Shown here piece after piece: positions 1-64,000 of a stretch of DNA of 64,000 nucleotides. Source of the DNA: an uncultured Kangiella sp. (GTDB taxonomy: Bacteria; Pseudomonadota; Gammaproteobacteria; Enterobacterales; Kangiellaceae). The stretch lies in NCBI GenBank assembly GCA_947498625.1, contig CANMKR010000001.1, positions 302,090-366,089 of the forward strand, in the 5' to 3' direction. Numbering within the stretch: the stretch's first letter is position 1; each line of letters starts with the position of its first letter. Made by a program: the position numbers and the translations under genes. The notes beneath the pieces were generated by a model. That model was not told the origin of the DNA. It did not search any database and was given only the letters and a program-made list of their open reading frames with translations.

Positions 1-1
1 T

Positions 2-133
2 CGACAGGGAGAGGAATTTACCCCGATTGCCGAGAATGTAAAGATCTACGAGCAGCTTTATCAATCAGGTTACAAAAAGCTGTATCAACAGTTAAAGCCT
101 ATTTATCAGAAATTTCACGAGTTATTTAATTGA
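2..133 (+). CDS. C-terminal end of an FGGY-family carbohydrate kinase (partial)
   Basis: An open frame enters from the left edge and ends at TGA 131-133, giving 43 residues. The pattern F-T-P-x2-E-N, followed by repeated Tyr/Leu pairs (IYEQLY, YKKLYQQL), is the usual C-terminal helix of FGGY sugar kinases such as xylulokinase or ribulokinase, which phosphorylate sugars in the cytoplasm. The catalytic part lies outside the window, so the substrate cannot be given. Only the tail supports the call; confidence is moderate. Confidence 0.5.
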   Translation, partial: RQGEEFTPIAENVKIYEQLYQSGYKKLYQQLKPIYQKFHELFN

Positions 134-145
134 ATAAATAAAGAA

Positions 146-176
146 TAAAAAAAGCCGCACAAATGTGCGGCTTCAG
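146..176 (-). terminator. Rho-independent terminator of the TetR/RND operon
   Basis: Stem AGCCGCAC (153-160) and GTGCGGCT (165-172) with loop AAAT. Read on the minus strand the stem is followed by a run of seven T, so it ends transcription of the operon whose last gene is the TetR regulator. On the plus strand no T run follows, so it is weak for the sugar kinase. Confidence 0.8.
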
Positions 177-253
177 CGCCAAGGTGTTCTATAACTTGTA
201 TGGGGGTGACAAGCATGGTAATTCAATTACCTAACGAACACGACAGGGAGTGA

Positions 254-862
254 TCAGGCGCTTAAACTTTCAATATAATCTTTTAAACAGGCTCCAGCCT
301 CATCAAAAGCAGTATCATTCATATAACATTTACATTGACCAATAATGCCTTCCATTGCTGCAATTAAGAACCGAGCAACGTTATTGGGGTTAACATCTTG
401 TCGAATTAAACCGTTGGCTTGACCACGTTCAAATGCAGCAGTCAAAGCGTCATGCCATAGCTGCCAAATAGCAGTAATTCGAACCCTAAATGATTCGTCC
501 AAAGGCGACATTTCTTGAGTCAAATTATTAAGAGGGCAACCTGTATGCAATTCCGTCATGTTGATTTCTTCACGCGCGACAGTCAGCATTTCAATCAAAT
601 CTTTAACGGGGTCATTAAACTGCTTTAGTGGTTCTACCCACTTATCAAGAATCCAAGGTTTTAAAACTTCATCAATAACAGCATGGCCTAATGCTTGTTT
701 GCTACTAAAGTGATGATAAAAAGCCCCTTTAGTTAAGGCAGTCATTTTTAACACCTGATCAACGCGAAGCCCTTGATATCCTTTTAAAAGAATTTCTTCA
801 AAGGCCACATCAAGAATACGTTGGCGAGTTAAATCAGGATTACGTAATGCAGTGGCAGACAT
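254..862 (-). CDS. TetR/AcrR-family transcriptional regulator
   Basis: 202 residues. The N-terminal TetR DNA-binding domain covers about residues 12-58, with the helix-turn-helix near 33-52 ending in the typical TKGAFYHHF recognition helix. The C-terminal half is a ligand-binding/dimerisation domain with the GCPLNNL and EMSPLDE signatures seen in AcuR/NemR-like members. It is the last gene of the operon: its ATG overlaps the stop of the LolA-like gene by one base (TAATG), implying translational coupling. Three near-identical palindromes at the operon promoter (4206-4296) are its likely targets, so it probably represses its own operon until a ligand binds. The ligand is unknown. Confidence 0.88.
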   Translation of the reverse strand: MSATALRNPDLTRQRILDVAFEEILLKGYQGLRVDQVLKMTALTKGAFYHHFSSKQALGHAVIDEVLKPWILDKWVEPLKQFNDPVKDLIEMLTVAREEINMTELHTGCPLNNLTQEMSPLDESFRVRITAIWQLWHDALTAAFERGQANGLIRQDVNPNNVARFLIAAMEGIIGQCKCYMNDTAFDEAGACLKDYIESLSA

Positions 863-1659
863 TAGCGGGCTCTTTTTAGACTACTTTTATTGAAGTCCTT
901 ATCGCTTAAGCCAACGTTGAACTTGTACTCGTCCCACTCGATGATAGTGCTTTTGCCAGTTTGAACATTGTTCATTACTTGGCGATGGGCACGCCAGAAT
1001 TTATCCAAGTATTGTTTGTAATCTGAAAAAGTCATGACTTTTAACAGTTCTTCTTGTTTATCAAAATACTCAATTTTACGAACTCTGTAGTGTTCTTGAT
1101 CGATATGCGAAATCGATTTACTGTAGCCAGAATTGTTGTATTGTGGATAAAGCTCAATCACGAAAACTTTATCACCATCAATTTCATCTTCACGCAGAAA
1201 TTTATAGTTAAACTTCTCGACTTCAAATGAGGTTAAATCTTCGTTAGCAAACTCACTGCCCATCCAAGGCCCTGATTTGTTCGACGAAGAAATGCGCTTT
1301 ACACGTTTAAGCGCAGGCAAAAATAACCATTGGTCATCATTACCTTGTATATGGGTATGTGATAAAAAAGCAGTGCCTTTAACATCGCGTGGCTCATCAA
1401 AAATACTTAAGCCCATATCGCCATCATCTAGAACCTCTAAACTTTTGGAGCGAACTTTGCGAATAGTTTCGCGGCCAGCTTTATTGCGTAATGTCATGGT
1501 CATGCTGGCTTCGCTATCGCCCCAGCCGGCATTGCGTGCTTTGGTTTCTTTTGCAATGGCTAAACCTTTTTCTTCAGGAGTTTCAGCAGAAACTGCAGTT
1601 GCAAAAATAACCGCTAAAGAAAAAGAAGCTGTTAATAGTAATGTTGAAGGTTTAATCAT
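862..1659 (-). CDS. LolA-like outer membrane lipoprotein-sorting protein
   Basis: 265 residues with a signal peptide (hydrophobic stretch 6-22, probable cleavage after VSA near 25), so it is periplasmic. The remainder matches the family annotated as outer membrane lipoprotein-sorting protein (PF17131-type, LolA/LolB-like fold), with features such as GDMGLSIFDEPRDVKGTAFLS and the conserved LFLPALKRVKRI block. Proteins of this family often sit beside RND/MMPL permeases and are thought to pass lipidic cargo to the outer membrane. It starts at ATG 1659 with GGAG seven bases upstream, 12 bases after the permease stop. Cargo is inferred only; a real role in lipoprotein sorting is doubtful because LolA proper is a different family. 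Confidence 0.78.
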   Translation of the reverse strand: MIKPSTLLLTASFSLAVIFATAVSAETPEEKGLAIAKETKARNAGWGDSEASMTMTLRNKAGRETIRKVRSKSLEVLDDGDMGLSIFDEPRDVKGTAFLSHTHIQGNDDQWLFLPALKRVKRISSSNKSGPWMGSEFANEDLTSFEVEKFNYKFLREDEIDGDKVFVIELYPQYNNSGYSKSISHIDQEHYRVRKIEYFDKQEELLKVMTFSDYKQYLDKFWRAHRQVMNNVQTGKSTIIEWDEYKFNVGLSDKDFNKSSLKRAR

Positions 1660-1671
1660 TATATTCTCCGA

Positions 1672-4191
1672 TTAGACTTCGTTAGTCTGCTTACGTTTTT
1701 TCGAAAGCATCAATAAAGGTGGTAATAATAAGAAATCAATTATCAAAGCCGCGGCTAAGGTAATTGCAGTCATGATGCCCATTTCAGCATTCATCACATA
1801 ATGCGACATGCCTAGAACCAAGAATCCTAAAACTAAAACAATGGTCGTAACGGTTAATGCCATACCGACTGTTTGGAAGGCATAGCGTACCGCTTCTGGC
1901 GGTTGCATCCCTTTTTCACGATAAGCGCGCAGATACTTGCTTAAAAAATGCACCGTATCATCAACGACAATACCAAGCGTCATGCCCATGACCACTGATA
2001 GCCCCATACCTACTTGACCTTTAAAGATGCCCCAGATACCAAAGGCAACGGCCATAGGTATAATATTGGGGATGAGACTTAAAAAACCAAGTCGGACGGA
2101 CTTCAAGGCAATACCCAAAATGATGGATATGAGTATCAAGGCTATCGCAGTACCTTTGATCATGGAGTAAATATTTCTTTGCCCTACGTGCGAGAACATA
2201 ATCGCAGGACTTGAAGCAGAGATAGAATAACTTGGCGCATTGGTCACAAACCAATTGGCAAACTTTTCTTCTAAAGCAATCACCTCTTTACTAGAAATAT
2301 TTTTTAACGCCAATTGAATTCGGGTAGAAGATTTTTCACCGTTCAATTGATTATTTAAATCCATACCGCGAGGCAAAGAAGTTTCATACATCAAGGTGTA
2401 CTGAGCGGTTAATTCGCGTAAACGCGTATCCAGTTCAATACCCTCTTCATCCGGTTCGAGTAAGACAGCATTACATTCGGCTTTAAGCGATTGCTTTGGT
2501 AACTGATAGCAATTTTGCTTATCGCCATTCATGCTTTTATTCAAACGCTTCATGACATCGCCATAGGATTGCACGTGCAATACCGCATCTTGTTCTTTGG
2601 CAAAATTAGCAAAGTCTTCAATCGTATCTAAGAATTTTGATTCATGAATGCCGTCTTGCTGGCCCGATTTCACGCTATAGAACATAACGTATAAACCGGT
2701 CAAATTATCCGCGGTGTAATCTGAATCAGCCCTGAAATCGATGGTTTCATCAAAATATTTTACAAACTCATCATTCAGATCATTCTTCGGTAAGAAGGCG
2801 ATGATAACGATACTTAATACCGCCATTGCTGGTAATAAAAGTTTGCGTTTAGTGATGACAAAGTCTGCCAGTGTATCCATCATTTTAGACTCGGTAGCAC
2901 TACTAGCTTTTGCTTTGACAGGAAGTATTAACATCAATGCTGGCAAGAAAGTTACCGATAAGAAAAATGCCCAAGCAACGCCAATTGAAACCACATTACC
3001 CAAATCTCTTAGTGGCGGAACTTCACTAAAGTTCATGGTTAAGAAGCCAATGATAGTGGTGATACTGGTTAAGAAGATTGGCATCATATTGATACGAATG
3101 GATTCAACCATCGCATCATTTTTACTCATGCCGCGGCGCATGTTTTGCAAAAAAGTCACCAACAGATGAACCGAATCGGCAACCGCCATAGTGGCGACAA
3201 TCGTTGGCACTGAGAAAACTGGGCCGGTCATGTATATACCTAACCAGCCAGCTCCGCCCATGGATGCAACAATGGATAAAATAATTACGAATACACTAGC
3301 AATGGTACCGCCAACGCTTCTCAGCATAAAGAACAGCGCTAATGGAATCACCAGCAATAACATTAATGGCGTTAGCGTCATCATGTCATTTAAGCCGGTT
3401 TCTGCGAAAGCGTTATTCATCATAATAACGCCGGTCATACGAACTTCGATATTGGGATCGCGTGCTTCGATTTGTTGCTTTAAATCACGAACGTACTGAG
3501 TGATTTTGGGCACTGCAGCCATAACTTCGGCTTGTTTATCCAGTTTAGCCTGGCCTTCTAGCCCTTCTACGTCGGGATCCGATGGCGGTTGAACGGTAAT
3601 ATTGACCGCAGTAACAGTTTTCTCGGGATTGATTAAACGGCGCTTAAGTTGCGGCTCATTAAGGATAATCTCAGAAAGCTGCGAGATTTGCTGCTCGGTT
3701 AGGCCGTCAATCATCGATTCGGTGACGGCATCATGCTCACACTCACTGTCCATATCTGCAGATTTGTCCGGAATACACAAGAGTGCGCCGACCAACATAT
3801 AGTCTTCATCATCTGGGCTTACCCAGGTATGCTGATAGTTGGTTACTGAATCAACGCGAGTTGCGTAAGGTGCTTTCCAGCCTTCTTCTGTGATCCAATG
3901 AATGGTTTTAAGTGTTTGTTTAGTAAAAACTTTTCCATCTTTTGGCGTTAAGACAAACATCACATTATCGGCTTTGTCATAGGTATCTTGGATATCTTCA
4001 AACGCCAACATCTGCGGATTATCTTTAGAGAAGAAAACACGGTAATCAGTCTTAATTTCTAAGAATGAAGCACCAAAAGCCGCTAAGAAGCTTATAGCAA
4101 TGGAAAGAAATAGCACCAGCCATTTGTTATTAACGACAAATTGGCCGAATTTTACGGTTTTAGTATCATTATTTTGCTGAACACTGTTCAT
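1672..4191 (-). CDS. RND/MMPL-family efflux permease
   Basis: 839 residues, inner-membrane permease. One membrane helix near 29-49 is followed by a large periplasmic domain (about 50-265), a block of helices with sterol-sensing-domain character (about 270-425), another periplasmic domain, and a last block of helices (about 690-830). The N-terminal motif TDYRVFFSKDNP and the AVADSVHLL and GIVVDDTVHFLSKY motifs carry the acidic proton-relay residues of MMPL/RND lipid exporters. It is first in the operon with a LolA-like partner and a TetR regulator, which suggests proton-driven export of a lipid or hydrophobic compound. No adaptor or outer membrane channel gene is adjacent. AAGGA lies seven bases before ATG 4191. 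Confidence 0.85.
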   Translation of the reverse strand: MNSVQQNNDTKTVKFGQFVVNNKWLVLFLSIAISFLAAFGASFLEIKTDYRVFFSKDNPQMLAFEDIQDTYDKADNVMFVLTPKDGKVFTKQTLKTIHWITEEGWKAPYATRVDSVTNYQHTWVSPDDEDYMLVGALLCIPDKSADMDSECEHDAVTESMIDGLTEQQISQLSEIILNEPQLKRRLINPEKTVTAVNITVQPPSDPDVEGLEGQAKLDKQAEVMAAVPKITQYVRDLKQQIEARDPNIEVRMTGVIMMNNAFAETGLNDMMTLTPLMLLLVIPLALFFMLRSVGGTIASVFVIILSIVASMGGAGWLGIYMTGPVFSVPTIVATMAVADSVHLLVTFLQNMRRGMSKNDAMVESIRINMMPIFLTSITTIIGFLTMNFSEVPPLRDLGNVVSIGVAWAFFLSVTFLPALMLILPVKAKASSATESKMMDTLADFVITKRKLLLPAMAVLSIVIIAFLPKNDLNDEFVKYFDETIDFRADSDYTADNLTGLYVMFYSVKSGQQDGIHESKFLDTIEDFANFAKEQDAVLHVQSYGDVMKRLNKSMNGDKQNCYQLPKQSLKAECNAVLLEPDEEGIELDTRLRELTAQYTLMYETSLPRGMDLNNQLNGEKSSTRIQLALKNISSKEVIALEEKFANWFVTNAPSYSISASSPAIMFSHVGQRNIYSMIKGTAIALILISIILGIALKSVRLGFLSLIPNIIPMAVAFGIWGIFKGQVGMGLSVVMGMTLGIVVDDTVHFLSKYLRAYREKGMQPPEAVRYAFQTVGMALTVTTIVLVLGFLVLGMSHYVMNAEMGIMTAITLAAALIIDFLLLPPLLMLSKKRKQTNEV

Positions 4192-4205
4192 TGAAAATCC
4201 TTCTT

Positions 4206-4296
4206 ACAGACTAATCAGTCTGTGCTGAAACAAAAAATTTTTCTGAGTTAGGTATTAAATAACAAACTAGTTGGTCTGTCAAACCAGTTGGTCTGT
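4206..4296. promoter_or_regulatory. Three TetR-operator-like palindromes
   Basis: Site 1 (4206-4223) is a perfect inverted repeat ACAGACT-N4-AGTCTGT. Sites 2 (4262-4279) and 3 (4279-4296) read on the minus strand ACAGACCAACTAGTTTGT and ACAGACCAACTGGTTTGA. All three fit ACAGACYRAYTRGTYTGT and resemble the published NemR-type box (TAGACC...GGTCTA). Sites 2 and 3 overlap the -35 element and the spacer of the operon promoter; site 1 lies in the leader just before the ribosome binding site. Binding by the TetR protein encoded at 254-862 is inferred. Confidence 0.75.
4254..4282 (-). promoter_or_regulatory. Sigma-70 promoter of the RND/LolA-like/TetR operon
   Basis: On the minus strand a perfect TTGACA -35 (4277-4282) is followed after 17 bases by TTTAAT (4254-4259). 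The strong -35 overlaps two operator-like palindromes, as expected for a promoter that is efficient but repressed. Confidence 0.65.
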
Positions 4297-4432
4297 AAAT
4301 GCGTAATAATACTAACATTCGCAAGTTGATCTTTTGTGAATAGCGCTTGGGAATATTGAAATTGCTTGGTTTCTATAAAAATTGCTTTATCCTGATCGCC
4401 ATTCTAAAAACTTCAGAACTTCGAGATTCCTT

Positions 4433-4984
4433 ATGTCTCAGGCGCTTAAAGCAACGCAACATTGGTTACAAGAAACGGTTATTGGCTTTAATTTTTGTCC
4501 TTTCGCAAAAAAAGAACTGGTGAAAAAGACCATAGATTATCGAGTGACCCAAACTAGCTCACAAGAAGATGCCCTCTATGAATTGCTGGATGTGTTTACC
4601 TTTATGGATGAAAATCCAGAAGCAGAAACCAGTTTATTGATATTCGAACAAGGATTTCGGCGCTTCGATGAATACTTGGATTTGCTTGAATTAGCTAATG
4701 GTTTATTAGAAAAAGAGGATTATGAAGGAATCTATCAAATCGCCAGTTTTCACCCAATTTACATATTTGATGGGGTGGATGAGGATGACCCCAGTAATTA
4801 TACCAATCGTTCTCCCTTTCCAATATTGCATATATTGCGAGAGGAAAGTTTAGAGCGAGCACTTGCTAACATTGATGATCCTGAAGCAATTCCTGAACGA
4901 AATATTAAATTGGCGCAGGAGCTAGGGCGTGATGTTTTTGAAAAAATTTTGGAAAACAGCTTCCATCAATCCAGCAACGACTGA
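4433..4984 (+). CDS. DUF1415 family protein
   Basis: Start placed at ATG 4433 (MSQALKATQHW); an upstream in-frame TTG at 4382 has no support. The 183-residue protein matches DUF1415: an N-terminal W-L-x2-T-V-I-G-x-N-F-C-P-F-A block, the central YQIASFHPIYIF segment, and a Y-T-N-R-S-P-F-P segment. The family is widespread in proteobacteria and has no established function. The conserved Cys, His and acidic residues suggest an enzyme, but that is speculation. Its 3' end overlaps the convergent glycosylase gene by 19 bases. Confidence 0.85.
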   Translation: MSQALKATQHWLQETVIGFNFCPFAKKELVKKTIDYRVTQTSSQEDALYELLDVFTFMDENPEAETSLLIFEQGFRRFDEYLDLLELANGLLEKEDYEGIYQIASFHPIYIFDGVDEDDPSNYTNRSPFPILHILREESLERALANIDDPEAIPERNIKLAQELGRDVFEKILENSFHQSSND

Positions 4985-5535
4985 ACTCTTTGTTTGAGAA
5001 TAGGCAATAGCGTTTCTTCAAACCATGGGTTGTTTTTCAGCCACCGATTATTTCGCGGGCTTGGATGCGGTAAAGGAATATGCGACGGTAAATAGCTAGG
5101 CCAGTCATTAACTATATTAGTTAAGGTCTGTTGTTTGCTGGGTTTTAAATGCCAGTCCATGGCATAGCGACCAATAATTAATGAGAGCTCGAGTTTCGGC
5201 AGAGAAGCTAGCAGTTGTTGATGCCAAGTTTCAGCGCAAATGGCTCTTGGAGGCAAGTCGCCGTTCTTACCAGTGCCCGGAAAACAAAAGCCCATAGGAA
5301 TTATTGCGATTTTTTCCGCATTGTAAAAAACCTCTCGATCTATGCCCATCCAATCTCTTAAGCGTTGACCGCTCGGATCGTCAAATGGAATACCTTTATA
5401 ATGCGTAATTCGACCAGGAGCTTGACCTGCAATCAAGATTTTAGCATTAGCGCTATATTGCAAAATGGGCTTAGGCCCAAGCGGTAAGTCTTGGCAAAGC
5501 GCGCAGCTCCTTACTTTTTCGATAAGGTTAGTCAT
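4966..5535 (-). CDS. Uracil-DNA glycosylase superfamily protein
   Basis: 189 residues. N-terminal Cys pair (CALC, residues 11-14), then the glycosylase motif GQAPG (37-41) followed by GIPFDDPSGQRLRDW, and the C-terminal H-P-S-P-R-N motif equivalent to the second active-site loop. This is the layout of the COG1573-type single-domain proteins related to UDG family 4/5. They are expected to excise uracil or damaged bases from DNA, but activity has not been shown for this subfamily as far as I know. Convergent with DUF1415 and 11 bases downstream of the DJ-1/PfpI gene on the same strand, so possibly co-transcribed. Confidence 0.8.
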   Translation of the reverse strand: MTNLIEKVRSCALCQDLPLGPKPILQYSANAKILIAGQAPGRITHYKGIPFDDPSGQRLRDWMGIDREVFYNAEKIAIIPMGFCFPGTGKNGDLPPRAICAETWHQQLLASLPKLELSLIIGRYAMDWHLKPSKQQTLTNIVNDWPSYLPSHIPLPHPSPRNNRWLKNNPWFEETLLPILKQRVQSLLD

Positions 5536-5546
5536 AGAATATTAAT

Positions 5547-6224
5547 TTAACTTAATTGTTTTAGAACTGCTTGTGCAACAGCTTCCGAAGATGCGGGATT
5601 TTGTCCTGTGATCAATAAACCATCAACCACACAATGTGGGTGCCAATCCTCGGCTTTAGAATAGTGGCCACCATTTTGTGTAATCATATCTTCAACTAAA
5701 AAAGGAACAATATTGGTCAGTTGTACAGCATCTTCTTCAGTGTTAGAAAACCCAGTGACGGCTTTGCCTTTTATCAATGGCTCTCCTGACGAGCTCTTGG
5801 TGTGCTTAAATACTGCAGGAGCATGGCATACCGCAGAAACGATTTTTCCAGCCTGATAAGCCGCTTCTATGAGTGCAATCGAATCTTGATCTTGAGCTAA
5901 ATCCCAAAGTGGTCCATGGCCGCCGGGATAGAAGACTGCATCGAAATCATTAATATTTATTTCAGAAAGTTTATGGGTATTTGTCAGCTGATGTTGAGCA
6001 TTATCATCAGAACCAAATCGAATCGTGGCGTCGGTTTGCGAGTCGGCTTCATTACTTTTTGGATCAAGTGGCGGTTGTCCTCCTAGAGGAGAGGTAAGAG
6101 TTAAAGCTGCGCCTGCATCTTTGAAAACATAGTATGGAGCAGCGAACTCTTCCAACCAAAATCCGGTTTTATGGCCGGTATTACCCAGTTTATCGTGAGA
6201 AGTTAGTACCATTAAGATCTTCAT
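5547..6224 (-). CDS. DJ-1/PfpI (Hsp31-like) class I glutamine amidotransferase-domain protein
   Basis: Start chosen at ATG 6224 (MKILMVLTSH), which has AGGA nine bases upstream; longer frames lack a ribosome binding site. The 225-residue protein has the nucleophile elbow AVCHAP with Cys133-His134, an acidic residue in WLEEFAAPYYVF (Glu25/26), and YPGGHGPLWDL. These are hallmarks of the Hsp31/glyoxalase III branch of the DJ-1/PfpI superfamily, cytoplasmic proteins that remove methylglyoxal or act as holding chaperones. Which of these it does is not visible in the sequence. Confidence 0.85.
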   Translation of the reverse strand: MKILMVLTSHDKLGNTGHKTGFWLEEFAAPYYVFKDAGAALTLTSPLGGQPPLDPKSNEADSQTDATIRFGSDDNAQHQLTNTHKLSEININDFDAVFYPGGHGPLWDLAQDQDSIALIEAAYQAGKIVSAVCHAPAVFKHTKSSSGEPLIKGKAVTGFSNTEEDAVQLTNIVPFLVEDMITQNGGHYSKAEDWHPHCVVDGLLITGQNPASSEAVAQAVLKQLS

Positions 6225-6418
6225 TGCGGTCATTCCTAGAATTGTTTTTATAACCATTGAAACTAACAAAAGATGAATCAAATAAAAATGAAAATACTAA
6301 AAACAGAGTAAATCACTTAGAAGCGGGAGAAGATTGGTAGAATGATAAAGATAATCTATTTTATGTTTAGCATAAAATAAATGTTGCTTTTCATAAATTT
6401 CCGTTGTATTCTAAAAAC

Positions 6419-6658
6419 ATGAAGATACTAATCCACTTAGATATTGAGATGGCAAAAAACAAAATGTCACTCAAAGAGTTATCGCAAAATATTGGCATAT
6501 CAATGACCAATTTGTCTTTACTGAAAAACGGTAAAGTTAAAGCGATTCGATTTTCAACCTTGGAAGCAATATGCAAAGAATTGAACTGCCAGCCTGGCGA
6601 TATTCTTGAATATGTGACCGATGATAAAGATACAAATGGAGCAACCAATGAAGAATGA
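6419..6658 (+). CDS. Small Cro/C1-type (HTH_26, YozG-like) regulator
   Basis: 79 residues from ATG 6419 (MKILIHLDIEM); an upstream TTG frame is less likely. Almost the whole protein is one XRE helix-turn-helix: SLKELSQNIGIS, then NLSLLKNGKVKAIRF, and the family ending LEAICKELNCQPGDILEY. YozG-like regulators usually sit directly before a small multi-spanning membrane protein gene, as here: the next gene starts 11 bases before this stop. No strong ribosome binding site is visible. The target is unknown; control of its own two-gene operon is the simplest guess. Confidence 0.85.
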   Translation: MKILIHLDIEMAKNKMSLKELSQNIGISMTNLSLLKNGKVKAIRFSTLEAICKELNCQPGDILEYVTDDKDTNGATNEE

Positions 6659-7250
6659 TTATTTATTACCAGGAATTGCAGCGATTATAATCGCGGTGAT
6701 TTTTCCAGCATTAATGATTTATGAGATCTTGGATTTTGGTGATGGCAACTGGAAAAGCTTGTTAGTTGGTGGGGGCGATTGGGGTTTTGAAGATGCTGTC
6801 TTCTTGGTTATGGGATTATTGTTAGTCTTTGTATTTTATAACTTTAAAAAGATTCTTAATGAACAACTTAACTTTAAAAGTCTAGACGTGCTGTTATGGG
6901 TATTAATTGGGCTAAGTGTTTTATTCCATATTGTGTTTTTAGGATTTGAAGCAATAATATCGGTAACGGATTTCAAAAATAGTGATGGATTGGGTATTGC
7001 GTTTGGAGGGATTACCTTATCAACATTGGTTGCCTTTGGGGTTGTCGATATTATTATCGGTATAATCATTTTGACCAATCATCAAAAGCTACCAACTATC
7101 TTAAAAGCTCTAGGCGTCATTTCCATTATTCAGGGCGTATTTGAAGTTAGCATTATTTTATTTTTCTTAGTCATTATTAGCTTCCCTATCTATATGCTGA
7201 TATTAGCAGTGTATTTTTTAAGAAAGCTTGAAACAATAGAAGTGGTTTAA
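6648..7250 (+). CDS. Multi-spanning membrane protein paired with the HTH_26 regulator
   Basis: 200 residues from ATG 6648, which has GGAG six bases upstream and overlaps the HTH gene by 11 bases, so the two are translationally coupled. About five to six hydrophobic helices are visible (near 5-25, 50-68, 85-105, 120-145, 155-195), with few charged residues between them. I do not recognise a family; by position it resembles the DUF2975-type proteins that follow YozG regulators, but the sequence itself does not show that clearly. It could be a sensor or transporter acting with the regulator. Confidence 0.72.
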   Translation: MKNDYLLPGIAAIIIAVIFPALMIYEILDFGDGNWKSLLVGGGDWGFEDAVFLVMGLLLVFVFYNFKKILNEQLNFKSLDVLLWVLIGLSVLFHIVFLGFEAIISVTDFKNSDGLGIAFGGITLSTLVAFGVVDIIIGIIILTNHQKLPTILKALGVISIIQGVFEVSIILFFLVIISFPIYMLILAVYFLRKLETIEVV

Positions 7251-7274
7251 AATTAAATAATAAAGTTACTATTG

Positions 7275-7298
7275 GTCATTCCCGCGAAAGCGGGAATC
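7275..7298. repeat. Dispersed palindromic repeat, copy 1
   Basis: ATTCCCGC-GAAA-GCGGGAAT (7278-7297) inside the conserved context GTC...C. Two more copies occur at 52724-52748 and 59597-59621. It lies between convergent genes, where its hairpin could also act as a bidirectional terminator. Similar GTCATTCCC...GGGAATC elements are common dispersed repeats in bacterial genomes. Confidence 0.8.
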
Positions 7299-7301
7299 GT
7301 T

Positions 7302-8153
7302 TTATCGATCTTTCAGCCTATATTCCTTTCTAGATCCTGTGATAGGACAATCAAAACAAAGCTTATAAGAGCTAAGTTGTAAATCAATATCCTCCTCCCT
7401 CGCATCGCCATATAGCCTATCGCCAATAATCGGCATACCAATGGAGGCTAAGTGCTTGCGGATTTGATGTTTACGCCCTGTTTCGATGTCGATTTCCAGT
7501 AAAGATAAATGTTTATCTTTATCGTAATTAATTAATGAAATATGACTAACCGCAGTTTTATCATCAATGGGTAAAGTGATTGTTTGATTGTTTTCGAAAT
7601 GACCATTCACTAAAGCTTGATAAGACTTCTGGATACGCCGCTCAGCAAACAACTTAGAAAATTTGTGAGCGGTTTTTTTGTTATGAGCAATCAGCATTAA
7701 ACCGTTTGCAGCTCTATCCAATCGATGTACCACAAATGCTTGGCGGTTAAAGTTAAAATGCTGCTCCACCAATCGCCCCATAGAGCAATGATCGCCCCAC
7801 TTGGAACCTTGTGACCAGACACCATAAGGTTTATTCCAAATAGAGTAGTCGCCTTCGTCTGCGATCAAGATTGGTTGAGCGCTTATTTGCTCAAGAACTT
7901 TCGGGTTGAAATAAAGGTACAGCTGATTGCCTGCTTGTAGTTTGGCATTTTTACGACGAATGGGTCTGGCTTTAGAAGAGTCCTTTGTGGCAGTTAGCCA
8001 AACCGCGCCTTTAGCCATGGCATCTTTAAGCTTTTGCTTAGATAGGGAGCAGTGATTGGTCAGTATTTCTAATACCGATAAATTATTCTCAATATAGTCT
8101 TCGAGAATATCAATATGCAGCTCAATAATGTTATTCTTAGTATCAGAAACCAT
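7302..8153 (-). CDS. RluA-family pseudouridine synthase
   Basis: 283 residues. An N-terminal S4-like segment (about 24-80) is followed by the catalytic domain, with HRLDR (catalytic Asp146), the downstream NGLMLIA, the GRKHQIRKHL motif and GDRLYGD. These define the RluA/RluC/RluD/TruC family, which converts uridines in rRNA or tRNA to pseudouridine. The target base cannot be assigned from sequence alone; TruC- or RluA-like is possible. Its ATG lies within the first codons of the divergent rsmJ frame, so the two promoters must overlap the opposing genes. Confidence 0.87.
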   Translation of the reverse strand: MVSDTKNNIIELHIDILEDYIENNLSVLEILTNHCSLSKQKLKDAMAKGAVWLTATKDSSKARPIRRKNAKLQAGNQLYLYFNPKVLEQISAQPILIADEGDYSIWNKPYGVWSQGSKWGDHCSMGRLVEQHFNFNRQAFVVHRLDRAANGLMLIAHNKKTAHKFSKLFAERRIQKSYQALVNGHFENNQTITLPIDDKTAVSHISLINYDKDKHLSLLEIDIETGRKHQIRKHLASIGMPIIGDRLYGDAREEDIDLQLSSYKLCFDCPITGSRKEYRLKDR

Positions 8154-8943
8154 AATTAAAATTGTCGTGGCAAATCAATTCGCATTTTTCCAAACGGATG
8201 AATCCACTAAGCCGTCGCTTGACTGGTTAGAAGCTTTACCCGTGGTGAGGCATCAAGATCAATTGGCTGATTATCAAGGTTATTTCTCATATCAGCAAGT
8301 GAATGAGGAGTTGGCTTTAACATTTAGCGCTGAGTTAGATGGGAATATGGTGTCTATGTATGTGGATTTAATGACGGGACAGGTTGCTTATCGAAGACAG
8401 CATGGTGGTGGCCGTAAGCAGCATATCGCTAAGGCGTGTGGACTGAAAGCCAACTGGAATCCAAAAATATTAGATGCAACCGGCGGTTTAGGGCGTGATG
8501 CTGCTGAATTGAGGAACCTGGGTTGTGATTTGAGAATCATCGAGCGTTCGCCTTTTATTGCGAGCTTGTTGCAAGATGGAATAACGCGCGCATCACTAGA
8601 TAGAGATAATAAACTCTTTAGCCAAGGCTTTGACTTGTATCATGGCCAATCAGATAAGCTGATAAAAGAACTATCCCAGTCTGAACAAGCAGATATTATC
8701 TATTTGGATCCCATGTTCCCGCCAAAGCAAAAAAGCGCGGCCGTGAAAAAAGAAATGCGCTTGGTAAAGTTGTTAGTCGGAGAAGATCCCGATGCAGATA
8801 ATTTATTGCCAGTTGCATTAGCTCATGCCAAAAAAAGGGTGGTCGTAAAAAGACCCAGTTATGCACCTTATTTAAATGAACAAAAACCTAGTATGAGTAT
8901 AGAAAGTAAAGGCAATAGGTTTGATGTTTATGTGAATAACTGA
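8128..8943 (+). CDS. rsmJ: 16S rRNA (guanine-1516-N2)-methyltransferase RsmJ
   Basis: Up to 271 residues. The block YRRQHGGGRKQ, the SAM-binding motif DATGGLGRDAAEL, ERSPFIASLLQDG and the catalytic YLDPMFPPK motif are diagnostic of RsmJ (YhiQ), which methylates G1516 in the 30S subunit. The ATG at 8128 would overlap the divergent pseudouridine synthase gene by 26 bases; an in-frame GTG at 8167 is a plausible alternative start that removes the overlap. Neither has a clear ribosome binding site, so the N-terminus is uncertain while the identity is firm. Confidence 0.9.
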   Translation: MLFLVSETIIKIVVANQFAFFQTDESTKPSLDWLEALPVVRHQDQLADYQGYFSYQQVNEELALTFSAELDGNMVSMYVDLMTGQVAYRRQHGGGRKQHIAKACGLKANWNPKILDATGGLGRDAAELRNLGCDLRIIERSPFIASLLQDGITRASLDRDNKLFSQGFDLYHGQSDKLIKELSQSEQADIIYLDPMFPPKQKSAAVKKEMRLVKLLVGEDPDADNLLPVALAHAKKRVVVKRPSYAPYLNEQKPSMSIESKGNRFDVYVNN

Positions 8944-9033
8944 CACTAAATTAGATGCACCAAAGTAATGCAAGCAACTAGTAAAAAGGGTTTTTGGTTG
9001 TACAATTTGTAAAAAGTATCAAATGTACAAAAG

Positions 9034-9531
9034 ATGAAAATTATAGAAGATGATTTGCAAAGCAAAGAAATTCAGCAATTTCTATCAGCGCATATGGATG
9101 ACATGAAGAGAGTATCGCCTCCAGAAAGTATCCATGCACTTGATATTGCTGAATTACTTAAAGATGACATGTCATTTTGGAGCCTATGGTTTGAAAATCA
9201 ATTAGCAGGATGCGTAGCGTTAAAAGAGCTGGATTCTAAGCATGGAGAAATTAAATCAATGCGTACAGCTACGTATTTCAGAAAGAAAGGGGTAGCCACA
9301 GAGCTATTAACCTTTTTGATTGAAGAAGCAAAAGCAAGGCGGTATTCTTTATTGAGTCTAGAAACAGGGGCGATGGATTATTTTAAACCCGCAAGATTAT
9401 TATATAGAAAGTTCGGTTTTGCTAATTGCCAACCTTTTGCAAATTATAAATTAGATCCGCATAGTGTTTTTATGAATAAAAAATTGGATAAATACGAATG
9501 TATAAAGCATCAGCATTACATATTTTGGTAA
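9034..9531 (+). CDS. GNAT-family N-acetyltransferase
   Basis: 165 residues. The acetyl-CoA-binding motif A is seen as SMRTATYFRKKGVATELLTFLI (R-x2-G-V/A), followed by LSLETG, then FKPARLLYRKFGF, the usual motif B arrangement. It is a cytoplasmic acetyltransferase with unknown substrate, similar to the PhnO/YsnE type. The gene overlaps ppiC by 34 bases, so the two are likely co-transcribed. Confidence 0.85.
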   Translation: MKIIEDDLQSKEIQQFLSAHMDDMKRVSPPESIHALDIAELLKDDMSFWSLWFENQLAGCVALKELDSKHGEIKSMRTATYFRKKGVATELLTFLIEEAKARRYSLLSLETGAMDYFKPARLLYRKFGFANCQPFANYKLDPHSVFMNKKLDKYECIKHQHYIFW

Positions 9532-9782
9532 AAACTGAGCCAGAAGCTTTAGCTTTAAAAAAGAAGCTAGATGCTGGGGCAGACTTTTCTCAGTTGGCTA
9601 AGAAAAATTCTATCTGTCCTTCTAAAAAAAGTGGTGGTGATTTAGGAGAGTTTAAGCGCGGGGCTATGGTTAAGTCGTTCGATAATGCGGTGTTTAAAAA
9701 AGGCTCGGAGGATCAAAAATACATTGGTCCAGTTAAAACACGTTTCGGCTATCATTTAATAAAAGTGCTTTATAAAAGTTAG
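9498..9782 (+). CDS. ppiC: Parvulin-type peptidyl-prolyl cis-trans isomerase PpiC
   Basis: 94 residues, a single rotamase domain. The blocks ALHILVKTE, GADFSQLAKKNSICPS, SGGDLGEFKRGAMV and TRFGYHLIKVLY match Escherichia coli PpiC almost end to end. It has no signal peptide, so it is a cytoplasmic proline isomerase helping protein folding. Its start lies within the acetyltransferase gene and its stop overlaps the convergent AIG2-like gene. Confidence 0.93.
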   Translation: MYKASALHILVKTEPEALALKKKLDAGADFSQLAKKNSICPSKKSGGDLGEFKRGAMVKSFDNAVFKKGSEDQKYIGPVKTRFGYHLIKVLYKS

Positions 9783-10126
9783 TTTTTAGCAGCGTAAATC
9801 CAAGCTTGTCTGCCGGATTTAAATTCGCCAAGAATTCGTTGGTATTCATCTACTTCGTAAGAGTCTGCTTGCGCCAATTCTTCAGAAGTTAATTCCAGAA
9901 TAACGCCTTTGACTTGGTCATGGTGATTATCAGTGGCTACGATAATAGGATGAAACTGCTGTTTGCTGACACTAAGCACCTTAGGATCCGTTATTTCAAC
10001 TTGCTCTAATCGATAACCTAATAGAATATCGGATTTACCTGAGATTTCTCGCCCAAATGTTTCCCGCTGGACCTGCTTGTGTTGCAAAGTTCCGTAGCTA
10101 AATAAAAATTCCCTTTTATGGTTCAA
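9779..10126 (-). CDS. Gamma-glutamylcyclotransferase/AIG2-like protein
   Basis: 115 residues with the AIG2/GGCT signature FSYGTLQ near the start, the central VKGVILELTSEELAQADSYE (the acidic catalytic region) and EYQRI. The fold is shared by gamma-glutamylcyclotransferases and several amine cyclotransferases; the substrate is not predictable. The first possible start is TTG 10126, eleven bases inside the end of rsmD, so it is translationally coupled to rsmD. Confidence 0.82.
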   Translation of the reverse strand: MNHKREFLFSYGTLQHKQVQRETFGREISGKSDILLGYRLEQVEITDPKVLSVSKQQFHPIIVATDNHHDQVKGVILELTSEELAQADSYEVDEYQRILGEFKSGRQAWIYAAKN

Positions 10127-10754
10127 TCTTGTCTACCCGATAAAGTTTATAAAGTAATTGACCGGCTTTCTTATCTTTTAAAAGATACCAATGATCCGGT
10201 ATGGTCAGCTCTAAGCCTTGCTCCGTTTCTAAATAAATTAAGGTGTCTGGCTTTATCCAATCTACAGAGGATAAAAGATTTATCACCTCTTGTGCAATAC
10301 CTTTCCGAAATGGTGGATCTAAGAATATTAGATCAAATTGATTTTGATTGGTTTTGATAAATTTTAAGGCGTCGCCTGTGACTAAACTGGAATCATGGGG
10401 CCTTAATAAATCGAGATTATTGGCTAGCTGCCTTGCGGCATGGTTGTTGAGTTCTACGAATTGCACCCAATCGGCGCCACGAGATAAGGCTTCTATACCA
10501 AGCGCACCTGAACCGGCGAATAAGTCTAAAACTTTGGCGTGGTGAATATCAGCCTGCAACCAGTTAAATAAGGTTTCTCGCACTCTATCGAGACTGGGTC
10601 TAAGCCCATCGACTTCGATAAAGTTAAGTTTGCGTCCTTTCCACTGACCGCCAATGACTCTGAATACTCCTTTTTTGGAGCGATCTGTGTTTTTATTCGA
10701 ACTTCTACTCGAGCTAGCGTTCAAGCTCTTGTTGAGTTTTTGTCGATTGGCCAT
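10116..10754 (-). CDS. rsmD: 16S rRNA (guanine-966-N2)-methyltransferase RsmD
   Basis: 212 residues. A basic, Ser-rich N-terminus (1-30) precedes the RsmD core: VIGGQWKGRKL, RPSLDRVRETLFNWL, the SAM motif LDLFAGSGALGIEALSRGA, and the catalytic FLDPPF. RsmD methylates G966 of 16S rRNA in the assembled 30S subunit. It is divergent from ftsY, the arrangement conserved in many gammaproteobacteria. Confidence 0.95.
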   Translation of the reverse strand: MANRQKLNKSLNASSSRSSNKNTDRSKKGVFRVIGGQWKGRKLNFIEVDGLRPSLDRVRETLFNWLQADIHHAKVLDLFAGSGALGIEALSRGADWVQFVELNNHAARQLANNLDLLRPHDSSLVTGDALKFIKTNQNQFDLIFLDPPFRKGIAQEVINLLSSVDWIKPDTLIYLETEQGLELTIPDHWYLLKDKKAGQLLYKLYRVDKIEP

Positions 10755-10911
10755 ATTAACTAATGATTACTCTATTGGTGGCGCTACTTTTGCATCAGTA
10801 ACGGCTTATAAAGCTGACGAAAATTGGTGGAAAATGATAGGATAGCGCCTTTATTGATTTTAACAAGTGGCCAATTGCTACTAATTAGGCGTTAAGCGTA
10901 AAAGAGAATCC

Positions 10912-12147
10912 ATGAGCGAGAAGAAAAAAGGCGGCCTATTTGGGCTTTTCAAAAAAAAAGAGTCACCTAAAAAAGAAGAAATTCCAGCGATAGAAACTGT
11001 TGAAGAGCAAAGCCAAGATGAAGCAACAACAGAGTCTGATTTAACGTCTATTGAAGCAGAAGAAACAATCACTGACTTAGCGATTGAAGAGGCGATTGAA
11101 GAGACGACTGAAGTTGCTCAAGATATTTCTGATTTTACTGAAGCAAACACTATTGAGTCAGATGCTATTAAATCTGCGGTTACTGAAATAGAAGAAACTG
11201 CCCAAGAATCAGCACAAGAAAAGCCGAAAAAAGAAGGCTTTTTCTCAAGGTTAAAGTCAGGCCTTAGTAAAACCCGCACTCAGCTTACCAGCGGTATCGC
11301 TGATTTAGTTTTAGGTTCCAAACAAATCGATGATGATTTATTTGAAGAAATAGAAACCCAGTTGCTCATGGCGGATGTGGGTGTTGCGGCGACTCGCAAG
11401 ATTATTGATGACTTAACGGATAAAGCCGGGCGTAAAGAACTCAAAGATCCTGCAGCATTGATGGAGCGCCTTCGTGAGCTATTGTCTGAGATAGTAGCGC
11501 CCTGCTCTAGTGCTTTGCAGATCAATAAAAAACCGTTTGTGATTTTAATGGTGGGTGTTAACGGTGTTGGTAAGACAACCACCATCGGAAAGCTAGCTAA
11601 AAAGTTCCAGAACGAAGGTAAGTCAGTAATGTTAGCAGCTGGTGATACTTTCCGTGCGGCAGCGGTCGAACAGTTACAAGTATGGGGCGAACGTAATAAT
11701 GTCCATGTAACCGCTCAACATACCGGCGCTGATTCAGCATCGGTGGTGTTTGATGCTTTGCAGGCGGCCCAAGCACGCAATATTGATGTGTTAATTGCCG
11801 ATACCGCTGGTCGCTTACACACCAAATCAAATCTGATGGACGAGCTAGAAAAAGTGGTTCGCGTAATGCAAAAACTCGATCCCGAAGCGCCGCATGAAAC
11901 TATGTTGGTGGTAGACGCAGGAACTGGACAAAATGCACTGAGTCAGGCGGAACATTTTCACAAAGCTGTCGGTTTATCGGGAATTTCGATTACTAAGCTT
12001 GACGGGACTGCAAAGGGTGGAGTAGTTTTTGCGTTAGCCGATAAGTTATCGATACCGATCCGTTTTATTGGCGTTGGTGAGGGGATTGATGATTTGCGTC
12101 CTTTCGACAGCCAAGACTTTATTGAAGCGCTATTTTCAAAAGAATAG
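10912..12147 (+). CDS. ftsY: Signal recognition particle receptor FtsY
   Basis: 411 residues. A short basic lead (KKKGGLFGLFKKK) is followed by an acidic A domain rich in Glu/Asp (about 20-105) and the N and G domains. GTPase motifs: GVNGVGKTTTIGKLA (G1), DTAGR (G3), TKLDGTAKGG (G4/G5). FtsY is the membrane-associated receptor that docks ribosome-SRP complexes at SecYEG. It begins the conserved ftsY-ftsE-ftsX run. Confidence 0.97.
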   Translation: MSEKKKGGLFGLFKKKESPKKEEIPAIETVEEQSQDEATTESDLTSIEAEETITDLAIEEAIEETTEVAQDISDFTEANTIESDAIKSAVTEIEETAQESAQEKPKKEGFFSRLKSGLSKTRTQLTSGIADLVLGSKQIDDDLFEEIETQLLMADVGVAATRKIIDDLTDKAGRKELKDPAALMERLRELLSEIVAPCSSALQINKKPFVILMVGVNGVGKTTTIGKLAKKFQNEGKSVMLAAGDTFRAAAVEQLQVWGERNNVHVTAQHTGADSASVVFDALQAAQARNIDVLIADTAGRLHTKSNLMDELEKVVRVMQKLDPEAPHETMLVVDAGTGQNALSQAEHFHKAVGLSGISITKLDGTAKGGVVFALADKLSIPIRFIGVGEGIDDLRPFDSQDFIEALFSKE

Positions 12148-12183
12148 CCATTATACAATAATAACTAGAGTAAAATAATATAA

Positions 12184-12864
12184 ATGATTGAATTTCATCA
12201 GGTTTTTAAGCGTTACGAAGGTGGTCATGAAGCTCTTAAAGGCGTCAGCTTCGCTTTAAAACACGGTGAAATGGCGTTTTTAACAGGGCATTCTGGTGCA
12301 GGCAAAAGTACTCTACTAAAGCTGATTGCTCTAATGGAGCGCCCTACTCGTGGCCAAGTTATTCTTGATGGTCAAAATATCTCGCAAGCCAAAGACCGAC
12401 AAATCCCCTTTCATCGCCGCAAAATCGGCATGATCTTTCAAGATCATCGACTGCTTTATGATCGTAGTGTCTACGATAATGTAGCCTTACCTTTAGTCAT
12501 TGCAGGTGTCGCCGATAGAGACATCCCAAAGCGGGTTCGAGCGGCATTAGACAAAGTCGGTTTGTTAACCAAAGAAAAGCAACTACCCATACAATTATCG
12601 GGCGGTGAGCAACAAAGAGTGGGTATCGCGCGCGCGGTGGTGAATAAGCCCCCTCTTCTCTTGGCTGATGAGCCGACTGGTAATTTAGATCCTGAGCTAT
12701 CTGCGGAAATCATGAGTTTGTTCGAGCAATTTAATCAAGTCGGCGTAAGCGTTTTGATCGCTTCCCACGATTTAGGCTTAATTGCTCGTTTGAAGCATCC
12801 AGTGATTACTTTAAAAGATGGCCGAACCATTCGCAATGATCTGATCGAAGAGGTGCACGCGTAA
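12184..12864 (+). CDS. ftsE: Cell division ATP-binding protein FtsE
   Basis: 226 residues with all ABC ATPase motifs: Walker A GHSGAGKST, signature LSGGEQQRVGIARA, Walker B LLADEPTGNLD and the switch His in ASHD. FtsE pairs with FtsX at the divisome, where ATP cycling is coupled to periplasmic murein hydrolase activation. It starts 36 bases after ftsY and its TAA overlaps the ftsX start by one base. Confidence 0.97.
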   Translation: MIEFHQVFKRYEGGHEALKGVSFALKHGEMAFLTGHSGAGKSTLLKLIALMERPTRGQVILDGQNISQAKDRQIPFHRRKIGMIFQDHRLLYDRSVYDNVALPLVIAGVADRDIPKRVRAALDKVGLLTKEKQLPIQLSGGEQQRVGIARAVVNKPPLLLADEPTGNLDPELSAEIMSLFEQFNQVGVSVLIASHDLGLIARLKHPVITLKDGRTIRNDLIEEVHA

Positions 12865-13820
12865 TGGCAGGTGCAACCGCGCATAAAGTCAGTTTCCTAG
12901 ATCGTTTTAAAATGGCCTTGTATCTGCATAAGAAAAATTCGACTGATAGTTTGTTGTCGATTCTTAAGCAGCCAACCAACAGTTGGCTGACCATTATGGT
13001 GTTAGCAATCGCCCTAGCCTTGCCCGGTATTTTTTATATTATGACCAATAATGCCAAAGCGCTTTCTAGCAACTGGGAAACGACTATGGCAATTTCTTTG
13101 TATTTACAAGAGACGACCAGTCAGCAGCAAGCACAAGATTTAGTCGGACAATTATTAGCACAAGATAAATTTCAGTCGGTTTCCTTAACCAGTAAAGAGC
13201 AAGCATTAGAAGAGTTTAAAAAATATTCGGGTATTGGCGACTCGTTAGAGATGCTGACAGAAAACCCATTGCCGATGGTTATCAATGTGGTTCCCGATGA
13301 AGCTAAGGTTGCACTTTCTGAATTGCAGTCTTTAGTAGAATCCTTAGAAAAAAATCCCATCGTAGATTCATCTAGTTTGGATGCGGAATGGATCAATCGC
13401 TATCAAGAAATCCTTAAAATATCTGAAAAAATAGGATCTTTTATCAGTTTGTTACTGGCGATAGGGGTTTTATTGATCGTTGGTAACACCATTCGATTAG
13501 CGATATTAAATCGCCGCGAAGAAATTCAAGTGATTAAATTAGTTGGCGCCACCGACGCTTTCATTCGCCGCCCTTTCTTGTATACCGGCTTGTGGTACGG
13601 ACTTATGGCTGGCGTTATTGCAGCTTTAATGATCAGTATTTTAAGTAACTTAGTCGCTTCTTCTACTGGCCGCTTGGCTGAGTTATATCAAAGCCAGTAC
13701 CAACTATTAGGGCTGAGTTTATCTCAGACTTTTGCATTGATTGGTATTGGCGCCCTACTCGGCTTATTTGGTTCTTGGATTTCCGTTAGAAAACATTTAA
13801 AAGAAATCCAGCCTACTTAA
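12864..13820 (+). CDS. ftsX: Cell division protein FtsX
   Basis: 318 residues. A cytoplasmic N-terminal segment, a first membrane helix (about 42-64), a periplasmic domain (about 65-185), then three helices (about 190-215, 240-265, 290-308). This is the FtsX topology of the MacB-like permease fold, with the RREEIQVIKLVGAT coupling segment conserved. It acts with FtsE to control peptidoglycan hydrolysis at the septum. The stop overlaps the convergent DUF1304 gene. Confidence 0.96.
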   Translation: MAGATAHKVSFLDRFKMALYLHKKNSTDSLLSILKQPTNSWLTIMVLAIALALPGIFYIMTNNAKALSSNWETTMAISLYLQETTSQQQAQDLVGQLLAQDKFQSVSLTSKEQALEEFKKYSGIGDSLEMLTENPLPMVINVVPDEAKVALSELQSLVESLEKNPIVDSSSLDAEWINRYQEILKISEKIGSFISLLLAIGVLLIVGNTIRLAILNRREEIQVIKLVGATDAFIRRPFLYTGLWYGLMAGVIAALMISILSNLVASSTGRLAELYQSQYQLLGLSLSQTFALIGIGALLGLFGSWISVRKHLKEIQPT

Positions 13821-14185
13821 TTAGATTTTTCTTTTCGAACCAACCATAAAACTAAACCAACAAAAGCTGGCAATGCTTGAGTAAAAAGAATGCTTGGCTT
13901 AGCGGTGATGGCGCCAAATATCCCGGCAATAACCACGCAGCTTAAAAAGAAAATTTTAACGTCACGACGAGCTGTGATAAGTCCCCAGATTAATCCAGCG
14001 GCTAGGAATCCATTATACAAGCCTTGGTTAGCAGCCAAAGTCGCCGACAAATTTGAGACTTCAGGAGTCATATTAAATATTTTGCGGCCAATCGGATGGT
14101 CCCAATAAAACATCTCTAAAACTAAAATCCCGATGTGCTCAATTGCAACTAAAGCGGTTACGAAGTTGGCAATTTTTTTTAGCAT
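13817..14185 (-). CDS. DUF1304 family membrane protein
   Basis: 122 residues, four hydrophobic helices. The features HIGILVLEMFYWDHPIGRKIF and NQGLYNGFLAAGL are the conserved blocks of DUF1304 (YqjF-like) integral membrane proteins, whose function is unknown. It follows the VOC-family gene by four bases on the same strand, so the pair forms a small operon inserted between ftsX and rpoH, which are adjacent in many relatives. Confidence 0.85.
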   Translation of the reverse strand: MLKKIANFVTALVAIEHIGILVLEMFYWDHPIGRKIFNMTPEVSNLSATLAANQGLYNGFLAAGLIWGLITARRDVKIFFLSCVVIAGIFGAITAKPSILFTQALPAFVGLVLWLVRKEKSN

Positions 14186-14189
14186 GCTG

Positions 14190-14564
14190 TTAACCCATAT
14201 TCATGTAATAGAAGTTGCATTTATTGCCGTCTAAATCTCTAAAATAACCCGCATAAAAACCATCGCTACGCGGACCAGATGGGCCTTCGCAACTGGCGCC
14301 AAGCTCAATCGCCCTGGCATACATAGTGTCTACATGTTCTGGCGACTGGAGTTCGAATGCCAGCATAACACCATTGCCCACTGTAGCTGGTTTACCGTCG
14401 AAAGGCTTATTTAAACCCATTCCTGTACTGCCATTGGGGCCAATCCAAGCAATAAAAGAATCCGTTTCCATCATCCGTTTACCACCAATTTCAGTAATTA
14501 AAGTCTCCCAGAACACTGACGAGCGCTCCAAGTCGTTAGTACCAATAGTGACATAACCAATCAT
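14190..14564 (-). CDS. VOC-family (glyoxalase/dioxygenase-like) protein
   Basis: 124 residues, one vicinal-oxygen-chelate module with two beta-alpha-beta-beta-beta units: VTIGTNDLERSSVFWETLI at the start and GFYAGYFRDLDGNKCNFYYM at the end. Single-module proteins of this kind dimerise and bind a metal; the D-x-D-G-N-K motif is typical. Substrate unknown. GGAGG lies five bases before ATG 14564. Operon with the DUF1304 gene. Confidence 0.87.
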   Translation of the reverse strand: MIGYVTIGTNDLERSSVFWETLITEIGGKRMMETDSFIAWIGPNGSTGMGLNKPFDGKPATVGNGVMLAFELQSPEHVDTMYARAIELGASCEGPSGPRSDGFYAGYFRDLDGNKCNFYYMNMG

Positions 14565-14671
14565 AAAACCTCCAAAATCAATGATTTATCTGCAATTGAG
14601 AGAACCACTATATAAATAATTAAGATGAAAATGAAACTTATTGCTTATATTTACCTCTTATTTACTAGAAA

Positions 14672-14698
14672 TTGGCACTCTAAGAGTGTGAGTGCTAA
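14672..14698 (+). promoter_or_regulatory. CIRCE operator (upstream copy) before rpoH
   Basis: TTGGCACTC-N9-GAGTGCTAA, one mismatch from the CIRCE consensus TTAGCACTC-N9-GAGTGCTAA, with the exact nine-base spacer. CIRCE is the binding site of the heat-shock repressor HrcA, which this window encodes at 56369-57406. Its centre lies 31 bases from the centre of the second copy, about three helical turns, so both would face the same side of the DNA. Confidence 0.88.
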
Positions 14699-14702
14699 AA
14701 AA

Positions 14703-14729
14703 TTAGCACTCTAAATAAAAGAGTGCTAA
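14703..14729 (+). promoter_or_regulatory. CIRCE operator (perfect copy) overlapping the rpoH promoter
   Basis: A perfect TTAGCACTC-N9-GAGTGCTAA (N9 = TAAATAAAA). A candidate promoter overlaps it: TTAGCA (14703-14708), 18 bases, TAATAT (14727-14732). HrcA bound here would block RNA polymerase. The rpoH start codon follows 31 bases later with an AGGAGG ribosome binding site at 14750-14755. Confidence 0.95.
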
Positions 14730-14760
14730 TATAGATTGTAAGTATTAATAGGAGGAAAGC

Positions 14761-15609
14761 ATGAGCAAAATTTCATTGTCTATGGCATTAGCCGTACCAA
14801 CAGGCAGCATCGAGGGCTATATCTCGTCTGTCAATGCAATTCCTGTCCTATCTGTAGAAGAAGAACAGGCATTAGCTCATAGCTTCAGAGATGAAGAAAA
14901 TTTAGATGCAGCACGCGAGTTAGTGATGGCTCACTTGCGTTTTGTGGCCCATATAGCAAGGGGTTATAATGGATATGGCTTGCCGCAAGCCGACCTTATT
15001 CAAGAAGGTAACATTGGTCTAATGAAGGCGGTTAAGCGTTTTGACCCGACTATGGGCGTGCGTTTAGTATCATTTGCTGTACATTGGATTAAAGCGGAAA
15101 TTCATGAGTATGTACTAAAGAATTGGCGCATTGTTAAGGTCGCGACGACTAAAGCACAGCGTAAATTGTTTTTTAATCTGCGTTCTAAGAAAAAGAAGCT
15201 TAACTGGTTAAATCAAGCGGAAGTAAAAGCCATTGCCGAAGATTTGAATGTATCACCTGAAGAAGTGATGCGAATGGAAGGGCGCTTGAATGCACATGAT
15301 GCAGCTTTTGATGCGCCTGCCATCGATGATGATGCACAAGCTTATGCTCCGGTACATTATTTGGAGTCAAAAAGCTTAGATCCGGCAGTAGAGATCGAGC
15401 AAAATGATTGGCAGGATCAGCGTGAAGCACGTTTGATGTCTGCGATGAAAACACTTGATGAGCGCAGCCAAGATATTTTGCAGCAGCGCTGGTTAACTGA
15501 TCAGAAATCAACGCTACATGAACTAGCGGATAAATACGGTGTTTCAGCAGAGCGAATACGCCAGCTCGAAAAAAATGCCATGAACAAAATCAAAAACGCC
15601 ATTTCTTAA
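14761..15609 (+). CDS. rpoH: RNA polymerase heat-shock sigma factor RpoH (sigma-32)
   Basis: 282 residues. Sigma region 2 ([38 protein letters not shown]), the RpoH-specific box QRKLFFNLR, and region 4 with the [22 protein letters not shown]. It directs RNA polymerase to heat-shock promoters. The optimal AGGAGG at five bases before ATG and the two CIRCE elements upstream suggest that here rpoH is controlled largely at transcription by HrcA. A terminator overlaps the stop codon. The gene lies downstream of ftsYEX as in Escherichia coli, but separated by two genes on the other strand. Confidence 0.97.
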
Positions 15610-15620
15610 TGGCGTTTTTT
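15592..15620 (+). terminator. Rho-independent terminator overlapping the rpoH stop codon
   Basis: Perfect stem AAAAACGCCATT / AATGGCGTTTTT with loop TCTT. The rpoH TAA (15607-15609) lies at the loop/stem border, so the last rpoH codons form the ascending arm. Confidence 0.92.
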
Positions 15621-15650
15621 GTAATTAATAAGCGTGTAGACTGACAAAAA

Positions 15651-15860
15651 ATGGCATTAACCCTCACCAGCATATTGCTATTTATAGCGACCGTTGGTTT
15701 CTTATATATCCTTCCTATCATATTGATTTTAATATCAAAAAAGACTGTCGCAAGTGAGAAATTAGGCTGGATTTTAGCTATTTGGTTTATTTCTTGGTTC
15801 GCTTGGGTTTTTTACTTAATCTTTGCGCCGATTCAAGATAAAACTGAGCTAAATCGTTGA
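15651..15860 (+). CDS. Small two-helix membrane protein (PLDc_N-like)
   Basis: 69 residues with two hydrophobic segments (about 5-28 and 38-60) separated by a short KKTVASEKLG linker. The ending FYLIFAPI resembles the two-helix phospholipase-D N-terminal-like (PLDc_N) or superinfection-immunity-type small proteins. No good ribosome binding site is visible and it directly follows the rpoH terminator, so expression is uncertain. Role unknown. Confidence 0.6.
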   Translation: MALTLTSILLFIATVGFLYILPIILILISKKTVASEKLGWILAIWFISWFAWVFYLIFAPIQDKTELNR

Positions 15861-15976
15861 TTTTAATATAGTATATCTATTGACTGTCGGAATTTTATAC
15901 AAATATAGTTGATCTAGTTCACAACTTAATCAATACTTAAGGCATATTTGCATTACTATTGTTTAGGGGAGAACAC

Positions 15977-16771
15977 ATGCGACTATTAAAGTATCTGATG
16001 TTATCAGCATCATTACTGCTTGTTGCTTGCGGTGATGAAAAAGCAAGCTCTTCACAAGAAACAAAAGCAGAAAAGAAAGCCTTTGATTGCACTATCACCT
16101 ATGGGTGGGAGTCTCGTAAACCGTATCAATTTTATGAAAATAAAAAGATGCAAGGCATCGATGTGGAAATTTTGGCTAAAGCTGCTAATAGCGCTAACTG
16201 CCAATTGGATTTTGTGGAAAAACCATGGAGTGAGTTACTGGAAGATGTGGAAGCCGGTAAGGTTGATGTTTTAGCCGGGGCTACACCGACACAAGAGAGG
16301 AAAGTTTACGCAAACTTTTCAAAACCGTACCGAGATGAATCTTTTGTATTATTTATTCCAACTAACAGCCGTTTTAGCGGAGATACTCTCGATCAATTTT
16401 TGAGCTTTGGTAATAAAATTGGCGTTTCGTCTGGCTATTATTATGGCGAAGCTGTCGATCAGTTAATGAGTCATGCGCAATATAATCGACTGTTTGTTGG
16501 CAGTGCGACCAATGAAGCAAGTTTTTATAATGTAGAATATGGCCGAGCTGGAGGAGTGCTGGTTGATCCGGTTGAAGGCCGTTATATTATGAAGCGTAAA
16601 GGGATGACATCAAAAATGAAAGAGTCAGCGGTTACTGTGCCAGCAGATAGCGTAGCTTATATGTTTAGCAAAAAAAGCGCTAAAGCCGATAAAATCGATA
16701 TGATCATGAACACTCTAGAGAGCATGGTAGCGAATAATCAGGTGGAAAAATTTATTGCTAACTATCAATAA
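15977..16771 (+). CDS. Substrate-binding lipoprotein (family 3 solute-binding/amino-acid type)
   Basis: Start set at ATG 15977, which has AGGGGAG five bases upstream. 264 residues; signal peptide with lipobox LVAC and lipidated Cys18, followed by a Ser/Lys-rich tether. The body is a bacterial extracellular solute-binding protein family 3 domain (ITYGWESRKPYQFYENKKMQGIDVEI, then a VDVLAGATPTQER block). No permease or ATPase is adjacent, so it is an orphan binding lipoprotein. A sensory or amino-acid scavenging role is possible. Confidence 0.83.
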   Translation: MRLLKYLMLSASLLLVACGDEKASSSQETKAEKKAFDCTITYGWESRKPYQFYENKKMQGIDVEILAKAANSANCQLDFVEKPWSELLEDVEAGKVDVLAGATPTQERKVYANFSKPYRDESFVLFIPTNSRFSGDTLDQFLSFGNKIGVSSGYYYGEAVDQLMSHAQYNRLFVGSATNEASFYNVEYGRAGGVLVDPVEGRYIMKRKGMTSKMKESAVTVPADSVAYMFSKKSAKADKIDMIMNTLESMVANNQVEKFIANYQ

Positions 16772-16792
16772 ATCATAATAAAACAATAGATT

Positions 16793-16819
16793 AAAAAAGG
16801 AGCTCTCAGCTCCTTTTTT
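16793..16819. terminator. Bidirectional terminator between the binding lipoprotein and fre
   Basis: AAAAAAGGAGCT-CTC-AGCTCCTTTTTT, a perfect 12-base stem with T runs in both directions. It serves the plus-strand lipoprotein gene and the minus-strand fre, whose stop codon lies at its edge. Confidence 0.93.
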
Positions 16820-17549
16820 AATCTAGTTGGCCAAATTGTTGTTTGATATGCAGAATATCAGAGTGAATATTGTCTTTATCGACACCGCGATCCAGTAGAT
16901 CTTGATAGACCGACATGACCATCGGTTCAGAACCAGCCACATAAATATCCATTGCGCTTATATCATCATGGTCAAGCATAAACGCATGATGAACAAAGCC
17001 CTTGCGACCTTGCCAGTCGGGATCAATTCCGGAGAGCACAGGAACATAGGTTAAATTCTCAGCGGCCTCAGCCCATTCATTTGGTTCTTCTAGCAAATAT
17101 AAATCTTGCGAAGTTTGAGCTCCCCAATAGAGTAGAAGAGGGCGCGTATCGCCATTCATCAAAGCGGTTTTAATTATCGAATGGAAAGGTGCGAACCCAG
17201 TGCCGCCAGCAATAAAAACAGCAGGGCGAATGGAGTCGGTTAACAAGCAACGACCGAATGGCATTTGCAGACGAACTATGCTGCGATGCTTTAAATGACT
17301 GATGATTTTATCAGCCTCATCGTGGCCAGGTAAGCGTCTGATGTGAAGTTCTAATACATCTTGCAACGGCGAGCTGGCAATAGAAAAAGGGCAGAGTGAG
17401 CCATCTTCCAGCTCTAACATTAAATATTGACCAGCAGAGTAGGGAGGTAACTTGTTAACGGGGTCTAATTGAACCCAATAAACATCATTCCCAAGTCGGC
17501 GTACTAAGCGAACTTCAAATTCGTAAAAGTCAGTAGCAACTTCAGACAT
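16818..17549 (-). CDS. fre: NAD(P)H-flavin reductase Fre
   Basis: 243 residues, ferredoxin-reductase fold. Flavin-binding segment PFSIASSP (residues ~54-61), pyridine-nucleotide motif FIAGGTGFAPFHSII, LLYWGAQTSQDLYL and the C-terminal VYVAGS-like DIYVAGSEPMV. Fre reduces free flavins with NAD(P)H; supply of reduced FMN for UbiX/UbiD cofactor formation fits its coupling to ubiD. The ATG overlaps the ubiD stop by one base (TAATG). Confidence 0.9.
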   Translation of the reverse strand: MSEVATDFYEFEVRLVRRLGNDVYWVQLDPVNKLPPYSAGQYLMLELEDGSLCPFSIASSPLQDVLELHIRRLPGHDEADKIISHLKHRSIVRLQMPFGRCLLTDSIRPAVFIAGGTGFAPFHSIIKTALMNGDTRPLLLYWGAQTSQDLYLLEEPNEWAEAAENLTYVPVLSGIDPDWQGRKGFVHHAFMLDHDDISAMDIYVAGSEPMVMSVYQDLLDRGVDKDNIHSDILHIKQQFGQLD

Positions 17550-19051
17550 TAATTGACATCCTTTGGGTCGGAATTATTAGCATCTAACTTTATTCCAAGC
17601 GAATCCCAGATGGAATCCACTTTATCTTTAACTGCTTGATCCATAACGATAGGCTCACCCCATTCACGATCCGTTTCGCCAGGCCATTTGTTGGTGGCAT
17701 CGATACCCATTTTTGAACCCAAGCCTGAAACAGGCGATGCGAAATCTAAATAATCAATTGGCGTATTATCGATTAGGGTAGTATCGCGGGTAGGATCAAC
17801 CCGAGTGGTTAGTGCCCATATAACGTCTTTCCAGTCACGGGTATTAACGTCATCATCGACTACGATAACAAACTTGGTATACATAAACTGACGCAAGAAA
17901 GACCAAACCCCAAGCATGATACGCTTTGCATGACCTGGATATTGCTTCTTCATCGAAACGACGGCTAAACGATATGAACATCCCTCAGGAGGTAAGTAAA
18001 AGTCGCTAATTTCGGGGAACTGCTTTTGTAAGATCGGCACAAAAACTTCGTTTAAAGCTTCACCTAAGATAGCCGGCTCATCAGGCGGACGGCCAGTATA
18101 AGTCGAATGATAAATAGGGTCTTTACGCATAGTAATACGCTCGACTGTGAATACAGGAAAGCTATCTACTTCATTATAGTAACCGGTATGATCACCGTAT
18201 GGACCTTCATCAGCCATTTCATCAGGGTCAATATAACCTTCTAGCACCATTTCAGCGGTAGCGGGTACTTGCAGGTCATTACCAATGGATTTAACCACTT
18301 GAGTCTTTTCACCACGTAATAAGCCAGCGAAAGCATATTCGCTTAAGGTATCAGGTACCGGGGTGACTGCGCCTAGGGTTGTAGCTGGGTCTGCACCAAA
18401 AGCTACAGATACAGGGTACTTTTCGCCAGGATTTTGTTGGCACCATTCCCTAAAGTCCAAAGCACCACCACGATGAGCCAACCAGCGCATGATTAATTTG
18501 TTTTTAGACAAGACTTGCTGTCGATAGATGCCTAAATTTTGACGTTTCTTATTTGGGCCTCGAGTAATGGTCAGTCCCCAAGTCATTAAGGGCGCGGCAT
18601 CACCTGGCCAACAAGTTTGCACCGGAATCGAATTAAGATCGACCTTATCACCTTCAATAATGACCTCTTGGCAGGGTGCTTTTTTTACTACTTTCGGCGC
18701 CATATTTAGGACTTGCTTAAACACGGGTAATTGCTGCCAAGCATCTTTAAAACCTTCAGGCGGTTTAGGCTCTTTTAAAAAAGCCAATAACTCACCAAGC
18801 TCGCGTAAGCCGGTTAAATCTTCCTTACCCATTGCCAATGCAACACGACGAGTAGTGCCAAACAAATTACCCAATACAGGCATTGAATTGCCCTTAACAT
18901 TTTCAAATAAAATAGCCGGACCGCCAGCACGTAAAGTCCGATCGCAGATCTCGGTCATCTCCAGATTAGGATCAACTTCCGCTGAAACACGTTGTAACTC
19001 ACCGATAGACTCGAGTTTTTGTATAAAGTCGCGCAGGTCTTTGTATTGCAT
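17549..19051 (-). CDS. ubiD: 3-octaprenyl-4-hydroxybenzoate decarboxylase UbiD
   Basis: 500 residues, full length for the family. Features: [17 protein letters not shown] at the start, the glycine-rich [19 protein letters not shown], the RGGALDF region, and E-G-Y-I-D-P with [11 protein letters not shown], which belong to the prenylated-FMN-binding active site. It decarboxylates the ring precursor during ubiquinone synthesis. UbiX, which makes the cofactor, is not in the window. A 15-base inverted repeat lies about 85 bases upstream of its start. Confidence 0.96.
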
Positions 19052-19135
19052 AGGGGTTTTGATTTTTTATGTTGGGGTTATTCTAGCAGATAGTGATGTT
19101 TGATTTTAGGTTTTTGATTTTTTCAACTCATCAAA

Positions 19136-19172
19136 CATTGCTAACTTTTTGAGGTGAAAAAAGTTAGCAATG
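19136..19172. other. Perfect 15-base inverted repeat upstream of ubiD
   Basis: CATTGCTAACTTTTT (19136-19150) and its exact complement AAAAAGTTAGCAATG (19158-19172), loop of seven bases. No T run follows on either strand beyond the arm itself, so it is an unusual terminator; it may be an operator or an RNA hairpin in the ubiD leader. Confidence 0.6.
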
Positions 19173-19227
19173 AATTTCCATATTGTATGTTTCAGATTTG
19201 CATCGCAGGGATTAAAACGGTAATACT

Positions 19228-19251
19228 AAAAAGGGCGTCAAAAGCGCCCTT
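19228..19251 (-). terminator. Terminator of rho
   Basis: Stem AAGGGCG (19231-19237) and CGCCCTT (19245-19251). On the minus strand it is followed by a T-rich stretch and lies just after the rho stop codon, suggesting that rho and ubiD are separate transcripts. Confidence 0.82.
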
Positions 19252-19256
19252 GTAAT

Positions 19257-20513
19257 TTATCTCTTCATCGCATCGAAGAACTCATTGTTCGACTTTGTCA
19301 AAGCCATCTTATCAATTAAGAATTCAATCGCGTCCAGCTCATCCATTGGGTGAAGAATTTTGCGCAGTATCCACATTTTTTGCAGCTCGTCTGGCGTAGT
19401 AAGCAAATCTTCTTTACGCGAACCGGAACGGTTAAAGTCGATAGCAGGGAAAACGCGTTTCTCGGCGATTTTGCGAGAAAGGTGTAATTCCATATTACCG
19501 GTACCTTTAAACTCTTCGTAAATCACCTCGTCCATTTTCGAACCAGTATCCACTAGCGCTGTAGCGATAATGGTTAAGCTGCCGCCTTCTTCAATATTAC
19601 GGGCTGCACCAAAGAAACGTTTAGGGCGTTGTAATGCATTTGCATCAACACCACCGGTTAGAACTTTTCCGGATGAAGGAACGACAGTGTTATAGGCACG
19701 GGCTAAACGAGTAATTGAGTCTAATAAGATCACAACGTCTTTCTTGTGCTCAACTAAGCGCTTGGCTTTTTCGATAACCATTTCTGCAACTTGTACGTGA
19801 CGCGCTGCTGGCTCATCAAAGGTCGAAGCAACCACTTCGCCTTGTACCATGCGTTGCATTTCCGTCACTTCCTCAGGACGCTCATCAATTAACAATACGA
19901 TAACCATGCAGTCTGGATGTTGAGTAGTAATCGATTGGGCAATATTCTGCAGCATCATCGTTTTACCGGCTTTTGGCGGTGATACGATTAAAGCACGTTG
20001 ACCTTTACCAATTGGCGAGGCCAAGTCGATAACACGAGCGGTGATATCTTCAGTCGAGCCATTACCACGCTCCATACGCATGCGCTCATCAGGATGCAGC
20101 GGAGTCAGGTTTTCAAATAAGATTTTGCGACGCGAATTTTCAGGACTGTCGTAATTAATTTCAGCAACTTTCAATAAGGCAAAGTAGCGCTCGCCATCTT
20201 TTGGTGGACGAATTTTGCCAGAAATAGTATCACCAGTACGCAAATTAAAGCGGCGGATTTGGCTTGGCGAAACGTAGATATCATCAGGGCCAGCTAAGTA
20301 AGAGCCTTCTGCTGACCGTAAGAAACCAAAACCGTCGGGTAAGATTTCTAAAACGCCGCCGCCAAAAATGTCTTCCCCTGATTTAGCATGGTTTTTTAGT
20401 AAGCCAAAGATAATGTCTTGCTTGCGCATCCGCGCCATATGCTCAAGACCGGCAGCTTTAGTTAATTCGGCGAGTTCTTGGGCATTTTTTTTCTTTAATT
20501 CAGATAGATTCAT
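19257..20513 (-). CDS. rho: Transcription termination factor Rho
   Basis: 418 residues, the standard length. N-terminal [25 protein letters not shown]-binding cold-shock-like domain with DGFGFLRS, and a RecA-like ATPase domain with the P-loop [20 protein letters not shown] and the Q/R-loop regions. Hexameric RNA helicase that ends transcription. The normal trxA neighbour is separated from it by two inserted genes. Confidence 0.98.
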
Positions 20514-20841
20514 AGAGATGTACTTAGAAAAGTTGAGAAATGATTGTGATCGAAAGATCAGTCCTGTTTTTAAATGTTAATTTAAATTTGAAATTTGGAA
20601 TTGCCGTTCCAGTTATTATTAACTTTATTAGTTGATTGTTAACTAACGGCTAAGGTGTTGCTTGTTTCAGCAAGTGCCAATTTAGCATTGAGGTTAGAGT
20701 TTGTCTAGTGTTTTCAAGGCCTTGATAGTCGAGAGGTTCAAACTAGATAGCTATTAGTTGAAATTGTATATGGAGTAAATGAAGAGAGTTATGAAAAGGG
20801 CAGAGTGATCTGACCTTCTCATAACCGTCGAGCTAGGGTTA
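20514..20841. other. 328-base intergenic region: rho leader and SPFH gene terminator
   Basis: No convincing gene. The left part would be the 5' leader of rho, which is regulated by attenuation in other bacteria. Small hairpins are visible at 20547-20562 (GATC-GAAA-GATC core) and 20659-20674 (TTGCT/AGCAA). The right end holds the hairpin at 20788-20825. Confidence 0.5.
20788..20825 (-). terminator. Probable terminator of the SPFH operon
   Basis: GTTATGA-x-AAGG / CCTT-x-TCATAAC hairpin, 11 paired bases with one mismatch, located 17 bases after the SPFH stop. The following minus-strand tract (TCTCTTCATTT) is only partly T-rich. Confidence 0.5.
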
Positions 20842-22089
20842 CTATTTTTTGATTTTCATATCCAGAGAAAGATCTTTAGCCGCTTTAACACCCATCATCT
20901 CGATGAGAGTCATAGCGTTTGAGCCACCATTTCCATTGTCTGTTCCACCCATTTGTATTTCTGGAACCCACTTTTGTTTTTCGACGGCCTCTGCAAAACG
21001 ATTCATTACGCGCTCATAAGTAGCAAGCTTTTGTGCCAGAGCGCCATCAGCCTCCATAACAAGGCGCTTATAAGCACCATCACCTTCGCCTCGTAATACT
21101 TGCTCTTGTTTATATTCAACAGCGGCAAGTTTCTTTTGCTCAGCTTCAAGCTTTAGCTGGCGTGCAACTTCTACTTGGCGTTCTGCTGAAATCACGGCAA
21201 CTTCTTTTTGTCTTTGTGCATCTACAATTGCTTGTTCTTTAATTACTTCTTTTTGATACTTTGCTGTCATTACGTTGGCTTTACCTTGCTCTTCAGACGT
21301 TATAGCATCTTGCTTTGCACGCTCAGCGTTGGCGATAGCCGTGATAATAGCCATGGTTGCTTCACGTTTAGTCGCAATTTGTTGCAAGGTTTTTGGCTCG
21401 AAATCCCAATCGGTGATTTGGAATCCATTAACATCAATGCCATAGTCAGATAAATCGCTGTCTAACTGGACTGGCAGCCCGCTGTCGTTGTAACTAATGA
21501 CGGGAACATTTTTAGTAACTTTTTTGCCTGTACTTTCATCCATAGATGATACTTTTTCTAAGCGCGTTTGGAATTTACCCTTAGAGATTTGTTGGCTTGC
21601 CCATTGAGTGAAGATACTACGCTTTTCAGCATAAGCTTCTTCGGAACTCATAAGACCTGCAGTTAGGTTCATACCTTCTTCAGTAACTGACTTTATTAAT
21701 TTTTGTGAAACGCCTCTATTAGACCGAAAAGCTTTATGTAAGTGAAGCATGGTGTCTTCATCTGATGGTAAGGTAAAACGTGCTTTACCATAAACGGTAC
21801 CAGTACCGCCATCTTGATAGCGAACAGAAATACCTACCTGATCAATTGATGAGCCCACATCAGATGCCGTTTTGTCATAGTCAAAAGTGATAACGTCATT
21901 ATAAACTTCAGCAGTACCAAACCATTGGGGATAAATACCTGGTGAGAACTTTACAAATAAAGTACCGGTAGGGTATTGAACAACGGTCCTATGACCAGCA
22001 TTATTAATGCCGAATGCCATAAAAAATACAGCTAACGATGCTATAAGCAATATGCCTATTCCTATTAGCTTTGTTGGAATTTTACTCAT
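20842..22089 (-). CDS. SPFH-domain (prohibitin/stomatin-like) membrane protein
   Basis: 415 residues. One N-terminal membrane helix (about 8-27), an SPFH domain (about 35-235) and a long charged coiled coil (about 240-345, ANAERAKQDAITSEEQGKANV...VISAERQVEVARQLK). The C-terminus is Gly/Asn-rich. SPFH proteins form cages or microdomains in membranes and control proteases or lipids; phage T4-like prohibitin homologues have a similar layout. The start overlaps the preceding coiled-coil gene by eight bases, with AAGGA eight bases upstream. Inserted between trxA and rho. Confidence 0.85.
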   Translation of the reverse strand: MSKIPTKLIGIGILLIASLAVFFMAFGINNAGHRTVVQYPTGTLFVKFSPGIYPQWFGTAEVYNDVITFDYDKTASDVGSSIDQVGISVRYQDGGTGTVYGKARFTLPSDEDTMLHLHKAFRSNRGVSQKLIKSVTEEGMNLTAGLMSSEEAYAEKRSIFTQWASQQISKGKFQTRLEKVSSMDESTGKKVTKNVPVISYNDSGLPVQLDSDLSDYGIDVNGFQITDWDFEPKTLQQIATKREATMAIITAIANAERAKQDAITSEEQGKANVMTAKYQKEVIKEQAIVDAQRQKEVAVISAERQVEVARQLKLEAEQKKLAAVEYKQEQVLRGEGDGAYKRLVMEADGALAQKLATYERVMNRFAEAVEKQKWVPEIQMGGTDNGNGGSNAMTLIEMMGVKAAKDLSLDMKIKK

Positions 22090-22327
22090 CTTGCGATTCC
22101 TTTGTTTGGTTTGTTATGTCTGATTTTATGTTTTCTATTTCAGAAGAGACTTGTTTTTGACGTGACTGTTCTTCCGCAATTTTTTTATCGATATCGATAA
22201 GTTCACTTTTTAGCTTCGTATCTTCAAGCTCTTGCAGCTTTGTGTCACGAGCCATGTACGCTTTAAGTTGTTTAATAAAAATAAGAATTAAACAGATAAA
22301 CGATATGACTATGAATAGTCTTAGCAT
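22082..22327 (-). CDS. Small single-span membrane protein with cytoplasmic coiled coil
   Basis: 81 residues: one hydrophobic helix (about 3-20), then a strongly charged heptad-like helix (about 28-72) ending QTKESQDE. AGGAG lies eight bases before ATG 22327, and the gene overlaps the SPFH start by eight bases, so the two are translationally coupled. I do not recognise a family. The layout suggests it binds the SPFH coiled coil at the membrane. Confidence 0.75.
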   Translation of the reverse strand: MLRLFIVISFICLILIFIKQLKAYMARDTKLQELEDTKLKSELIDIDKKIAEEQSRQKQVSSEIENIKSDITNQTKESQDE

Positions 22328-22437
22328 GCAGCACTCCTTTATTAGAATTATTCTCTAGGATTTTAACTAGATTAAAGAAGATATGGAGGTTAATCGTTAG
22401 ATTTCAAGTAATTAGAGTAGGTCTTCAAATAAGCAAA

Positions 22438-22465
22438 GAAAAAAGAGGCATAAAGCCCCTTTTTT
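22438..22465 (-). terminator. Terminator of trxA
   Basis: Stem AAAAGAGGC / GCCCCTTTT (one G-U pair), loop five bases, with a T run on the minus strand. It lies just after the trxA stop. Confidence 0.8.
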
Positions 22466-22481
22466 AATAACTTATGAACGA

Positions 22482-22808
22482 TTAAAGATTCGAATCTATA
22501 AACGCCATTAATTGAGATTTAGATAAAGCGCCAACTTTAGTTGCTTCAACTTGGCCGCCTTTGAATAGCATTAGCGTTGGGATACCACGAATACCAAACT
22601 TAGGTGGTGTTTCGTTGTTTTCATCGATATTAAGTTTAGCAACTTTAACTTTGCCTTCGTATTCAGCAGCGATTTCGTCCAAAATAGGCGCGATCATTTT
22701 ACAAGGGCCACACCATTCTGCCCAATAATCTACTAGTACTGGACCTTCAGCGTTTAATACTTCTGCGTCGAAAGTCGCGTCACTTAAATATACAATCTTG
22801 TCACTCAT
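22482..22808 (-). CDS. trxA: Thioredoxin 1
   Basis: 108 residues, canonical thioredoxin with the redox motif W32-C-G-P-C36, followed by KMIAPILDE, and the cis-proline segment [11 protein letters not shown]. Reduces cytoplasmic disulfides. AGGAG lies about eight bases before ATG 22808. Divergent from rhlB as in Escherichia coli. Confidence 0.98.
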
Positions 22809-22918
22809 TAAAATATTCTCCTGCTATCGCTTGCGCTCAAGCCATTAGATGCTCACAATGGCACTATTTGAAACAAACAAGCGCTAATTTGCAAGCGCTC
22901 ATGGTAAAAATTTACTAT

Positions 22919-24169
22919 ATGGACACTTCCCACCTATCAAATGTTACATTCGCAGAGTTAGGATTGCATCCGAAACTGCTAAAAGCGGTTCAAGAGCTAG
23001 GCTTTGAACGCTGTACGCCGATTCAGGCGAAAACTTTGCCGCTTTTATTAAAAGGCCAAAATGTAGCAGGCCAAGGGCAAACCGGTACCGGTAAAACCAT
23101 CGCTTTCTTACTGGGCATTATGAACGATATGCTTACTTTGCCAGAAATCGAAGGCCGTCGCCCGAATGAACCTCGCTCGCTGATTATGGCGCCAACTCGT
23201 GAGCTAGCGGTGCAAATTGCCAAAGATGCAAAAGAGCTAGGTAAATTCACCGATCTCAAGATTCGAGTGGTATATGGGGGCGAGGATTATGAAAAACAAC
23301 GCCGTTCATTAGAAAACGTGGACATCTTGATTGGAACCACAGGGCGAATGATCGATTATTACAAGCAACATGCATTTGGCTTAGAAGCCATAGATTCAGT
23401 GGTATTAGATGAAGCGGATCGGATGTTTGATTTAGGTTTTATTAAAGATATTCGCTATTTATTCCGTCGTATGCCACCAGCTAATGATCGCTTGAATTTA
23501 TTATTTTCGGCAACGCTTTCCCATCGAGTGCAAGAATTAGCTTATGAGCATATGCATAATCCGCAGCACGTTCAGGTACAAGCAACTCAAGTTACTGCTA
23601 AGAAAATTCGCGAAGCCTTGTTTTATCCTGGCCGTGAAGAAGCGATGCCTTTGCTAGTGGGTTTGATGAAACGATTGCAGCCAGAACGGTCAATTGTTTT
23701 CACTAATACCAAGCGGGCAGCCGAGCATGTTTGGGCTTGTCTAAAAGGCAACGACATAGCAGCAGAAATGTTAACCGGTGATGTACATCAGAAAAAACGT
23801 TTACGTTTATTGGGCGAATTAGAAAGTAACAAAGTTAATGTTTTGGTTTGTACCGATGTCGCGGCAAGAGGTCTGCATATTGACGGCGTATCCCATGTAT
23901 TTAATTTCCACTTACCAGACGACCCAGAAGATTATGTTCATCGAATTGGTCGAACTGCACGTGCTGGAGCTGAAGGGGATGCGGTAAGCTTTGCCGGCGA
24001 AGATTTTGCCATGAATTTAACGGCTATCGAAAAGTACATTGGTCATGAATTACCAAAGCTGGATATTAAAGCAGAGTATATGGCGGAGTTAAAGCCTTCA
24101 GTGCCATTGCAGCAAAAGCGCCGTCATCCGAGCCAAAGACGTGGTGGTAAACCCAGACCGAGTAAGTAG
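22919..24169 (+). CDS. rhlB: DEAD-box ATP-dependent RNA helicase RhlB
   Basis: Start set at ATG 22919 ([21 protein letters not shown]), which matches the RhlB N-terminus; upstream TTG/ATG candidates at 22868 and 22901 extend into the promoter region. 416 residues with Q motif [35 protein letters not shown] ([13 protein letters not shown]), SAT, and [10 protein letters not shown], ending in a basic tail. RhlB unwinds RNA for the degradosome. The rhlB/trxA divergence is conserved. Confidence 0.95.
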
Positions 24170-24277
24170 GCAAAGTTTGAAACAGTAGTCATTGATAAAA
24201 AATGACACATATAATATTTGGAATAGTTTGATTATTTAATATACTATGCAGCGCTAAAATTATTCTAGGAAATAAAA

Positions 24278-24460
24278 ATGAGAGCTGTATTATTTTTAAC
24301 TTTTATTGTTTTATCTGCTTGCGCATCCAATACAAATAAGACAAATATGGTTGTGGCAAAAACAGAGGCACAACCAAAAGAAGAGATTAAAAAGAAGAAG
24401 TGCACTAAAGTGTCTGCGAAAACAGGCTCAAGGCTCGCTAAAAAGAAGTGTCGCTCTTAA
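24278..24460 (+). CDS. Small lipoprotein with a C-x6-TGSRL-x4-C motif
   Basis: 60 residues. Lipobox LSAC with lipidated Cys15, a linker, a Lys-rich patch (37-41), then Cys42, TGSRL (49-53), a KKK patch and Cys58. Small proteobacterial proteins with a Cys/TGSR-L/Cys ending are common, with no function known to me; the two cysteines could form a disulfide loop. AGGAAA lies upstream of the ATG with good spacing. It is short but well supported. Confidence 0.75.
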   Translation: MRAVLFLTFIVLSACASNTNKTNMVVAKTEAQPKEEIKKKKCTKVSAKTGSRLAKKKCRS

Positions 24461-24473
24461 AATAAAAAGAAGA

Positions 24474-24995
24474 TTAACTCCATTTCTCGACCACGTGTTT
24501 AATACGCTCTTCGCGTCTTTTCACGTGGTCTTTTATTTGCTGAGCTAGTTCGCTGTGCTTTTTCTCAGTTTCAGTTTCTAGAATTAAATCGGGAACTTCA
24601 GTAGGTACTCGATTTTCGTCAAATGCGACTAAAGTAAAATGCGCGGTGGTACTTAAGATATCTTTTGAGCCATCATCGCCAGACTCGCCTTTATCCACGA
24701 ATACGTCCGTTCGCACCATCATTGAGGTGCGCCCAACTAGTACTACTTTTGCAACGGTTTTGATACGATCGCCAACAAATATTGGGCGTTTAAAAATAAC
24801 TCTTTCGGAAGAGGCTGTAGAGACGGTTTTACCTGAAAATCGAATAGCTGCCAGCGCTGCTGTTGTATCCATAATGGCTAGCAATTCGCCGCCAAACATA
24901 TTGCCGTATGGATTGCTTTGATTAGGGAATACAAAGTTCCAAGTTTCAATCGCTTCTGCTTTTTTTGATATTTTTGTATTGGCTTTATCGCTCAT
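24474..24995 (-). CDS. Acyl-CoA thioesterase (hotdog fold)
   Basis: Start set at ATG 24995 (MSDKANTK), seven bases after GGA; ATG 24998 and 25007 are alternatives. About 173 residues. The hotdog signature N-x-Y-G-N-M-F-G-G-E-L-L-A-I-M-D with D-T-T-A-A-L-A-A is that of YciA/BFIT-like acyl-CoA thioesterases, which hydrolyse acyl-CoA to free acid and CoA. The C-terminal 25 residues form a charged helix. Overlaps the upstream hydrolase gene, so it is the second gene of a pair. Confidence 0.87.
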   Translation of the reverse strand: MSDKANTKISKKAEAIETWNFVFPNQSNPYGNMFGGELLAIMDTTAALAAIRFSGKTVSTASSERVIFKRPIFVGDRIKTVAKVVLVGRTSMMVRTDVFVDKGESGDDGSKDILSTTAHFTLVAFDENRVPTEVPDLILETETEKKHSELAQQIKDHVKRREERIKHVVEKWS

Positions 24996-25866
24996 CATTG
25001 GTTCCATTTAAAAAGTTAAGCATAGGTTGCCATATTCCATCTTGGATTTCTTGTTTTTTCTTAAAAAGTCCAAAATGACCAATGGTTTTTAAACCCAAGT
25101 CTTTTGGTTTGATCATCCTAGTTTGTTTATCACAAGCAACATATTGTTTTAGCAAGCCATCTCGAGCTTGATAAGGCGCGTACCAATCATCTGATATTGA
25201 AAGCCCCAATATTTTTGCCTGAATTTTCGGATAAGCACTGAGATCTAATTGGTGTTTTGCAGTGAATAGATATTTTTCAGAACGAGCCCAGCTGAGCCAT
25301 TGATTGACCGCATTTTTTGGTACTGGTATTGGTCCTAAAAACTTAGAATGAAAATAATCGCCGCTTTGAAAAAGTTTAGCAACCGGAAAAATAAGATACC
25401 AAACAGCTGCCAGTAATAGCTTTTGCATCCCGGGCCATTCACGCCAAGAAGCAATACCACTAGCTGCGATAATCATTTTAGTGACTTTCGGGCTCGAGGG
25501 AGCAAGTCCTAGTATTTGGCCGCCGGCACTGTGACCAAGATAATAGAGTTTTTCAGGAGCAAATTGGTTACTAACCCAATCAATTGCTGCCTCCACATCC
25601 AACTGTCCCCAATGCTGCATTAAAATCTTCGAAGTCGGCATAATGCCTTCTTTGGAGTGGCTGATGCCACGATAATCAAATAGCAAAACATTGATGCCAT
25701 TCTGGCTAAAAAAATGCGCTATATGTTTATAGTATTGGTAAGGTACACCAAAAGCGGAACCAACGATTATGAATCGTTTAGAGTCGGCAGCTGTATAGAG
25801 AGCCCCTTGGAGTTGATAACCATCGCTTGCCCTGAAGCTAATTTCTTGATGTGGATAAGGTGGCAA
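24985..25866 (-). CDS. Alpha/beta hydrolase (COG4757-like)
   Basis: 293 residues. Nucleophile elbow GHSAGG, oxyanion region VGSAFGVPYQYYKHIA, LFDYRGISHS, and a late GHFGLF with the probable catalytic His; Asp in LSISDDWYAP. The first available start is TTG 25866, supported by GGAG eight bases upstream. Predicted cytoplasmic esterase/lipase of unknown substrate; coupling with an acyl-CoA thioesterase hints at fatty acyl turnover. Confidence 0.82.
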   Translation of the reverse strand: MPPYPHQEISFRASDGYQLQGALYTAADSKRFIIVGSAFGVPYQYYKHIAHFFSQNGINVLLFDYRGISHSKEGIMPTSKILMQHWGQLDVEAAIDWVSNQFAPEKLYYLGHSAGGQILGLAPSSPKVTKMIIAASGIASWREWPGMQKLLLAAVWYLIFPVAKLFQSGDYFHSKFLGPIPVPKNAVNQWLSWARSEKYLFTAKHQLDLSAYPKIQAKILGLSISDDWYAPYQARDGLLKQYVACDKQTRMIKPKDLGLKTIGHFGLFKKKQEIQDGIWQPMLNFLNGTNDER

Positions 25867-25978
25867 AATACGAGCTCCAGGTTTAATCGGTCAACTATTT
25901 GTACCTTAATTGGCTGGAGAATGCCAGTGGTCTGTCCAGATGTCGATTAAAGTCAACAAGGGCAATAGCTCATATAAC

Positions 25979-26692
25979 CTATTGAGCAGCAAATACTTTT
26001 TGCAGCAATTCTGTAGTTCTTGCTAGAGGGTCTTGACGTATTTTGGCTTCTTCCTTAGCTACCATCGAAAATAAACCTGCAAGAGCCTGGTCGGTGACAT
26101 AAGTTTCTATACTTAAATCCTGTTTCTTAGTAAATGGGATAGCATTGTAGGTGTCTATCAGCTTATTGTAGTCTTGATAAAAACCTACTTTTTGCATGTT
26201 GCTAGTGATGATTGGTTTAAATCGACGGGTTAAAGCCTCGGTGGTGTTGGCTTTAAAATAATTAGTAGCAGCATTATCTCCGCCTTTTAAAATTCCCCAG
26301 GCATCTTGTAAACTCATTCTACTGATAGCGTTGAAAAAGACGGTTTTGGCCTCACCAGCAGCGCTTTCTGCGGCACGATTCATTTGTAATTCAAACTTGT
26401 CGACATATGAGCCTAATCCCACTTTGCGCACAGTTGAAGCTACATTTTCTAGCTTTTCGGGTACCAGGATTTTGATCAGAGGGTTGTTACTGAAACCGCC
26501 ATTACGGTTGGTATTGAACACAGTTTTTTCCGTGCCAACTTGCAATGCTTGTTTTAAACCTGCAGCAACAGTTTGCTGAGAGAGCCCTTGAGATTGGTTT
26601 AAGGTATCCAGTACTCGGACTACGTCAGTAGTCTTACAGCTGGTGAATAAAAAAGAGCTGGCAAGGATAAAAACTTTCAAAGCGTTAGGCAT
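25979..26692 (-). CDS. DUF4197 lipoprotein
   Basis: 237 residues with lipobox FTSC (Cys19), then a DUF4197 domain: SQGLSQQTVAAGLKQALQVGTEKTV, ILVPEKLENV, and FKPIITSNMQKVGFYQDYNKL. Family proteins are small exported helical proteins of unknown function in gammaproteobacteria. It is followed on the left by 112 bases with no clear terminator. Confidence 0.87.
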   Translation of the reverse strand: MPNALKVFILASSFLFTSCKTTDVVRVLDTLNQSQGLSQQTVAAGLKQALQVGTEKTVFNTNRNGGFSNNPLIKILVPEKLENVASTVRKVGLGSYVDKFELQMNRAAESAAGEAKTVFFNAISRMSLQDAWGILKGGDNAATNYFKANTTEALTRRFKPIITSNMQKVGFYQDYNKLIDTYNAIPFTKKQDLSIETYVTDQALAGLFSMVAKEEAKIRQDPLARTTELLQKVFAAQ

Positions 26693-26763
26693 AATAAACT
26701 CAGTGATAATGATTTGCTTAAGCTTAACCTGATTGGAAACTAAGAACTAGTCTGAAGGTTTGA

Positions 26764-27075
26764 TTATTGCTGTGCTAATTGTTGTCTTGAAATCAAGTGT
26801 TTGGTGCTAATCACAATCTTCTGTTGGTAGCTTACTGCTTTTCCCGCTTGGCGTTTTACGGCTAATTTTTTACCAATAAAAGCTTCCTCTGCCTTTTGTA
26901 AGATAGTGCTAGGGGTCGTTTCTTGCATAGTTACCTCTATCACAGTGCCGCTTTCATCAACGCTTAAAACCAATGGATATTGATTAGATGAAGATTTTTC
27001 TTTACTAAAGGCTGAGTCAGTTAAAACTGGTGCTAGAGCAAGAGTTATAACAAGAGCCCTCAAGATATAACGCAT
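26764..27075 (-). CDS. Secreted hypothetical protein
   Basis: 103 residues with an N-terminal signal peptide (hydrophobic 5-20, likely cleavage near SAFS-K). The mature part, about 80 residues, is basic at the end (KKLAVKRQAGKAV, VISTKHL) and contains a beta-rich pattern that faintly resembles TonB C-terminal-type domains. I do not recognise a family with certainty. It stands alone between hemB and the DUF4197 gene. Confidence 0.6.
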   Translation of the reverse strand: MRYILRALVITLALAPVLTDSAFSKEKSSSNQYPLVLSVDESGTVIEVTMQETTPSTILQKAEEAFIGKKLAVKRQAGKAVSYQQKIVISTKHLISRQQLAQQ

Positions 27076-27182
27076 AAGACATTAGATAGATACAATTTGA
27101 TACAGTGTAGCAAAAAACGTGATGCTCGTCACATTGCTAAGGCAATTTTTACAATCAATTACAACTGCTTGCTCAAGTTTAT

Positions 27183-29711
<2,529 letters not shown>

Positions 29712-29785
29712 AAATCCTATCAAAGAAAAAGTATAGCGATAGTATAGTCATTTTTTATATCTTAGGACATAACCGATCATTAAGG

Positions 29786-31129
29786 CTAATGTCGTCCATT
29801 CAAGCGTCGGTAATTTAAACTAAATCCTTTGCCATTTAAATCATGCACATCAACCTTTAGCTGTTCCTTCTTGCCGTTTTCAGGAGCTTGATACTGATAA
29901 ACGATTAACTGCGGAAAATCATGCTCTTTATTCACAAAGGCATAGCGATTATTATGACAGGATGCCAAGTTAAAATGAGTTACCTTGGGATTTTGTTGCG
30001 GTAGCGCTGAATATACAACTTGATTGTTTCGACTGGTTAATTTGATGGTTTCTTTGCTTAAGGTTTTGCCGGTTTGCAAGTTGATAACTTTTCCTAGAGC
30101 CTGCAAACCTTCTTTGCTGATAGTCCAATGCTCAGAAAAGATGTTTTTGCTTGAGCGGTATTCCCATTGACCCTTGAGGAAGTCTAGTTGCCCAAGTTGG
30201 CATTGGTGATTGGCTGCTACTAGAGTTTCAAATTGTTGTAAAAGGTAAGCTTCATCTTCAGCATAATGAACCAACTGATTAGGCTGCGCCCCTTTATCGC
30301 GAGCAAGAGCCGCAACTCGACCTTGGCCAGTAAAAAGAGTGCTGGGGATCCTATGAGCGATAGGATCTGAGTAGGCATCAATAGGAGAAATTATTTCCCA
30401 GCCTTTTGCTCGTAAAGCTATGATTAAATCGTCTATATAATAGGCGGCTAAGTCATTATCATGCAGTAGTAAAACATGTTTGGGAGAGCGCCCTAAATAC
30501 TCAAGAGCAATGTCATTAAAAAATTCAGAGGCTTCAACTAAAGTGTTCACATACAACTTTTTTAAGGCTTCTTCATCAATGGCCTTGTCTGCTTGCTTGG
30601 CTTTTTGAAATAGACTATCTAAATACCAATCGTAGTTATCGATAGTGACATAACCATTAGTGTAATTATGATCAGCTAGGAAACGACTCATGGCATTGAC
30701 TTTAGCTTCGGTTTTGCCTTCATCTAAATAGGGGTACCGAAAGAAAGGTTTAAAGTTAGGAAAGTTTTTTAGCTTATCATGCGCATTTAAGAAATCTCGT
30801 TGATAATCTTCAGTGTTAGTATTGCGGTACCACAGATGCTTATTACTATGGTTAGCAATAAAATGGCCAGCTTTGGCATAAAGTTCTAAATTCTTTGCGT
30901 TGTCAGCGGTTAAATGTTTGCCGGTGGCAAAAAACATAGCAACTGGAGCATTAACTTTTTTTAGGTTTTCTATAAGTAACTTGGTGCGTTCACTGGCTTT
31001 TAGAAAAGTGGAGGCGCGCGGCGCATCATCGAAAGTGATGGCTATTTGCTTTTTCGTTTCAGCGAAGTTACTAAAAGCAGTGACAGTTATCAGTAAGGCA
31101 AAGCAGCTAATTATTTTGTTTTTAATCAT
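29786..31129 (-). CDS. Polysaccharide deacetylase with C-terminal DUF6265 domain
   Basis: 447 residues with a signal peptide (1-23). NodB domain at about 27-250: TFDDAP (Asp34, Asp35), HSNKH (metal His94, His98), RYPYLDEG, and the late LLLHDN motif, all catalytic motifs present. The C-terminal part (about 305-447: LDFLKGQWEYR, EHWTI, KEHDFPQLIVYQ) matches DUF6265, a lipocalin-like beta-barrel. A deacetylase/barrel fusion exported to the periplasm; substrate unknown (chitooligosaccharide or peptidoglycan are possible). It sits between smg and tsaC, where topA is often found in relatives. Confidence 0.83.
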   Translation of the reverse strand: MIKNKIISCFALLITVTAFSNFAETKKQIAITFDDAPRASTFLKASERTKLLIENLKKVNAPVAMFFATGKHLTADNAKNLELYAKAGHFIANHSNKHLWYRNTNTEDYQRDFLNAHDKLKNFPNFKPFFRYPYLDEGKTEAKVNAMSRFLADHNYTNGYVTIDNYDWYLDSLFQKAKQADKAIDEEALKKLYVNTLVEASEFFNDIALEYLGRSPKHVLLLHDNDLAAYYIDDLIIALRAKGWEIISPIDAYSDPIAHRIPSTLFTGQGRVAALARDKGAQPNQLVHYAEDEAYLLQQFETLVAANHQCQLGQLDFLKGQWEYRSSKNIFSEHWTISKEGLQALGKVINLQTGKTLSKETIKLTSRNNQVVYSALPQQNPKVTHFNLASCHNNRYAFVNKEHDFPQLIVYQYQAPENGKKEQLKVDVHDLNGKGFSLNYRRLNGRH

Positions 31130-31318
31130 GAGCCTTCATAAATTCAGTAGCGCGTACTTAAACATTATAACGGCTGTTAAAATAAAAAAGTTCGGATCAG
31201 GCGCTGCTAAGGTTAGCGGTTATAAATTTTGTACTTATCTTAGAGGTCAAAGTAGTGTCTTCGCAAGTCATTACGAGAAAAAATAGCAATGGCTAATCGC
31301 CAATGTAAAAGCGGGTTG

Positions 31319-31798
31319 CTAGTGAGCAGCTAACCCCATATCTAAGTGTTCAACCCAGGCAAATTCAGCATCGCGATCGGGCATATTAAACAACACCATC
31401 ATGACCACCCAGCGCAAACGATCCAATTCAACTTCTTCATCGTCCTGTGGGCCTAAAGCTAACATTCGGTCAATCACCATTTCACGTGCATGGATATCCA
31501 AAACTCCAATCTGTTCAAAGAACATAATGGCGCCTTGAGTGCGCGTTGAAAGCTGCAATTGTTCTTTTGGCGAAAATACTCTAAGAGCGCCAAGTGTTGC
31601 AGAGTGTGGTTTAAACTTGTCCGAAGTGGCTTCCACTAAACCATCCAGCCAATCGATCGCGCCTTTAATTTCACCATCAGAAAATCCAACGTCTTCTAAG
31701 GCTTCAACAAGGTTATCGTTAGCGAATATATGGTTGCTTTCTTCGTCTTGAAAGTTTTCAAAGATATAAAGTAGTACGTCAAGTACGTCTTCTTTCAT
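31319..31798 (-). CDS. smg: Smg family protein (DUF494)
   Basis: 159 residues, the usual length. Starts MKEDVLDVLLYIFENF, has LEDVGFSDGEIKGAIDWLDGL, and ends EFAWVEHLDMG. Family proteins are found beside dprA, as here; molecular function is not established, although a link to DNA processing or topoisomerase I has been suggested by context. Confidence 0.95.
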   Translation of the reverse strand: MKEDVLDVLLYIFENFQDEESNHIFANDNLVEALEDVGFSDGEIKGAIDWLDGLVEATSDKFKPHSATLGALRVFSPKEQLQLSTRTQGAIMFFEQIGVLDIHAREMVIDRMLALGPQDDEEVELDRLRWVVMMVLFNMPDRDAEFAWVEHLDMGLAAH

Positions 31799-31930
31799 TC
31801 AGCTCTCTTTGGTTGTTAATGAATAACAATAAGCTAGATTTATCATATGCAGGCTGACTTTAAGCTTAATTCAATTTGCTTAAAGTGGCTAATGGGTATT
31901 ATCTGCATAAGTAGTTTTTCAGATAAGTCA

Positions 31931-33088
31931 CTATTTACGAAGATAGCCACCAGCTACGCTAGCGATATGATTATTTAATTCTAACAGCAATAACATGTGG
32001 CTGACTACTTCTATTTCAAGGCCTGAGCGCTGGAGAATTTGTTCGATGCTGGTGGTGTCATAATCTATGTGCGCCAACAGGGCTTGATAATCGCTATCCA
32101 GTTCGAAATCACTGCTAGCCTCAAGTTTGCTGGTTTGATCTTGCGATTCCAGCTGCCAAAGGGCAAGAGCCTGCAATTCATCAATAATTTCATCGGCGGT
32201 TTCGACTAGCTTAGCGCCTTCCTTAATGAGCTTATGACAACCTTTGGCTAAAGGGTTATGGATAGAGCCGGGAATTGCAAAAACCTCTCTTCCTTGTTCT
32301 GAAGCGAGTCGTGCGCTAATTAAGGAACCACTTTTTATGGCCGCTTCAATCACCAAGGTGCCAAGACTCATGCCAGTAATAATGCGATTTCTGGCGGGGA
32401 AGTTGCCTGCGCGAACACTAGTTCCTAGTGCGAAGTCGCTGACTAAAGCGCCTTTCTCGATAATGGTTTCGGCTAAGGTTTTATTTCTAGCCGGATAAAC
32501 TCTATCCAGTCCGGTGCCAGTAACGGCTATAGTCGCTAAGCCAAGATCCACGGTAGCTTGATGAGCAAAGCCATCGATGCCTAGAGCTAGCCCACTAGTA
32601 ATCACTGCTCCGGCTTGGGCCAGAGTTTGCGCAAACTGCTGTGCATTGGTTTTACCCTGTGGCGAGGGGTTGCGACTACCGACAATGGCGATTTGATGTT
32701 GTTGAAGGACGCCTTTATTGCCATAACAAAACAGCAGGGAAGGCGCACCTGAAGTTTCTTTAAGTAGGTTGGGGTAGTCTGAGGAAGTTATTGGGATCAG
32801 ATGCTTATTTTCTTGATCAAACCAAACGCTGTCTTGTTCTACCTTGTCCCAATTAGTTTTTTCAAGTTTATGCGCCAAACCTTGGCGGAATCCATAGGTT
32901 TGCAGTTGAGTTTCACTTAATCCAAATAAGCGTTCAATAGAGTCATGATGGGCAAAAAACTCGAGTAATCTATTACCACTAATATTCAACTGTGATAATG
33001 CTAGCCAATATTTAAAATCAGCTGTTGGGCTGGGTTTATTCGTGAGTTTGCTGGTCAATGTATTTGGTTCGATAGTATCAATTACCAA
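31931..33088 (-). CDS. dprA: DNA-processing protein DprA
   Basis: 385 residues. Extended Rossmann domain: AIVGSRNPSPQGK, AVITSGLALGIDGFAH, AVTGTGLDRVYPARN, FPARNRIITG, EQGREVFAIPG. The C-terminal ~65 residues form a winged-helix (DprA_WH, DYDTTSIEQILQRSGLEIEVV). DprA loads RecA on single-stranded DNA during natural transformation. The only available start is TTG 33088; no clear ribosome binding site, so the N-terminus is tentative. Confidence 0.96.
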   Translation of the reverse strand: MVIDTIEPNTLTSKLTNKPSPTADFKYWLALSQLNISGNRLLEFFAHHDSIERLFGLSETQLQTYGFRQGLAHKLEKTNWDKVEQDSVWFDQENKHLIPITSSDYPNLLKETSGAPSLLFCYGNKGVLQQHQIAIVGSRNPSPQGKTNAQQFAQTLAQAGAVITSGLALGIDGFAHQATVDLGLATIAVTGTGLDRVYPARNKTLAETIIEKGALVSDFALGTSVRAGNFPARNRIITGMSLGTLVIEAAIKSGSLISARLASEQGREVFAIPGSIHNPLAKGCHKLIKEGAKLVETADEIIDELQALALWQLESQDQTSKLEASSDFELDSDYQALLAHIDYDTTSIEQILQRSGLEIEVVSHMLLLLELNNHIASVAGGYLRK

Positions 33089-33121
33089 GAGTTAGAGTGA
33101 ATAAGTATTTGGCTATTATAC

Positions 33122-33150
33122 AAAAACGGAGCCATTTGGCTCCGCTTTGT
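33122..33150 (-). terminator. Terminator of the LysM gene
   Basis: CGGAGCC-ATTT-GGCTCCG (33127-33144), followed on the minus strand by TTTTTG. It lies about 70 bases after the LysM stop. Confidence 0.75.
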
Positions 33151-33216
33151 TGATGTTTCTGTTGTAAGTAATCTCTGTATTGCTTGTCAGAAATTACTTT
33201 CTAATCTAACCAATGA

Positions 33217-34266
33217 TTAGTAAGGATTTTTTGCAACATCGTTTAAGTGAACTGGGCGTGTTGCACTCATCACTAACGCTAAGCTGACTTTGTCGAAAGT
33301 TCTAAATACCATTAATTCGCCAGCTCGCTCTTCAGGCAAGGTTACGCTAGTGACATCGGCGCCTCGCTTAGCAGCAATTTTGTCTTCTACTACGCGACCT
33401 TTTTGGTAGATAGATAATACATGGCCTGTTTCCATACCTTCACGAGCACCTTTATCCAGCACTACAATATTGTATTGGCCTATTTGGCTAACGCCGCCAT
33501 AAACAGAAATGATGCTAGCCTTGACATCAAAACTAGGAGCGCGTGGGGCGAACACAGGCGGTAATGGATCTTCATTTCTAGGCAGTGCTACATCACCTTC
33601 AAGAATTTCTAGGCGTGATTTTTTTAGGTCCATAGTCGCTGGATCGCCAGTGCGCATAATATGGCCATTGGCTAAGTAGCGGGCTTCTACCCCTAAAATC
33701 TCTTCAGAGCCAGGGCTACGATAAACTTTGCCCTTACGGTAAACACCATAAGAAGCGCCCGCTTCCGAATTGAGATTACGAAGGTATAAACGATCATCGA
33801 ATCCACCAGCAATGACTCTTTCATCGTCATGCGCAACTACATAAGGGGCGGTGTCAAAAGTGCTTTCGTCAACCACCACTTCGTCTATCAAGTAAGGACG
33901 AATCATATCCAGTGGAATAGTGTTAATGGCATCGCCTTCAGATAATACGCGTGCTTGTGGGCGTAATTTGATAGTACCGTTGGAGGCTTTAACTAAATAA
34001 GGCTTACCATCGATATAGACTAATTTAAGAATGTCGCCGGGGAAAATTAGGTGCGGGTTGCCAATTTCTGGATTAACGTGCCAGATTTCAGGCCAATGCC
34101 ATGGCTTTTGTAAGAAGCGCCCAGAAATATCCCATAAGGTATCGCCCTTTTTGACCACGTAGGTATCCGGATGATCTGCCTTTAACTCAGCAGCGTGTGC
34201 TGAATTGACGATGGCCCCCATTAATAATGTTGCTGATGCAACAACAGACACTAGTAATTTATTCAT
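33217..34266 (-). CDS. LysM-domain exported protein
   Basis: 349 residues; signal peptide with cleavage after AHA near residue 26. One LysM domain at about 35-83 (YVVKKGDTLWDISGRFL...WHVNPEIGNPHLIFPGDIL). The remainder (about 90-349) is a beta-rich domain of the kind found in LysM proteins encoded beside dprA. LysM binds peptidoglycan, so the protein is probably attached to the cell wall. No catalytic domain is visible. Strong family by context (lysM-dprA-smg). Confidence 0.9.
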   Translation of the reverse strand: MNKLLVSVVASATLLMGAIVNSAHAAELKADHPDTYVVKKGDTLWDISGRFLQKPWHWPEIWHVNPEIGNPHLIFPGDILKLVYIDGKPYLVKASNGTIKLRPQARVLSEGDAINTIPLDMIRPYLIDEVVVDESTFDTAPYVVAHDDERVIAGGFDDRLYLRNLNSEAGASYGVYRKGKVYRSPGSEEILGVEARYLANGHIMRTGDPATMDLKKSRLEILEGDVALPRNEDPLPPVFAPRAPSFDVKASIISVYGGVSQIGQYNIVVLDKGAREGMETGHVLSIYQKGRVVEDKIAAKRGADVTSVTLPEERAGELMVFRTFDKVSLALVMSATRPVHLNDVAKNPY

Positions 34267-34468
34267 GACTTTCCTTTTATTCGGTTCCTGTCTATTAGAA
34301 TTTAATATTCCCCTTGCGCCTTACTATACCTCAATTAAAAGCCAAGAGGAAATGCCACTAGATCCCATTTCGGGCATTTTTCTAACAGTAAAGTTACCAT
34401 TAAAATCTTTAAGGATCATCATCTTATCAACATTTCTTGCGAAATTACTACAACTTAATCACACTCTA

Positions 34469-36409
34469 TTAGCTTTTTGGCTTCCATTCGCCTTCGACTT
34501 CCAGAGCAGGCCAAGCTGCGATTATTTTATCGTAGCGCTCAGGATAATAAGTTTTTAAGTAAAGTGTATAGTCCAAATGATGCTCGGTTAAAGGAAAACC
34601 AATGGCATTCAGCTTTTTGTAAAGGTTTTTAGAAACGTGGGACTTCCTCAAAAGCATATCCAGTGCATCATAACCATAGGGATCGGAAGTTAGGGCGACA
34701 CCTTGTGCGACTAGAAAATCAATCTGACTCTCCATATTTCTTCTAACCACTTGATAAAAAAGGTTTTTATTGGAAACGCCAGTGGCGTTTAAATTAAAGC
34801 CATAACCGGCAAGCCTTTTTAACAATTCTGGCTTTTGCAGGGCTTGATTAAGCAGTTTAACGTCGCTTTTATCGCTAATTCGAACCATTTGTAAAATGGC
34901 GGATTCTGGAGCATTTTTATCAATCATGGCGCCAACCATGGTTGCGGGCGTGATTTCCCAGCTAGCATCAATTGGCTTTGACTGAAGAAATTCGACCATT
35001 TCCGTCCATTGCTCTTTACGCATCATGCCGATTAAAGTTCTCACTTCTTCTGGCATCGACATCATATCCACATTGCTGTTGTTTTGAGAGTTGCGTAATC
35101 TTGTTAAATATCGATAGCCATGTTCCACGGTTTCTTTATTCATGGCGGCTAGAGAAGCTATGATTTGCTCATATGCGACTTTTTGCTGCACCATTTGATC
35201 AATTTCAGTTTCAATTTGAGCAGTATCGATAGGTTGGTAAGGCGGGATAGCAGGTTTCCTACTGCTGTTATTGGATAAGCATTCTAAATACTGTTTATTC
35301 AAAGGGTCATGTTGTGCCTTAAAGTCATCGATAATGCCTTTGAAATCTTGCGGCAAATTAGCAAAATTATTAGCTTGTTGCTGTTTCATTTGATCGCGAA
35401 TTGCAGTCACCCTGGCCGCCAGATCAGGATGTTGTTCCTCTAATCGACGAGCAAAATTTTCTGCAGAAGAAGCATTCATAGGTTGATAGCCACGCTCTAA
35501 AAGCTTATGAATTAAGCCAATGCCATCCGGGTTGTTGCGGAAAAAGTAGTTAAAGGAGATACGATTGTTATTGGCGGTCGGTTTAACGCCTAATTCCAGC
35601 AAGACTTCAGCTGCAGCTACTTTTTTATTATCCATAGCTGTCTGTAATAAAGGTTTGCTGCGGTTAGAGTGCATGAAAAAACCATTATTACTAACCGGTT
35701 TATTAATATCCGTGACTCTGGCAAGAAATTGTTTGAGCAATTTGGGATCATCGACTGCAGTAATAATAGCTGGAGCAACTTCCGGATCTAAAGGCCCTTC
35801 TTCTGAGAATAGTTTATTAATGGCTTCCAGAGTTTGCTTTTCACCACTCATTGAAATCAAATTAATGAGAAAATGTTTATGCAATTTAGAGTTTGGATTT
35901 AAAGGAGCTAACTCGCCTTTTAAAAATTGATTAACCGACTCGATCGACTGGCCAGCCCAGGCAGACATCATTAAATCTTCAATCTGCTCTCTTTGATTTC
36001 GAAATAGATTCAAACTTTCTTGTTCAGGAGTTGCATTAGCTATAACTGGCAGTTCTTCGGTATAAATCTCTTGCGATAATTGATGATCGCGAAGGTGTGT
36101 TTTGACCATATCACTGAGTTGTTTTGCTTCTAAATCAGCAGAAATTAAAGCCTTTATAGAATCATTACGTTGTTGTTTGAGTTGATCTAATGCAGCAAAT
36201 AACTCATCAGTATCGCAACTGGCTGTATCGATGGTAACCGGCGTGATGCTATTGCTTTTAGCGGCCTTGGCGGGAACGCTTGCCGTGCTATCAGGATTCG
36301 TATTGCTGTTAACCATTGAATCCTTGCTGTTAGGCTTAGTGAGATAGAACATCAAGCCAATTATTAAAATTAAACCAATTGCTAAGAGTGCTTTTTTCAA
36401 AGGATACAA
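34469..36409 (-). CDS. Large membrane-anchored, ankyrin-like repeat protein
   Basis: 646 residues. An N-terminal helix (about 5-25, LKKALLAIGLILIIG) anchors it; a Ser/Asn-rich linker follows. The body is alpha-helical and shows degenerate ankyrin-type repeats: LLQTAMDNKKVAAAEVLLELGVKP near 260-285, HKLLERGY, and NLFYQVVRRNMESQIDFLVAQGVAL near 550-575. No enzymatic motif is visible. The start is TTG 36409 or a second TTG at 36400; no ATG is available. Divergent from def. Function unknown; likely a periplasmic or cytoplasmic scaffold. Confidence 0.7.
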   Translation of the reverse strand: MYPLKKALLAIGLILIIGLMFYLTKPNSKDSMVNSNTNPDSTASVPAKAAKSNSITPVTIDTASCDTDELFAALDQLKQQRNDSIKALISADLEAKQLSDMVKTHLRDHQLSQEIYTEELPVIANATPEQESLNLFRNQREQIEDLMMSAWAGQSIESVNQFLKGELAPLNPNSKLHKHFLINLISMSGEKQTLEAINKLFSEEGPLDPEVAPAIITAVDDPKLLKQFLARVTDINKPVSNNGFFMHSNRSKPLLQTAMDNKKVAAAEVLLELGVKPTANNNRISFNYFFRNNPDGIGLIHKLLERGYQPMNASSAENFARRLEEQHPDLAARVTAIRDQMKQQQANNFANLPQDFKGIIDDFKAQHDPLNKQYLECLSNNSSRKPAIPPYQPIDTAQIETEIDQMVQQKVAYEQIIASLAAMNKETVEHGYRYLTRLRNSQNNSNVDMMSMPEEVRTLIGMMRKEQWTEMVEFLQSKPIDASWEITPATMVGAMIDKNAPESAILQMVRISDKSDVKLLNQALQKPELLKRLAGYGFNLNATGVSNKNLFYQVVRRNMESQIDFLVAQGVALTSDPYGYDALDMLLRKSHVSKNLYKKLNAIGFPLTEHHLDYTLYLKTYYPERYDKIIAAWPALEVEGEWKPKS

Positions 36410-36507
36410 ACCTATTATTTAGAGGGAGCCATTGAAATCAATGGTCTTTAGACCCACATTTTATTATCATAGTGATATTACTATTTGGCTTTATTATAAC
36501 CAATTCA

Positions 36508-37026
36508 ATGGCAATTTTAGAAATTTTAGAATATCCCGATCCAAGGCTGAAAACTCAGGCAAAAGAAATTTTACCTGAAGAGTTCAATGATGCCTTGCAA
36601 AAGCAAATTGATGATATGTTTGAGACTATGTATGCAGCGCCGGGTATAGGCCTTGCTGCGACCCAAGTTGATTATCATAAAAGGCTTTTCATTATTGATT
36701 TATCGGAAGATAAGTCTGAGCCACTAGTCTTTATTAATCCAAAAATTGTTGAGAAACGCGATTTGGTGACCAATGAAGAAGGCTGTCTATCTTTTCCGAG
36801 CATCTATACTAAAGTGGAACGTGCTAAAGGTATTAAAGTCCAAGCATTAGATCGTCACGGTAAACCTTTCGAGATTGATACGGATGAATTTTTAGCCATC
36901 GCCATTCAGCATGAACATGATCATATCGAAGGTATTGTGTTTGTAGATTACTTGTCACCACTAAAGCAACGTCGTATTCGCTCAATGCTAGAAAAACAAC
37001 AAAAGAAAAAGCTCAGAGCCGGATAA
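36508..37026 (+). CDS. def: Peptide deformylase
   Basis: Start at ATG 36508 (MAILEILEYPDPRL). 172 residues with the three motifs GIGLAATQ, EGCLSFP and HEHDH (family consensus HExxH), the metal ligands being the Cys and two His. It removes the formyl group from new proteins. First gene of the def-fmt-rsmB-trkA run. Confidence 0.97.
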   Translation: MAILEILEYPDPRLKTQAKEILPEEFNDALQKQIDDMFETMYAAPGIGLAATQVDYHKRLFIIDLSEDKSEPLVFINPKIVEKRDLVTNEEGCLSFPSIYTKVERAKGIKVQALDRHGKPFEIDTDEFLAIAIQHEHDHIEGIVFVDYLSPLKQRRIRSMLEKQQKKKLRAG

Positions 37027-37095
37027 TAGCTTAATATCGAAACTCAATACCCAAGCTCAATATCTAAATTCAATACTTAAACAAGGACACTACCG

Positions 37096-38061
37096 TTGAA
37101 GATAATTTTTGCTGGCACTCCTGATTTTGCTGCAACTAGTTTGCAGGCGCTTATAAAGCATTGCGAAGCATCGGCAGAACATCAAATTGCCGCAGTTTAT
37201 ACTCAGCCGGATCGTCAATCTGGACGCGGCAAAAAAATGAGTATGAGCCCCGTTAAAACTTTGGCACTTGAAAGCACAATTCCAGTTGAACAGCCGGTCA
37301 ATTTTAAAGCACAAGAAACTAAAGACATTCTTGCTAGTTATGATGCAGATCTGATGGTGGTCGTTGCCTATGGCTTATTGTTGCCACAAGCGGTATTAGA
37401 TATTCCCAAGCTGGGCTGCATTAATGTGCATGGTTCTTTATTACCCCGTTGGCGAGGTGCAGCGCCGATCCAACGAGCAATCGAAGCGGGCGACGCTGAA
37501 TCAGGGGTTACCATTATGCAAATGGAAGCGGGTTTGGATACAGGCCCTATGTTATTAAAAGCGGTGACGCCGATAACGGAACAAGAAACCGGTTTAAGCT
37601 TACATGACAAACTGGCTGAGCAAGGAGCTAGTTTGCTAACAAAAGCGATTGAGCAAATCGCTGCTGAAAACATTCATCCAGAAATTCAAGACGACTCACT
37701 AGCGACCTATGCTCATAAGTTGAATAAACAAGAAGCGCAAATTAATTGGCAAGATAGTGCAATGAATATTGAACGAAAAATTCGAGCCTTTAATGCTTGG
37801 CCGGTATGCACTGCGGAACTTGCAGGACAAACCATAAGAGTCTGGCAAGCGGAAGTTGTGGATATGATCACCGATGAAGAGGCTGGCACTATTATTCGTT
37901 CGGATAAAGAGGGAATTTTAGTGGCCACCTCAGAAAAGTTACTTCGACTAACTCACTTGCAAATGGCTGGTTCTAAAATGATGGCAGTAAAAGATTTACT
38001 TAATGCACCAGCACGACAAGAGTTATTAGCCGTTGGTAAACAATTTGGTTTGATTGCTTAA
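37096..38061 (+). CDS. fmt: Methionyl-tRNA formyltransferase
   Basis: 321 residues from TTG 37096, supported by AAGGA eight bases upstream. Formyl-THF site HGSLLPRWRGAAPIQRAI, catalytic Asn/His/Asp region, and GLDTGPML. C-terminal domain with NAWPVCTA. Formylates Met-tRNA for initiation. The stop overlaps the rsmB start by one base (TAATG). Confidence 0.97.
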   Translation: MKIIFAGTPDFAATSLQALIKHCEASAEHQIAAVYTQPDRQSGRGKKMSMSPVKTLALESTIPVEQPVNFKAQETKDILASYDADLMVVVAYGLLLPQAVLDIPKLGCINVHGSLLPRWRGAAPIQRAIEAGDAESGVTIMQMEAGLDTGPMLLKAVTPITEQETGLSLHDKLAEQGASLLTKAIEQIAAENIHPEIQDDSLATYAHKLNKQEAQINWQDSAMNIERKIRAFNAWPVCTAELAGQTIRVWQAEVVDMITDEEAGTIIRSDKEGILVATSEKLLRLTHLQMAGSKMMAVKDLLNAPARQELLAVGKQFGLIA

Positions 38062-39413
38062 TGCCACTGAATAATACGCAAATTCGTTCCCAGGCCGCCA
38101 AGATATTGGCGCAAATTGTTGTTGATGGGCGCTCTGCAAATGATTTGCTGGGGCAAATTGAGTTTGAAAATCCTAGCGACTTATCTTTGTGTAAATCACT
38201 AGTTTTAAATGCTTGCCGTTATTTTATTCGCTTAAGTGCTGCAGCTGATCAGTTAATGCAAAAGCCCTTGCGTAATAAAGACTCGGATATTTTATGCTTA
38301 TTGGTGATTGGTTTGTATCAATTGCAATACACGCGAATTCCAGACCACGCTGCCATCGCCGAAACTGTCGCTGCTGCTGAGCAATTGAAAAAGTCTTGGG
38401 CAAAAAAATTAATTAATGCGGTGTTGCGTAACTTTTTAAGAGAGCAAGACAGCATTAATCAAAACTTAGATAAAAATTGGGATACTCAATACAGTATTCC
38501 AGACTGGTTAATTAATACCATTAAACTCAGTTATCGCGGAAAAGAGCATAAGGGCAAAGTCTCACAAATTTTACAAGCAACAAATCAGCAAGCGCCATTA
38601 ACCTTGCGAGTGAATTTAAGCAAAACCAGTCGCGATGATTATTTAGCATTATTAGCCGAACAAGAGCTTAATGCTAAAGCGCATCAATTAGTGCCAAGCG
38701 CGATAGTATTGGAACAAGCGACCAATGTGACAGCTTTGCCTAATTTTGAACAAGGCTGGATTTCGGTGCAGGATGCGGCGGCACAATTATCCGCTTGGAT
38801 TTTACAGCCGCAAAAGGGCATGAAAATTTTAGATGCTTGCTCAGCACCTGGCGGCAAAACCGCTCATCTTTTAGAGTTTACTAATAATGATCTTGAACTA
38901 ACGGCGATAGATATTGACGATAGTCGTTGTGAGCGGATTGAAGAAAATCTTGAGCGCCTAGAGTTAGATGCGCAGGTAATTTGTTATGATGCGATTGAGT
39001 ATCTAAAAGAAACCGAACAAGAATTTGATCAAATTTTATTGGATGTTCCATGCAGCGCCACTGGAGTAATCCGTCGGCATCCAGATATAAAGTTATTGCG
39101 TCGAGAATCGGATATTGATGAATTAGTCACTATTCAGCAGGCTATGTTAGAAGCAGCTTGGAGTGCTTTAAAACCAAATGGCAAATTGCTTTATGCAACC
39201 TGCTCCATTTTGCAGCAAGAAAATAGTCAGCAAATCGAAACTTTTATGCAAAAACACCAAGATGTAGAGCTTGAGGTTTTGAGTGCTGACTTTACCGATG
39301 TTGATTTAAATGGCCTTTCAAACGCTCCCATAGGACTACAAATTCTTCCCAATCAGAGCCAAATGGATGGTTTTTACTATTGTTTGTTGAGCAAACAAGC
39401 GCTTGATAAATAG
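38061..39413 (+). CDS. rsmB: 16S rRNA (cytosine-967-C5)-methyltransferase RsmB
   Basis: 450 residues. N-terminal NusB-like RNA-binding domain (about 5-135), then the NOL1/NOP2/sun methyltransferase domain: LDACSAPGGKTAHLLE, LDVPCSATGVIRRHPDIK (catalytic Cys) and LLYATCS (second Cys). Methylates C967 of 16S rRNA. Third in the def-fmt operon. Confidence 0.97.
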   Translation: MPLNNTQIRSQAAKILAQIVVDGRSANDLLGQIEFENPSDLSLCKSLVLNACRYFIRLSAAADQLMQKPLRNKDSDILCLLVIGLYQLQYTRIPDHAAIAETVAAAEQLKKSWAKKLINAVLRNFLREQDSINQNLDKNWDTQYSIPDWLINTIKLSYRGKEHKGKVSQILQATNQQAPLTLRVNLSKTSRDDYLALLAEQELNAKAHQLVPSAIVLEQATNVTALPNFEQGWISVQDAAAQLSAWILQPQKGMKILDACSAPGGKTAHLLEFTNNDLELTAIDIDDSRCERIEENLERLELDAQVICYDAIEYLKETEQEFDQILLDVPCSATGVIRRHPDIKLLRRESDIDELVTIQQAMLEAAWSALKPNGKLLYATCSILQQENSQQIETFMQKHQDVELEVLSADFTDVDLNGLSNAPIGLQILPNQSQMDGFYYCLLSKQALDK

Positions 39414-39526
39414 GCGATTTTACGAAAAAATCCTTTAGATCAGTGGCTTATAGGGTTAGCATATAGGGATAGGCCAAATAGGGGCGTGCAAGAAAGCACT
39501 ATCTAAAGCGAGCCAAAAATAAATAT

Positions 39527-40900
39527 ATGAAAATTATTATCTTAGGTGCAGGGCAAGTTGGAATGAGCCTGGCACTGAATTTAGAAGGCGAAGACAATGA
39601 TATTACGCTGATTGATACCGATGCCAAGCGGTTGCGTGATATTCAAGATCATCTCGACTTAAGAACCATTGTCGGTCACGGCGCTCATCCTAACGTGCTC
39701 TATAAAGCAGGTATTGATGATGCGGATATGTTGGTGGCTGTGACAAACAGTGATGAAGTCAATATGATGGCTTGTCAGATTGCTCATACCCTGTTTCAAA
39801 CACCTAAAAAAATCGCTCGTATCCGTTCTCAAAATTATCACTCGTTCCCGAATTTATTTGAAGACAACCATATTCCAGTAGATGTGGTTATTAGTCCCGA
39901 ACAATTGGTCACCAATTACGTCACACGCTTAATTGAAAATCCAGGTGCTTTTCAGGTTTTAGATTTCGCAGAAGGAGCGCTTCGATTAGTGGCAGTTCGC
40001 GCTTATTATGGCGGTCCTTTAGTGGGCAATGCTTTATCTGAATTACGCGAGCACTTGCCTAATGTGGATACTCGAGTTGCGGCAATATTTAGACGCGGTC
40101 AACCAATTGTGCCGACAGGGCACACTATTATCGAAGCAGATGACGAGGTATTTTTCCTCGCCGATAAAAAACATATTCGAGCTGTGATGAGTGAGTTGCA
40201 GCGTTTAGAAAAAGATTATGAGCGGGTGATGATTGCTGGCGGTGGTAACATTGGTAAGGGCTTGGCACTGAATCTTGAAAAAGATATGCAGGTTAAAATT
40301 ATCGAGCGTGATGGACAAAGAGTGCAACACTTAGCAGATACTTTGCAAGATAGTTTAGTTTTGCACGGTGATATTTCCGATCAAGATTTGTTGGATGATG
40401 AAAACATCAAGGATTTTGATTTATTTGTCGCAGTAACAAACGACGATGAGGCCAATATTATGTCCGCCATGTTAGCCAAACGCATGGGCGTTAAGAAAAC
40501 CATGGTGTTGATTAATCGCCCGGCTTACGTGGATTTAATTCAAGGGCATGAAATTGATATTGCTATTTCGCCACAGCAAGTAACTATTGGTAGTTTGTTA
40601 AAGCATATTCGCCGCGGCTTAGTCTCGAATGTCTATTCATTAAGACGCGGGGCGGCAGAAGCGATTGAGGCTGTTGCTCGCGGAAATGAACAAAGCTCAT
40701 TGGTGATCGGTCGAGCCATCAGCGAAGTACCATTGCCACCTGGAACCACTATTGGTGCTTTGGTGCGAGACGGCAAAGTGTTGATCGCCCATGATAATGT
40801 CATTATTCGCGAGTATGATCATGTGATTTTGTTTATGGTGGATAAAGCCTATATCCATGACGTTGAACGTCTATTCCAAGTCAATGTTACCTACTTTTAG
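39527..40900 (+). CDS. trkA: Trk potassium transport regulatory subunit TrkA
   Basis: 457 residues, two tandem RCK units. Two Rossmann NAD-binding motifs ([14 protein letters not shown] at 2-15 and [14 protein letters not shown] near 234-247), each followed by an RCK_C segment. TrkA binds NAD(H) in the cytoplasm and gates TrkH. The gene begins 113 bases after rsmB and is followed by trkH after 12 bases. Confidence 0.98.
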
Positions 40901-40912
40901 AGTATAAACTCG

Positions 40913-42361
40913 ATGCAGTTCACCACCATTTTCCGCTTCCTTGGTTTATTACTGATGATATTCAGTTTGACCATGATGCCGCCTATTGTAGTTTCTTATA
41001 TTTATAAAGATGGTGGTGGCACAGCATTTTTCACCACTTTCTTTATCTCACTGATTACCGGCTTTACACTTTACTTCGCCAACCGTAAAGGACGAGCGGA
41101 ATTGAAAATCCGAGATGGTTTTTTAATTGTAGTTTTATTCTGGACTGTCTTAAGTTTGTTTGGCTCGATACCTTTATTATTAACTGATGGGTTAAATCTT
41201 TCTTTAGCTAATGCGGTATTTGAATCTTTTTCAGGCCTGACAACAACGGGTGCGACGGTTATTAGTGGACTCGATGACTTACCCCATGCCATCTTGTTTT
41301 ATCGACAACAATTGCAATGGCTTGGCGGTATGGGAATTATCGTTTTAGCGGTTGCCATTTTACCGATGCTCGGTATTGGGGGGATGCAGCTTTATCGAGC
41401 GGAAACTCCAGGTCCAATGAAGGACAATAAATTAACTCCAAGAATTGCTGGAACCGCAAAAGCCCTTTGGTATATTTATTTAGGCTTAACCATTGCCTGT
41501 GCGCTGGCTTACTGGTTAGCTGGCATGGCGCCTTTTGATGCGATTGCTCACAGCTTTTCAACTATCGCCATAGGCGGATTTTCAACTCACGATGCGAGTA
41601 TTGGTTATTTTGACTCCAATGCGATTGAATTGATTTGTAGTTTTTTTATGTTAGTCGCCGGGATAAACTTTGCGCTGCACTTTGTTGCCTTTAAGCGATT
41701 GAGCATCAAACCTTATTTAAAAGATCCTGAGTTTCAAGGCTATCTTTTATTCCTAAGTTTAATCTCTTTGTGTTGTATTTTTGTGTTGTTGGGTTACGGC
41801 TTATTTAACTTCAGCGACTCAGTCGTTAACGGTATTTTCCACACCATTTCGATTGCTACCACTACCGGTTTTGCGACCACTGAATTTCATACTTGGCCAA
41901 TTTTCTTACCAATATTATTAATCTTCGCCAGTTTTGCAGGCGGTTGTGCGGGATCAACCGCCGGCGGTATGAAAGTCATACGAGTGCTGCTACTGTTTAA
42001 GCAAGGTGTGCGCGAGATCAAGCGATTGATTCATCCCAATGGTGTTTTTCTGATTAAGCTAGGTAGAGAGTCAGTAACCGACAGAGTAGTGCAATCGGTA
42101 TGGGGTTTCTTTGCAACTTACGTTGCCCTATTTGTGATATTAATGCTGATCTTAATTGCTGACGGACTTGATCAGATCACCGCATTCTCAGCAGTAGCCG
42201 CCTGTATGAATAATCTTGGACCTGGTTTAGGAGAAGTTGCCCTTAACTACAGTGGACTGTCTGATTTATCCAAATATGTTTTAAGTTTCGCGATGCTGTT
42301 AGGGCGCTTGGAAATCTTTACTTTGTTAGTATTGTTTACGCCTTATTTTTGGAGAAGGTAA
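40913..42361 (+). CDS. trkH: Trk potassium uptake membrane subunit TrkH
   Basis: 482 residues, multi-spanning. Four selectivity-filter loops are visible: TTTGATV, TIAIGGFS, TTTGFAT and NNLGPGLG. It forms the K+ channel-like pore gated by TrkA. It lies directly after trkA. The next small gene starts four bases later. Confidence 0.97.
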   Translation: MQFTTIFRFLGLLLMIFSLTMMPPIVVSYIYKDGGGTAFFTTFFISLITGFTLYFANRKGRAELKIRDGFLIVVLFWTVLSLFGSIPLLLTDGLNLSLANAVFESFSGLTTTGATVISGLDDLPHAILFYRQQLQWLGGMGIIVLAVAILPMLGIGGMQLYRAETPGPMKDNKLTPRIAGTAKALWYIYLGLTIACALAYWLAGMAPFDAIAHSFSTIAIGGFSTHDASIGYFDSNAIELICSFFMLVAGINFALHFVAFKRLSIKPYLKDPEFQGYLLFLSLISLCCIFVLLGYGLFNFSDSVVNGIFHTISIATTTGFATTEFHTWPIFLPILLIFASFAGGCAGSTAGGMKVIRVLLLFKQGVREIKRLIHPNGVFLIKLGRESVTDRVVQSVWGFFATYVALFVILMLILIADGLDQITAFSAVAACMNNLGPGLGEVALNYSGLSDLSKYVLSFAMLLGRLEIFTLLVLFTPYFWRR

Positions 42362-42365
42362 AGCA

Positions 42366-42755
42366 ATGCAATTATCGGGTGTATACATATATATTGATGG
42401 CAGTGATTTATTCGATGTTGCACCCTTTATGGAGGGTGACATTACTAAGTGGAAGGAATCTCAAGGGGTTTCATTTAAGTTTATAAATGTGATACATGAG
42501 CGCACTCCAGATATGTGGCCAGAAGATCTTGCTGATTGGGATTTTGGTATAAACTTGAATGTCGATGACCTTAATGTCTTACCCGAAATGTTAGATTTCA
42601 TGCACAGTTTGGCAATAAAATACGAGCGAGACTTTGTCTTAGGTTTCTATTATGATAGTCATAATATATCTGAAGATATATTATTTTTTGGAGCTCGTGA
42701 CGGAGCCCCAAGTTTGAAGGCGGTAACAGATTTACTGGGAATTAGTTTGCAATAG
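42366..42755 (+). CDS. Hypothetical protein of 129 residues
   Basis: No family recognised. The protein is acidic and rich in aromatic residues: [18 protein letters not shown], then [21 protein letters not shown], ending [19 protein letters not shown]. No signal peptide or membrane helix. The compact acidic beta-rich pattern resembles immunity or SMI1-like proteins, but that is only an impression. Start four bases after trkH; the 3' end overlaps rph on the other strand by 14 bases. Confidence 0.6.
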
Positions 42756-43458
42756 CTTGTTTCTGCATATCAAAAATTTCACGTATTCCTTGCTTACCCA
42801 AGTCCAATAACGCCATTAATTCATCGCCAGAAAAGGGTTCTGCTTCTGCGGTTCCTTGAAGTTCGATAAAACCACCATTTTCATCCATGACGATATTCAT
42901 ATCGGTTTCGGCTTCAGAATCTTCAGGATAATCTAAATCTAAAACAGGGGTACCTTTATAGATACCTACCGAAATGGCGCCGATCCAATGCTTCATAGGA
43001 TTAGTTTTTAGCATGCCCTTACTTCGCATATGAGTCAGTGCGTCATGCAATGCGACACAAGCACCGCTAATAGATGCCGTTCGAGTTCCGCCGTCGGCTT
43101 GGATCACATCACAGTCAATGTAGATAGTATTTTCACCTAACTGACTCATATCAACCGCCGCACGTAAAGAGCGACCAATCAATCGCTGGATTTCTAAAGT
43201 GCGCCCGCCTTGCTTGCCACTGCTCGCTTCGCGTCTCATGCGTGAGTGAGTAGAGCGAGGCAGCATGCCATATTCAGCCGTGATCCAACCTTGTCCTTTG
43301 CCTTTGAGAAAACGAGGAACGCCTTCTTCAACGCTGGCATTACATAAGACTTTAGTTTCTCCAAACTCAATTAAAACCGAACCTTCGGCATGTTTGGTGA
43401 AGTTACGAGTAATGGTAACTGGTCGTAATTGGTTGCTACTGCGGCCGCTAGGTCTCAT
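42742..43458 (-). CDS. rph: Ribonuclease PH
   Basis: 238 residues, full length. [69 protein letters not shown], and [10 protein letters not shown] phosphorolytic 3' exonuclease that trims tRNA and degrades RNA. The C-terminal end is intact, unlike the frameshifted version of Escherichia coli K-12. Confidence 0.98.
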
Positions 43459-43555
43459 GATTTAATCCTAAAAAGTTTTTATAGATTATAAGGAAAATTA
43501 TTTAGGATGTTTAGAGATATAAAATTTAAATTGAGTGATTGTTACTATTAGCATT

Positions 43556-43582
43556 AAAAAAGGCGCTTAAAGCGCCTTTTAA
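43556..43582 (-). terminator. Terminator of the choice-of-anchor-B gene
   Basis: AAAAGGCGCT-TAA-AGCGCCTTTT with flanking A and T runs. It lies four bases after the stop of the minus-strand gene. Confidence 0.88.
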
Positions 43583-43585
43583 ATT

Positions 43586-46066
43586 TTACTGATTATTCCT
43601 GCGTAACCATAACAAACCAAGTAAGCCGGTTATTGTCAGCGGCAAGATAGGACCGCCGCCACCGCCACTACCACTTTCAGGTGGTGTAACTGGAGCAGGT
43701 GGTGCAGCTTGATCGCTAGCATTAATGGTTAAGTTGTAAATGGTACTGCCTAGTGTCGCTCCGCCTTGCGGATCAGATAGCACTAAATTAAATTGTTCGG
43801 CAGCTTCTTCGGCAGAATCATCAAGAATAGCAACTTCGATAGTTTTATCTGCACTATCGCCATCTGCCCAGGTTAAGGTGCCACTAGCGGCAGTATAATC
43901 TTCGCCAGCAGTTGCTGAACCATCTTGAGTAGTGAAATTAACCGTCACTTCACCGTCAGAACCACCGGTTCTGGCAACGGATACGTTGACGGTAGTTGCT
44001 GCTTCATCTATTGCAGCTGTAGTCGAAACTAACCCTAACTGACCTCGTAGTACTGGAGCTGCGCCATCACTTTCTTTAATATTAATAGTAAAAGTTGGCA
44101 CGTCTAAGCTGGCGCCACCTTGGACGCTAGATAAGACAATCACTAAAGATTCGCTGGCTTCTTCCACCGTATCATCGAGTAAATCTACTTCTATGTATTT
44201 AACGCCGGATTCACCATTGGCCCAAAATAAAGTTCCACTAGCAGCAGTGAAGTCTTCTCCTGCAGTGGCGGTTTGACCTTGCAGGGCGTATTGCACACTG
44301 ACATTATTTCTTGAGCCGGCAGCGCGAGAAACGGCAACTGTAACTTTTGAATTGGCCTCATCAAAAGTGGCAGAGTCTAGTAAAAACTCTAATTTACCGA
44401 TATCAGCAGATTTAGTACCTGAGTTATCTTTTAAGATGTATAAACCATTAGAAATATCACTGACAAGAATGTTGCCACTGGGAAGATAAGGGTAGGCACC
44501 CCAGGCACCATCAAATTGTGCGTCATTCGCCGCAGGTACTGGGAAAGTATCAAAGAAACCAATCTCAACTGGGCTTGCTGGAGTACTAACATCTAACACG
44601 GTTAATCCGCGCTTGTAGTTAGACATATAATACTTATCGCCAAGAGTGAAGCCGTTATGATCAATAGCTCGAGTCGGACCAACATAAGAGCCAACAATTG
44701 CAGGATTAGTTAGATCACTAATATCCATTACATACAATGTGGTATTAATGCCATTTCTTTGCTCGTCTAATTCATCCTGAATGAAAATATAATTTTTATC
44801 CTGTGAGAACCAGCCTGAGTGAGTATATTGAACGCCATTGTAGCTAGTTGCGCTGAGTTTGACTGGGCTGGATTTATTGGTGGTGTCCCAAATGTCCATG
44901 CTGGTTTCATTGAAATCTATAAACAACTCGCAAGGGTTATGACCGCCTGAGCACTGGCTGGTTCGACTGTCTGAAATGGTCAAATTAGTCGCATCATGTA
45001 CGTAACCAGTACTAGAAGGTGTCGTTACTAAAGACGGTTCTGTCGGGTTGGTTAAGTCAAAAATACGATAGGAGCCATTACCATTGCTAGAACCAGCAAT
45101 GTATAAATAAGCATCTTGTCCATCTGCGGCTAAACCAGTGGCATAATCAATATTGCCCAGATACACATTATGTGCTCTTTGGAAAACATTCACCGTGTTA
45201 GCAAGTGAGATACTATTGGGCGCTTTGGTTAAATCGATAATTTGGAAACCGCCATTGCCTTCAGTTGTGACATAAGCATAGGCTTTATAAGTATTCTCAG
45301 CAGTATCGAAATATTGATACACTTTAACATCTCGCCAGCTACTATTAACGCCTGAAATAGTGCCAACTTCTGTGGGCGCCATAGGGTCAGTAACATCTAT
45401 TACCACTGTGCCATTGAACAATCCCATAATGGCATATTCGTTACCATTATTTAGATCTCGATATCCCCAAATATCGTTGCCACTAGAAGGTCTTGAACTC
45501 ATTTGATTCAGCGGTAAGTGCGACTGTAAATTAATATTGGCACAAGGGTAGTCTCCAGCGACACCACCATTACAATCAATTTTCTTTTCAAAGCTGGTAT
45601 TAATTTTTTGATACTTAGCGAGAAGCTCCACATACTCAGGCTTGATTCGATATTCATCATTACCCTTCGTATCTGCTAATAATTTAAAGCCTTTTTTTGC
45701 AAGTTGTTCGCGATATTGGGCGGGCAAACCAACGATAGTGGTAGCATTTGACTCCGCCTGTTTTCGAAAACGGTCTTGAATCGAGTAACCGCCAGAAATG
45801 GAAACCATATCGTTTAAAAGATAAAAAATATCCATATCTTTAGCATGATATTGACCTGCAGCCATTCGAATAGTATCGCCCTTGCTAGACTTATTAACCG
45901 TATAGGCTATAGTTTTACAGGGTGCTGTCGGCTTGCCACATTCGCCTGCATCTACGCCATTTTCTGCGATGTAGCGAATAGGATGGCCGCCACCATGAGC
46001 AAATAAGCTTGGGGCTGCTGCTAGCAATAATCCAGCAAAGCTTATTGAGGTAAGTTTCAGTTTCAT
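43586..46066 (-). CDS. Choice-of-anchor B family protein with Calx-beta repeats and GlyGly-CTERM tail
   Basis: 826 residues. Signal peptide (1-23, ending SLFA-H). N-terminal part contains CGKPTAPCKTI; the central part (about 190-540) carries LVIVD-like beta-propeller repeats (GNEYAIMGLFNGTVVIDVTDP, GGFQIIDLT, YRIFDLTNP, LYVMDISDLTNP, RGLTVLDVSTP). Two Calx-beta domains follow (about 560-665 and 680-785) with TAGEDFTAASGTL and TAGEDYTAASGTL. It ends with SGSGGGGGPILPLT, a helix and an RRNNQ tail: the GlyGly-CTERM sorting signal cut by rhombosortase. Surface or secreted protein; role unknown. Confidence 0.88.
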   Translation of the reverse strand: MKLKLTSISFAGLLLAAAPSLFAHGGGHPIRYIAENGVDAGECGKPTAPCKTIAYTVNKSSKGDTIRMAAGQYHAKDMDIFYLLNDMVSISGGYSIQDRFRKQAESNATTIVGLPAQYREQLAKKGFKLLADTKGNDEYRIKPEYVELLAKYQKINTSFEKKIDCNGGVAGDYPCANINLQSHLPLNQMSSRPSSGNDIWGYRDLNNGNEYAIMGLFNGTVVIDVTDPMAPTEVGTISGVNSSWRDVKVYQYFDTAENTYKAYAYVTTEGNGGFQIIDLTKAPNSISLANTVNVFQRAHNVYLGNIDYATGLAADGQDAYLYIAGSSNGNGSYRIFDLTNPTEPSLVTTPSSTGYVHDATNLTISDSRTSQCSGGHNPCELFIDFNETSMDIWDTTNKSSPVKLSATSYNGVQYTHSGWFSQDKNYIFIQDELDEQRNGINTTLYVMDISDLTNPAIVGSYVGPTRAIDHNGFTLGDKYYMSNYKRGLTVLDVSTPASPVEIGFFDTFPVPAANDAQFDGAWGAYPYLPSGNILVSDISNGLYILKDNSGTKSADIGKLEFLLDSATFDEANSKVTVAVSRAAGSRNNVSVQYALQGQTATAGEDFTAASGTLFWANGESGVKYIEVDLLDDTVEEASESLVIVLSSVQGGASLDVPTFTINIKESDGAAPVLRGQLGLVSTTAAIDEAATTVNVSVARTGGSDGEVTVNFTTQDGSATAGEDYTAASGTLTWADGDSADKTIEVAILDDSAEEAAEQFNLVLSDPQGGATLGSTIYNLTINASDQAAPPAPVTPPESGSGGGGGPILPLTITGLLGLLWLRRNNQ

Positions 46067-46261
46067 AGTTATTCCAATCTAAAATATATTCTTGAGGATA
46101 TTGTATAGTAAATAAACGCTGTAAAGGCTGAATAGTTTAAAAAGCTACAAAAAACATACAATTATGATAAGCAATTCAAAAAATTAGCATCAAATTTAGT
46201 TACATATTTTTTCTTGAATCTATCTGTCCGGCGTTATTTGATAGAGTAAAAGGAGGAAGGA

Positions 46262-47242
46262 ATGACTAAAGTTTTAATATTTTTTCTGGGTTTGCTAGCT
46301 AACCTTCATGTGCTCTCTGAAACTAAGAGTACAAAATCTTTATATGTGATCAAAAAAGGTGATGGTGATAATAACCCAAAGATTATTTTATTATCTGGGC
46401 CTACCGATAACTGGCATTCAGATCTAGGTTGGTGGGTTTTAGGGCAAAACTATTTAGCGTCTAAATACAGTACCGTCGCCATAGAGCGCCCGGGGCAGGG
46501 CTTCTCACAATCAATAGAGAAGCCTTCATATGTGAATTTTGCAAATAACTTAAGCACATTTATAAGTAATGAAAAAGCTCCGGTTATTCTTGTTGCTTTT
46601 GCATCTTCAAACTTGAGTGTGCAACTTGCTTTACAGAGTCAACAAGTCCAAGAAAAAGTTTTAGGTGTTGTATTTCTAGATCCTGATGTATTAACCGAGC
46701 ATTCCATAGAACATTATACGGCTGAAAGTGAAAATTATAAAAAAAACTGGCAGCAGTTAAAAAACTATATTAAAGCAGGCAATTATCAGTCACGAATAGC
46801 TCAGAAAATATTACAAGAACGAGAGCATTTAGAAGCATTAGTAATACCTGAATTAGAAGATTATATGGATTGGGAGCTGTATGACAAATACGAAAAAAAG
46901 CGGGGAGAGGCAAATTATCAAATTAATAAGTTTAAAGAAGTTACCGCATATAAGTCTGATTTAGAGCATGCTATGGAAGCAAGTTTTCCGATGGATATTC
47001 CTTTAATTATTCTAGATAGTGATTTTGAGACGGGTTATCTTAAGACTATTGAAGATAACAAGGTGAGGCAGTCGATCATCAAGTGGCGTGATCAAGGTAA
47101 GAAGCAGTTTTTTGATTTAGCCAGGAGGCATCCATGCAGTGCTTATTGGCCAATAGATACTCAAGAGCATCTATTGACCTATACCCATCCACAAAAAATC
47201 CAACAAGCTATTCATCGCATTGAAATGTGTAGTAATAATTAA
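46262..47242 (+). CDS. Alpha/beta hydrolase-fold exported protein
   Basis: 326 residues; signal peptide at 1-19 (KVLIFFLGLLANLHVLS-E). The fold shows IILLSGPTDNWHSDLGWWVL, VAIERPGQGFS, and the elbow region VILVAFASSNLSVQLAL, where the usual G-x-S-x-G is degenerate (A-x-A-S-S-N). Late RRHPCSAYWPIDTQEHL may hold the His. Activity is therefore uncertain. AGGAGGAAGG lies directly before ATG 46262. The stop overlaps the convergent malic-enzyme gene. Confidence 0.7.
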   Translation: MTKVLIFFLGLLANLHVLSETKSTKSLYVIKKGDGDNNPKIILLSGPTDNWHSDLGWWVLGQNYLASKYSTVAIERPGQGFSQSIEKPSYVNFANNLSTFISNEKAPVILVAFASSNLSVQLALQSQQVQEKVLGVVFLDPDVLTEHSIEHYTAESENYKKNWQQLKNYIKAGNYQSRIAQKILQEREHLEALVIPELEDYMDWELYDKYEKKRGEANYQINKFKEVTAYKSDLEHAMEASFPMDIPLIILDSDFETGYLKTIEDNKVRQSIIKWRDQGKKQFFDLARRHPCSAYWPIDTQEHLLTYTHPQKIQQAIHRIEMCSNN

Positions 47243-48432
47243 TCCGGTCTTTGTAGCTTTTCTTCTATAGCTCTTTGTTTGACGGCTTCTGATACTTTTT
47301 GTGCGACGTTCCGATTAAGAGGATCGGGTAATACATGCGAGGCTGATAGTTCGGTAACGCATCCCGCTAGCGCATGGGCAGCGGCAATTTTCATTCCTTC
47401 ACTGATTTTTGTGGCACGAGCATCTAGAGCACCGCGGAATATTCCAGGGAAGGCCAGGACATTGTTTACTTGATTGGGGAAGTCACTACGACCCGTACCC
47501 ACCACGGAAGCACCTGCGGCGAGTGCTTCATCGGGCATAATTTCAGGGATCGGGTTAGCCATAGCTAAAATGATAGGCTCTTTGTTCATCAGTTTGATGT
47601 CATCGCCAGTGAGAAGATTTCCTTTGGATACGCCAATAAAAACATCAGCGTCTTTTAGTGCATCTAACAAGTTTCCATCGCGGTGGAAACGGTTGGTATA
47701 AGCTAATAGTTTAACTTTTTCATTATTAAGATTATCACGATTTTTAGAAATAATCCCTTTTGAGTCACACACCAAAACATCTTCTACTGGAATGCAAGCG
47801 CTAGCATCATGACCAACACAGCGAAGCAATCGGGCGATAGCGGTTCCTGCCGCACCAGCGCCATTAATGACCACTTTTAGAGAGGAAATATCTTTACCAG
47901 TCACTTTGCAGGCATTAATTAACGCCGCTAATAAAACAATGGCGGTGCCATGTTGATCATCGTGAAAAACTGGGATACCGATGTCTTGAAGCTTTTGTTC
48001 AATTTCAAAACATTTTGGCGCAGCGATATCTTCTAGATTAATACCGCCAAAAGTTGGCGCAACGGTTTTTACTGTAGTAACGATTTCATCAACACTTTCG
48101 GCATCAATCACTAGTGGCACGCCATCTATATCTGCAAACTCTTTAAATAGAATTGCTTTGCCTTCCATAACCGGTAAGGCCGCTTCTGGACCTATATCGC
48201 CTAAACCCAAAACGGCTGATCCGTCGGAAACGATTGCGACTGAGTTCCCTTTCATGGTTAAGGTATAGCTAGAAGCTTTATCGCTAGCGATATGATTTGA
48301 TACGGCAGCAACGCCTGGCGAATAAGCAGTAGAAAGGTCATCACGGTTTTGCAATGGCACTTTGGATTTGATGGCCCATTTGCCGCGCATGTAGCGATGG
48401 ATATCTAAAGATTGTTGAAAATATTTACTCAT
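47239..48432 (-). CDS. Malic enzyme (NAD(P)-dependent, oxaloacetate-decarboxylating)
   Basis: 397 residues. N-terminal YSPGVAAVSNHIASDK, VAIVSDGSAVLGLGDIGPEAALPVMEGKA, and HDDQHGTAIVLLAALINA are the family motifs; the Rossmann domain has VINGAGAAGTAIARLL. Converts malate to pyruvate with CO2 and NAD(P)H. It corresponds to the malic part of MaeB without the C-terminal phosphotransacetylase-like domain. Confidence 0.94.
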   Translation of the reverse strand: MSKYFQQSLDIHRYMRGKWAIKSKVPLQNRDDLSTAYSPGVAAVSNHIASDKASSYTLTMKGNSVAIVSDGSAVLGLGDIGPEAALPVMEGKAILFKEFADIDGVPLVIDAESVDEIVTTVKTVAPTFGGINLEDIAAPKCFEIEQKLQDIGIPVFHDDQHGTAIVLLAALINACKVTGKDISSLKVVINGAGAAGTAIARLLRCVGHDASACIPVEDVLVCDSKGIISKNRDNLNNEKVKLLAYTNRFHRDGNLLDALKDADVFIGVSKGNLLTGDDIKLMNKEPIILAMANPIPEIMPDEALAAGASVVGTGRSDFPNQVNNVLAFPGIFRGALDARATKISEGMKIAAAHALAGCVTELSASHVLPDPLNRNVAQKVSEAVKQRAIEEKLQRPD

Positions 48433-48540
48433 AGCGAATGTTTCTAGCGATTAATGGCTGGAGATCATACGCTCATTCTATAGAGTTTGTGGTCGGAGTT
48501 GCAGTTTATTTATTAGATTTAGAGAAGTGTCGAGAAAATA

Positions 48541-48565
48541 AAAAAGGCGCTGTTAACGCCTTTTC
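48541..48565 (-). terminator. Terminator of the DoxX operon
   Basis: AAAAGGCG (48542-48549) and CGCCTTTT (48557-48564) with a seven-base loop; T run on the minus strand. It lies 25 bases after the doxX-like stop. Confidence 0.88.
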
Positions 48566-48590
48566 AAAAAATCTAGTACAAACTTAGCTA

Positions 48591-49265
48591 TTAATAGCTT
48601 AATTCAGTTTGATGCTGATTGAATTTACGGTTTATCCAATAATCAACCGAGAAGTATTTGCCGCCGCCACTAAACAATAATACGAATAGCATAATGAAAT
48701 AAGTTGCTGCAAATTCGATACCATTTTGTAGAATCACAAAATTACCTTTGGCATTTAGCCAGCTGCTATTGCCATGGGTTGCTAATAATTCTCGAGCTTT
48801 GCTAACGCGACTGGCGACTTCTTCAGCAGCAGCTTGATTAGCGGCTGCATCGCCAAAGCCAAACCATGACCAGAACTTGCCGACATTGGTTTCTGCATTA
48901 CTCGCCGCGATAGCGCTCCAACCATTATCAAGGTGCGCAGTAACAGCGGCAACTACCATAGTGATCATTAAAGGAATTGAGACCCAGCGTGTACCAAAGC
49001 CTAATACCAAAGCCCAGCCACCAATTATCTCAGTAAAAGTGGCAAGGTAAGCCATAAATGCTGGAGCAGGTAAGCCAAGTCCCCAATCTGGATTACCAAA
49101 CCAACTAATAATGTCTTCTATGTTGGCAAATTTATTTAAACCAGCAATGATCATGATAGGACCTAAATAAAGACGTATCATTAAAATCGGCAGTCCTGAC
49201 AAGTGTTTAAGTTTGCCAAATAACCACTCATGGAAACGGTAATAAAGCTCGATCATTGCTTGCAT
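48591..49265 (-). CDS. DoxX family membrane protein
   Basis: 224 residues. Four membrane helices (about 22-42, 64-86, 88-108, 180-200) with the DoxX blocks LIMIRLYLGPIMIIAGLNKF and ATFTEIIGGWALVLGFGTRW. A hydrophilic, Ala-rich insertion (about 112-175) before the last helix is longer than in typical DoxX proteins. DoxX-like proteins are poorly understood quinone/thiol-linked membrane proteins. AGGAG lies seven bases before ATG. Follows the glutamate-synthase-like gene by 34 bases. Confidence 0.87.
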   Translation of the reverse strand: MQAMIELYYRFHEWLFGKLKHLSGLPILMIRLYLGPIMIIAGLNKFANIEDIISWFGNPDWGLGLPAPAFMAYLATFTEIIGGWALVLGFGTRWVSIPLMITMVVAAVTAHLDNGWSAIAASNAETNVGKFWSWFGFGDAAANQAAAEEVASRVSKARELLATHGNSSWLNAKGNFVILQNGIEFAATYFIMLFVLLFSGGGKYFSVDYWINRKFNQHQTELSY

Positions 49266-49287
49266 AATATTCTCCTAAAAGCCTTCG

Positions 49288-49303
49288 CTGATCGATCGAT
49301 CAG
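49288..49303. other. 16-base perfect palindrome between two genes
   Basis: CTGATCGATCGATCAG spans the stop of the glutamate-synthase-like gene and the doxX leader. It contains three GATC sites. It may be a regulatory or structural element, or chance. Confidence 0.4.
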
Positions 49304-50820
49304 AGATTCTTGGTTTTAATTTCGTTTTCTTGATAAGGATGTAACTTATCTAATGGAGTCGATAAACCAGTTTCTGTTACAACTCTAACATGTTCTCGCT
49401 TTAATTCATGGGCAGATTTAACACCACAAGAATGTGCAATCATCTCAACCGCGCTGATCATATTCTTATGATAATGGTAAACACGTTCGAGTTTATCGGA
49501 AATGACTAAGCCTTCTTGCAACTCCTCATCGTGGGTTGTGATACCCGTTGGACAAGTATTTTTATTGCATTGCAAAGCTTGGATGCAACCTAATGCAAAC
49601 ATAAAACCGCGCGCAGAAACTACCACGTCAGCGCCCATCGCCTTTGCCCAAGCCACGCCGGATGGGGTAATCATTTTTCCTGAGCATATCACTTTAATTC
49701 GCTCGCGAAGACCATGTTGTTCGAGTAAATCGATAGTTAGAGGCAAGCTTTCTTTTAATGGCAAGCCCACATAATCAAACAAGGGTTGAGGTGCGGCGCC
49801 GGTTCCACCATCGGCGCTATCAATGGAAATAAAATCAGGAGCTGACTCTATGCCCCTGGTATTAATCTCACGCATCAAATCAACTAAATATTGGTGCGAG
49901 CCAATCACAGCCTTAAAGCCAACGGGTTTTCCTGTTAATTCACGAATGTGATTAATGGAGTCTAATAGGTCGGAAACATTGGTGATTTCAGGATGACCAT
50001 TTGGGCTGATTGAAGCTTCACCTTGTGGGATCCCTCGAATTTCAGCAATTTCGGCAGTTACTTTTTCCGCTGGCAACAAGCCACCTTTACCAGGCTTAGC
50101 ACCTTGGCTCATTTTTAATTCGATCATTTTGACTTGAGCGTTATTACTGATGGCTTTTAATTTTTCATCGTCTAATTCACCGGCTTCATTTCTTACACCA
50201 TATTTAGCTGTGCCGAACTGAAAAACCACATCGCCGCCTCCGGATAAATGATAAGGCGATAATCCTCCTTCGCCGGTATTGATCCAGCAGCCTGCTTTTT
50301 CGGCTCCCTTGGCTAAGGCAATAACCGCTTTGCGCGACAGGGCGCCGAAGCTCATGGCGGAAATATTAAAGAAACTTGGCGCAGCGTAGGGTTGTTTAGC
50401 ATAAGGCCCAAACAGAATAGGCTTAGCTGCTTGCGCATCCTTTTTTAAGATTGGAAAAGGATCATTTAAAAACATGACCGAACCAGTAGGGTTTAAATTA
50501 CGGGTGGAACCGAAAGCCATGGTGCGGCTGACATTCTTGGCGGCACGATAGGCCCAACTTCGCTCAGCACGATTAAAAGGCATCTCCTCGCGATCCATGG
50601 CGAAAAAGTATTGTCTAAAGAATTCTCCAAGGTGCTCGAAAAAATAACGAAAGCGTCCAATGACTGGATAGTTACGACGGATGGTTTGCTTTTTTTGTGT
50701 TCTATCAATGACATATAGCACTAGCACGACTAACAACAAAATTAGCAAAGCAAAAACTAAAAAAGCACCAACCCATTCTAAGGCAGTTTTAACAAAAGAC
50801 ATGACGGCAACTGAGTTCAT
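49300..50820 (-). CDS. FMN-binding glutamate-synthase family protein with N-terminal membrane anchor
   Basis: 506 residues. An N-terminal hydrophobic helix (about 15-38) is followed by the glutamate synthase central/FMN domain: FFNISAMSFGALSRKAVIALAKGA, GEGGLSPYH, MSQGAKPGKGGLLPAEKV, DGGTGAAP, and the cluster-binding-type motif C-I-Q-A-L-Q-C-N-K-N-T-C-P. It lacks the amidotransferase domain of GltB, so it is not a full glutamate synthase; members of this family may be oxidoreductases. Divergent from the ECF sigma factor gene and co-directional with doxX. Confidence 0.9.
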   Translation of the reverse strand: MNSVAVMSFVKTALEWVGAFLVFALLILLLVVLVLYVIDRTQKKQTIRRNYPVIGRFRYFFEHLGEFFRQYFFAMDREEMPFNRAERSWAYRAAKNVSRTMAFGSTRNLNPTGSVMFLNDPFPILKKDAQAAKPILFGPYAKQPYAAPSFFNISAMSFGALSRKAVIALAKGAEKAGCWINTGEGGLSPYHLSGGGDVVFQFGTAKYGVRNEAGELDDEKLKAISNNAQVKMIELKMSQGAKPGKGGLLPAEKVTAEIAEIRGIPQGEASISPNGHPEITNVSDLLDSINHIRELTGKPVGFKAVIGSHQYLVDLMREINTRGIESAPDFISIDSADGGTGAAPQPLFDYVGLPLKESLPLTIDLLEQHGLRERIKVICSGKMITPSGVAWAKAMGADVVVSARGFMFALGCIQALQCNKNTCPTGITTHDEELQEGLVISDKLERVYHYHKNMISAVEMIAHSCGVKSAHELKREHVRVVTETGLSTPLDKLHPYQENEIKTKNL

Positions 50821-50848
50821 AGTTCGATTTTCCAGTAATCAGTTATGG

Positions 50849-50876
50849 TTGCGAATTACAAAAATATGCCTATACT
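50849..50876 (+). promoter_or_regulatory. Sigma-70 promoter of the ECF sigma gene
   Basis: TTGCGA (50849-50854), 16 bases, TATACT (50871-50876), in the 136-base gap before the sigma factor gene. Good hexamers, slightly short spacer. Confidence 0.5.
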
Positions 50877-50921
50877 TTGTCATAAATGCTTGAATGATCA
50901 AAGAAATTCATCACTTGTATC

Positions 50922-50940
50922 AATAATGATGATTATCATA
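50922..50940. promoter_or_regulatory. Possible Fur box before the ECF sigma gene
   Basis: AATAATGATGATTATCATA contains ATGAT/ATCAT and two near-GATAAT hexamers in tandem, as in the Fur box. It lies about 20 bases before the sigma gene start. AT-rich background makes chance similarity possible. Confidence 0.35.
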
Positions 50941-50956
50941 GTGGAAAAACTAATCA

Positions 50957-51571
50957 ATGAGTGAGAAAGACTTACCAGAAGAGAGCGAGCTTATTGCAGG
51001 GTTATTGGCTAACAATCAGGCTCTATTTAGCAAAGTTGTTAAAGCCTATTATCCTTCTATGTATTCGGTTGCCTACGCAATTGCCGGTCCTGCTATTGCC
51101 GATGAAGTGGTGCAGGAAGCTTGGGTTTCTGGTATTCGCGCTTTGCCAAAATTTGAAGGGCGCTCTAAGTTAAAAAGCTGGTTGATCCGGATTGTGGCGA
51201 ATGAAGCTAAGACTCGATTACGTAAAGAATCTCGCTCAGTGAGTCTAGAAGCGGTGAATGAATCTTGGGCAACCGATCCGCGTTTTGACAATCGTGGTCA
51301 TTGGAATGAAACCAATTCTGAGTGGGATAATGCTTCGCCGGATGAATTGCTATCGGCCAATGAATTACAAGAGTGTTTTGATAAGCATTTAGAGCTTTTA
51401 CCAGATAATCAAAAGCAGGTTTTGAATTTAAGAGATGTTGGCGGTATGGATATGGAGGAGATCTGTAACATACTTGAAGTCAGCTCATCTAATGCACGAG
51501 TACTGTTGCATAGGGCAAGAGATCGAATGCAACAAATGGTTGCGCACTTCCAGAGGACTGGGCAATGTTAA
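50957..51571 (+). CDS. ECF-type RNA polymerase sigma factor
   Basis: 204 residues. Region 2 at about 25-90 (YYPSMYSVAYAIAG..DEVVQEAWVSGIRALPKFEGRSKLKSWLIRIVAN) and region 4 at about 135-195 (LLPDNQKQVLNLRDVGGMDMEEICNILEVSSSNARVLLHRARDRM). The linker has a long acidic/Asn-rich stretch. It is followed, with a seven-base overlap, by a zinc-finger anti-sigma gene, the standard sigma/anti-sigma pairing. Target genes may include the divergent FMN-GltS/doxX operon; this is inference. Confidence 0.92.
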   Translation: MSEKDLPEESELIAGLLANNQALFSKVVKAYYPSMYSVAYAIAGPAIADEVVQEAWVSGIRALPKFEGRSKLKSWLIRIVANEAKTRLRKESRSVSLEAVNESWATDPRFDNRGHWNETNSEWDNASPDELLSANELQECFDKHLELLPDNQKQVLNLRDVGGMDMEEICNILEVSSSNARVLLHRARDRMQQMVAHFQRTGQC

Positions 51572-51798
51572 GCTGTAAGAAACTAATTGAAAATGGTAGC
51601 GAATACCTAGAAGGTGATTTGAGTCGCTGGGAGCGATTTAAATATCAGTTTCACCTTTTTATGTGTAAGTCGTGTAGCCGTTATATTCTTCAATTGAAAC
51701 AAGTGATTTCGATGATTAGTCTTTCTCCAAAGAAAGAAGTTCCTAAGGATATGGAAGACATGTTGACGAAAGAGTTTGAAGAGACGATGAAGAATTAG
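51565..51798 (+). CDS. Zinc-finger (zf-HC2) anti-sigma protein
   Basis: 77 residues, no membrane helix. Zinc motif C4-x25-H30-x3-C34-x2-C37, as in anti-sigma factors of the ZAS type, which hold the cognate ECF sigma factor until oxidation or zinc loss. The rest is a charged helix. Starts inside the sigma gene, so translation is coupled. The soluble short form is unusual but known. Confidence 0.83.
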   Translation: MLSCKKLIENGSEYLEGDLSRWERFKYQFHLFMCKSCSRYILQLKQVISMISLSPKKEVPKDMEDMLTKEFEETMKN

Positions 51799-51816
51799 AT
51801 CGATTATTCAGTAAAG

Positions 51817-51847
51817 CAAAAGCCACTGAAGTTCAGTGGCTTTTTTA
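51817..51847 (+). terminator. Terminator of the sigma/anti-sigma operon
   Basis: AGCCACTGA / TCAGTGGCT stem (51821-51841) followed by TTTTTT. It also could serve bamE on the other strand, since an A run precedes the stem. Confidence 0.9.
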
Positions 51848-51878
51848 TTTAGCAATTATTTGTGATAAAGAGAGTCAC

Positions 51879-52199
51879 CTACTCTTCGATTTCTGGCTTC
51901 TCTGTTCCTTCAATCGTCGCTAGCTTATCATTCTCAAAGGTCAGAACCATGCGCTTTTCAATTCTATCGCCTCTTGATGGAATTAAATAATACAGGTAAT
52001 ACCAAGTATTATTCTCCAAGTTAGTGTTCAAAACTGGATTGCCCAGTACGTAACGAACTTGCTCTTTAGTCATACCTGGACGAATTTGGTTAATTTCTTT
52101 TTGATTCAGCACATTGCCTTGCTGGATATTTGGCTTGTACACACAGCCGCTCAAAATACTGATTGTGATGGCTGCTACAGCTATAATTACATTTCTCAT
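51879..52199 (-). CDS. bamE: Outer membrane protein assembly factor BamE
   Basis: 106 residues. Lipobox LSGC (Cys19), followed by the BamE core: YKPNIQQGNVL, IRPGMTKEQVRYVLGNPVL, WYYLYYL. BamE is a lipoprotein of the BAM complex that inserts outer membrane proteins. Divergent from fur as in many gammaproteobacteria. Confidence 0.97.
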   Translation of the reverse strand: MRNVIIAVAAITISILSGCVYKPNIQQGNVLNQKEINQIRPGMTKEQVRYVLGNPVLNTNLENNTWYYLYYLIPSRGDRIEKRMVLTFENDKLATIEGTEKPEIEE

Positions 52200-52312
52200 T
52201 GAAAACCTTATTAATTACTCATATTAGTCCGAATTAGCGCGACTAATGACTTTTCATTCAATTTCGCCATAGTATAATCATTTCGTCGCTTAATGCTATC
52301 GGAGTTTTAATT

Positions 52313-52717
52313 TTGGAAAACAAACAACTAAAAAAAGCTGGATTAAAGGTTACCTTACCCAGAGTTAAGATTATGCAAATTCTGGAAAGTTCCGAGGAGC
52401 GCCATTTAAGTGCTGAAGATGTCTACAAAAAGCTGCTAGAAGCTGGCGATGATGTTGGTTTAGCGACGGTGTATCGCGTTTTAACGCAGTTTGAACAAGC
52501 AGGATTGGTCACTCGCCATAACTTTGAAGGTGGTCATTCGGTTTTTGAGATGGACGATGGCGAACACCACGATCATATGGTGAATGTGGACGATGGTACC
52601 GTAATTGAATTTATCAGCGATGAGATTGAAGAGTTACAGCACAAGATTGCCGAAAAGCATGGTGTTGAAATCGTAGATCACTCGCTAGTTCTATACGTTA
52701 GACCAAAAGCTAAATAA
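52313..52717 (+). CDS. fur: Ferric uptake regulator Fur
   Basis: 134 residues from TTG 52313, with GGAG eight bases upstream. N-terminal winged helix (KAGLKVTLPRVKIMQIL, GLATVYRVLTQFEQAGL) and C-terminal dimerisation domain with HHDH metal ligands. The usual C-x2-C structural zinc pair is absent: the segment reads HHDHMVNVDDG, and the protein has no Cys at all. Pseudomonas Fur also lacks the Cys pair. Binds Fe(II) and represses iron-uptake genes. Confidence 0.97.
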   Translation: MENKQLKKAGLKVTLPRVKIMQILESSEERHLSAEDVYKKLLEAGDDVGLATVYRVLTQFEQAGLVTRHNFEGGHSVFEMDDGEHHDHMVNVDDGTVIEFISDEIEELQHKIAEKHGVEIVDHSLVLYVRPKAK

Positions 52718-52723
52718 ACATAT

Positions 52724-52748
52724 CGTCATTCCCACGAAAGTGGGAATC
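52724..52748. repeat. Dispersed palindromic repeat, copy 2
   Basis: CGTC-ATTCCCAC-GAAA-GTGGGAAT-C. Compared with copy 1 the stem has G-C changed to A-T on both sides (compensatory), which shows selection for the hairpin. It lies between convergent fur and the 285-residue hypothetical gene. Confidence 0.8.
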
Positions 52749-52784
52749 TTGTTTAATTGCCCTAATTGAATAATACAGTGAATA

Positions 52785-53642
52785 TTATTTCCCTTTATTT
52801 TGTCTCTTGAGAAGCGCTAGCACCTCTTCCCAGCTTTTTTGTAGGTTCTCATTCAATACCAAGTTTTCACCATAAGAGCTATATACTCTATTGTATAAAG
52901 CTTTATCTTTAAGGTTTTTTAGTGATAGTACACAACTATTATTAGGGTCTAACTCACTTTGTAGCTTAGTTGTTTGCTCATGAGTCATAGATGAAATTGC
53001 GGAGAAAAGCTCTAGAATAGTCTCATCACTTGAAACTAAATTTTTTAACGAAATTAGATGCATAATTTGATAATTAGCTCCATCCAATATAGCTTTATTC
53101 TGCTCTAGCCATAAATCTATGTCTTCTGCAAGAGAGGGACTTTGGCATTGTTTTTTCTTACTGTGCAAAAAGTTACTAAAAGATATAGCATAAACTTCTG
53201 CCTGAAAGTTATTTGTTCTTGGATCGTTTAGAGGGTCAAAGGGTTGTTCTTCATGTTTAATTTCACAACCTCCAATAGATTCCTCTTTGATTATAAGCTC
53301 CCAATCGTCGATTTTGTAACTACTTGAAGGGTATTGAGCAGAAAGTAGATAGCGCACACAGGGCTTTAGGGTTATAGAGTAAGAACCATAACTTACAGAA
53401 TTCCGCTTACTAAATTTTTTGGCTTTTGTAGAAGCAATGTTGAAGTAATATGTACCAGATGAGAGTTTCATCTTGCTTTTGTTATACATTTTTCCATCAA
53501 CTGAGATTATGAATACATCGTAGTTTTTATTATCTGTAGCTATACTTCTAGTGCCATCTATTAAACTGTAGTTCTCTGCATGAGTAACATTTAGAAAAGC
53601 AACTGCACTAACTAAAATAAGTCCGGCAATATAATTTCTCAT
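52785..53642 (-). CDS. Exported hypothetical protein
   Basis: 285 residues. Signal peptide (1-22, ending THA-E). No family recognised. Begins with a beta-rich domain (YSLIDGTRSIA, YDVFIISVDGKMY, SGTYYFNIAS, SYSITLKPCVRYLLSAQY) that resembles a small adhesin-like or FecR-like sandwich, and ends with a mostly helical region. Four Cys in the mature part could pair. ATG overlaps the recN stop (ATGA), so it is the last gene of nadK-recN. AT-rich compared with the neighbours. Confidence 0.65.
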   Translation of the reverse strand: MRNYIAGLILVSAVAFLNVTHAENYSLIDGTRSIATDNKNYDVFIISVDGKMYNKSKMKLSSGTYYFNIASTKAKKFSKRNSVSYGSYSITLKPCVRYLLSAQYPSSSYKIDDWELIIKEESIGGCEIKHEEQPFDPLNDPRTNNFQAEVYAISFSNFLHSKKKQCQSPSLAEDIDLWLEQNKAILDGANYQIMHLISLKNLVSSDETILELFSAISSMTHEQTTKLQSELDPNNSCVLSLKNLKDKALYNRVYSSYGENLVLNENLQKSWEEVLALLKRQNKGK

Positions 53643-55300
53643 TCCAAGTTCCCCAATAGTTCTTTGGCGTGACTTCTTATTGTTTCAGTGATTTGTACAC
53701 CGCCAATCATTCTTGCGATTTCCTCAACACGTTGCGTTTCAGAAATCTCAATCATTTGATTAGAAGTTGAGTCTTTAGTTTGTGATTTGGCGACTAACAA
53801 GTGTTGATGACCTTGAGCGGCCACTTGTGCTTGGTGAGTGACCGTTAAGATCTGTGCTTTTTCGCCGAGCGATTTCAAAAGTTTTCCAACTATTTCAGCC
53901 GTACCGCCGCCAATCCCTACATCAACTTCATCAAAGATTAGTGTTGGTAATTGAGTAGTTTGAGCATTAATGACCTGCAGGGCCAAACTGATCCGCGAAA
54001 GCTCACCACCAGAAGCCACTTTACGCAGCGGCATTGGTTTTTGCCCCGGGTTAGTAGAAACCATAAATTCAGCCGATTCTAGTCCATTGGCTTTATAGGC
54101 AGCTTCTTCCATCGAATTAAAGGCAATCTCAAAGACGCCTGAACCAAGCCCTAACTGAGACATCAGTTCGATAATTTCTTTGTTTAGTTTTTTGGCAGCA
54201 GAGTGACGCTTTTTACTAATTAGTTCGGCTTGCTTAGCATAATCCTTCTGCAATTTATCAAGTTCTACTTCAAGCGCTTCAAAGCTGGCTTCATCGCCGG
54301 CTAATTGACCTAGCTCAGACTCTAATTGGGCTAAAACATCCGGTAACTGTTGTATTTCGGTTTGATGCTTACGGGATAAATCATGCAGCAGCGAAATATC
54401 ACGATCCAATTGCTGAAAGTGCTCTGGATCGATTTCTATAGAGTCTAAGTAGCTGCGGAGCTCAGAACTGGCTTCATCAATTTCCACTAAAGCGGACTGC
54501 AATAAGTCATTAGTATTTTTTAAATTCTCATCAACGGAATAAAGCTGGCTGATTTGTCCTGCCACTGAGTTGAGTAGGCTCGAAATACTCTGCTCATCTT
54601 CGCTAATAGCAGACAAGCTCGACTGACCTTTTTCCAGTAACTGACTAGCATTGGCTGCGCGCTTATGCTCATTTTCAATTTGCTCTACTTGATCTACCGG
54701 CGCTTTGGATAATTCTTCTAATTGATATTTGATAAGATCTTTACGATCATTTTTATCTTTCAATGCCGCTTGAAAGTCATTCAGTTGAGTTTGAACCTTA
54801 TGAATATCTTTCGAGAGCTTAGTGAGGTTAGTAACCTTATCGGATAAACCAGCATAACGATCTAATAATTGCAAATGAGTTTGCGGTTTAAATAAGGATT
54901 GATGTTCATGCTGGCCATGGATATCTACTAATAAATCCCCAAGCTGGGACAGTTGAGTAAGATTAACTGGCTGCCCATTAACAAAAGCTTTGGAACGTCC
55001 ATCATGATTAATGACTCGGCGCAAAATACAATCGTGCTCCTCATCTAACATTTGTTCATCCAGCCATGCTAAAACTTGTGGCAGTTTCTCAATATCAAAA
55101 ACGGCACTGATTTCTGCTCTTTTGGCGCCATGGCGAACGACACCAGAATCAGCGCGCGCACCTAAAGCAAAGCCGAGCGCATCCACAACAATGGATTTAC
55201 CGGCACCGGTTTCGCCAGTAATAACGGTCATGCCAGACTTCAGCTCTAAATCGAGCTGCTCAATAATGGCAAAATCTTTAATATGAATACTGTTGAGCAT
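53639..55300 (-). CDS. recN: DNA repair protein RecN
   Basis: 553 residues, SMC-like. Walker A GETGAGKSIVVDALG at about 30-44, central coiled coils (about 150-380), ABC-type signature LRKVASGGELSRISLAL, and Walker B TLIFDEVDVGIGGGTAEIVGK. RecN acts at double-strand breaks in recombinational repair. It lies 16 bases after nadK. Confidence 0.97.
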   Translation of the reverse strand: MLNSIHIKDFAIIEQLDLELKSGMTVITGETGAGKSIVVDALGFALGARADSGVVRHGAKRAEISAVFDIEKLPQVLAWLDEQMLDEEHDCILRRVINHDGRSKAFVNGQPVNLTQLSQLGDLLVDIHGQHEHQSLFKPQTHLQLLDRYAGLSDKVTNLTKLSKDIHKVQTQLNDFQAALKDKNDRKDLIKYQLEELSKAPVDQVEQIENEHKRAANASQLLEKGQSSLSAISEDEQSISSLLNSVAGQISQLYSVDENLKNTNDLLQSALVEIDEASSELRSYLDSIEIDPEHFQQLDRDISLLHDLSRKHQTEIQQLPDVLAQLESELGQLAGDEASFEALEVELDKLQKDYAKQAELISKKRHSAAKKLNKEIIELMSQLGLGSGVFEIAFNSMEEAAYKANGLESAEFMVSTNPGQKPMPLRKVASGGELSRISLALQVINAQTTQLPTLIFDEVDVGIGGGTAEIVGKLLKSLGEKAQILTVTHQAQVAAQGHQHLLVAKSQTKDSTSNQMIEISETQRVEEIARMIGGVQITETIRSHAKELLGNLE

Positions 55301-55316
55301 AAATGGCTAGTCTAGA

Positions 55317-56213
55317 TTAGAGCTTTGAGCCCCAGCCTAACTTAGTTCTTAATAGGCGGAAATAATCATAATCTTTAGGATGTAATAGCCACATTTCTTG
55401 CTGTCGTTTACGCACGCAGAATTTTTCACCGGGCATCACTGGGAAGCGTACTTGGCCGTCACAGCTTAAGCGCGCTTCATTTTGATTATCTTTACTAAAC
55501 ACAATATCGACTTTAGAGTCGGCGCTAATGGAGATAGGGCGACTGGATAGGGTATGTGGAAACATCGGCACTAAAGAGATCGCATTAATCGCAGGAGACA
55601 TGATTGGGCCGCCTGCAGAAAGCGAATAAGCCGTAGAGCCAGTTGGCGTGGAAATGATAAGCCCATCACCGCGGACGCTATAAACGAAAGAATCGTTAAT
55701 ATAAACCTCAAACTCGATCATGCGTGAAATTTCACCAGGGTAAAGGACAATGTCATTCACGGCATCACTAAAGCGCGGATTTTCCGAGCCTTGATCGCCA
55801 TCAATTTCAGCTTCTAATAAAAAACGACGTTCTTCGGTATATTCACCAGCTAACACTTCAGCAACTTTCTCGCATACTTGCTGCGGCTGAATGTCAGTTA
55901 AAAAACCTAAATAACCACGGTTAACACCTAACAATGGAATATCGTAATCACTCATCAAACGAGCGGCATAAAGCATAGAACCATCACCACCGATGACAAT
56001 CACTAAATCGCAGCGCTCACCAAGGGTTTGCCAGGTGACTTGTTGCTCATTTGGGATTGCTAAATCACAAGCAACTCGATCTTCAACTAACAAGCTGTAA
56101 TCTTCTTGCTGTAAGAAGTTGAAGAGAGTCATTATGGTCTCGCCAACTTCTTTGTGTTTTGGCTTACCCATGATCCCAATGGTTGAAAATGTCAGCTTTT
56201 TATCGATTTTCAA
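55317..56213 (-). CDS. nadK: NAD kinase
   Basis: 298 residues. Catalytic GGDGSMLYAAR, NRGYLGFLTD, and the STPTGSTAYSLSAGGPI motif. It phosphorylates NAD to NADP. The available start is TTG 56213, with AGGA six bases upstream, giving MKIDKKLTFSTIGIMG, a plausible NadK N-terminus. Divergent from hrcA. Confidence 0.96.
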   Translation of the reverse strand: MKIDKKLTFSTIGIMGKPKHKEVGETIMTLFNFLQQEDYSLLVEDRVACDLAIPNEQQVTWQTLGERCDLVIVIGGDGSMLYAARLMSDYDIPLLGVNRGYLGFLTDIQPQQVCEKVAEVLAGEYTEERRFLLEAEIDGDQGSENPRFSDAVNDIVLYPGEISRMIEFEVYINDSFVYSVRGDGLIISTPTGSTAYSLSAGGPIMSPAINAISLVPMFPHTLSSRPISISADSKVDIVFSKDNQNEARLSCDGQVRFPVMPGEKFCVRKRQQEMWLLHPKDYDYFRLLRTKLGWGSKL

Positions 56214-56368
56214 TGAAGGTCCTATTTCGCTGTTTTGAATGTTTATTAAAAACAGAAACTTGTAATTGATTTATTGACCCATATTTAACAATATATAGGC
56301 AGATAAATAAACAACAGAATATTCAAGCAAAGCAAAATCTTTGCTCGAGAAATCAGAAAACAAATAAG

Positions 56369-57406
56369 ATGAGTAAATTCGATCAGCGCGCCCAGACCTT
56401 AATGAAGACTTTGGTAGAGACGTATATCTCTAGCGGGCAGCCTGTCGGTTCGAAAACCTTATTAGAGCAATCTCAGCTGAGTGTGAGTCCAGCAACCATC
56501 CGTAACGTGATGCACGACCTAGAAGCAATGGGTTTATTGGCATCACCGCACACTTCTGCTGGGCGTATTCCAACTTCACAGGGTGTAAGATTATTTGTTG
56601 ATCAACTATTAACGGTTAAAGATGTTGAGCAAAATTATCAAGATCAACTAAAGCATCAGCTTGATAAAGCCACCGAAACAGGGCAAATGTTGAATAGTGT
56701 GACTAATATGCTCTCACAAATGACCAATATGGCGGGTTTGATTCGAGTTCCAAGACGTGATGTCACTTGTGTTAGACAAGTCGAATTTGTGTCTTTATCG
56801 CAAAAGAAAGTGTTAGTGATATTGGTGTTGGATAATGGCGAAGTGCAAAATCGTGTGATCCAGCTGGATGTTGATATTAGTCGCGAGGAATTGCAGCAAG
56901 CGGCTAATTATGTGAATCATCATTATGCTGGCAAAGAGCTGGATACAGTGCGTCGCGAGTTATTTGAGGAACTAAAATCCGACAAAGCGCAGATGGATGA
57001 AATGATGACCTCCATGATGGCAGTAGCCGAAAAAGGTTTCGCTAATGATGATGGTCAAGATGAGCAAGTACAGATCACAGGTAAATCACAAATGTTAAAT
57101 TATGTGGGTACCGGCGATATTTCTGATTTACAGTCGGTTTTTGATGCTTTTGCCGAAAAGACCCAGATGCTAGGCTTGCTCGATAAATGTCTTTCAGCCG
57201 ATGGTGTTCAATTGTTTATTGGCGAAGAATCGGGCTATGACGTTTTGAACCAATGTTCGGTTGTTGGCGCTCCTTATTCTATTGACGGTCAGGCGGTTGG
57301 TGTCTTGGCTGTAGTAGGCCCGACTCGTATGGCCTATGACAAGGTGATACCAATCGTTGATATTACCGCAAAAATCCTGACTTCCGCCTTGAATTCTGAG
57401 TCCTAG
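56369..57406 (+). CDS. hrcA: Heat-inducible transcription repressor HrcA
   Basis: 345 residues. N-terminal winged helix (DQRAQTLMKTLVETYISSGQPVGSKTL, VSPATIRNVMHDLEAMGLL, HTSAGRIPT), followed by the GAF-like and dimerisation domains. HrcA binds CIRCE when folded with help from GroEL. Its own upstream region shows no CIRCE, but rpoH at 14761 has two copies. Begins the hrcA-grpE...dnaK-dnaJ region. Confidence 0.97.
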   Translation: MSKFDQRAQTLMKTLVETYISSGQPVGSKTLLEQSQLSVSPATIRNVMHDLEAMGLLASPHTSAGRIPTSQGVRLFVDQLLTVKDVEQNYQDQLKHQLDKATETGQMLNSVTNMLSQMTNMAGLIRVPRRDVTCVRQVEFVSLSQKKVLVILVLDNGEVQNRVIQLDVDISREELQQAANYVNHHYAGKELDTVRRELFEELKSDKAQMDEMMTSMMAVAEKGFANDDGQDEQVQITGKSQMLNYVGTGDISDLQSVFDAFAEKTQMLGLLDKCLSADGVQLFIGEESGYDVLNQCSVVGAPYSIDGQAVGVLAVVGPTRMAYDKVIPIVDITAKILTSALNSES

Positions 57407-57465
57407 ACCTTATTATAGCTACCACTTAATTTCCAAATCATTCCAGATAATTTTAGGGTAATCTC

Positions 57466-58074
57466 ATGTCTGAAAAAGACGTTAAAAATCAAGAAGATAT
57501 TAAGGCTGTAAAAGATGCAGCTGTAGAAACCGCTGCTGAGCAGGTGGAAGATATAATGGCTGATCTTGGTGAAGAGCTGCTAAATGAAGAGTTAACTGGC
57601 GATGCTGCCCGTATAGATGAATTAGAAAAAGCACTAGAAGATGCAGAAGCCAAAGCCGCTGAGAATATGGATCTAGCACTTCGCACTAAAGCTGAGGCAG
57701 AAAATATTCGTCGCCGTAGTGAAAACGAAGTATCCAATGCACGAAAATTTGCTATCGAGAAATTCGCAAATGAAATGTTGGCTGTGGTTGACAGTTTAGA
57801 ACAAGGGTTAGCGCAAAAAGCTGAGCATGAAGAATCTATTGCCATGAAAGAAGGTATGGAGTTGACGCTTAAGATGACTTTATCAACCTTAGAAAAATTT
57901 GGTATAGAGCAACTTAACCCAATCGAAGAAGTGTTTGATCCTCAGTTGCATGAAGCAATGACTATGGTACCAAGTCCTGCACATGAATCGAATACAGTGA
58001 TTGATGTGTTCCAAAAGGGTTATACCTTAAATGGTAGGCTGATTCGTCCAGCACGAGTTGTAGTAGCGCAATAA
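57466..58074 (+). CDS. grpE: Nucleotide exchange factor GrpE
   Basis: 202 residues. An acidic N-terminal extension precedes the long coiled coil (about 45-105, DELEKALEDAEAKAAENM...RTKAEAENIRRR), then the GrpE signature FAIEKFANEMLAVVDSLEQGL and a C-terminal beta domain ending FQKGYTLNGRLIRPARVVVAQ. It speeds ADP release from DnaK. Starts 60 bases after hrcA; followed by a terminator. Confidence 0.97.
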   Translation: MSEKDVKNQEDIKAVKDAAVETAAEQVEDIMADLGEELLNEELTGDAARIDELEKALEDAEAKAAENMDLALRTKAEAENIRRRSENEVSNARKFAIEKFANEMLAVVDSLEQGLAQKAEHEESIAMKEGMELTLKMTLSTLEKFGIEQLNPIEEVFDPQLHEAMTMVPSPAHESNTVIDVFQKGYTLNGRLIRPARVVVAQ

Positions 58075-58135
58075 TTTTATAGGTAGAGCTGAGTATCTAG
58101 CTCAGTCTGTTTTAAAAGTTCAAAGTTTATTAATG

Positions 58136-58162
58136 AAACCGCGATCAAGTCGCGGTTTTTTT
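58136..58162 (+). terminator. Terminator after grpE
   Basis: AAACCGCGA-TCAAG-TCGCGGTTT with a T run. A smaller hairpin (CTGAG...CTCAG) precedes it. It separates grpE from the following genes. Confidence 0.92.
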
Positions 58163-58424
58163 ATGTAAGTTTGTAGCCATTTGAAGTGGCTTGCAAAAGT
58201 TAAAAAATAGCGGAACTTAAGTGCATAGTTATAAAGCTCTACCACTAGACAATTTTTGTTAGAACCGGATAACTTTTGTCAGGTTAACCAATAGAGCAAA
58301 TCGGTAAAAGGGGTTCACAAGACTATAAAAACAGCCACTTTTGATATTCCTTTGCCAACTGGAACGCATTTATTTTTATTTTCTTTAGTTAGAACGAAAG
58401 CTCATTTATCACAGGAGAATGAAA
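58163..58424 (+). other. Intergenic region after grpE, no gene seen
   Basis: About 260 bases of AT-rich DNA with no convincing frame. A small GCCA...TGGC hairpin lies near its left end (around 58178-58193). The right end holds the leader and AGGAG site (58413-58417) of the next gene. Confidence 0.5.
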
Positions 58425-58733
58425 ATGAAGAAGACCATTATAGCTAGTTCATTAGTGGTAGGTTTAAGCCTATTGAGTTTCAATTCAATGTCTGAGGAAA
58501 TTGATACTGCGGATTCACTCAGGACTAAAACGTTGCAAGCCTGTAAAGCTGAAGCGGCTAATTTGCCGGAGCAAGATAAAATTAAAGCTTTGGCTTTATG
58601 CCAGTGTGTAGCCGACAAAACCGATTACAATTTAGTGATTGATAGCAAAGCCACAGGTGATAAGACAGCCGTAGATCAGCACCTTGATGAGGTGGTTTCT
58701 GCCTGTAAAGAGGAAATAGGAGCCAATCAGTAG
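58425..58733 (+). CDS. Small secreted Cys-containing protein
   Basis: Start set at ATG 58425, seven bases after AGGAG; ATG 58419 is too close. 102 residues: signal peptide (MKKTIIASSLVVGLSLLSF, cleavage probably after MS or nearby), then a mature acidic helical part with four Cys (QACKAE, LCQCVAD, SACKEE), which could form two disulfides. No family recognised; periplasmic. It has its own terminator. Located between grpE and the YeeN-type gene. Confidence 0.7.
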   Translation: MKKTIIASSLVVGLSLLSFNSMSEEIDTADSLRTKTLQACKAEAANLPEQDKIKALALCQCVADKTDYNLVIDSKATGDKTAVDQHLDEVVSACKEEIGANQ

Positions 58734-58750
58734 TTAATAATATAAGGAAG

Positions 58751-58777
58751 AAAGCCGATTAAATATCGGCTTTTTTA
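58751..58777 (+). terminator. Terminator of the small secreted protein gene
   Basis: GCCGAT-TAAAT-ATCGGC with flanking A run and following TTTTTT. Confidence 0.9.
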
Positions 58778-58851
58778 TGGGCAAAAGGTTTCATTGATCC
58801 TGGACTGCTTGTAAAATCACCATTTTTCAAAGGCTACTTGGGCAAGCAATT

Positions 58852-59568
58852 ATGGGTCGCGCATATCAAAACCGTAAAGATTCGATGGCGAAAACTTCGA
58901 ATCAAAACTCAAAAATTTACAGTAAATTTAGTCGTCAGATTTATGTTGTGGCTAAACAAGGCGGTGCCGATCCTGAAGGTAACTTAGCTCTACGCAGTTT
59001 GATTGATGCCGCTAAGCGTGCTCAGGTCCCTGCGCACGTTATTAAAAACGCTATAGATAAAGCCACCTCTGGCGCTGGTGAAGATTTCGCCGTTGCCCGT
59101 TACGAAGGTTATGGTCCGGGCAATACCATGGTAATCGTAGATTGCCTAACTGATAACCCAAACCGTACTTTTGGTGAAGTGCGTCTGTGCTTTACTAAAA
59201 CCAAGTGCAAAATCGGCACTGAAGGCAGCGTCAGCCATATGTTCGATCACAGCGCTATTTTTGCCTTCCCACACGATGACGAAGAAGCAGTACTGGAAGC
59301 GTTAATGATGGCCGATGTAGATGTATCTGATATCGAACATGAAGAAGGCATGATTAGTGTATTCGCCCCAAACACCGAATACGCAAAAGCGAAGCAAGCC
59401 TTAACCGAAAGCTTTGAAGGAATTGAGTTTGAAGTAGACGAAATTCAGTTTATCCCCAAAGTCATGGCCGAAGTTCCAGCTGACGATATGGAAATGTTCG
59501 AAAAATTTATGGAAATGCTAGAAGACCAAGATGATGTGCAAAATGTATATCATAATGCTGAGCTATAA
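58852..59568 (+). CDS. yeeN: YeeN-type YebC/PmpR family protein (TACO1-like)
   Basis: 238 residues, the same length as Escherichia coli Yee[57 protein letters not shown] and [20 protein letters not shown] are typical. YebC-family members act in translation of polyproline stretches or as transcription regulators; the role of the YeeN branch is not settled. It stands alone between grpE and dnaK. Confidence 0.88.
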
Positions 59569-59596
59569 TTAGTTCTCGTCAAACCAAAGTATATAT

Positions 59597-59621
59597 CGTC
59601 ATTCCCGCGTACGCGGGAATC
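59597..59621. repeat. Dispersed palindromic repeat, copy 3
   Basis: CGTC followed by the perfect 20-base palindrome ATTCCCGCGTACGCGGGAAT (59601-59620) and C. Same outer frame as copies 1 and 2 with a different loop, directly followed by a terminator. Confidence 0.8.
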
Positions 59622-59651
59622 AAAAAAGCCTGAGTTAACCTCAGGCTTTTT
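59622..59651 (+). terminator. Terminator after the YeeN-type gene
   Basis: AAAAAGCCTGAG-TTAAC-CTCAGGCTTTTT, perfect 12-base stem with a T run. Confidence 0.93.
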
Positions 59652-59692
59652 AATAATAACCCCAAAAAATTTAAGTTTTCTTTAAAAATCCC

Positions 59693-59720
59693 CTTGATCT
59701 CCTAAAGCCAGCCCACATAT
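59693..59720 (+). promoter_or_regulatory. Sigma-32-like promoter of dnaK
   Basis: CTTGATC (59693-59699), 12 bases, then CCCACATAT (59712-59720). Compared with the sigma-32 consensus CTTGAAA and CCCCATNT it fits well. It lies 42 bases before the dnaK ATG, which has GGAG eight bases upstream. Confidence 0.6.
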
Positions 59721-59762
59721 AGGTTCCAAGCAAGATTTAACTATATTTTTCGGAGTAGAAAA

Positions 59763-61700
59763 ATGGGCAAGATTATCGGTATCGATTTAGGTACAACCAA
59801 TTCATGTGTTGCTGTGTTAGACGGCGACAAAGCTCGTGTAATCGAGAACTCTGAAGGCGGTCGTACGACTCCTTCTATCATCGCTTTCACAGACGGTGAA
59901 ACTTTAGTTGGCCAGTCGGCAAAGCGTCAGGCAGTGACTAATCCAGAGAACACTTTATATGCGATTAAGCGTTTGATCGGTCGTAAGTTTAAAAGTGATG
60001 TTGTACAGAAAGACATCGAGATGGTGCCTTACAAGATCGTTGAAGCGGACAATGGTGACGCTTGGGTATCGGTTAATGGTAAAAATATGGCTCCACCACA
60101 AGTTTCAGCTGAAGTTCTTAAGAAAATGAAGAAAACAGCCGAAGACTTCTTAGGTGAAGAAGTAACTGAAGCGGTTATTACGGTTCCTGCATACTTCAAT
60201 GACTCACAACGTCAAGCGACTAAAGACGCAGGTAAAATCGCGGGCTTAGAAGTGAAGCGTATTATCAATGAGCCTACTGCTGCGGCATTAGCTTATGGTA
60301 TGGATAAAGAACGTGGCGATCGCACTATTGCAGTTTATGATTTAGGTGGTGGTACTTTCGATATCTCAGTGATTGAGATTGCTGAAGTTGACGGCGAGCA
60401 CACCTTCGAAGTATTGGCGACTAATGGTGACACTTTCTTAGGTGGTGAAGATTTCGATAACCGCGTTATCCAATATCTAGCAGAAGAGTTCAAGAAAGAA
60501 CAAGGTATCGACCTTAAAGGCGACGCGCTTGCGATGCAACGTTTGAAAGAAGCGGGCGAGAAAGCAAAGATTGAATTATCTTCTAGCTCGCAAACGGATG
60601 TTAACTTACCTTACATCACTGCTGATGCAACCGGTCCTAAGCACTTAAACATCAAGCTAACTCGTGCAAAATTAGAGTCTTTGGTTGAAGATTTAATTGA
60701 GCGTTCAATGGCGCCAGTTAAGCAAGCGCTACAAGACGCTGGTTTATCAACTTCTGAAATCGACGATGTGATTTTAGTAGGTGGCCAGACTCGTATGCCT
60801 AAAGTACAAGAGTCAGTAACGGCTTTCTTCGGCAAAGAGCCTCGTAAAGACGTTAATCCTGATGAAGCAGTAGCGATGGGTGCGGCGATTCAAGGCGCGG
60901 TATTAGCGGGTGACGTTAAAGACGTATTACTATTAGACGTAACACCTTTGTCTCTAGGTATTGAGACTATGGGTGGTGTGATGACCAACTTAATCGATAA
61001 GAATACAACGATTCCGACTAAGGCATCGCAAGTATTCTCGACGGCAGAAGATAACCAAACTGCGGTAACGGTTCACGTATTACAGGGTGAGCGTAAAATG
61101 GCTCAACAGAATAAATCTCTAGGCCGTTTCGACTTAGCTGATATTCCACCTGCACCACGTGGTATGCCACAAATCGAAGTATCTTTTGATATCGATGCTA
61201 ACGGTATCATGCACGTTTCTGCAAAAGATAAAGCTACTGGTAAAGAGCAATCGATTCAGATCAAAGCGTCTTCTGGTTTATCGGATGAAGAAATCGAGCA
61301 AATGGTTCAAGACGCCGAAGCTCACGCTGAAGAAGATAAGAAGTTCCAAGAGCTAGTCGAAGCTCGTAACCAAGCGGACGGTCTTGTTCACGCTAGCCGT
61401 AAATCTTTGAATGATGAAAATGTCACTTTCGAAGATGGCGAGAAAGAAGCGATTGAAGCAGCAGCCAATGATTTAGAAGAAGCGATTAAGACTGATGATT
61501 TAGAAGAAATCAAAGCTAAGACTGAAGCCTTAAGTCAAGCCTCTGCAAAGTTAGCTGAGCGTATGTACGCACAAGCTCAACAGCAAGCGGAAGCTGGTGC
61601 AGGCTCTCAATCTGGTCCTGGAGCAGAGCAAGCTTCAAATGCTGGCGATGATGTGGTTGACGCTGAGTTTGAAGAAGTAAAGGACGATAAAAATTCGTAG
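59763..61700 (+). CDS. dnaK: Molecular chaperone DnaK (Hsp70)
   Basis: 645 residues, full length. [29 protein letters not shown] and VGGQTRMP in the ATPase domain, [14 protein letters not shown] in the substrate-binding domain, a helical lid and the C-terminal [13 protein letters not shown]. Works with DnaJ and GrpE. It probably has its own sigma-32 promoter and is separated from grpE by two genes and a terminator. Confidence 0.99.
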
Positions 61701-61800
61701 TTTTGCTCCCTAGCTTTGTTGTAACGCTTACTGCGCTACTCGTGCACACTTAGTGCACTGCGCTGCTCGATAAGCGTTACGTCGCGCTAGAAAACAAAAC
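61700..61800. other. Long nested palindrome between dnaK and dnaJ
   Basis: GTAACGCTTA (61721-61730) and TAAGCGTTAC (61771-61780) form a perfect 10-base inverted repeat. Outside it lie CTAGC/GCTAG and GTTTTG/CAAAAC pairs (61700-61714 and 61786-61800), and inside GTGCAC/GTGCAC, so about 100 bases can fold into one long hairpin. It does not resemble a simple terminator; it could be a MITE-like remnant or an mRNA structure. Confidence 0.65.
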
Positions 61801-61831
61801 TCCTGAGTTTTTAGACAGGTGTAAAATGTAA

Positions 61832-61862
61832 GCGCAGGATTAAGTTCCTGCGTTTCTAATTT
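61832..61862 (+). terminator. Terminator-like hairpin before dnaJ
   Basis: CGCAGGA (61833-61839) and TCCTGCG (61846-61852), loop six bases, followed by a moderately T-rich tract. It may end dnaK transcripts or let a fraction read into dnaJ. Confidence 0.7.
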
Positions 61863-61902
61863 TAAATTCGATAGAAGATTTTTTATTTAAAGAAGAAAAA
61901 GT

Positions 61903-63039
61903 ATGTCTAAACGTGATTATTACGAAGTATTAGGTGTTGGCAAAAGTGCTGATAAGGCAGAGCTGAAAAAAGCTTACCGTCGATTGGCGATGAAAAACCA
62001 CCCTGATCGTAATCCTGATGACAAAGAGGCGGAGGCGCGTTTTAAAGAAGCGAAAGAAGCCTACGAAGTATTAAATGATCCGCAAAAGCGTCAAGCTTAT
62101 GATCAGTTTGGTCATGCCGGTGTTGACCAAAGTGCTGGTGGTCAAGGTGGTTTCCATGGCGCTGATATGGGTGACATTTTTGGCGATATGTTTGGCGATA
62201 TCTTTGGTGGTGGCGGTCGTCGCGGCGGCGGTCGAGCAGGACCACAACGTGGTTCTGACTTGCAATACAATATGCAGGTGACACTAGAAGAAGCGGTTAA
62301 CGGCGTGTCGAAAACCATTAAGGTTCCAACTTACGTTGATTGTGAGCCATGTGATGGTTCTGGTGCTAAGAAAGGTTCCGAGAAAGTCACTTGTGGAACT
62401 TGTAATGGCCAAGGCCAAGTGCGTATGACCCAAGGTTTTTTCTCAGTTCAACAAACGTGTCCGGATTGTCAGGGACAGGGACAAACTATTAAAGATCCTT
62501 GTAACTCTTGTTCTGGTCAAGGCCGTGTGCATAAAACCAAAACCTTGTCTGTAAAAATTCCTGCAGGTGTTGATACTGGCGATCGTATTCGCTTATCGGG
62601 CGAAGGCGAAGCGGGTGGCCCCGGTGCTCCATCGGGCGATTTGTATGTTCAAATCAATGTTAAAGAGCATGAGATTTTTGTCCGAGATGGCGCCAACCTT
62701 TACGCCGAAGTTCCTGTCAGTTTTGTCACTGCAGCATTAGGCGGAACCTTACAAGTGCCAACACTAGATGGCAAAGTAAGTTTGAAAATTCCTGCGGAAA
62801 CGCAAACCGGTAAAATGTTCCGGTTAAAAGGCAAAGGCATAAAAGCCTTACGTCAAAATTATACTGGCGACCTGATGTGTCGTGTAATTTTGGAAACTCC
62901 AGTTAAACTAAGCAAAGAGCAAAAAGAATTGCTAGAACAGTTCCAGCAGAGCGTTGCAGAGTCGGGCGGTAAGAATAGCCCCAAAGAAACCGGTTGGTTC
63001 GATGGTGTTAAAAAATTCTGGGATAATATGACCAGTTAA
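61903..63039 (+). CDS. dnaJ: Co-chaperone DnaJ (Hsp40)
   Basis: 378 residues. J domain with H33-P34-D35, a Gly/Phe region (about 75-120) with [13 protein letters not shown], four C-x2-C-x-G-x-G zinc repeats ([32 protein letters not shown]), and the C-terminal substrate-binding domain. It delivers substrates to DnaK. Only a weak ribosome binding site (GAAGAAA) precedes ATG. Confidence 0.98.
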
Positions 63040-63049
63040 TGATAGATTT

Positions 63050-63076
63050 AAAGCCCGCAAACAGCGGGCTTTTTTA
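63050..63076 (+). terminator. Terminator of dnaJ
   Basis: AAGCCCGC-AAACA-GCGGGCTT followed by TTTTT (63051-63075), close to the ribosome binding site of the next gene. Confidence 0.93.
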
Positions 63077-63087
63077 TGGAGGAAATA

Positions 63088-63912
63088 ATGCCTAATGAAA
63101 TTCAAAGCAGAGTTTTACGAAGGAGTTCGGACTTTTTAAGAAAGTTTGATTTTGATGATAACAAAGTATCATCTGTTTCAGAATATGCAAAAGTTATTCA
63201 AAGCTTCTGTTGTGGAGGTTCTTCTTTGTTTCGAGGAGAGCCACACCTTTATGATGTTCCTTTAATGCCATCAATTTTAAGGGATGATGCAAATCTAACA
63301 TATGAGAACGATAGGCATATTTCTGAGGAAGAGCTATTAGCCATTGAACAATGTAAGCAACAAGCTTTGCAAGGTAATATTAAGGATAAATATTTAAGAG
63401 CATTTATTCCAAATATGCATTTAGAAGATGTCAATTGGTTACCGTTGGCAAGGCATTTTGGATTCAATACTAGACTTTTAGATGTTACTTCTAACCCGTT
63501 AGTAGCCCTCTATTTTGCTGTATCTGAAGACTATAGAGGAGCTATACCTGAAGAGGACGATGCATTTGTATATATAATGAGAAAGAATAATTTCAGACCA
63601 GTAAACGATAGAAATATTATGCAAAATAGTAGTAATGATTATCCCCCAATTCCGATAAGCTATTTGGAATTATATGGTGTAGATACAGAGTTTGATGCAG
63701 ATTTAGATGAAATCCCCTATCTTTATGAGCCACATATTCCTCAGGAAAGATTAATAGCACAAGGTGGAAGTTTTGTATTTTGGAGAAGTCCAACTCCTGT
63801 ATTACATGCCGATTCGATGATTCCTATTAGGATTAATGCTGCGGAGACAATGCACATAAGAAATGAGCTTACAGCTTTTGGGATATGGGAAGAGCTTTTA
63901 TTTCCATGCTAG
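63088..63912 (+). CDS. FRG-domain protein
   Basis: Start at ATG 63088 (MPNEIQSRV), five bases after GGAGG; ATG 63076 lies inside that site. 274 residues. The FRG signature is clear: LFRGEPHLYDVPLMPSILRD, then LPLARHFGFNTRLLDVTSNPLVALYFAVSED, and a late ERLIAQGGSFVFW segment. FRG domains have unknown activity and often occur in defence or toxin-related genes. Codon use is AT-rich with AGA codons, unlike the dnaK/dnaJ genes next to it, which suggests recent acquisition. Confidence 0.88.
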   Translation: MPNEIQSRVLRRSSDFLRKFDFDDNKVSSVSEYAKVIQSFCCGGSSLFRGEPHLYDVPLMPSILRDDANLTYENDRHISEEELLAIEQCKQQALQGNIKDKYLRAFIPNMHLEDVNWLPLARHFGFNTRLLDVTSNPLVALYFAVSEDYRGAIPEEDDAFVYIMRKNNFRPVNDRNIMQNSSNDYPPIPISYLELYGVDTEFDADLDEIPYLYEPHIPQERLIAQGGSFVFWRSPTPVLHADSMIPIRINAAETMHIRNELTAFGIWEELLFPC

Positions 63913-63914
63913 TT

Positions 63915-64000
63915 ATGAAAAAGAACTCTGTTCAAACTCTATTACCAATAGTATTTTTTTTAAAGCCGTATAAAAAAATGGTGTTCTTTGCACTATTGGC
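63915..64000 (+). CDS. Start of a probable ABC exporter (partial)
   Basis: Open frame from ATG 63915 to the window end, about 28 residues: a short basic lead then LLPIVFFLKPYKKMVFFALL. This is like the start of the first membrane helix in MsbA-type ABC transporters (L-x-P-Y-x-x-x-hydrophobic). Only the N-terminus is visible, so the assignment is tentative. Confidence 0.4.
   Translation, partial: MKKNSVQTLLPIVFFLKPYKKMVFFALL

Follow-up and report, generated by a model that had tools for sequence, protein, structure and literature searches.

What do two copies of CIRCE, the operator that the repressor HrcA is expected to bind, do in front of the gene for the heat-shock sigma factor sigma-32? 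The question is raised by a 64,000-nucleotide stretch from the genome of a marine bacterium, a Kangiella (class Gammaproteobacteria), referred to here as the window. Two inverted repeats that follow the CIRCE consensus, TTAGCACTC-N9-GAGTGCTAA, lie on its forward strand. CIRCE-1 (14672..14698) reads TTGGCACTC-N9-GAGTGCTAA and deviates from the consensus at one position; CIRCE-2 (14703..14729) is perfect and lies 31 bp downstream, measured from centre to centre. A motif scan allowing up to three mismatches finds exactly these two putative HrcA operators in the window. The expectation from shuffled windows is 0.05 copies (sd 0.22) and none of 100 shuffles contains two, which bears out the original prediction of one perfect and one single-mismatch site.

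The gene that follows is rpoH (14761..15609, forward strand), which starts 31 bases beyond the end of CIRCE-2 and is preceded by a Shine-Dalgarno sequence, AGGAGG, read directly at 14750..14755. It lies downstream of ftsE and ftsX, with two reverse open reading frames intervening. Its identification as the sigma-32 gene holds: the product matches TIGR02392 with 412 bits against a cut-off of 323, and the genome search yielded no further rpoH. A second copy was rejected, the sole other match being 28% identical and situated in a frame of 624 amino acids. In named records with the same locus, RpoH is 94% and 80% identical in Kangiella and 66–68% identical in Aliikangiella.

CIRCE operators in Kangiella and its family

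Is the tandem peculiar to this genome? The window genome was compared with 60 relatives, of which G001–G019 are congeners and G020–G036 the rest of the family Kangiellaceae. One genome (G040) stood outside the upstream comparison, and the counts exclude the additional rpoH-like copies of G029, G047, and G052. rpoH was found in 35 of the 37 family genomes. The upstream regions of relatives, named in the original prediction as a place to look, carry a CIRCE with at most two mismatches within 400 bp of rpoH in all 35 cases; together with the shuffle statistics this rules out chance palindromes. The site is a tandem in 29 of the 35, with copies 29–34 bp apart and up to four mismatches allowed, and single in the remaining six (G020, G022, G025, G027, G030, and G033).

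Within the genus (n = 20), every genome has a copy spacing of 31 bp and a linker of 4 bp, and the second CIRCE ends 31–36 bp from the rpoH start. Mean identity over these genomes is 94% in the arms of CIRCE-1 and 43% in its spacer, 96% and 62% for CIRCE-2, and 40% in the 40 bp upstream of the tandem, aligned without gaps. Since the arms are conserved while the spacers have diverged, the pattern is that of a protein-binding site under selection. Genome G029 also has a second, broken rpoH-like copy on contig C30 (L200; 50% identity, with seven stops in the match), upstream of which lie a perfect CIRCE and one with four mismatches.

Which other genes have such an operator? A scan of the whole 2.32 Mb genome, which had been proposed as a check, finds CIRCE with at most two mismatches in three places: the rpoH pair and a site before groES-groEL (C4:99426-99452). 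The groESL operator lies outside the 64-kb window and was hence invisible to the original prediction. A fourth match, with three mismatches, falls inside an open reading frame read as SmpB from its translation and was set aside as probably due to chance. Within the window, the scan at up to three mismatches detects no CIRCE before hrcA (56369..57406; TIGR00331, 325 bits against a cut-off of 197), grpE (57466..58074; NCBIfam NF010748 (PRK14150), 206.5 bits against 152), dnaK (59763..61700; TIGR02350, 969 bits), or dnaJ (starting at 61903); the first three lie on the forward strand. The repressor gene, whose upstream sequence was also read, thus has no operator of its own, and the predicted contrast between hrcA, grpE, and dnaK, which lack CIRCE, and rpoH, which has two, is upheld.

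The sigma-32-like matches before hrcA, grpE, and dnaK score 11, 10, and 10 of 13, against a background in the window of about 0.13 matches scoring 10 or more per 300 bp. The predicted step in which sigma-32 drives dnaK comes down to one of these, a weak CTTGATC-N13-CCACAT at 59693 (10/13). The match before hrcA, CTTGTAA-N11-ACCCAT at 56259-56282, is shared by three of a further seven hrcA loci, namely the closest ones, and sigma-32 may induce hrcA from it.

In the groESL operator of the window genome, CTTGAGT occupies part of the spacer and right arm, 13 bp before CCCCAT, and CCCCAT lies downstream of the operator in all nine distinct groESL loci compared. Judged by the sigma-32 consensus in the available part of PMC545781, CTTGAGT-N13-CCCCAT is a promoter of that type. 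As the groESL CIRCE overlaps this promoter, HrcA would act on rpoH and also on a sigma-32 target. The original prediction had pictured a hierarchy, with HrcA repressing rpoH and sigma-32 then driving dnaK. Repression of rpoH gains strong comparative support from the arms and spacers, from co-occurrence with hrcA, and from a placement at rpoH that many families share. A pure hierarchy does not stand, since groESL has its own CIRCE; HrcA would therefore act on groESL both directly and through sigma-32.

Promoter elements at the operators

Which promoters would these operators control? By direct reading, the forward strand upstream of CIRCE-1 contains a sigma-E-type -35 element, TGAAACTT (14632..14639), and a sigma-E-type -10 element, TCTTA (14656..14660), 16 bp after AACTT, which gives the motif GAAACTT-N16-TCTTA. 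A GAACTT-type -35 element followed after 16–17 bp by TCNNA is what we take, from the general consensus, to be a sigma-E promoter. The window genome has rpoE (TIGR02939, 319.5 bits against a cut-off of 236), and Kangiella rpoH would be transcribed by sigma-E from this motif.

Alignment of the rpoH upstream regions recovers GAAACTT or GGAACTT, 16–17 bp, and TCTNA. Upstream of rpoH, 33 of the 35 family genomes have AACTT followed after 16–17 bp by TCNNA or TCTAT, whereas 100 Markov-resampled sets average 0.86 and never exceed 4; by the pattern used, G022 and G026 have no such motif. The original prediction had placed a candidate promoter at the operators. The conserved one is of sigma-E type (GAACTT-N16/17-TCTNA), corresponding to P3 of E. 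coli rpoH, and had not been part of that prediction.

The relation of this motif to the operator varies within the family. In 23 of the 35 genomes (23 of the 33 with the motif), the -10 box lies inside the first or only CIRCE, starting 7 bp into it, so that two bases of the left arm, TC, and the adjoining three of the spacer double as the -10 element. It starts 15–16 bp before CIRCE-1 in the subgroup of six to which the window belongs, where repression would therefore block the start region, and 7 to 26 bp before CIRCE in G008, G020, G025, and G027. The motif also occurs upstream of rpoH in eight of the 21 relatives that belong to the order but not to the family, seven of them with no CIRCE at up to four mismatches.

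The promoter that had been predicted to overlap the perfect CIRCE is of another kind. TTAGCA in the left arm of CIRCE-2 (14703..14708, forward strand) is a possible sigma-70 -35 element with four of six consensus bases, and TAATAT at the edge of CIRCE-2 (14727..14732, forward strand) a possible -10 element, 18 bp after TTAGCA and conforming to a conserved TAnnnT. Counted by hand, the two hexamers have eight of 12 consensus bases, below the nine of 12 at 16–18 bp spacing taken as the criterion, and a strict sigma-70 promoter scan of 14400-14900 lists nothing; the housekeeping promoter is therefore named only sigma-70-like. The predicted overlap is thus supported by the conservation of TAnnnT at this place, but the promoter itself is weak.

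The two elements are distributed unequally over the tandem. All 29 tandems have TAnnnT after the second copy and none has it after the first, while TCTNA is found in 22 first copies and nine second copies. Among 112 rpoH operators from the class (from the best 150 of 345 rpoH genomes, described below), TAnnnT is present in 106 and TCTNA in 61. Nine distinct groESL operators (L003 and L007 being one locus) served as a control and have TAnnnT once, at the window genome's own site, and TCTNA twice. Conservation of TAnnnT is what suggests use of a housekeeping promoter at CIRCE-2. Many relatives thus have a single operator overlapping two promoters, where the tandem has two operators, each overlapping one.

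Co-occurrence with hrcA and wider distribution

Does CIRCE at rpoH follow the presence of its repressor? Of the 61 genomes comprising the window genome and its relatives, 35 have hrcA and 38 have CIRCE with at most two mismatches. Among the 24 order genomes outside the family, hrcA was found only in G049, which is also the only one with CIRCE at that threshold, including a site before rpoH. Three family genomes have no detected hrcA. Two of them (G025 and G027) keep a single site with two mismatches at rpoH; in the third (G035) rpoH was not found and a perfect CIRCE remains before groESL. There is a slight hint here that CIRCE decays at rpoH once hrcA is gone, and only a hint because hrcA-positive genomes of the family also have single sites (G020, G022, G030, and G033) or a best site with two mismatches (G024). 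An order genome without detected hrcA (G039, 89% complete) has a three-mismatch CIRCE before rpoH (L201), perhaps a relic.

A larger sample was assembled by RpoH similarity, because choice by motif was to be avoided: the 150 of 345 rpoH genomes with the RpoH closest to that of Kangiella, window included, in which 400 bp upstream of rpoH were read. In these best 150 of 345, CIRCE with up to three mismatches is present in 113 of 123 hrcA-positive and 8 of 27 hrcA-negative genomes. Co-occurrence with hrcA thus holds with exceptions on both sides, 10 of 123 hrcA-positive genomes having no site and 8 of 27 hrcA-negative genomes having one. Six of those eight are less than 90% complete; the other two, G188 and G135, are 98–99% complete, and the site in G135 has three mismatches. 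CIRCE at rpoH had originally been presented as an unusual target. It is common in the HrcA-bearing Gammaproteobacteria sampled, and what is unusual is the tandem.

A base profile was made from the 112 hrcA-positive operators of this sample (best 150 of 345) other than that of the window genome. GGAACT is conserved 16–11 bp before the operator, at 0.34 to 0.94 bits. At the two expected offsets AACTT is exact in 49 operators, within one mismatch in 73, and beyond that in 39, whereas its mean frequency at the remaining offsets is 0.16%, the highest value being 8/112 at +26, the operator edge. Conservation within the 9-bp spacer is notable only for T at position 1 (69%) and A at position 3 (79%), which fits TCTNA. 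T is the third base past the operator in 95%, so that TAnnnT stands 18 bp downstream of TTAGCA or TTGGCA in a sigma-70-like arrangement.

How far does the combination extend? A composite pattern (sigma-E -35, CIRCE arms, and TCTNA, at most one mismatch) occurs in 103 of 369 Gammaproteobacteria genomes, against three for a reversed-pattern control, and in 98 of the 103 rpoH lies 19–194 bp downstream. The hrcA calls in these 369 genomes were copied by hand (269 at E 1e-20 or better, 270 at E 0.001, 262 over the cut-off). Composite-and-rpoH and hrcA are found together in 95 genomes, composite-and-rpoH without hrcA in 3, hrcA only in 174, and neither in 97, which corresponds to a Fisher p of about 5e-12, a value that overstates independence because the genomes share kinship. 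A draw of 398 genomes from the phylum has the composite in eight, all among the 137 inside the class and none among the 261 outside it, the split being a hand count of the listing; 8/137 is far below the 103/369 of the class draw.

The composite also stands before a ClpB-like open reading frame in G132 (L301) and a CutA-like one in G125 (L267), both named from their translations, and these are possible further targets of HrcA and sigma-E. In G381, G094, and G104 (L239, L270, and L324) it is present on both strands at one site, where divergent sigma-E-type promoters may share one operator.

The tandem at 31 bp is found in 2 of 274 genomes of the class, the window's own and G200, and G112 (30 bp) and G312 (34 bp) have tandems with a weaker second copy. 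Tandems also precede rpoH in Marinifaba aquimaris (Alteromonadaceae) and in metagenome-assembled genomes labelled Sedimenticola, Chromatiales, and Gammaproteobacteria. CIRCE-like tandems 30–33 bp apart were found in at least 118 stretches across records, most labelled Actinobacteria; by tblastn, rpoH is present in eight of the 118 listed, all labelled Gammaproteobacteria or its genera. The tandems of other phyla are like that of Kangiella in having two CIRCE-like copies at this spacing, but among the matches listed rpoH accompanies them only in records labelled Gammaproteobacteria. Four Kangiella/Aliikangiella tandem records are probably the genomes G002, G017, G021, and G028 and are not additional evidence. 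Among the matches listed, tandem CIRCE-like sites are common in Actinobacteria, chiefly Microbacterium and relatives (L068-L185), and are also seen in records labelled Saccharibacteria and Leptospiraceae.

A proposed circuit and its alternatives

What, then, would the two operators do? With a probability of roughly three in four, both repeats are HrcA operators that repress rpoH, CIRCE-1 covering or abutting the sigma-E promoter and CIRCE-2 the weaker sigma-70-like promoter. By analogy with HrcA elsewhere, the Kangiella protein would sense GroEL: GroE stimulates HrcA binding and is titrated by unfolded protein in B. subtilis and H. pylori (PMC6032397, available in part). While GroEL is free, HrcA would be active and occupy both sites, possibly cooperatively, since 31 bp is about three helical turns and would place them on the same face of the DNA; rpoH would therefore be low even with active sigma-E. 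Once unfolded protein occupies GroEL, HrcA would become inactive, both promoters would open, and sigma-32 would be made, most strongly if envelope stress had also freed sigma-E. Expression of groESL, where the one CIRCE overlaps a promoter of sigma-32 type, would rise through sigma-32 and the loss of HrcA together; sigma-32 would perhaps also raise hrcA-grpE and dnaK, where the sigma-32-like matches are weak. Newly made GroEL would restore repression by HrcA and so close the loop.

Could the bases conserved around the repeats be something other than promoters? HrcA might repress rpoH while another promoter drives it, the conserved bases being part of an extended HrcA site. The rpoH CIRCE spacers do often begin with T, 25 of the 29 second copies included, and the sigma-70-like element is weak. 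GGAACT, however, lies 11–16 bp outside the palindrome and is conserved in genomes chosen independently of the motif, and the corresponding bases differ at groESL, where TCTNA and TAnnnT mark only two and one of the nine distinct sites. Where operator and motif are separated, as in the window's subgroup and G020, the two boxes of the motif are still 16 bp apart, and in seven of the eight order relatives outside the family that have it (of 21) it stands with no CIRCE at all (up to four mismatches). We regard this explanation as unlikely. A still less probable one places the function in the RNA, with the palindromes in the 5' leader forming hairpins that alter stability or translation of the rpoH mRNA and HrcA in a secondary role. 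CIRCE within an mRNA influences stability in work on B. subtilis, and the leader folds at -32.2 kcal/mol (z -4.28; 0 of 200 shuffles as good), but strong folding is expected of any long palindrome. Over 121 sites (best 150 of 345) the arms are nearly invariant and most of the changes do not compensate each other: positions 0/26 are TA in 101, CA in 8, TG in 11, and CG in 1; positions 6/20 are CG in 106, CC in 9, GG in 3, and others in 3; positions 2/24 are AT in 81 and GT in 37, the latter of which would keep a wobble pair. The near-invariance and the few compensating changes led to the rejection of RNA structure as the main function. Moreover, the presence of CIRCE tracks hrcA, a transcript from the proximal promoter would begin past CIRCE-2, and the repeats do not include the ribosome-binding site at 14750.

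The repeats lie between rpoH and a divergently oriented gene (14190-14564), whose start is about 108 bp away, and might in principle regulate that gene instead of rpoH. This can hardly be so: the second site keeps its short distance to the rpoH start across the genus, the composite has rpoH downstream in nearly all the class genomes that possess it, and the promoter motifs face rpoH. Control of the divergent gene was rejected on the first two grounds.

How might repression of rpoH through two HrcA operators have arisen? A single ancestral operator bearing both promoters seems to have been duplicated into the tandem, and each copy would then have retained one of them; we infer this direction from the sequences compared. 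On a broader scale, the ancestral control of rpoH in Gammaproteobacteria could be a sigma-E promoter joined to an HrcA operator, through which the folding capacity of the cytoplasm, read as GroEL by HrcA, gates the envelope-stress input of sigma-E. The E. coli type would then be derived, with HrcA lost and a bare sigma-E promoter kept, and the Kangiellaceae tandem would be a duplication with one promoter per operator. The odds for and against this scenario appear to us to be even.

How does the locus compare with known systems? Geobacter sulfurreducens is placed in a different phylum in GTDB. The general biology of CIRCE and HrcA is well known, as is a single predicted CIRCE at rpoH of G. sulfurreducens (PMC545781, available in part). 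That consensus site lies 51 bp before the rpoH start, and groESL has CIRCE as well, as in Kangiella; by the same partial source, G. sulfurreducens differs in having one rpoH site instead of two and in having CIRCE also at its hrcA-grpE-dnaK-dnaJ genes (PMC545781). No sigma-E promoter of rpoH is mentioned in the available part of that paper, whereas Kangiella has a sigma-E-type motif. P3 is the sigma-E-dependent promoter of rpoH in E. coli (PMC8103513 and PMC8745692, each available in part), a species in which HrcA and CIRCE are absent according to the available part of PMC545781, whereas Kangiella has hrcA and CIRCE. In H. pylori, HrcA sites overlap core promoters (PMC6032397, available in part). 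H. pylori and other bacteria with HrcA and CIRCE at groESL and hrcA-grpE-dnaK (PMC6032397) would resemble Kangiella in operator type, core-promoter overlap, and GroE as modulator, the Kangiella side being read from sequence; the difference is that the putative targets in Kangiella include rpoH, the positive regulator of the heat-shock response. The open literature searched yielded no report of CIRCE at rpoH in Gammaproteobacteria, nor of an overlap with a sigma-E promoter; the likeliest earlier source, Permina and Gelfand 2003, lay outside the scope of the search, and absence from print is not claimed.

What would such a circuit mean for the heat-shock response? By the consensus given above, P3 of E. 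coli rpoH is a motif of the same type as that of Kangiella. In the textbook account of sigma-32 control, drawn from E. coli, DnaK and GroEL exert their feedback at the level of the sigma-32 protein. If the proposed circuit is true in many HrcA-keeping Gammaproteobacteria, there would be a transcriptional GroEL feedback on the sigma factor, merged within a few shared bases with the input from envelope stress, and models of heat-shock regulons outside the enterics would change. A stretch of DNA that is operator and -10 element at once would be a compact test case, and the tandem, single, and lost operators of relatives offer a natural contrast that makes the role of each promoter testable. The recurrence of the site at rpoH in many HrcA-keeping relatives hints at a brake on the heat-shock response of bacteria that has received little attention.
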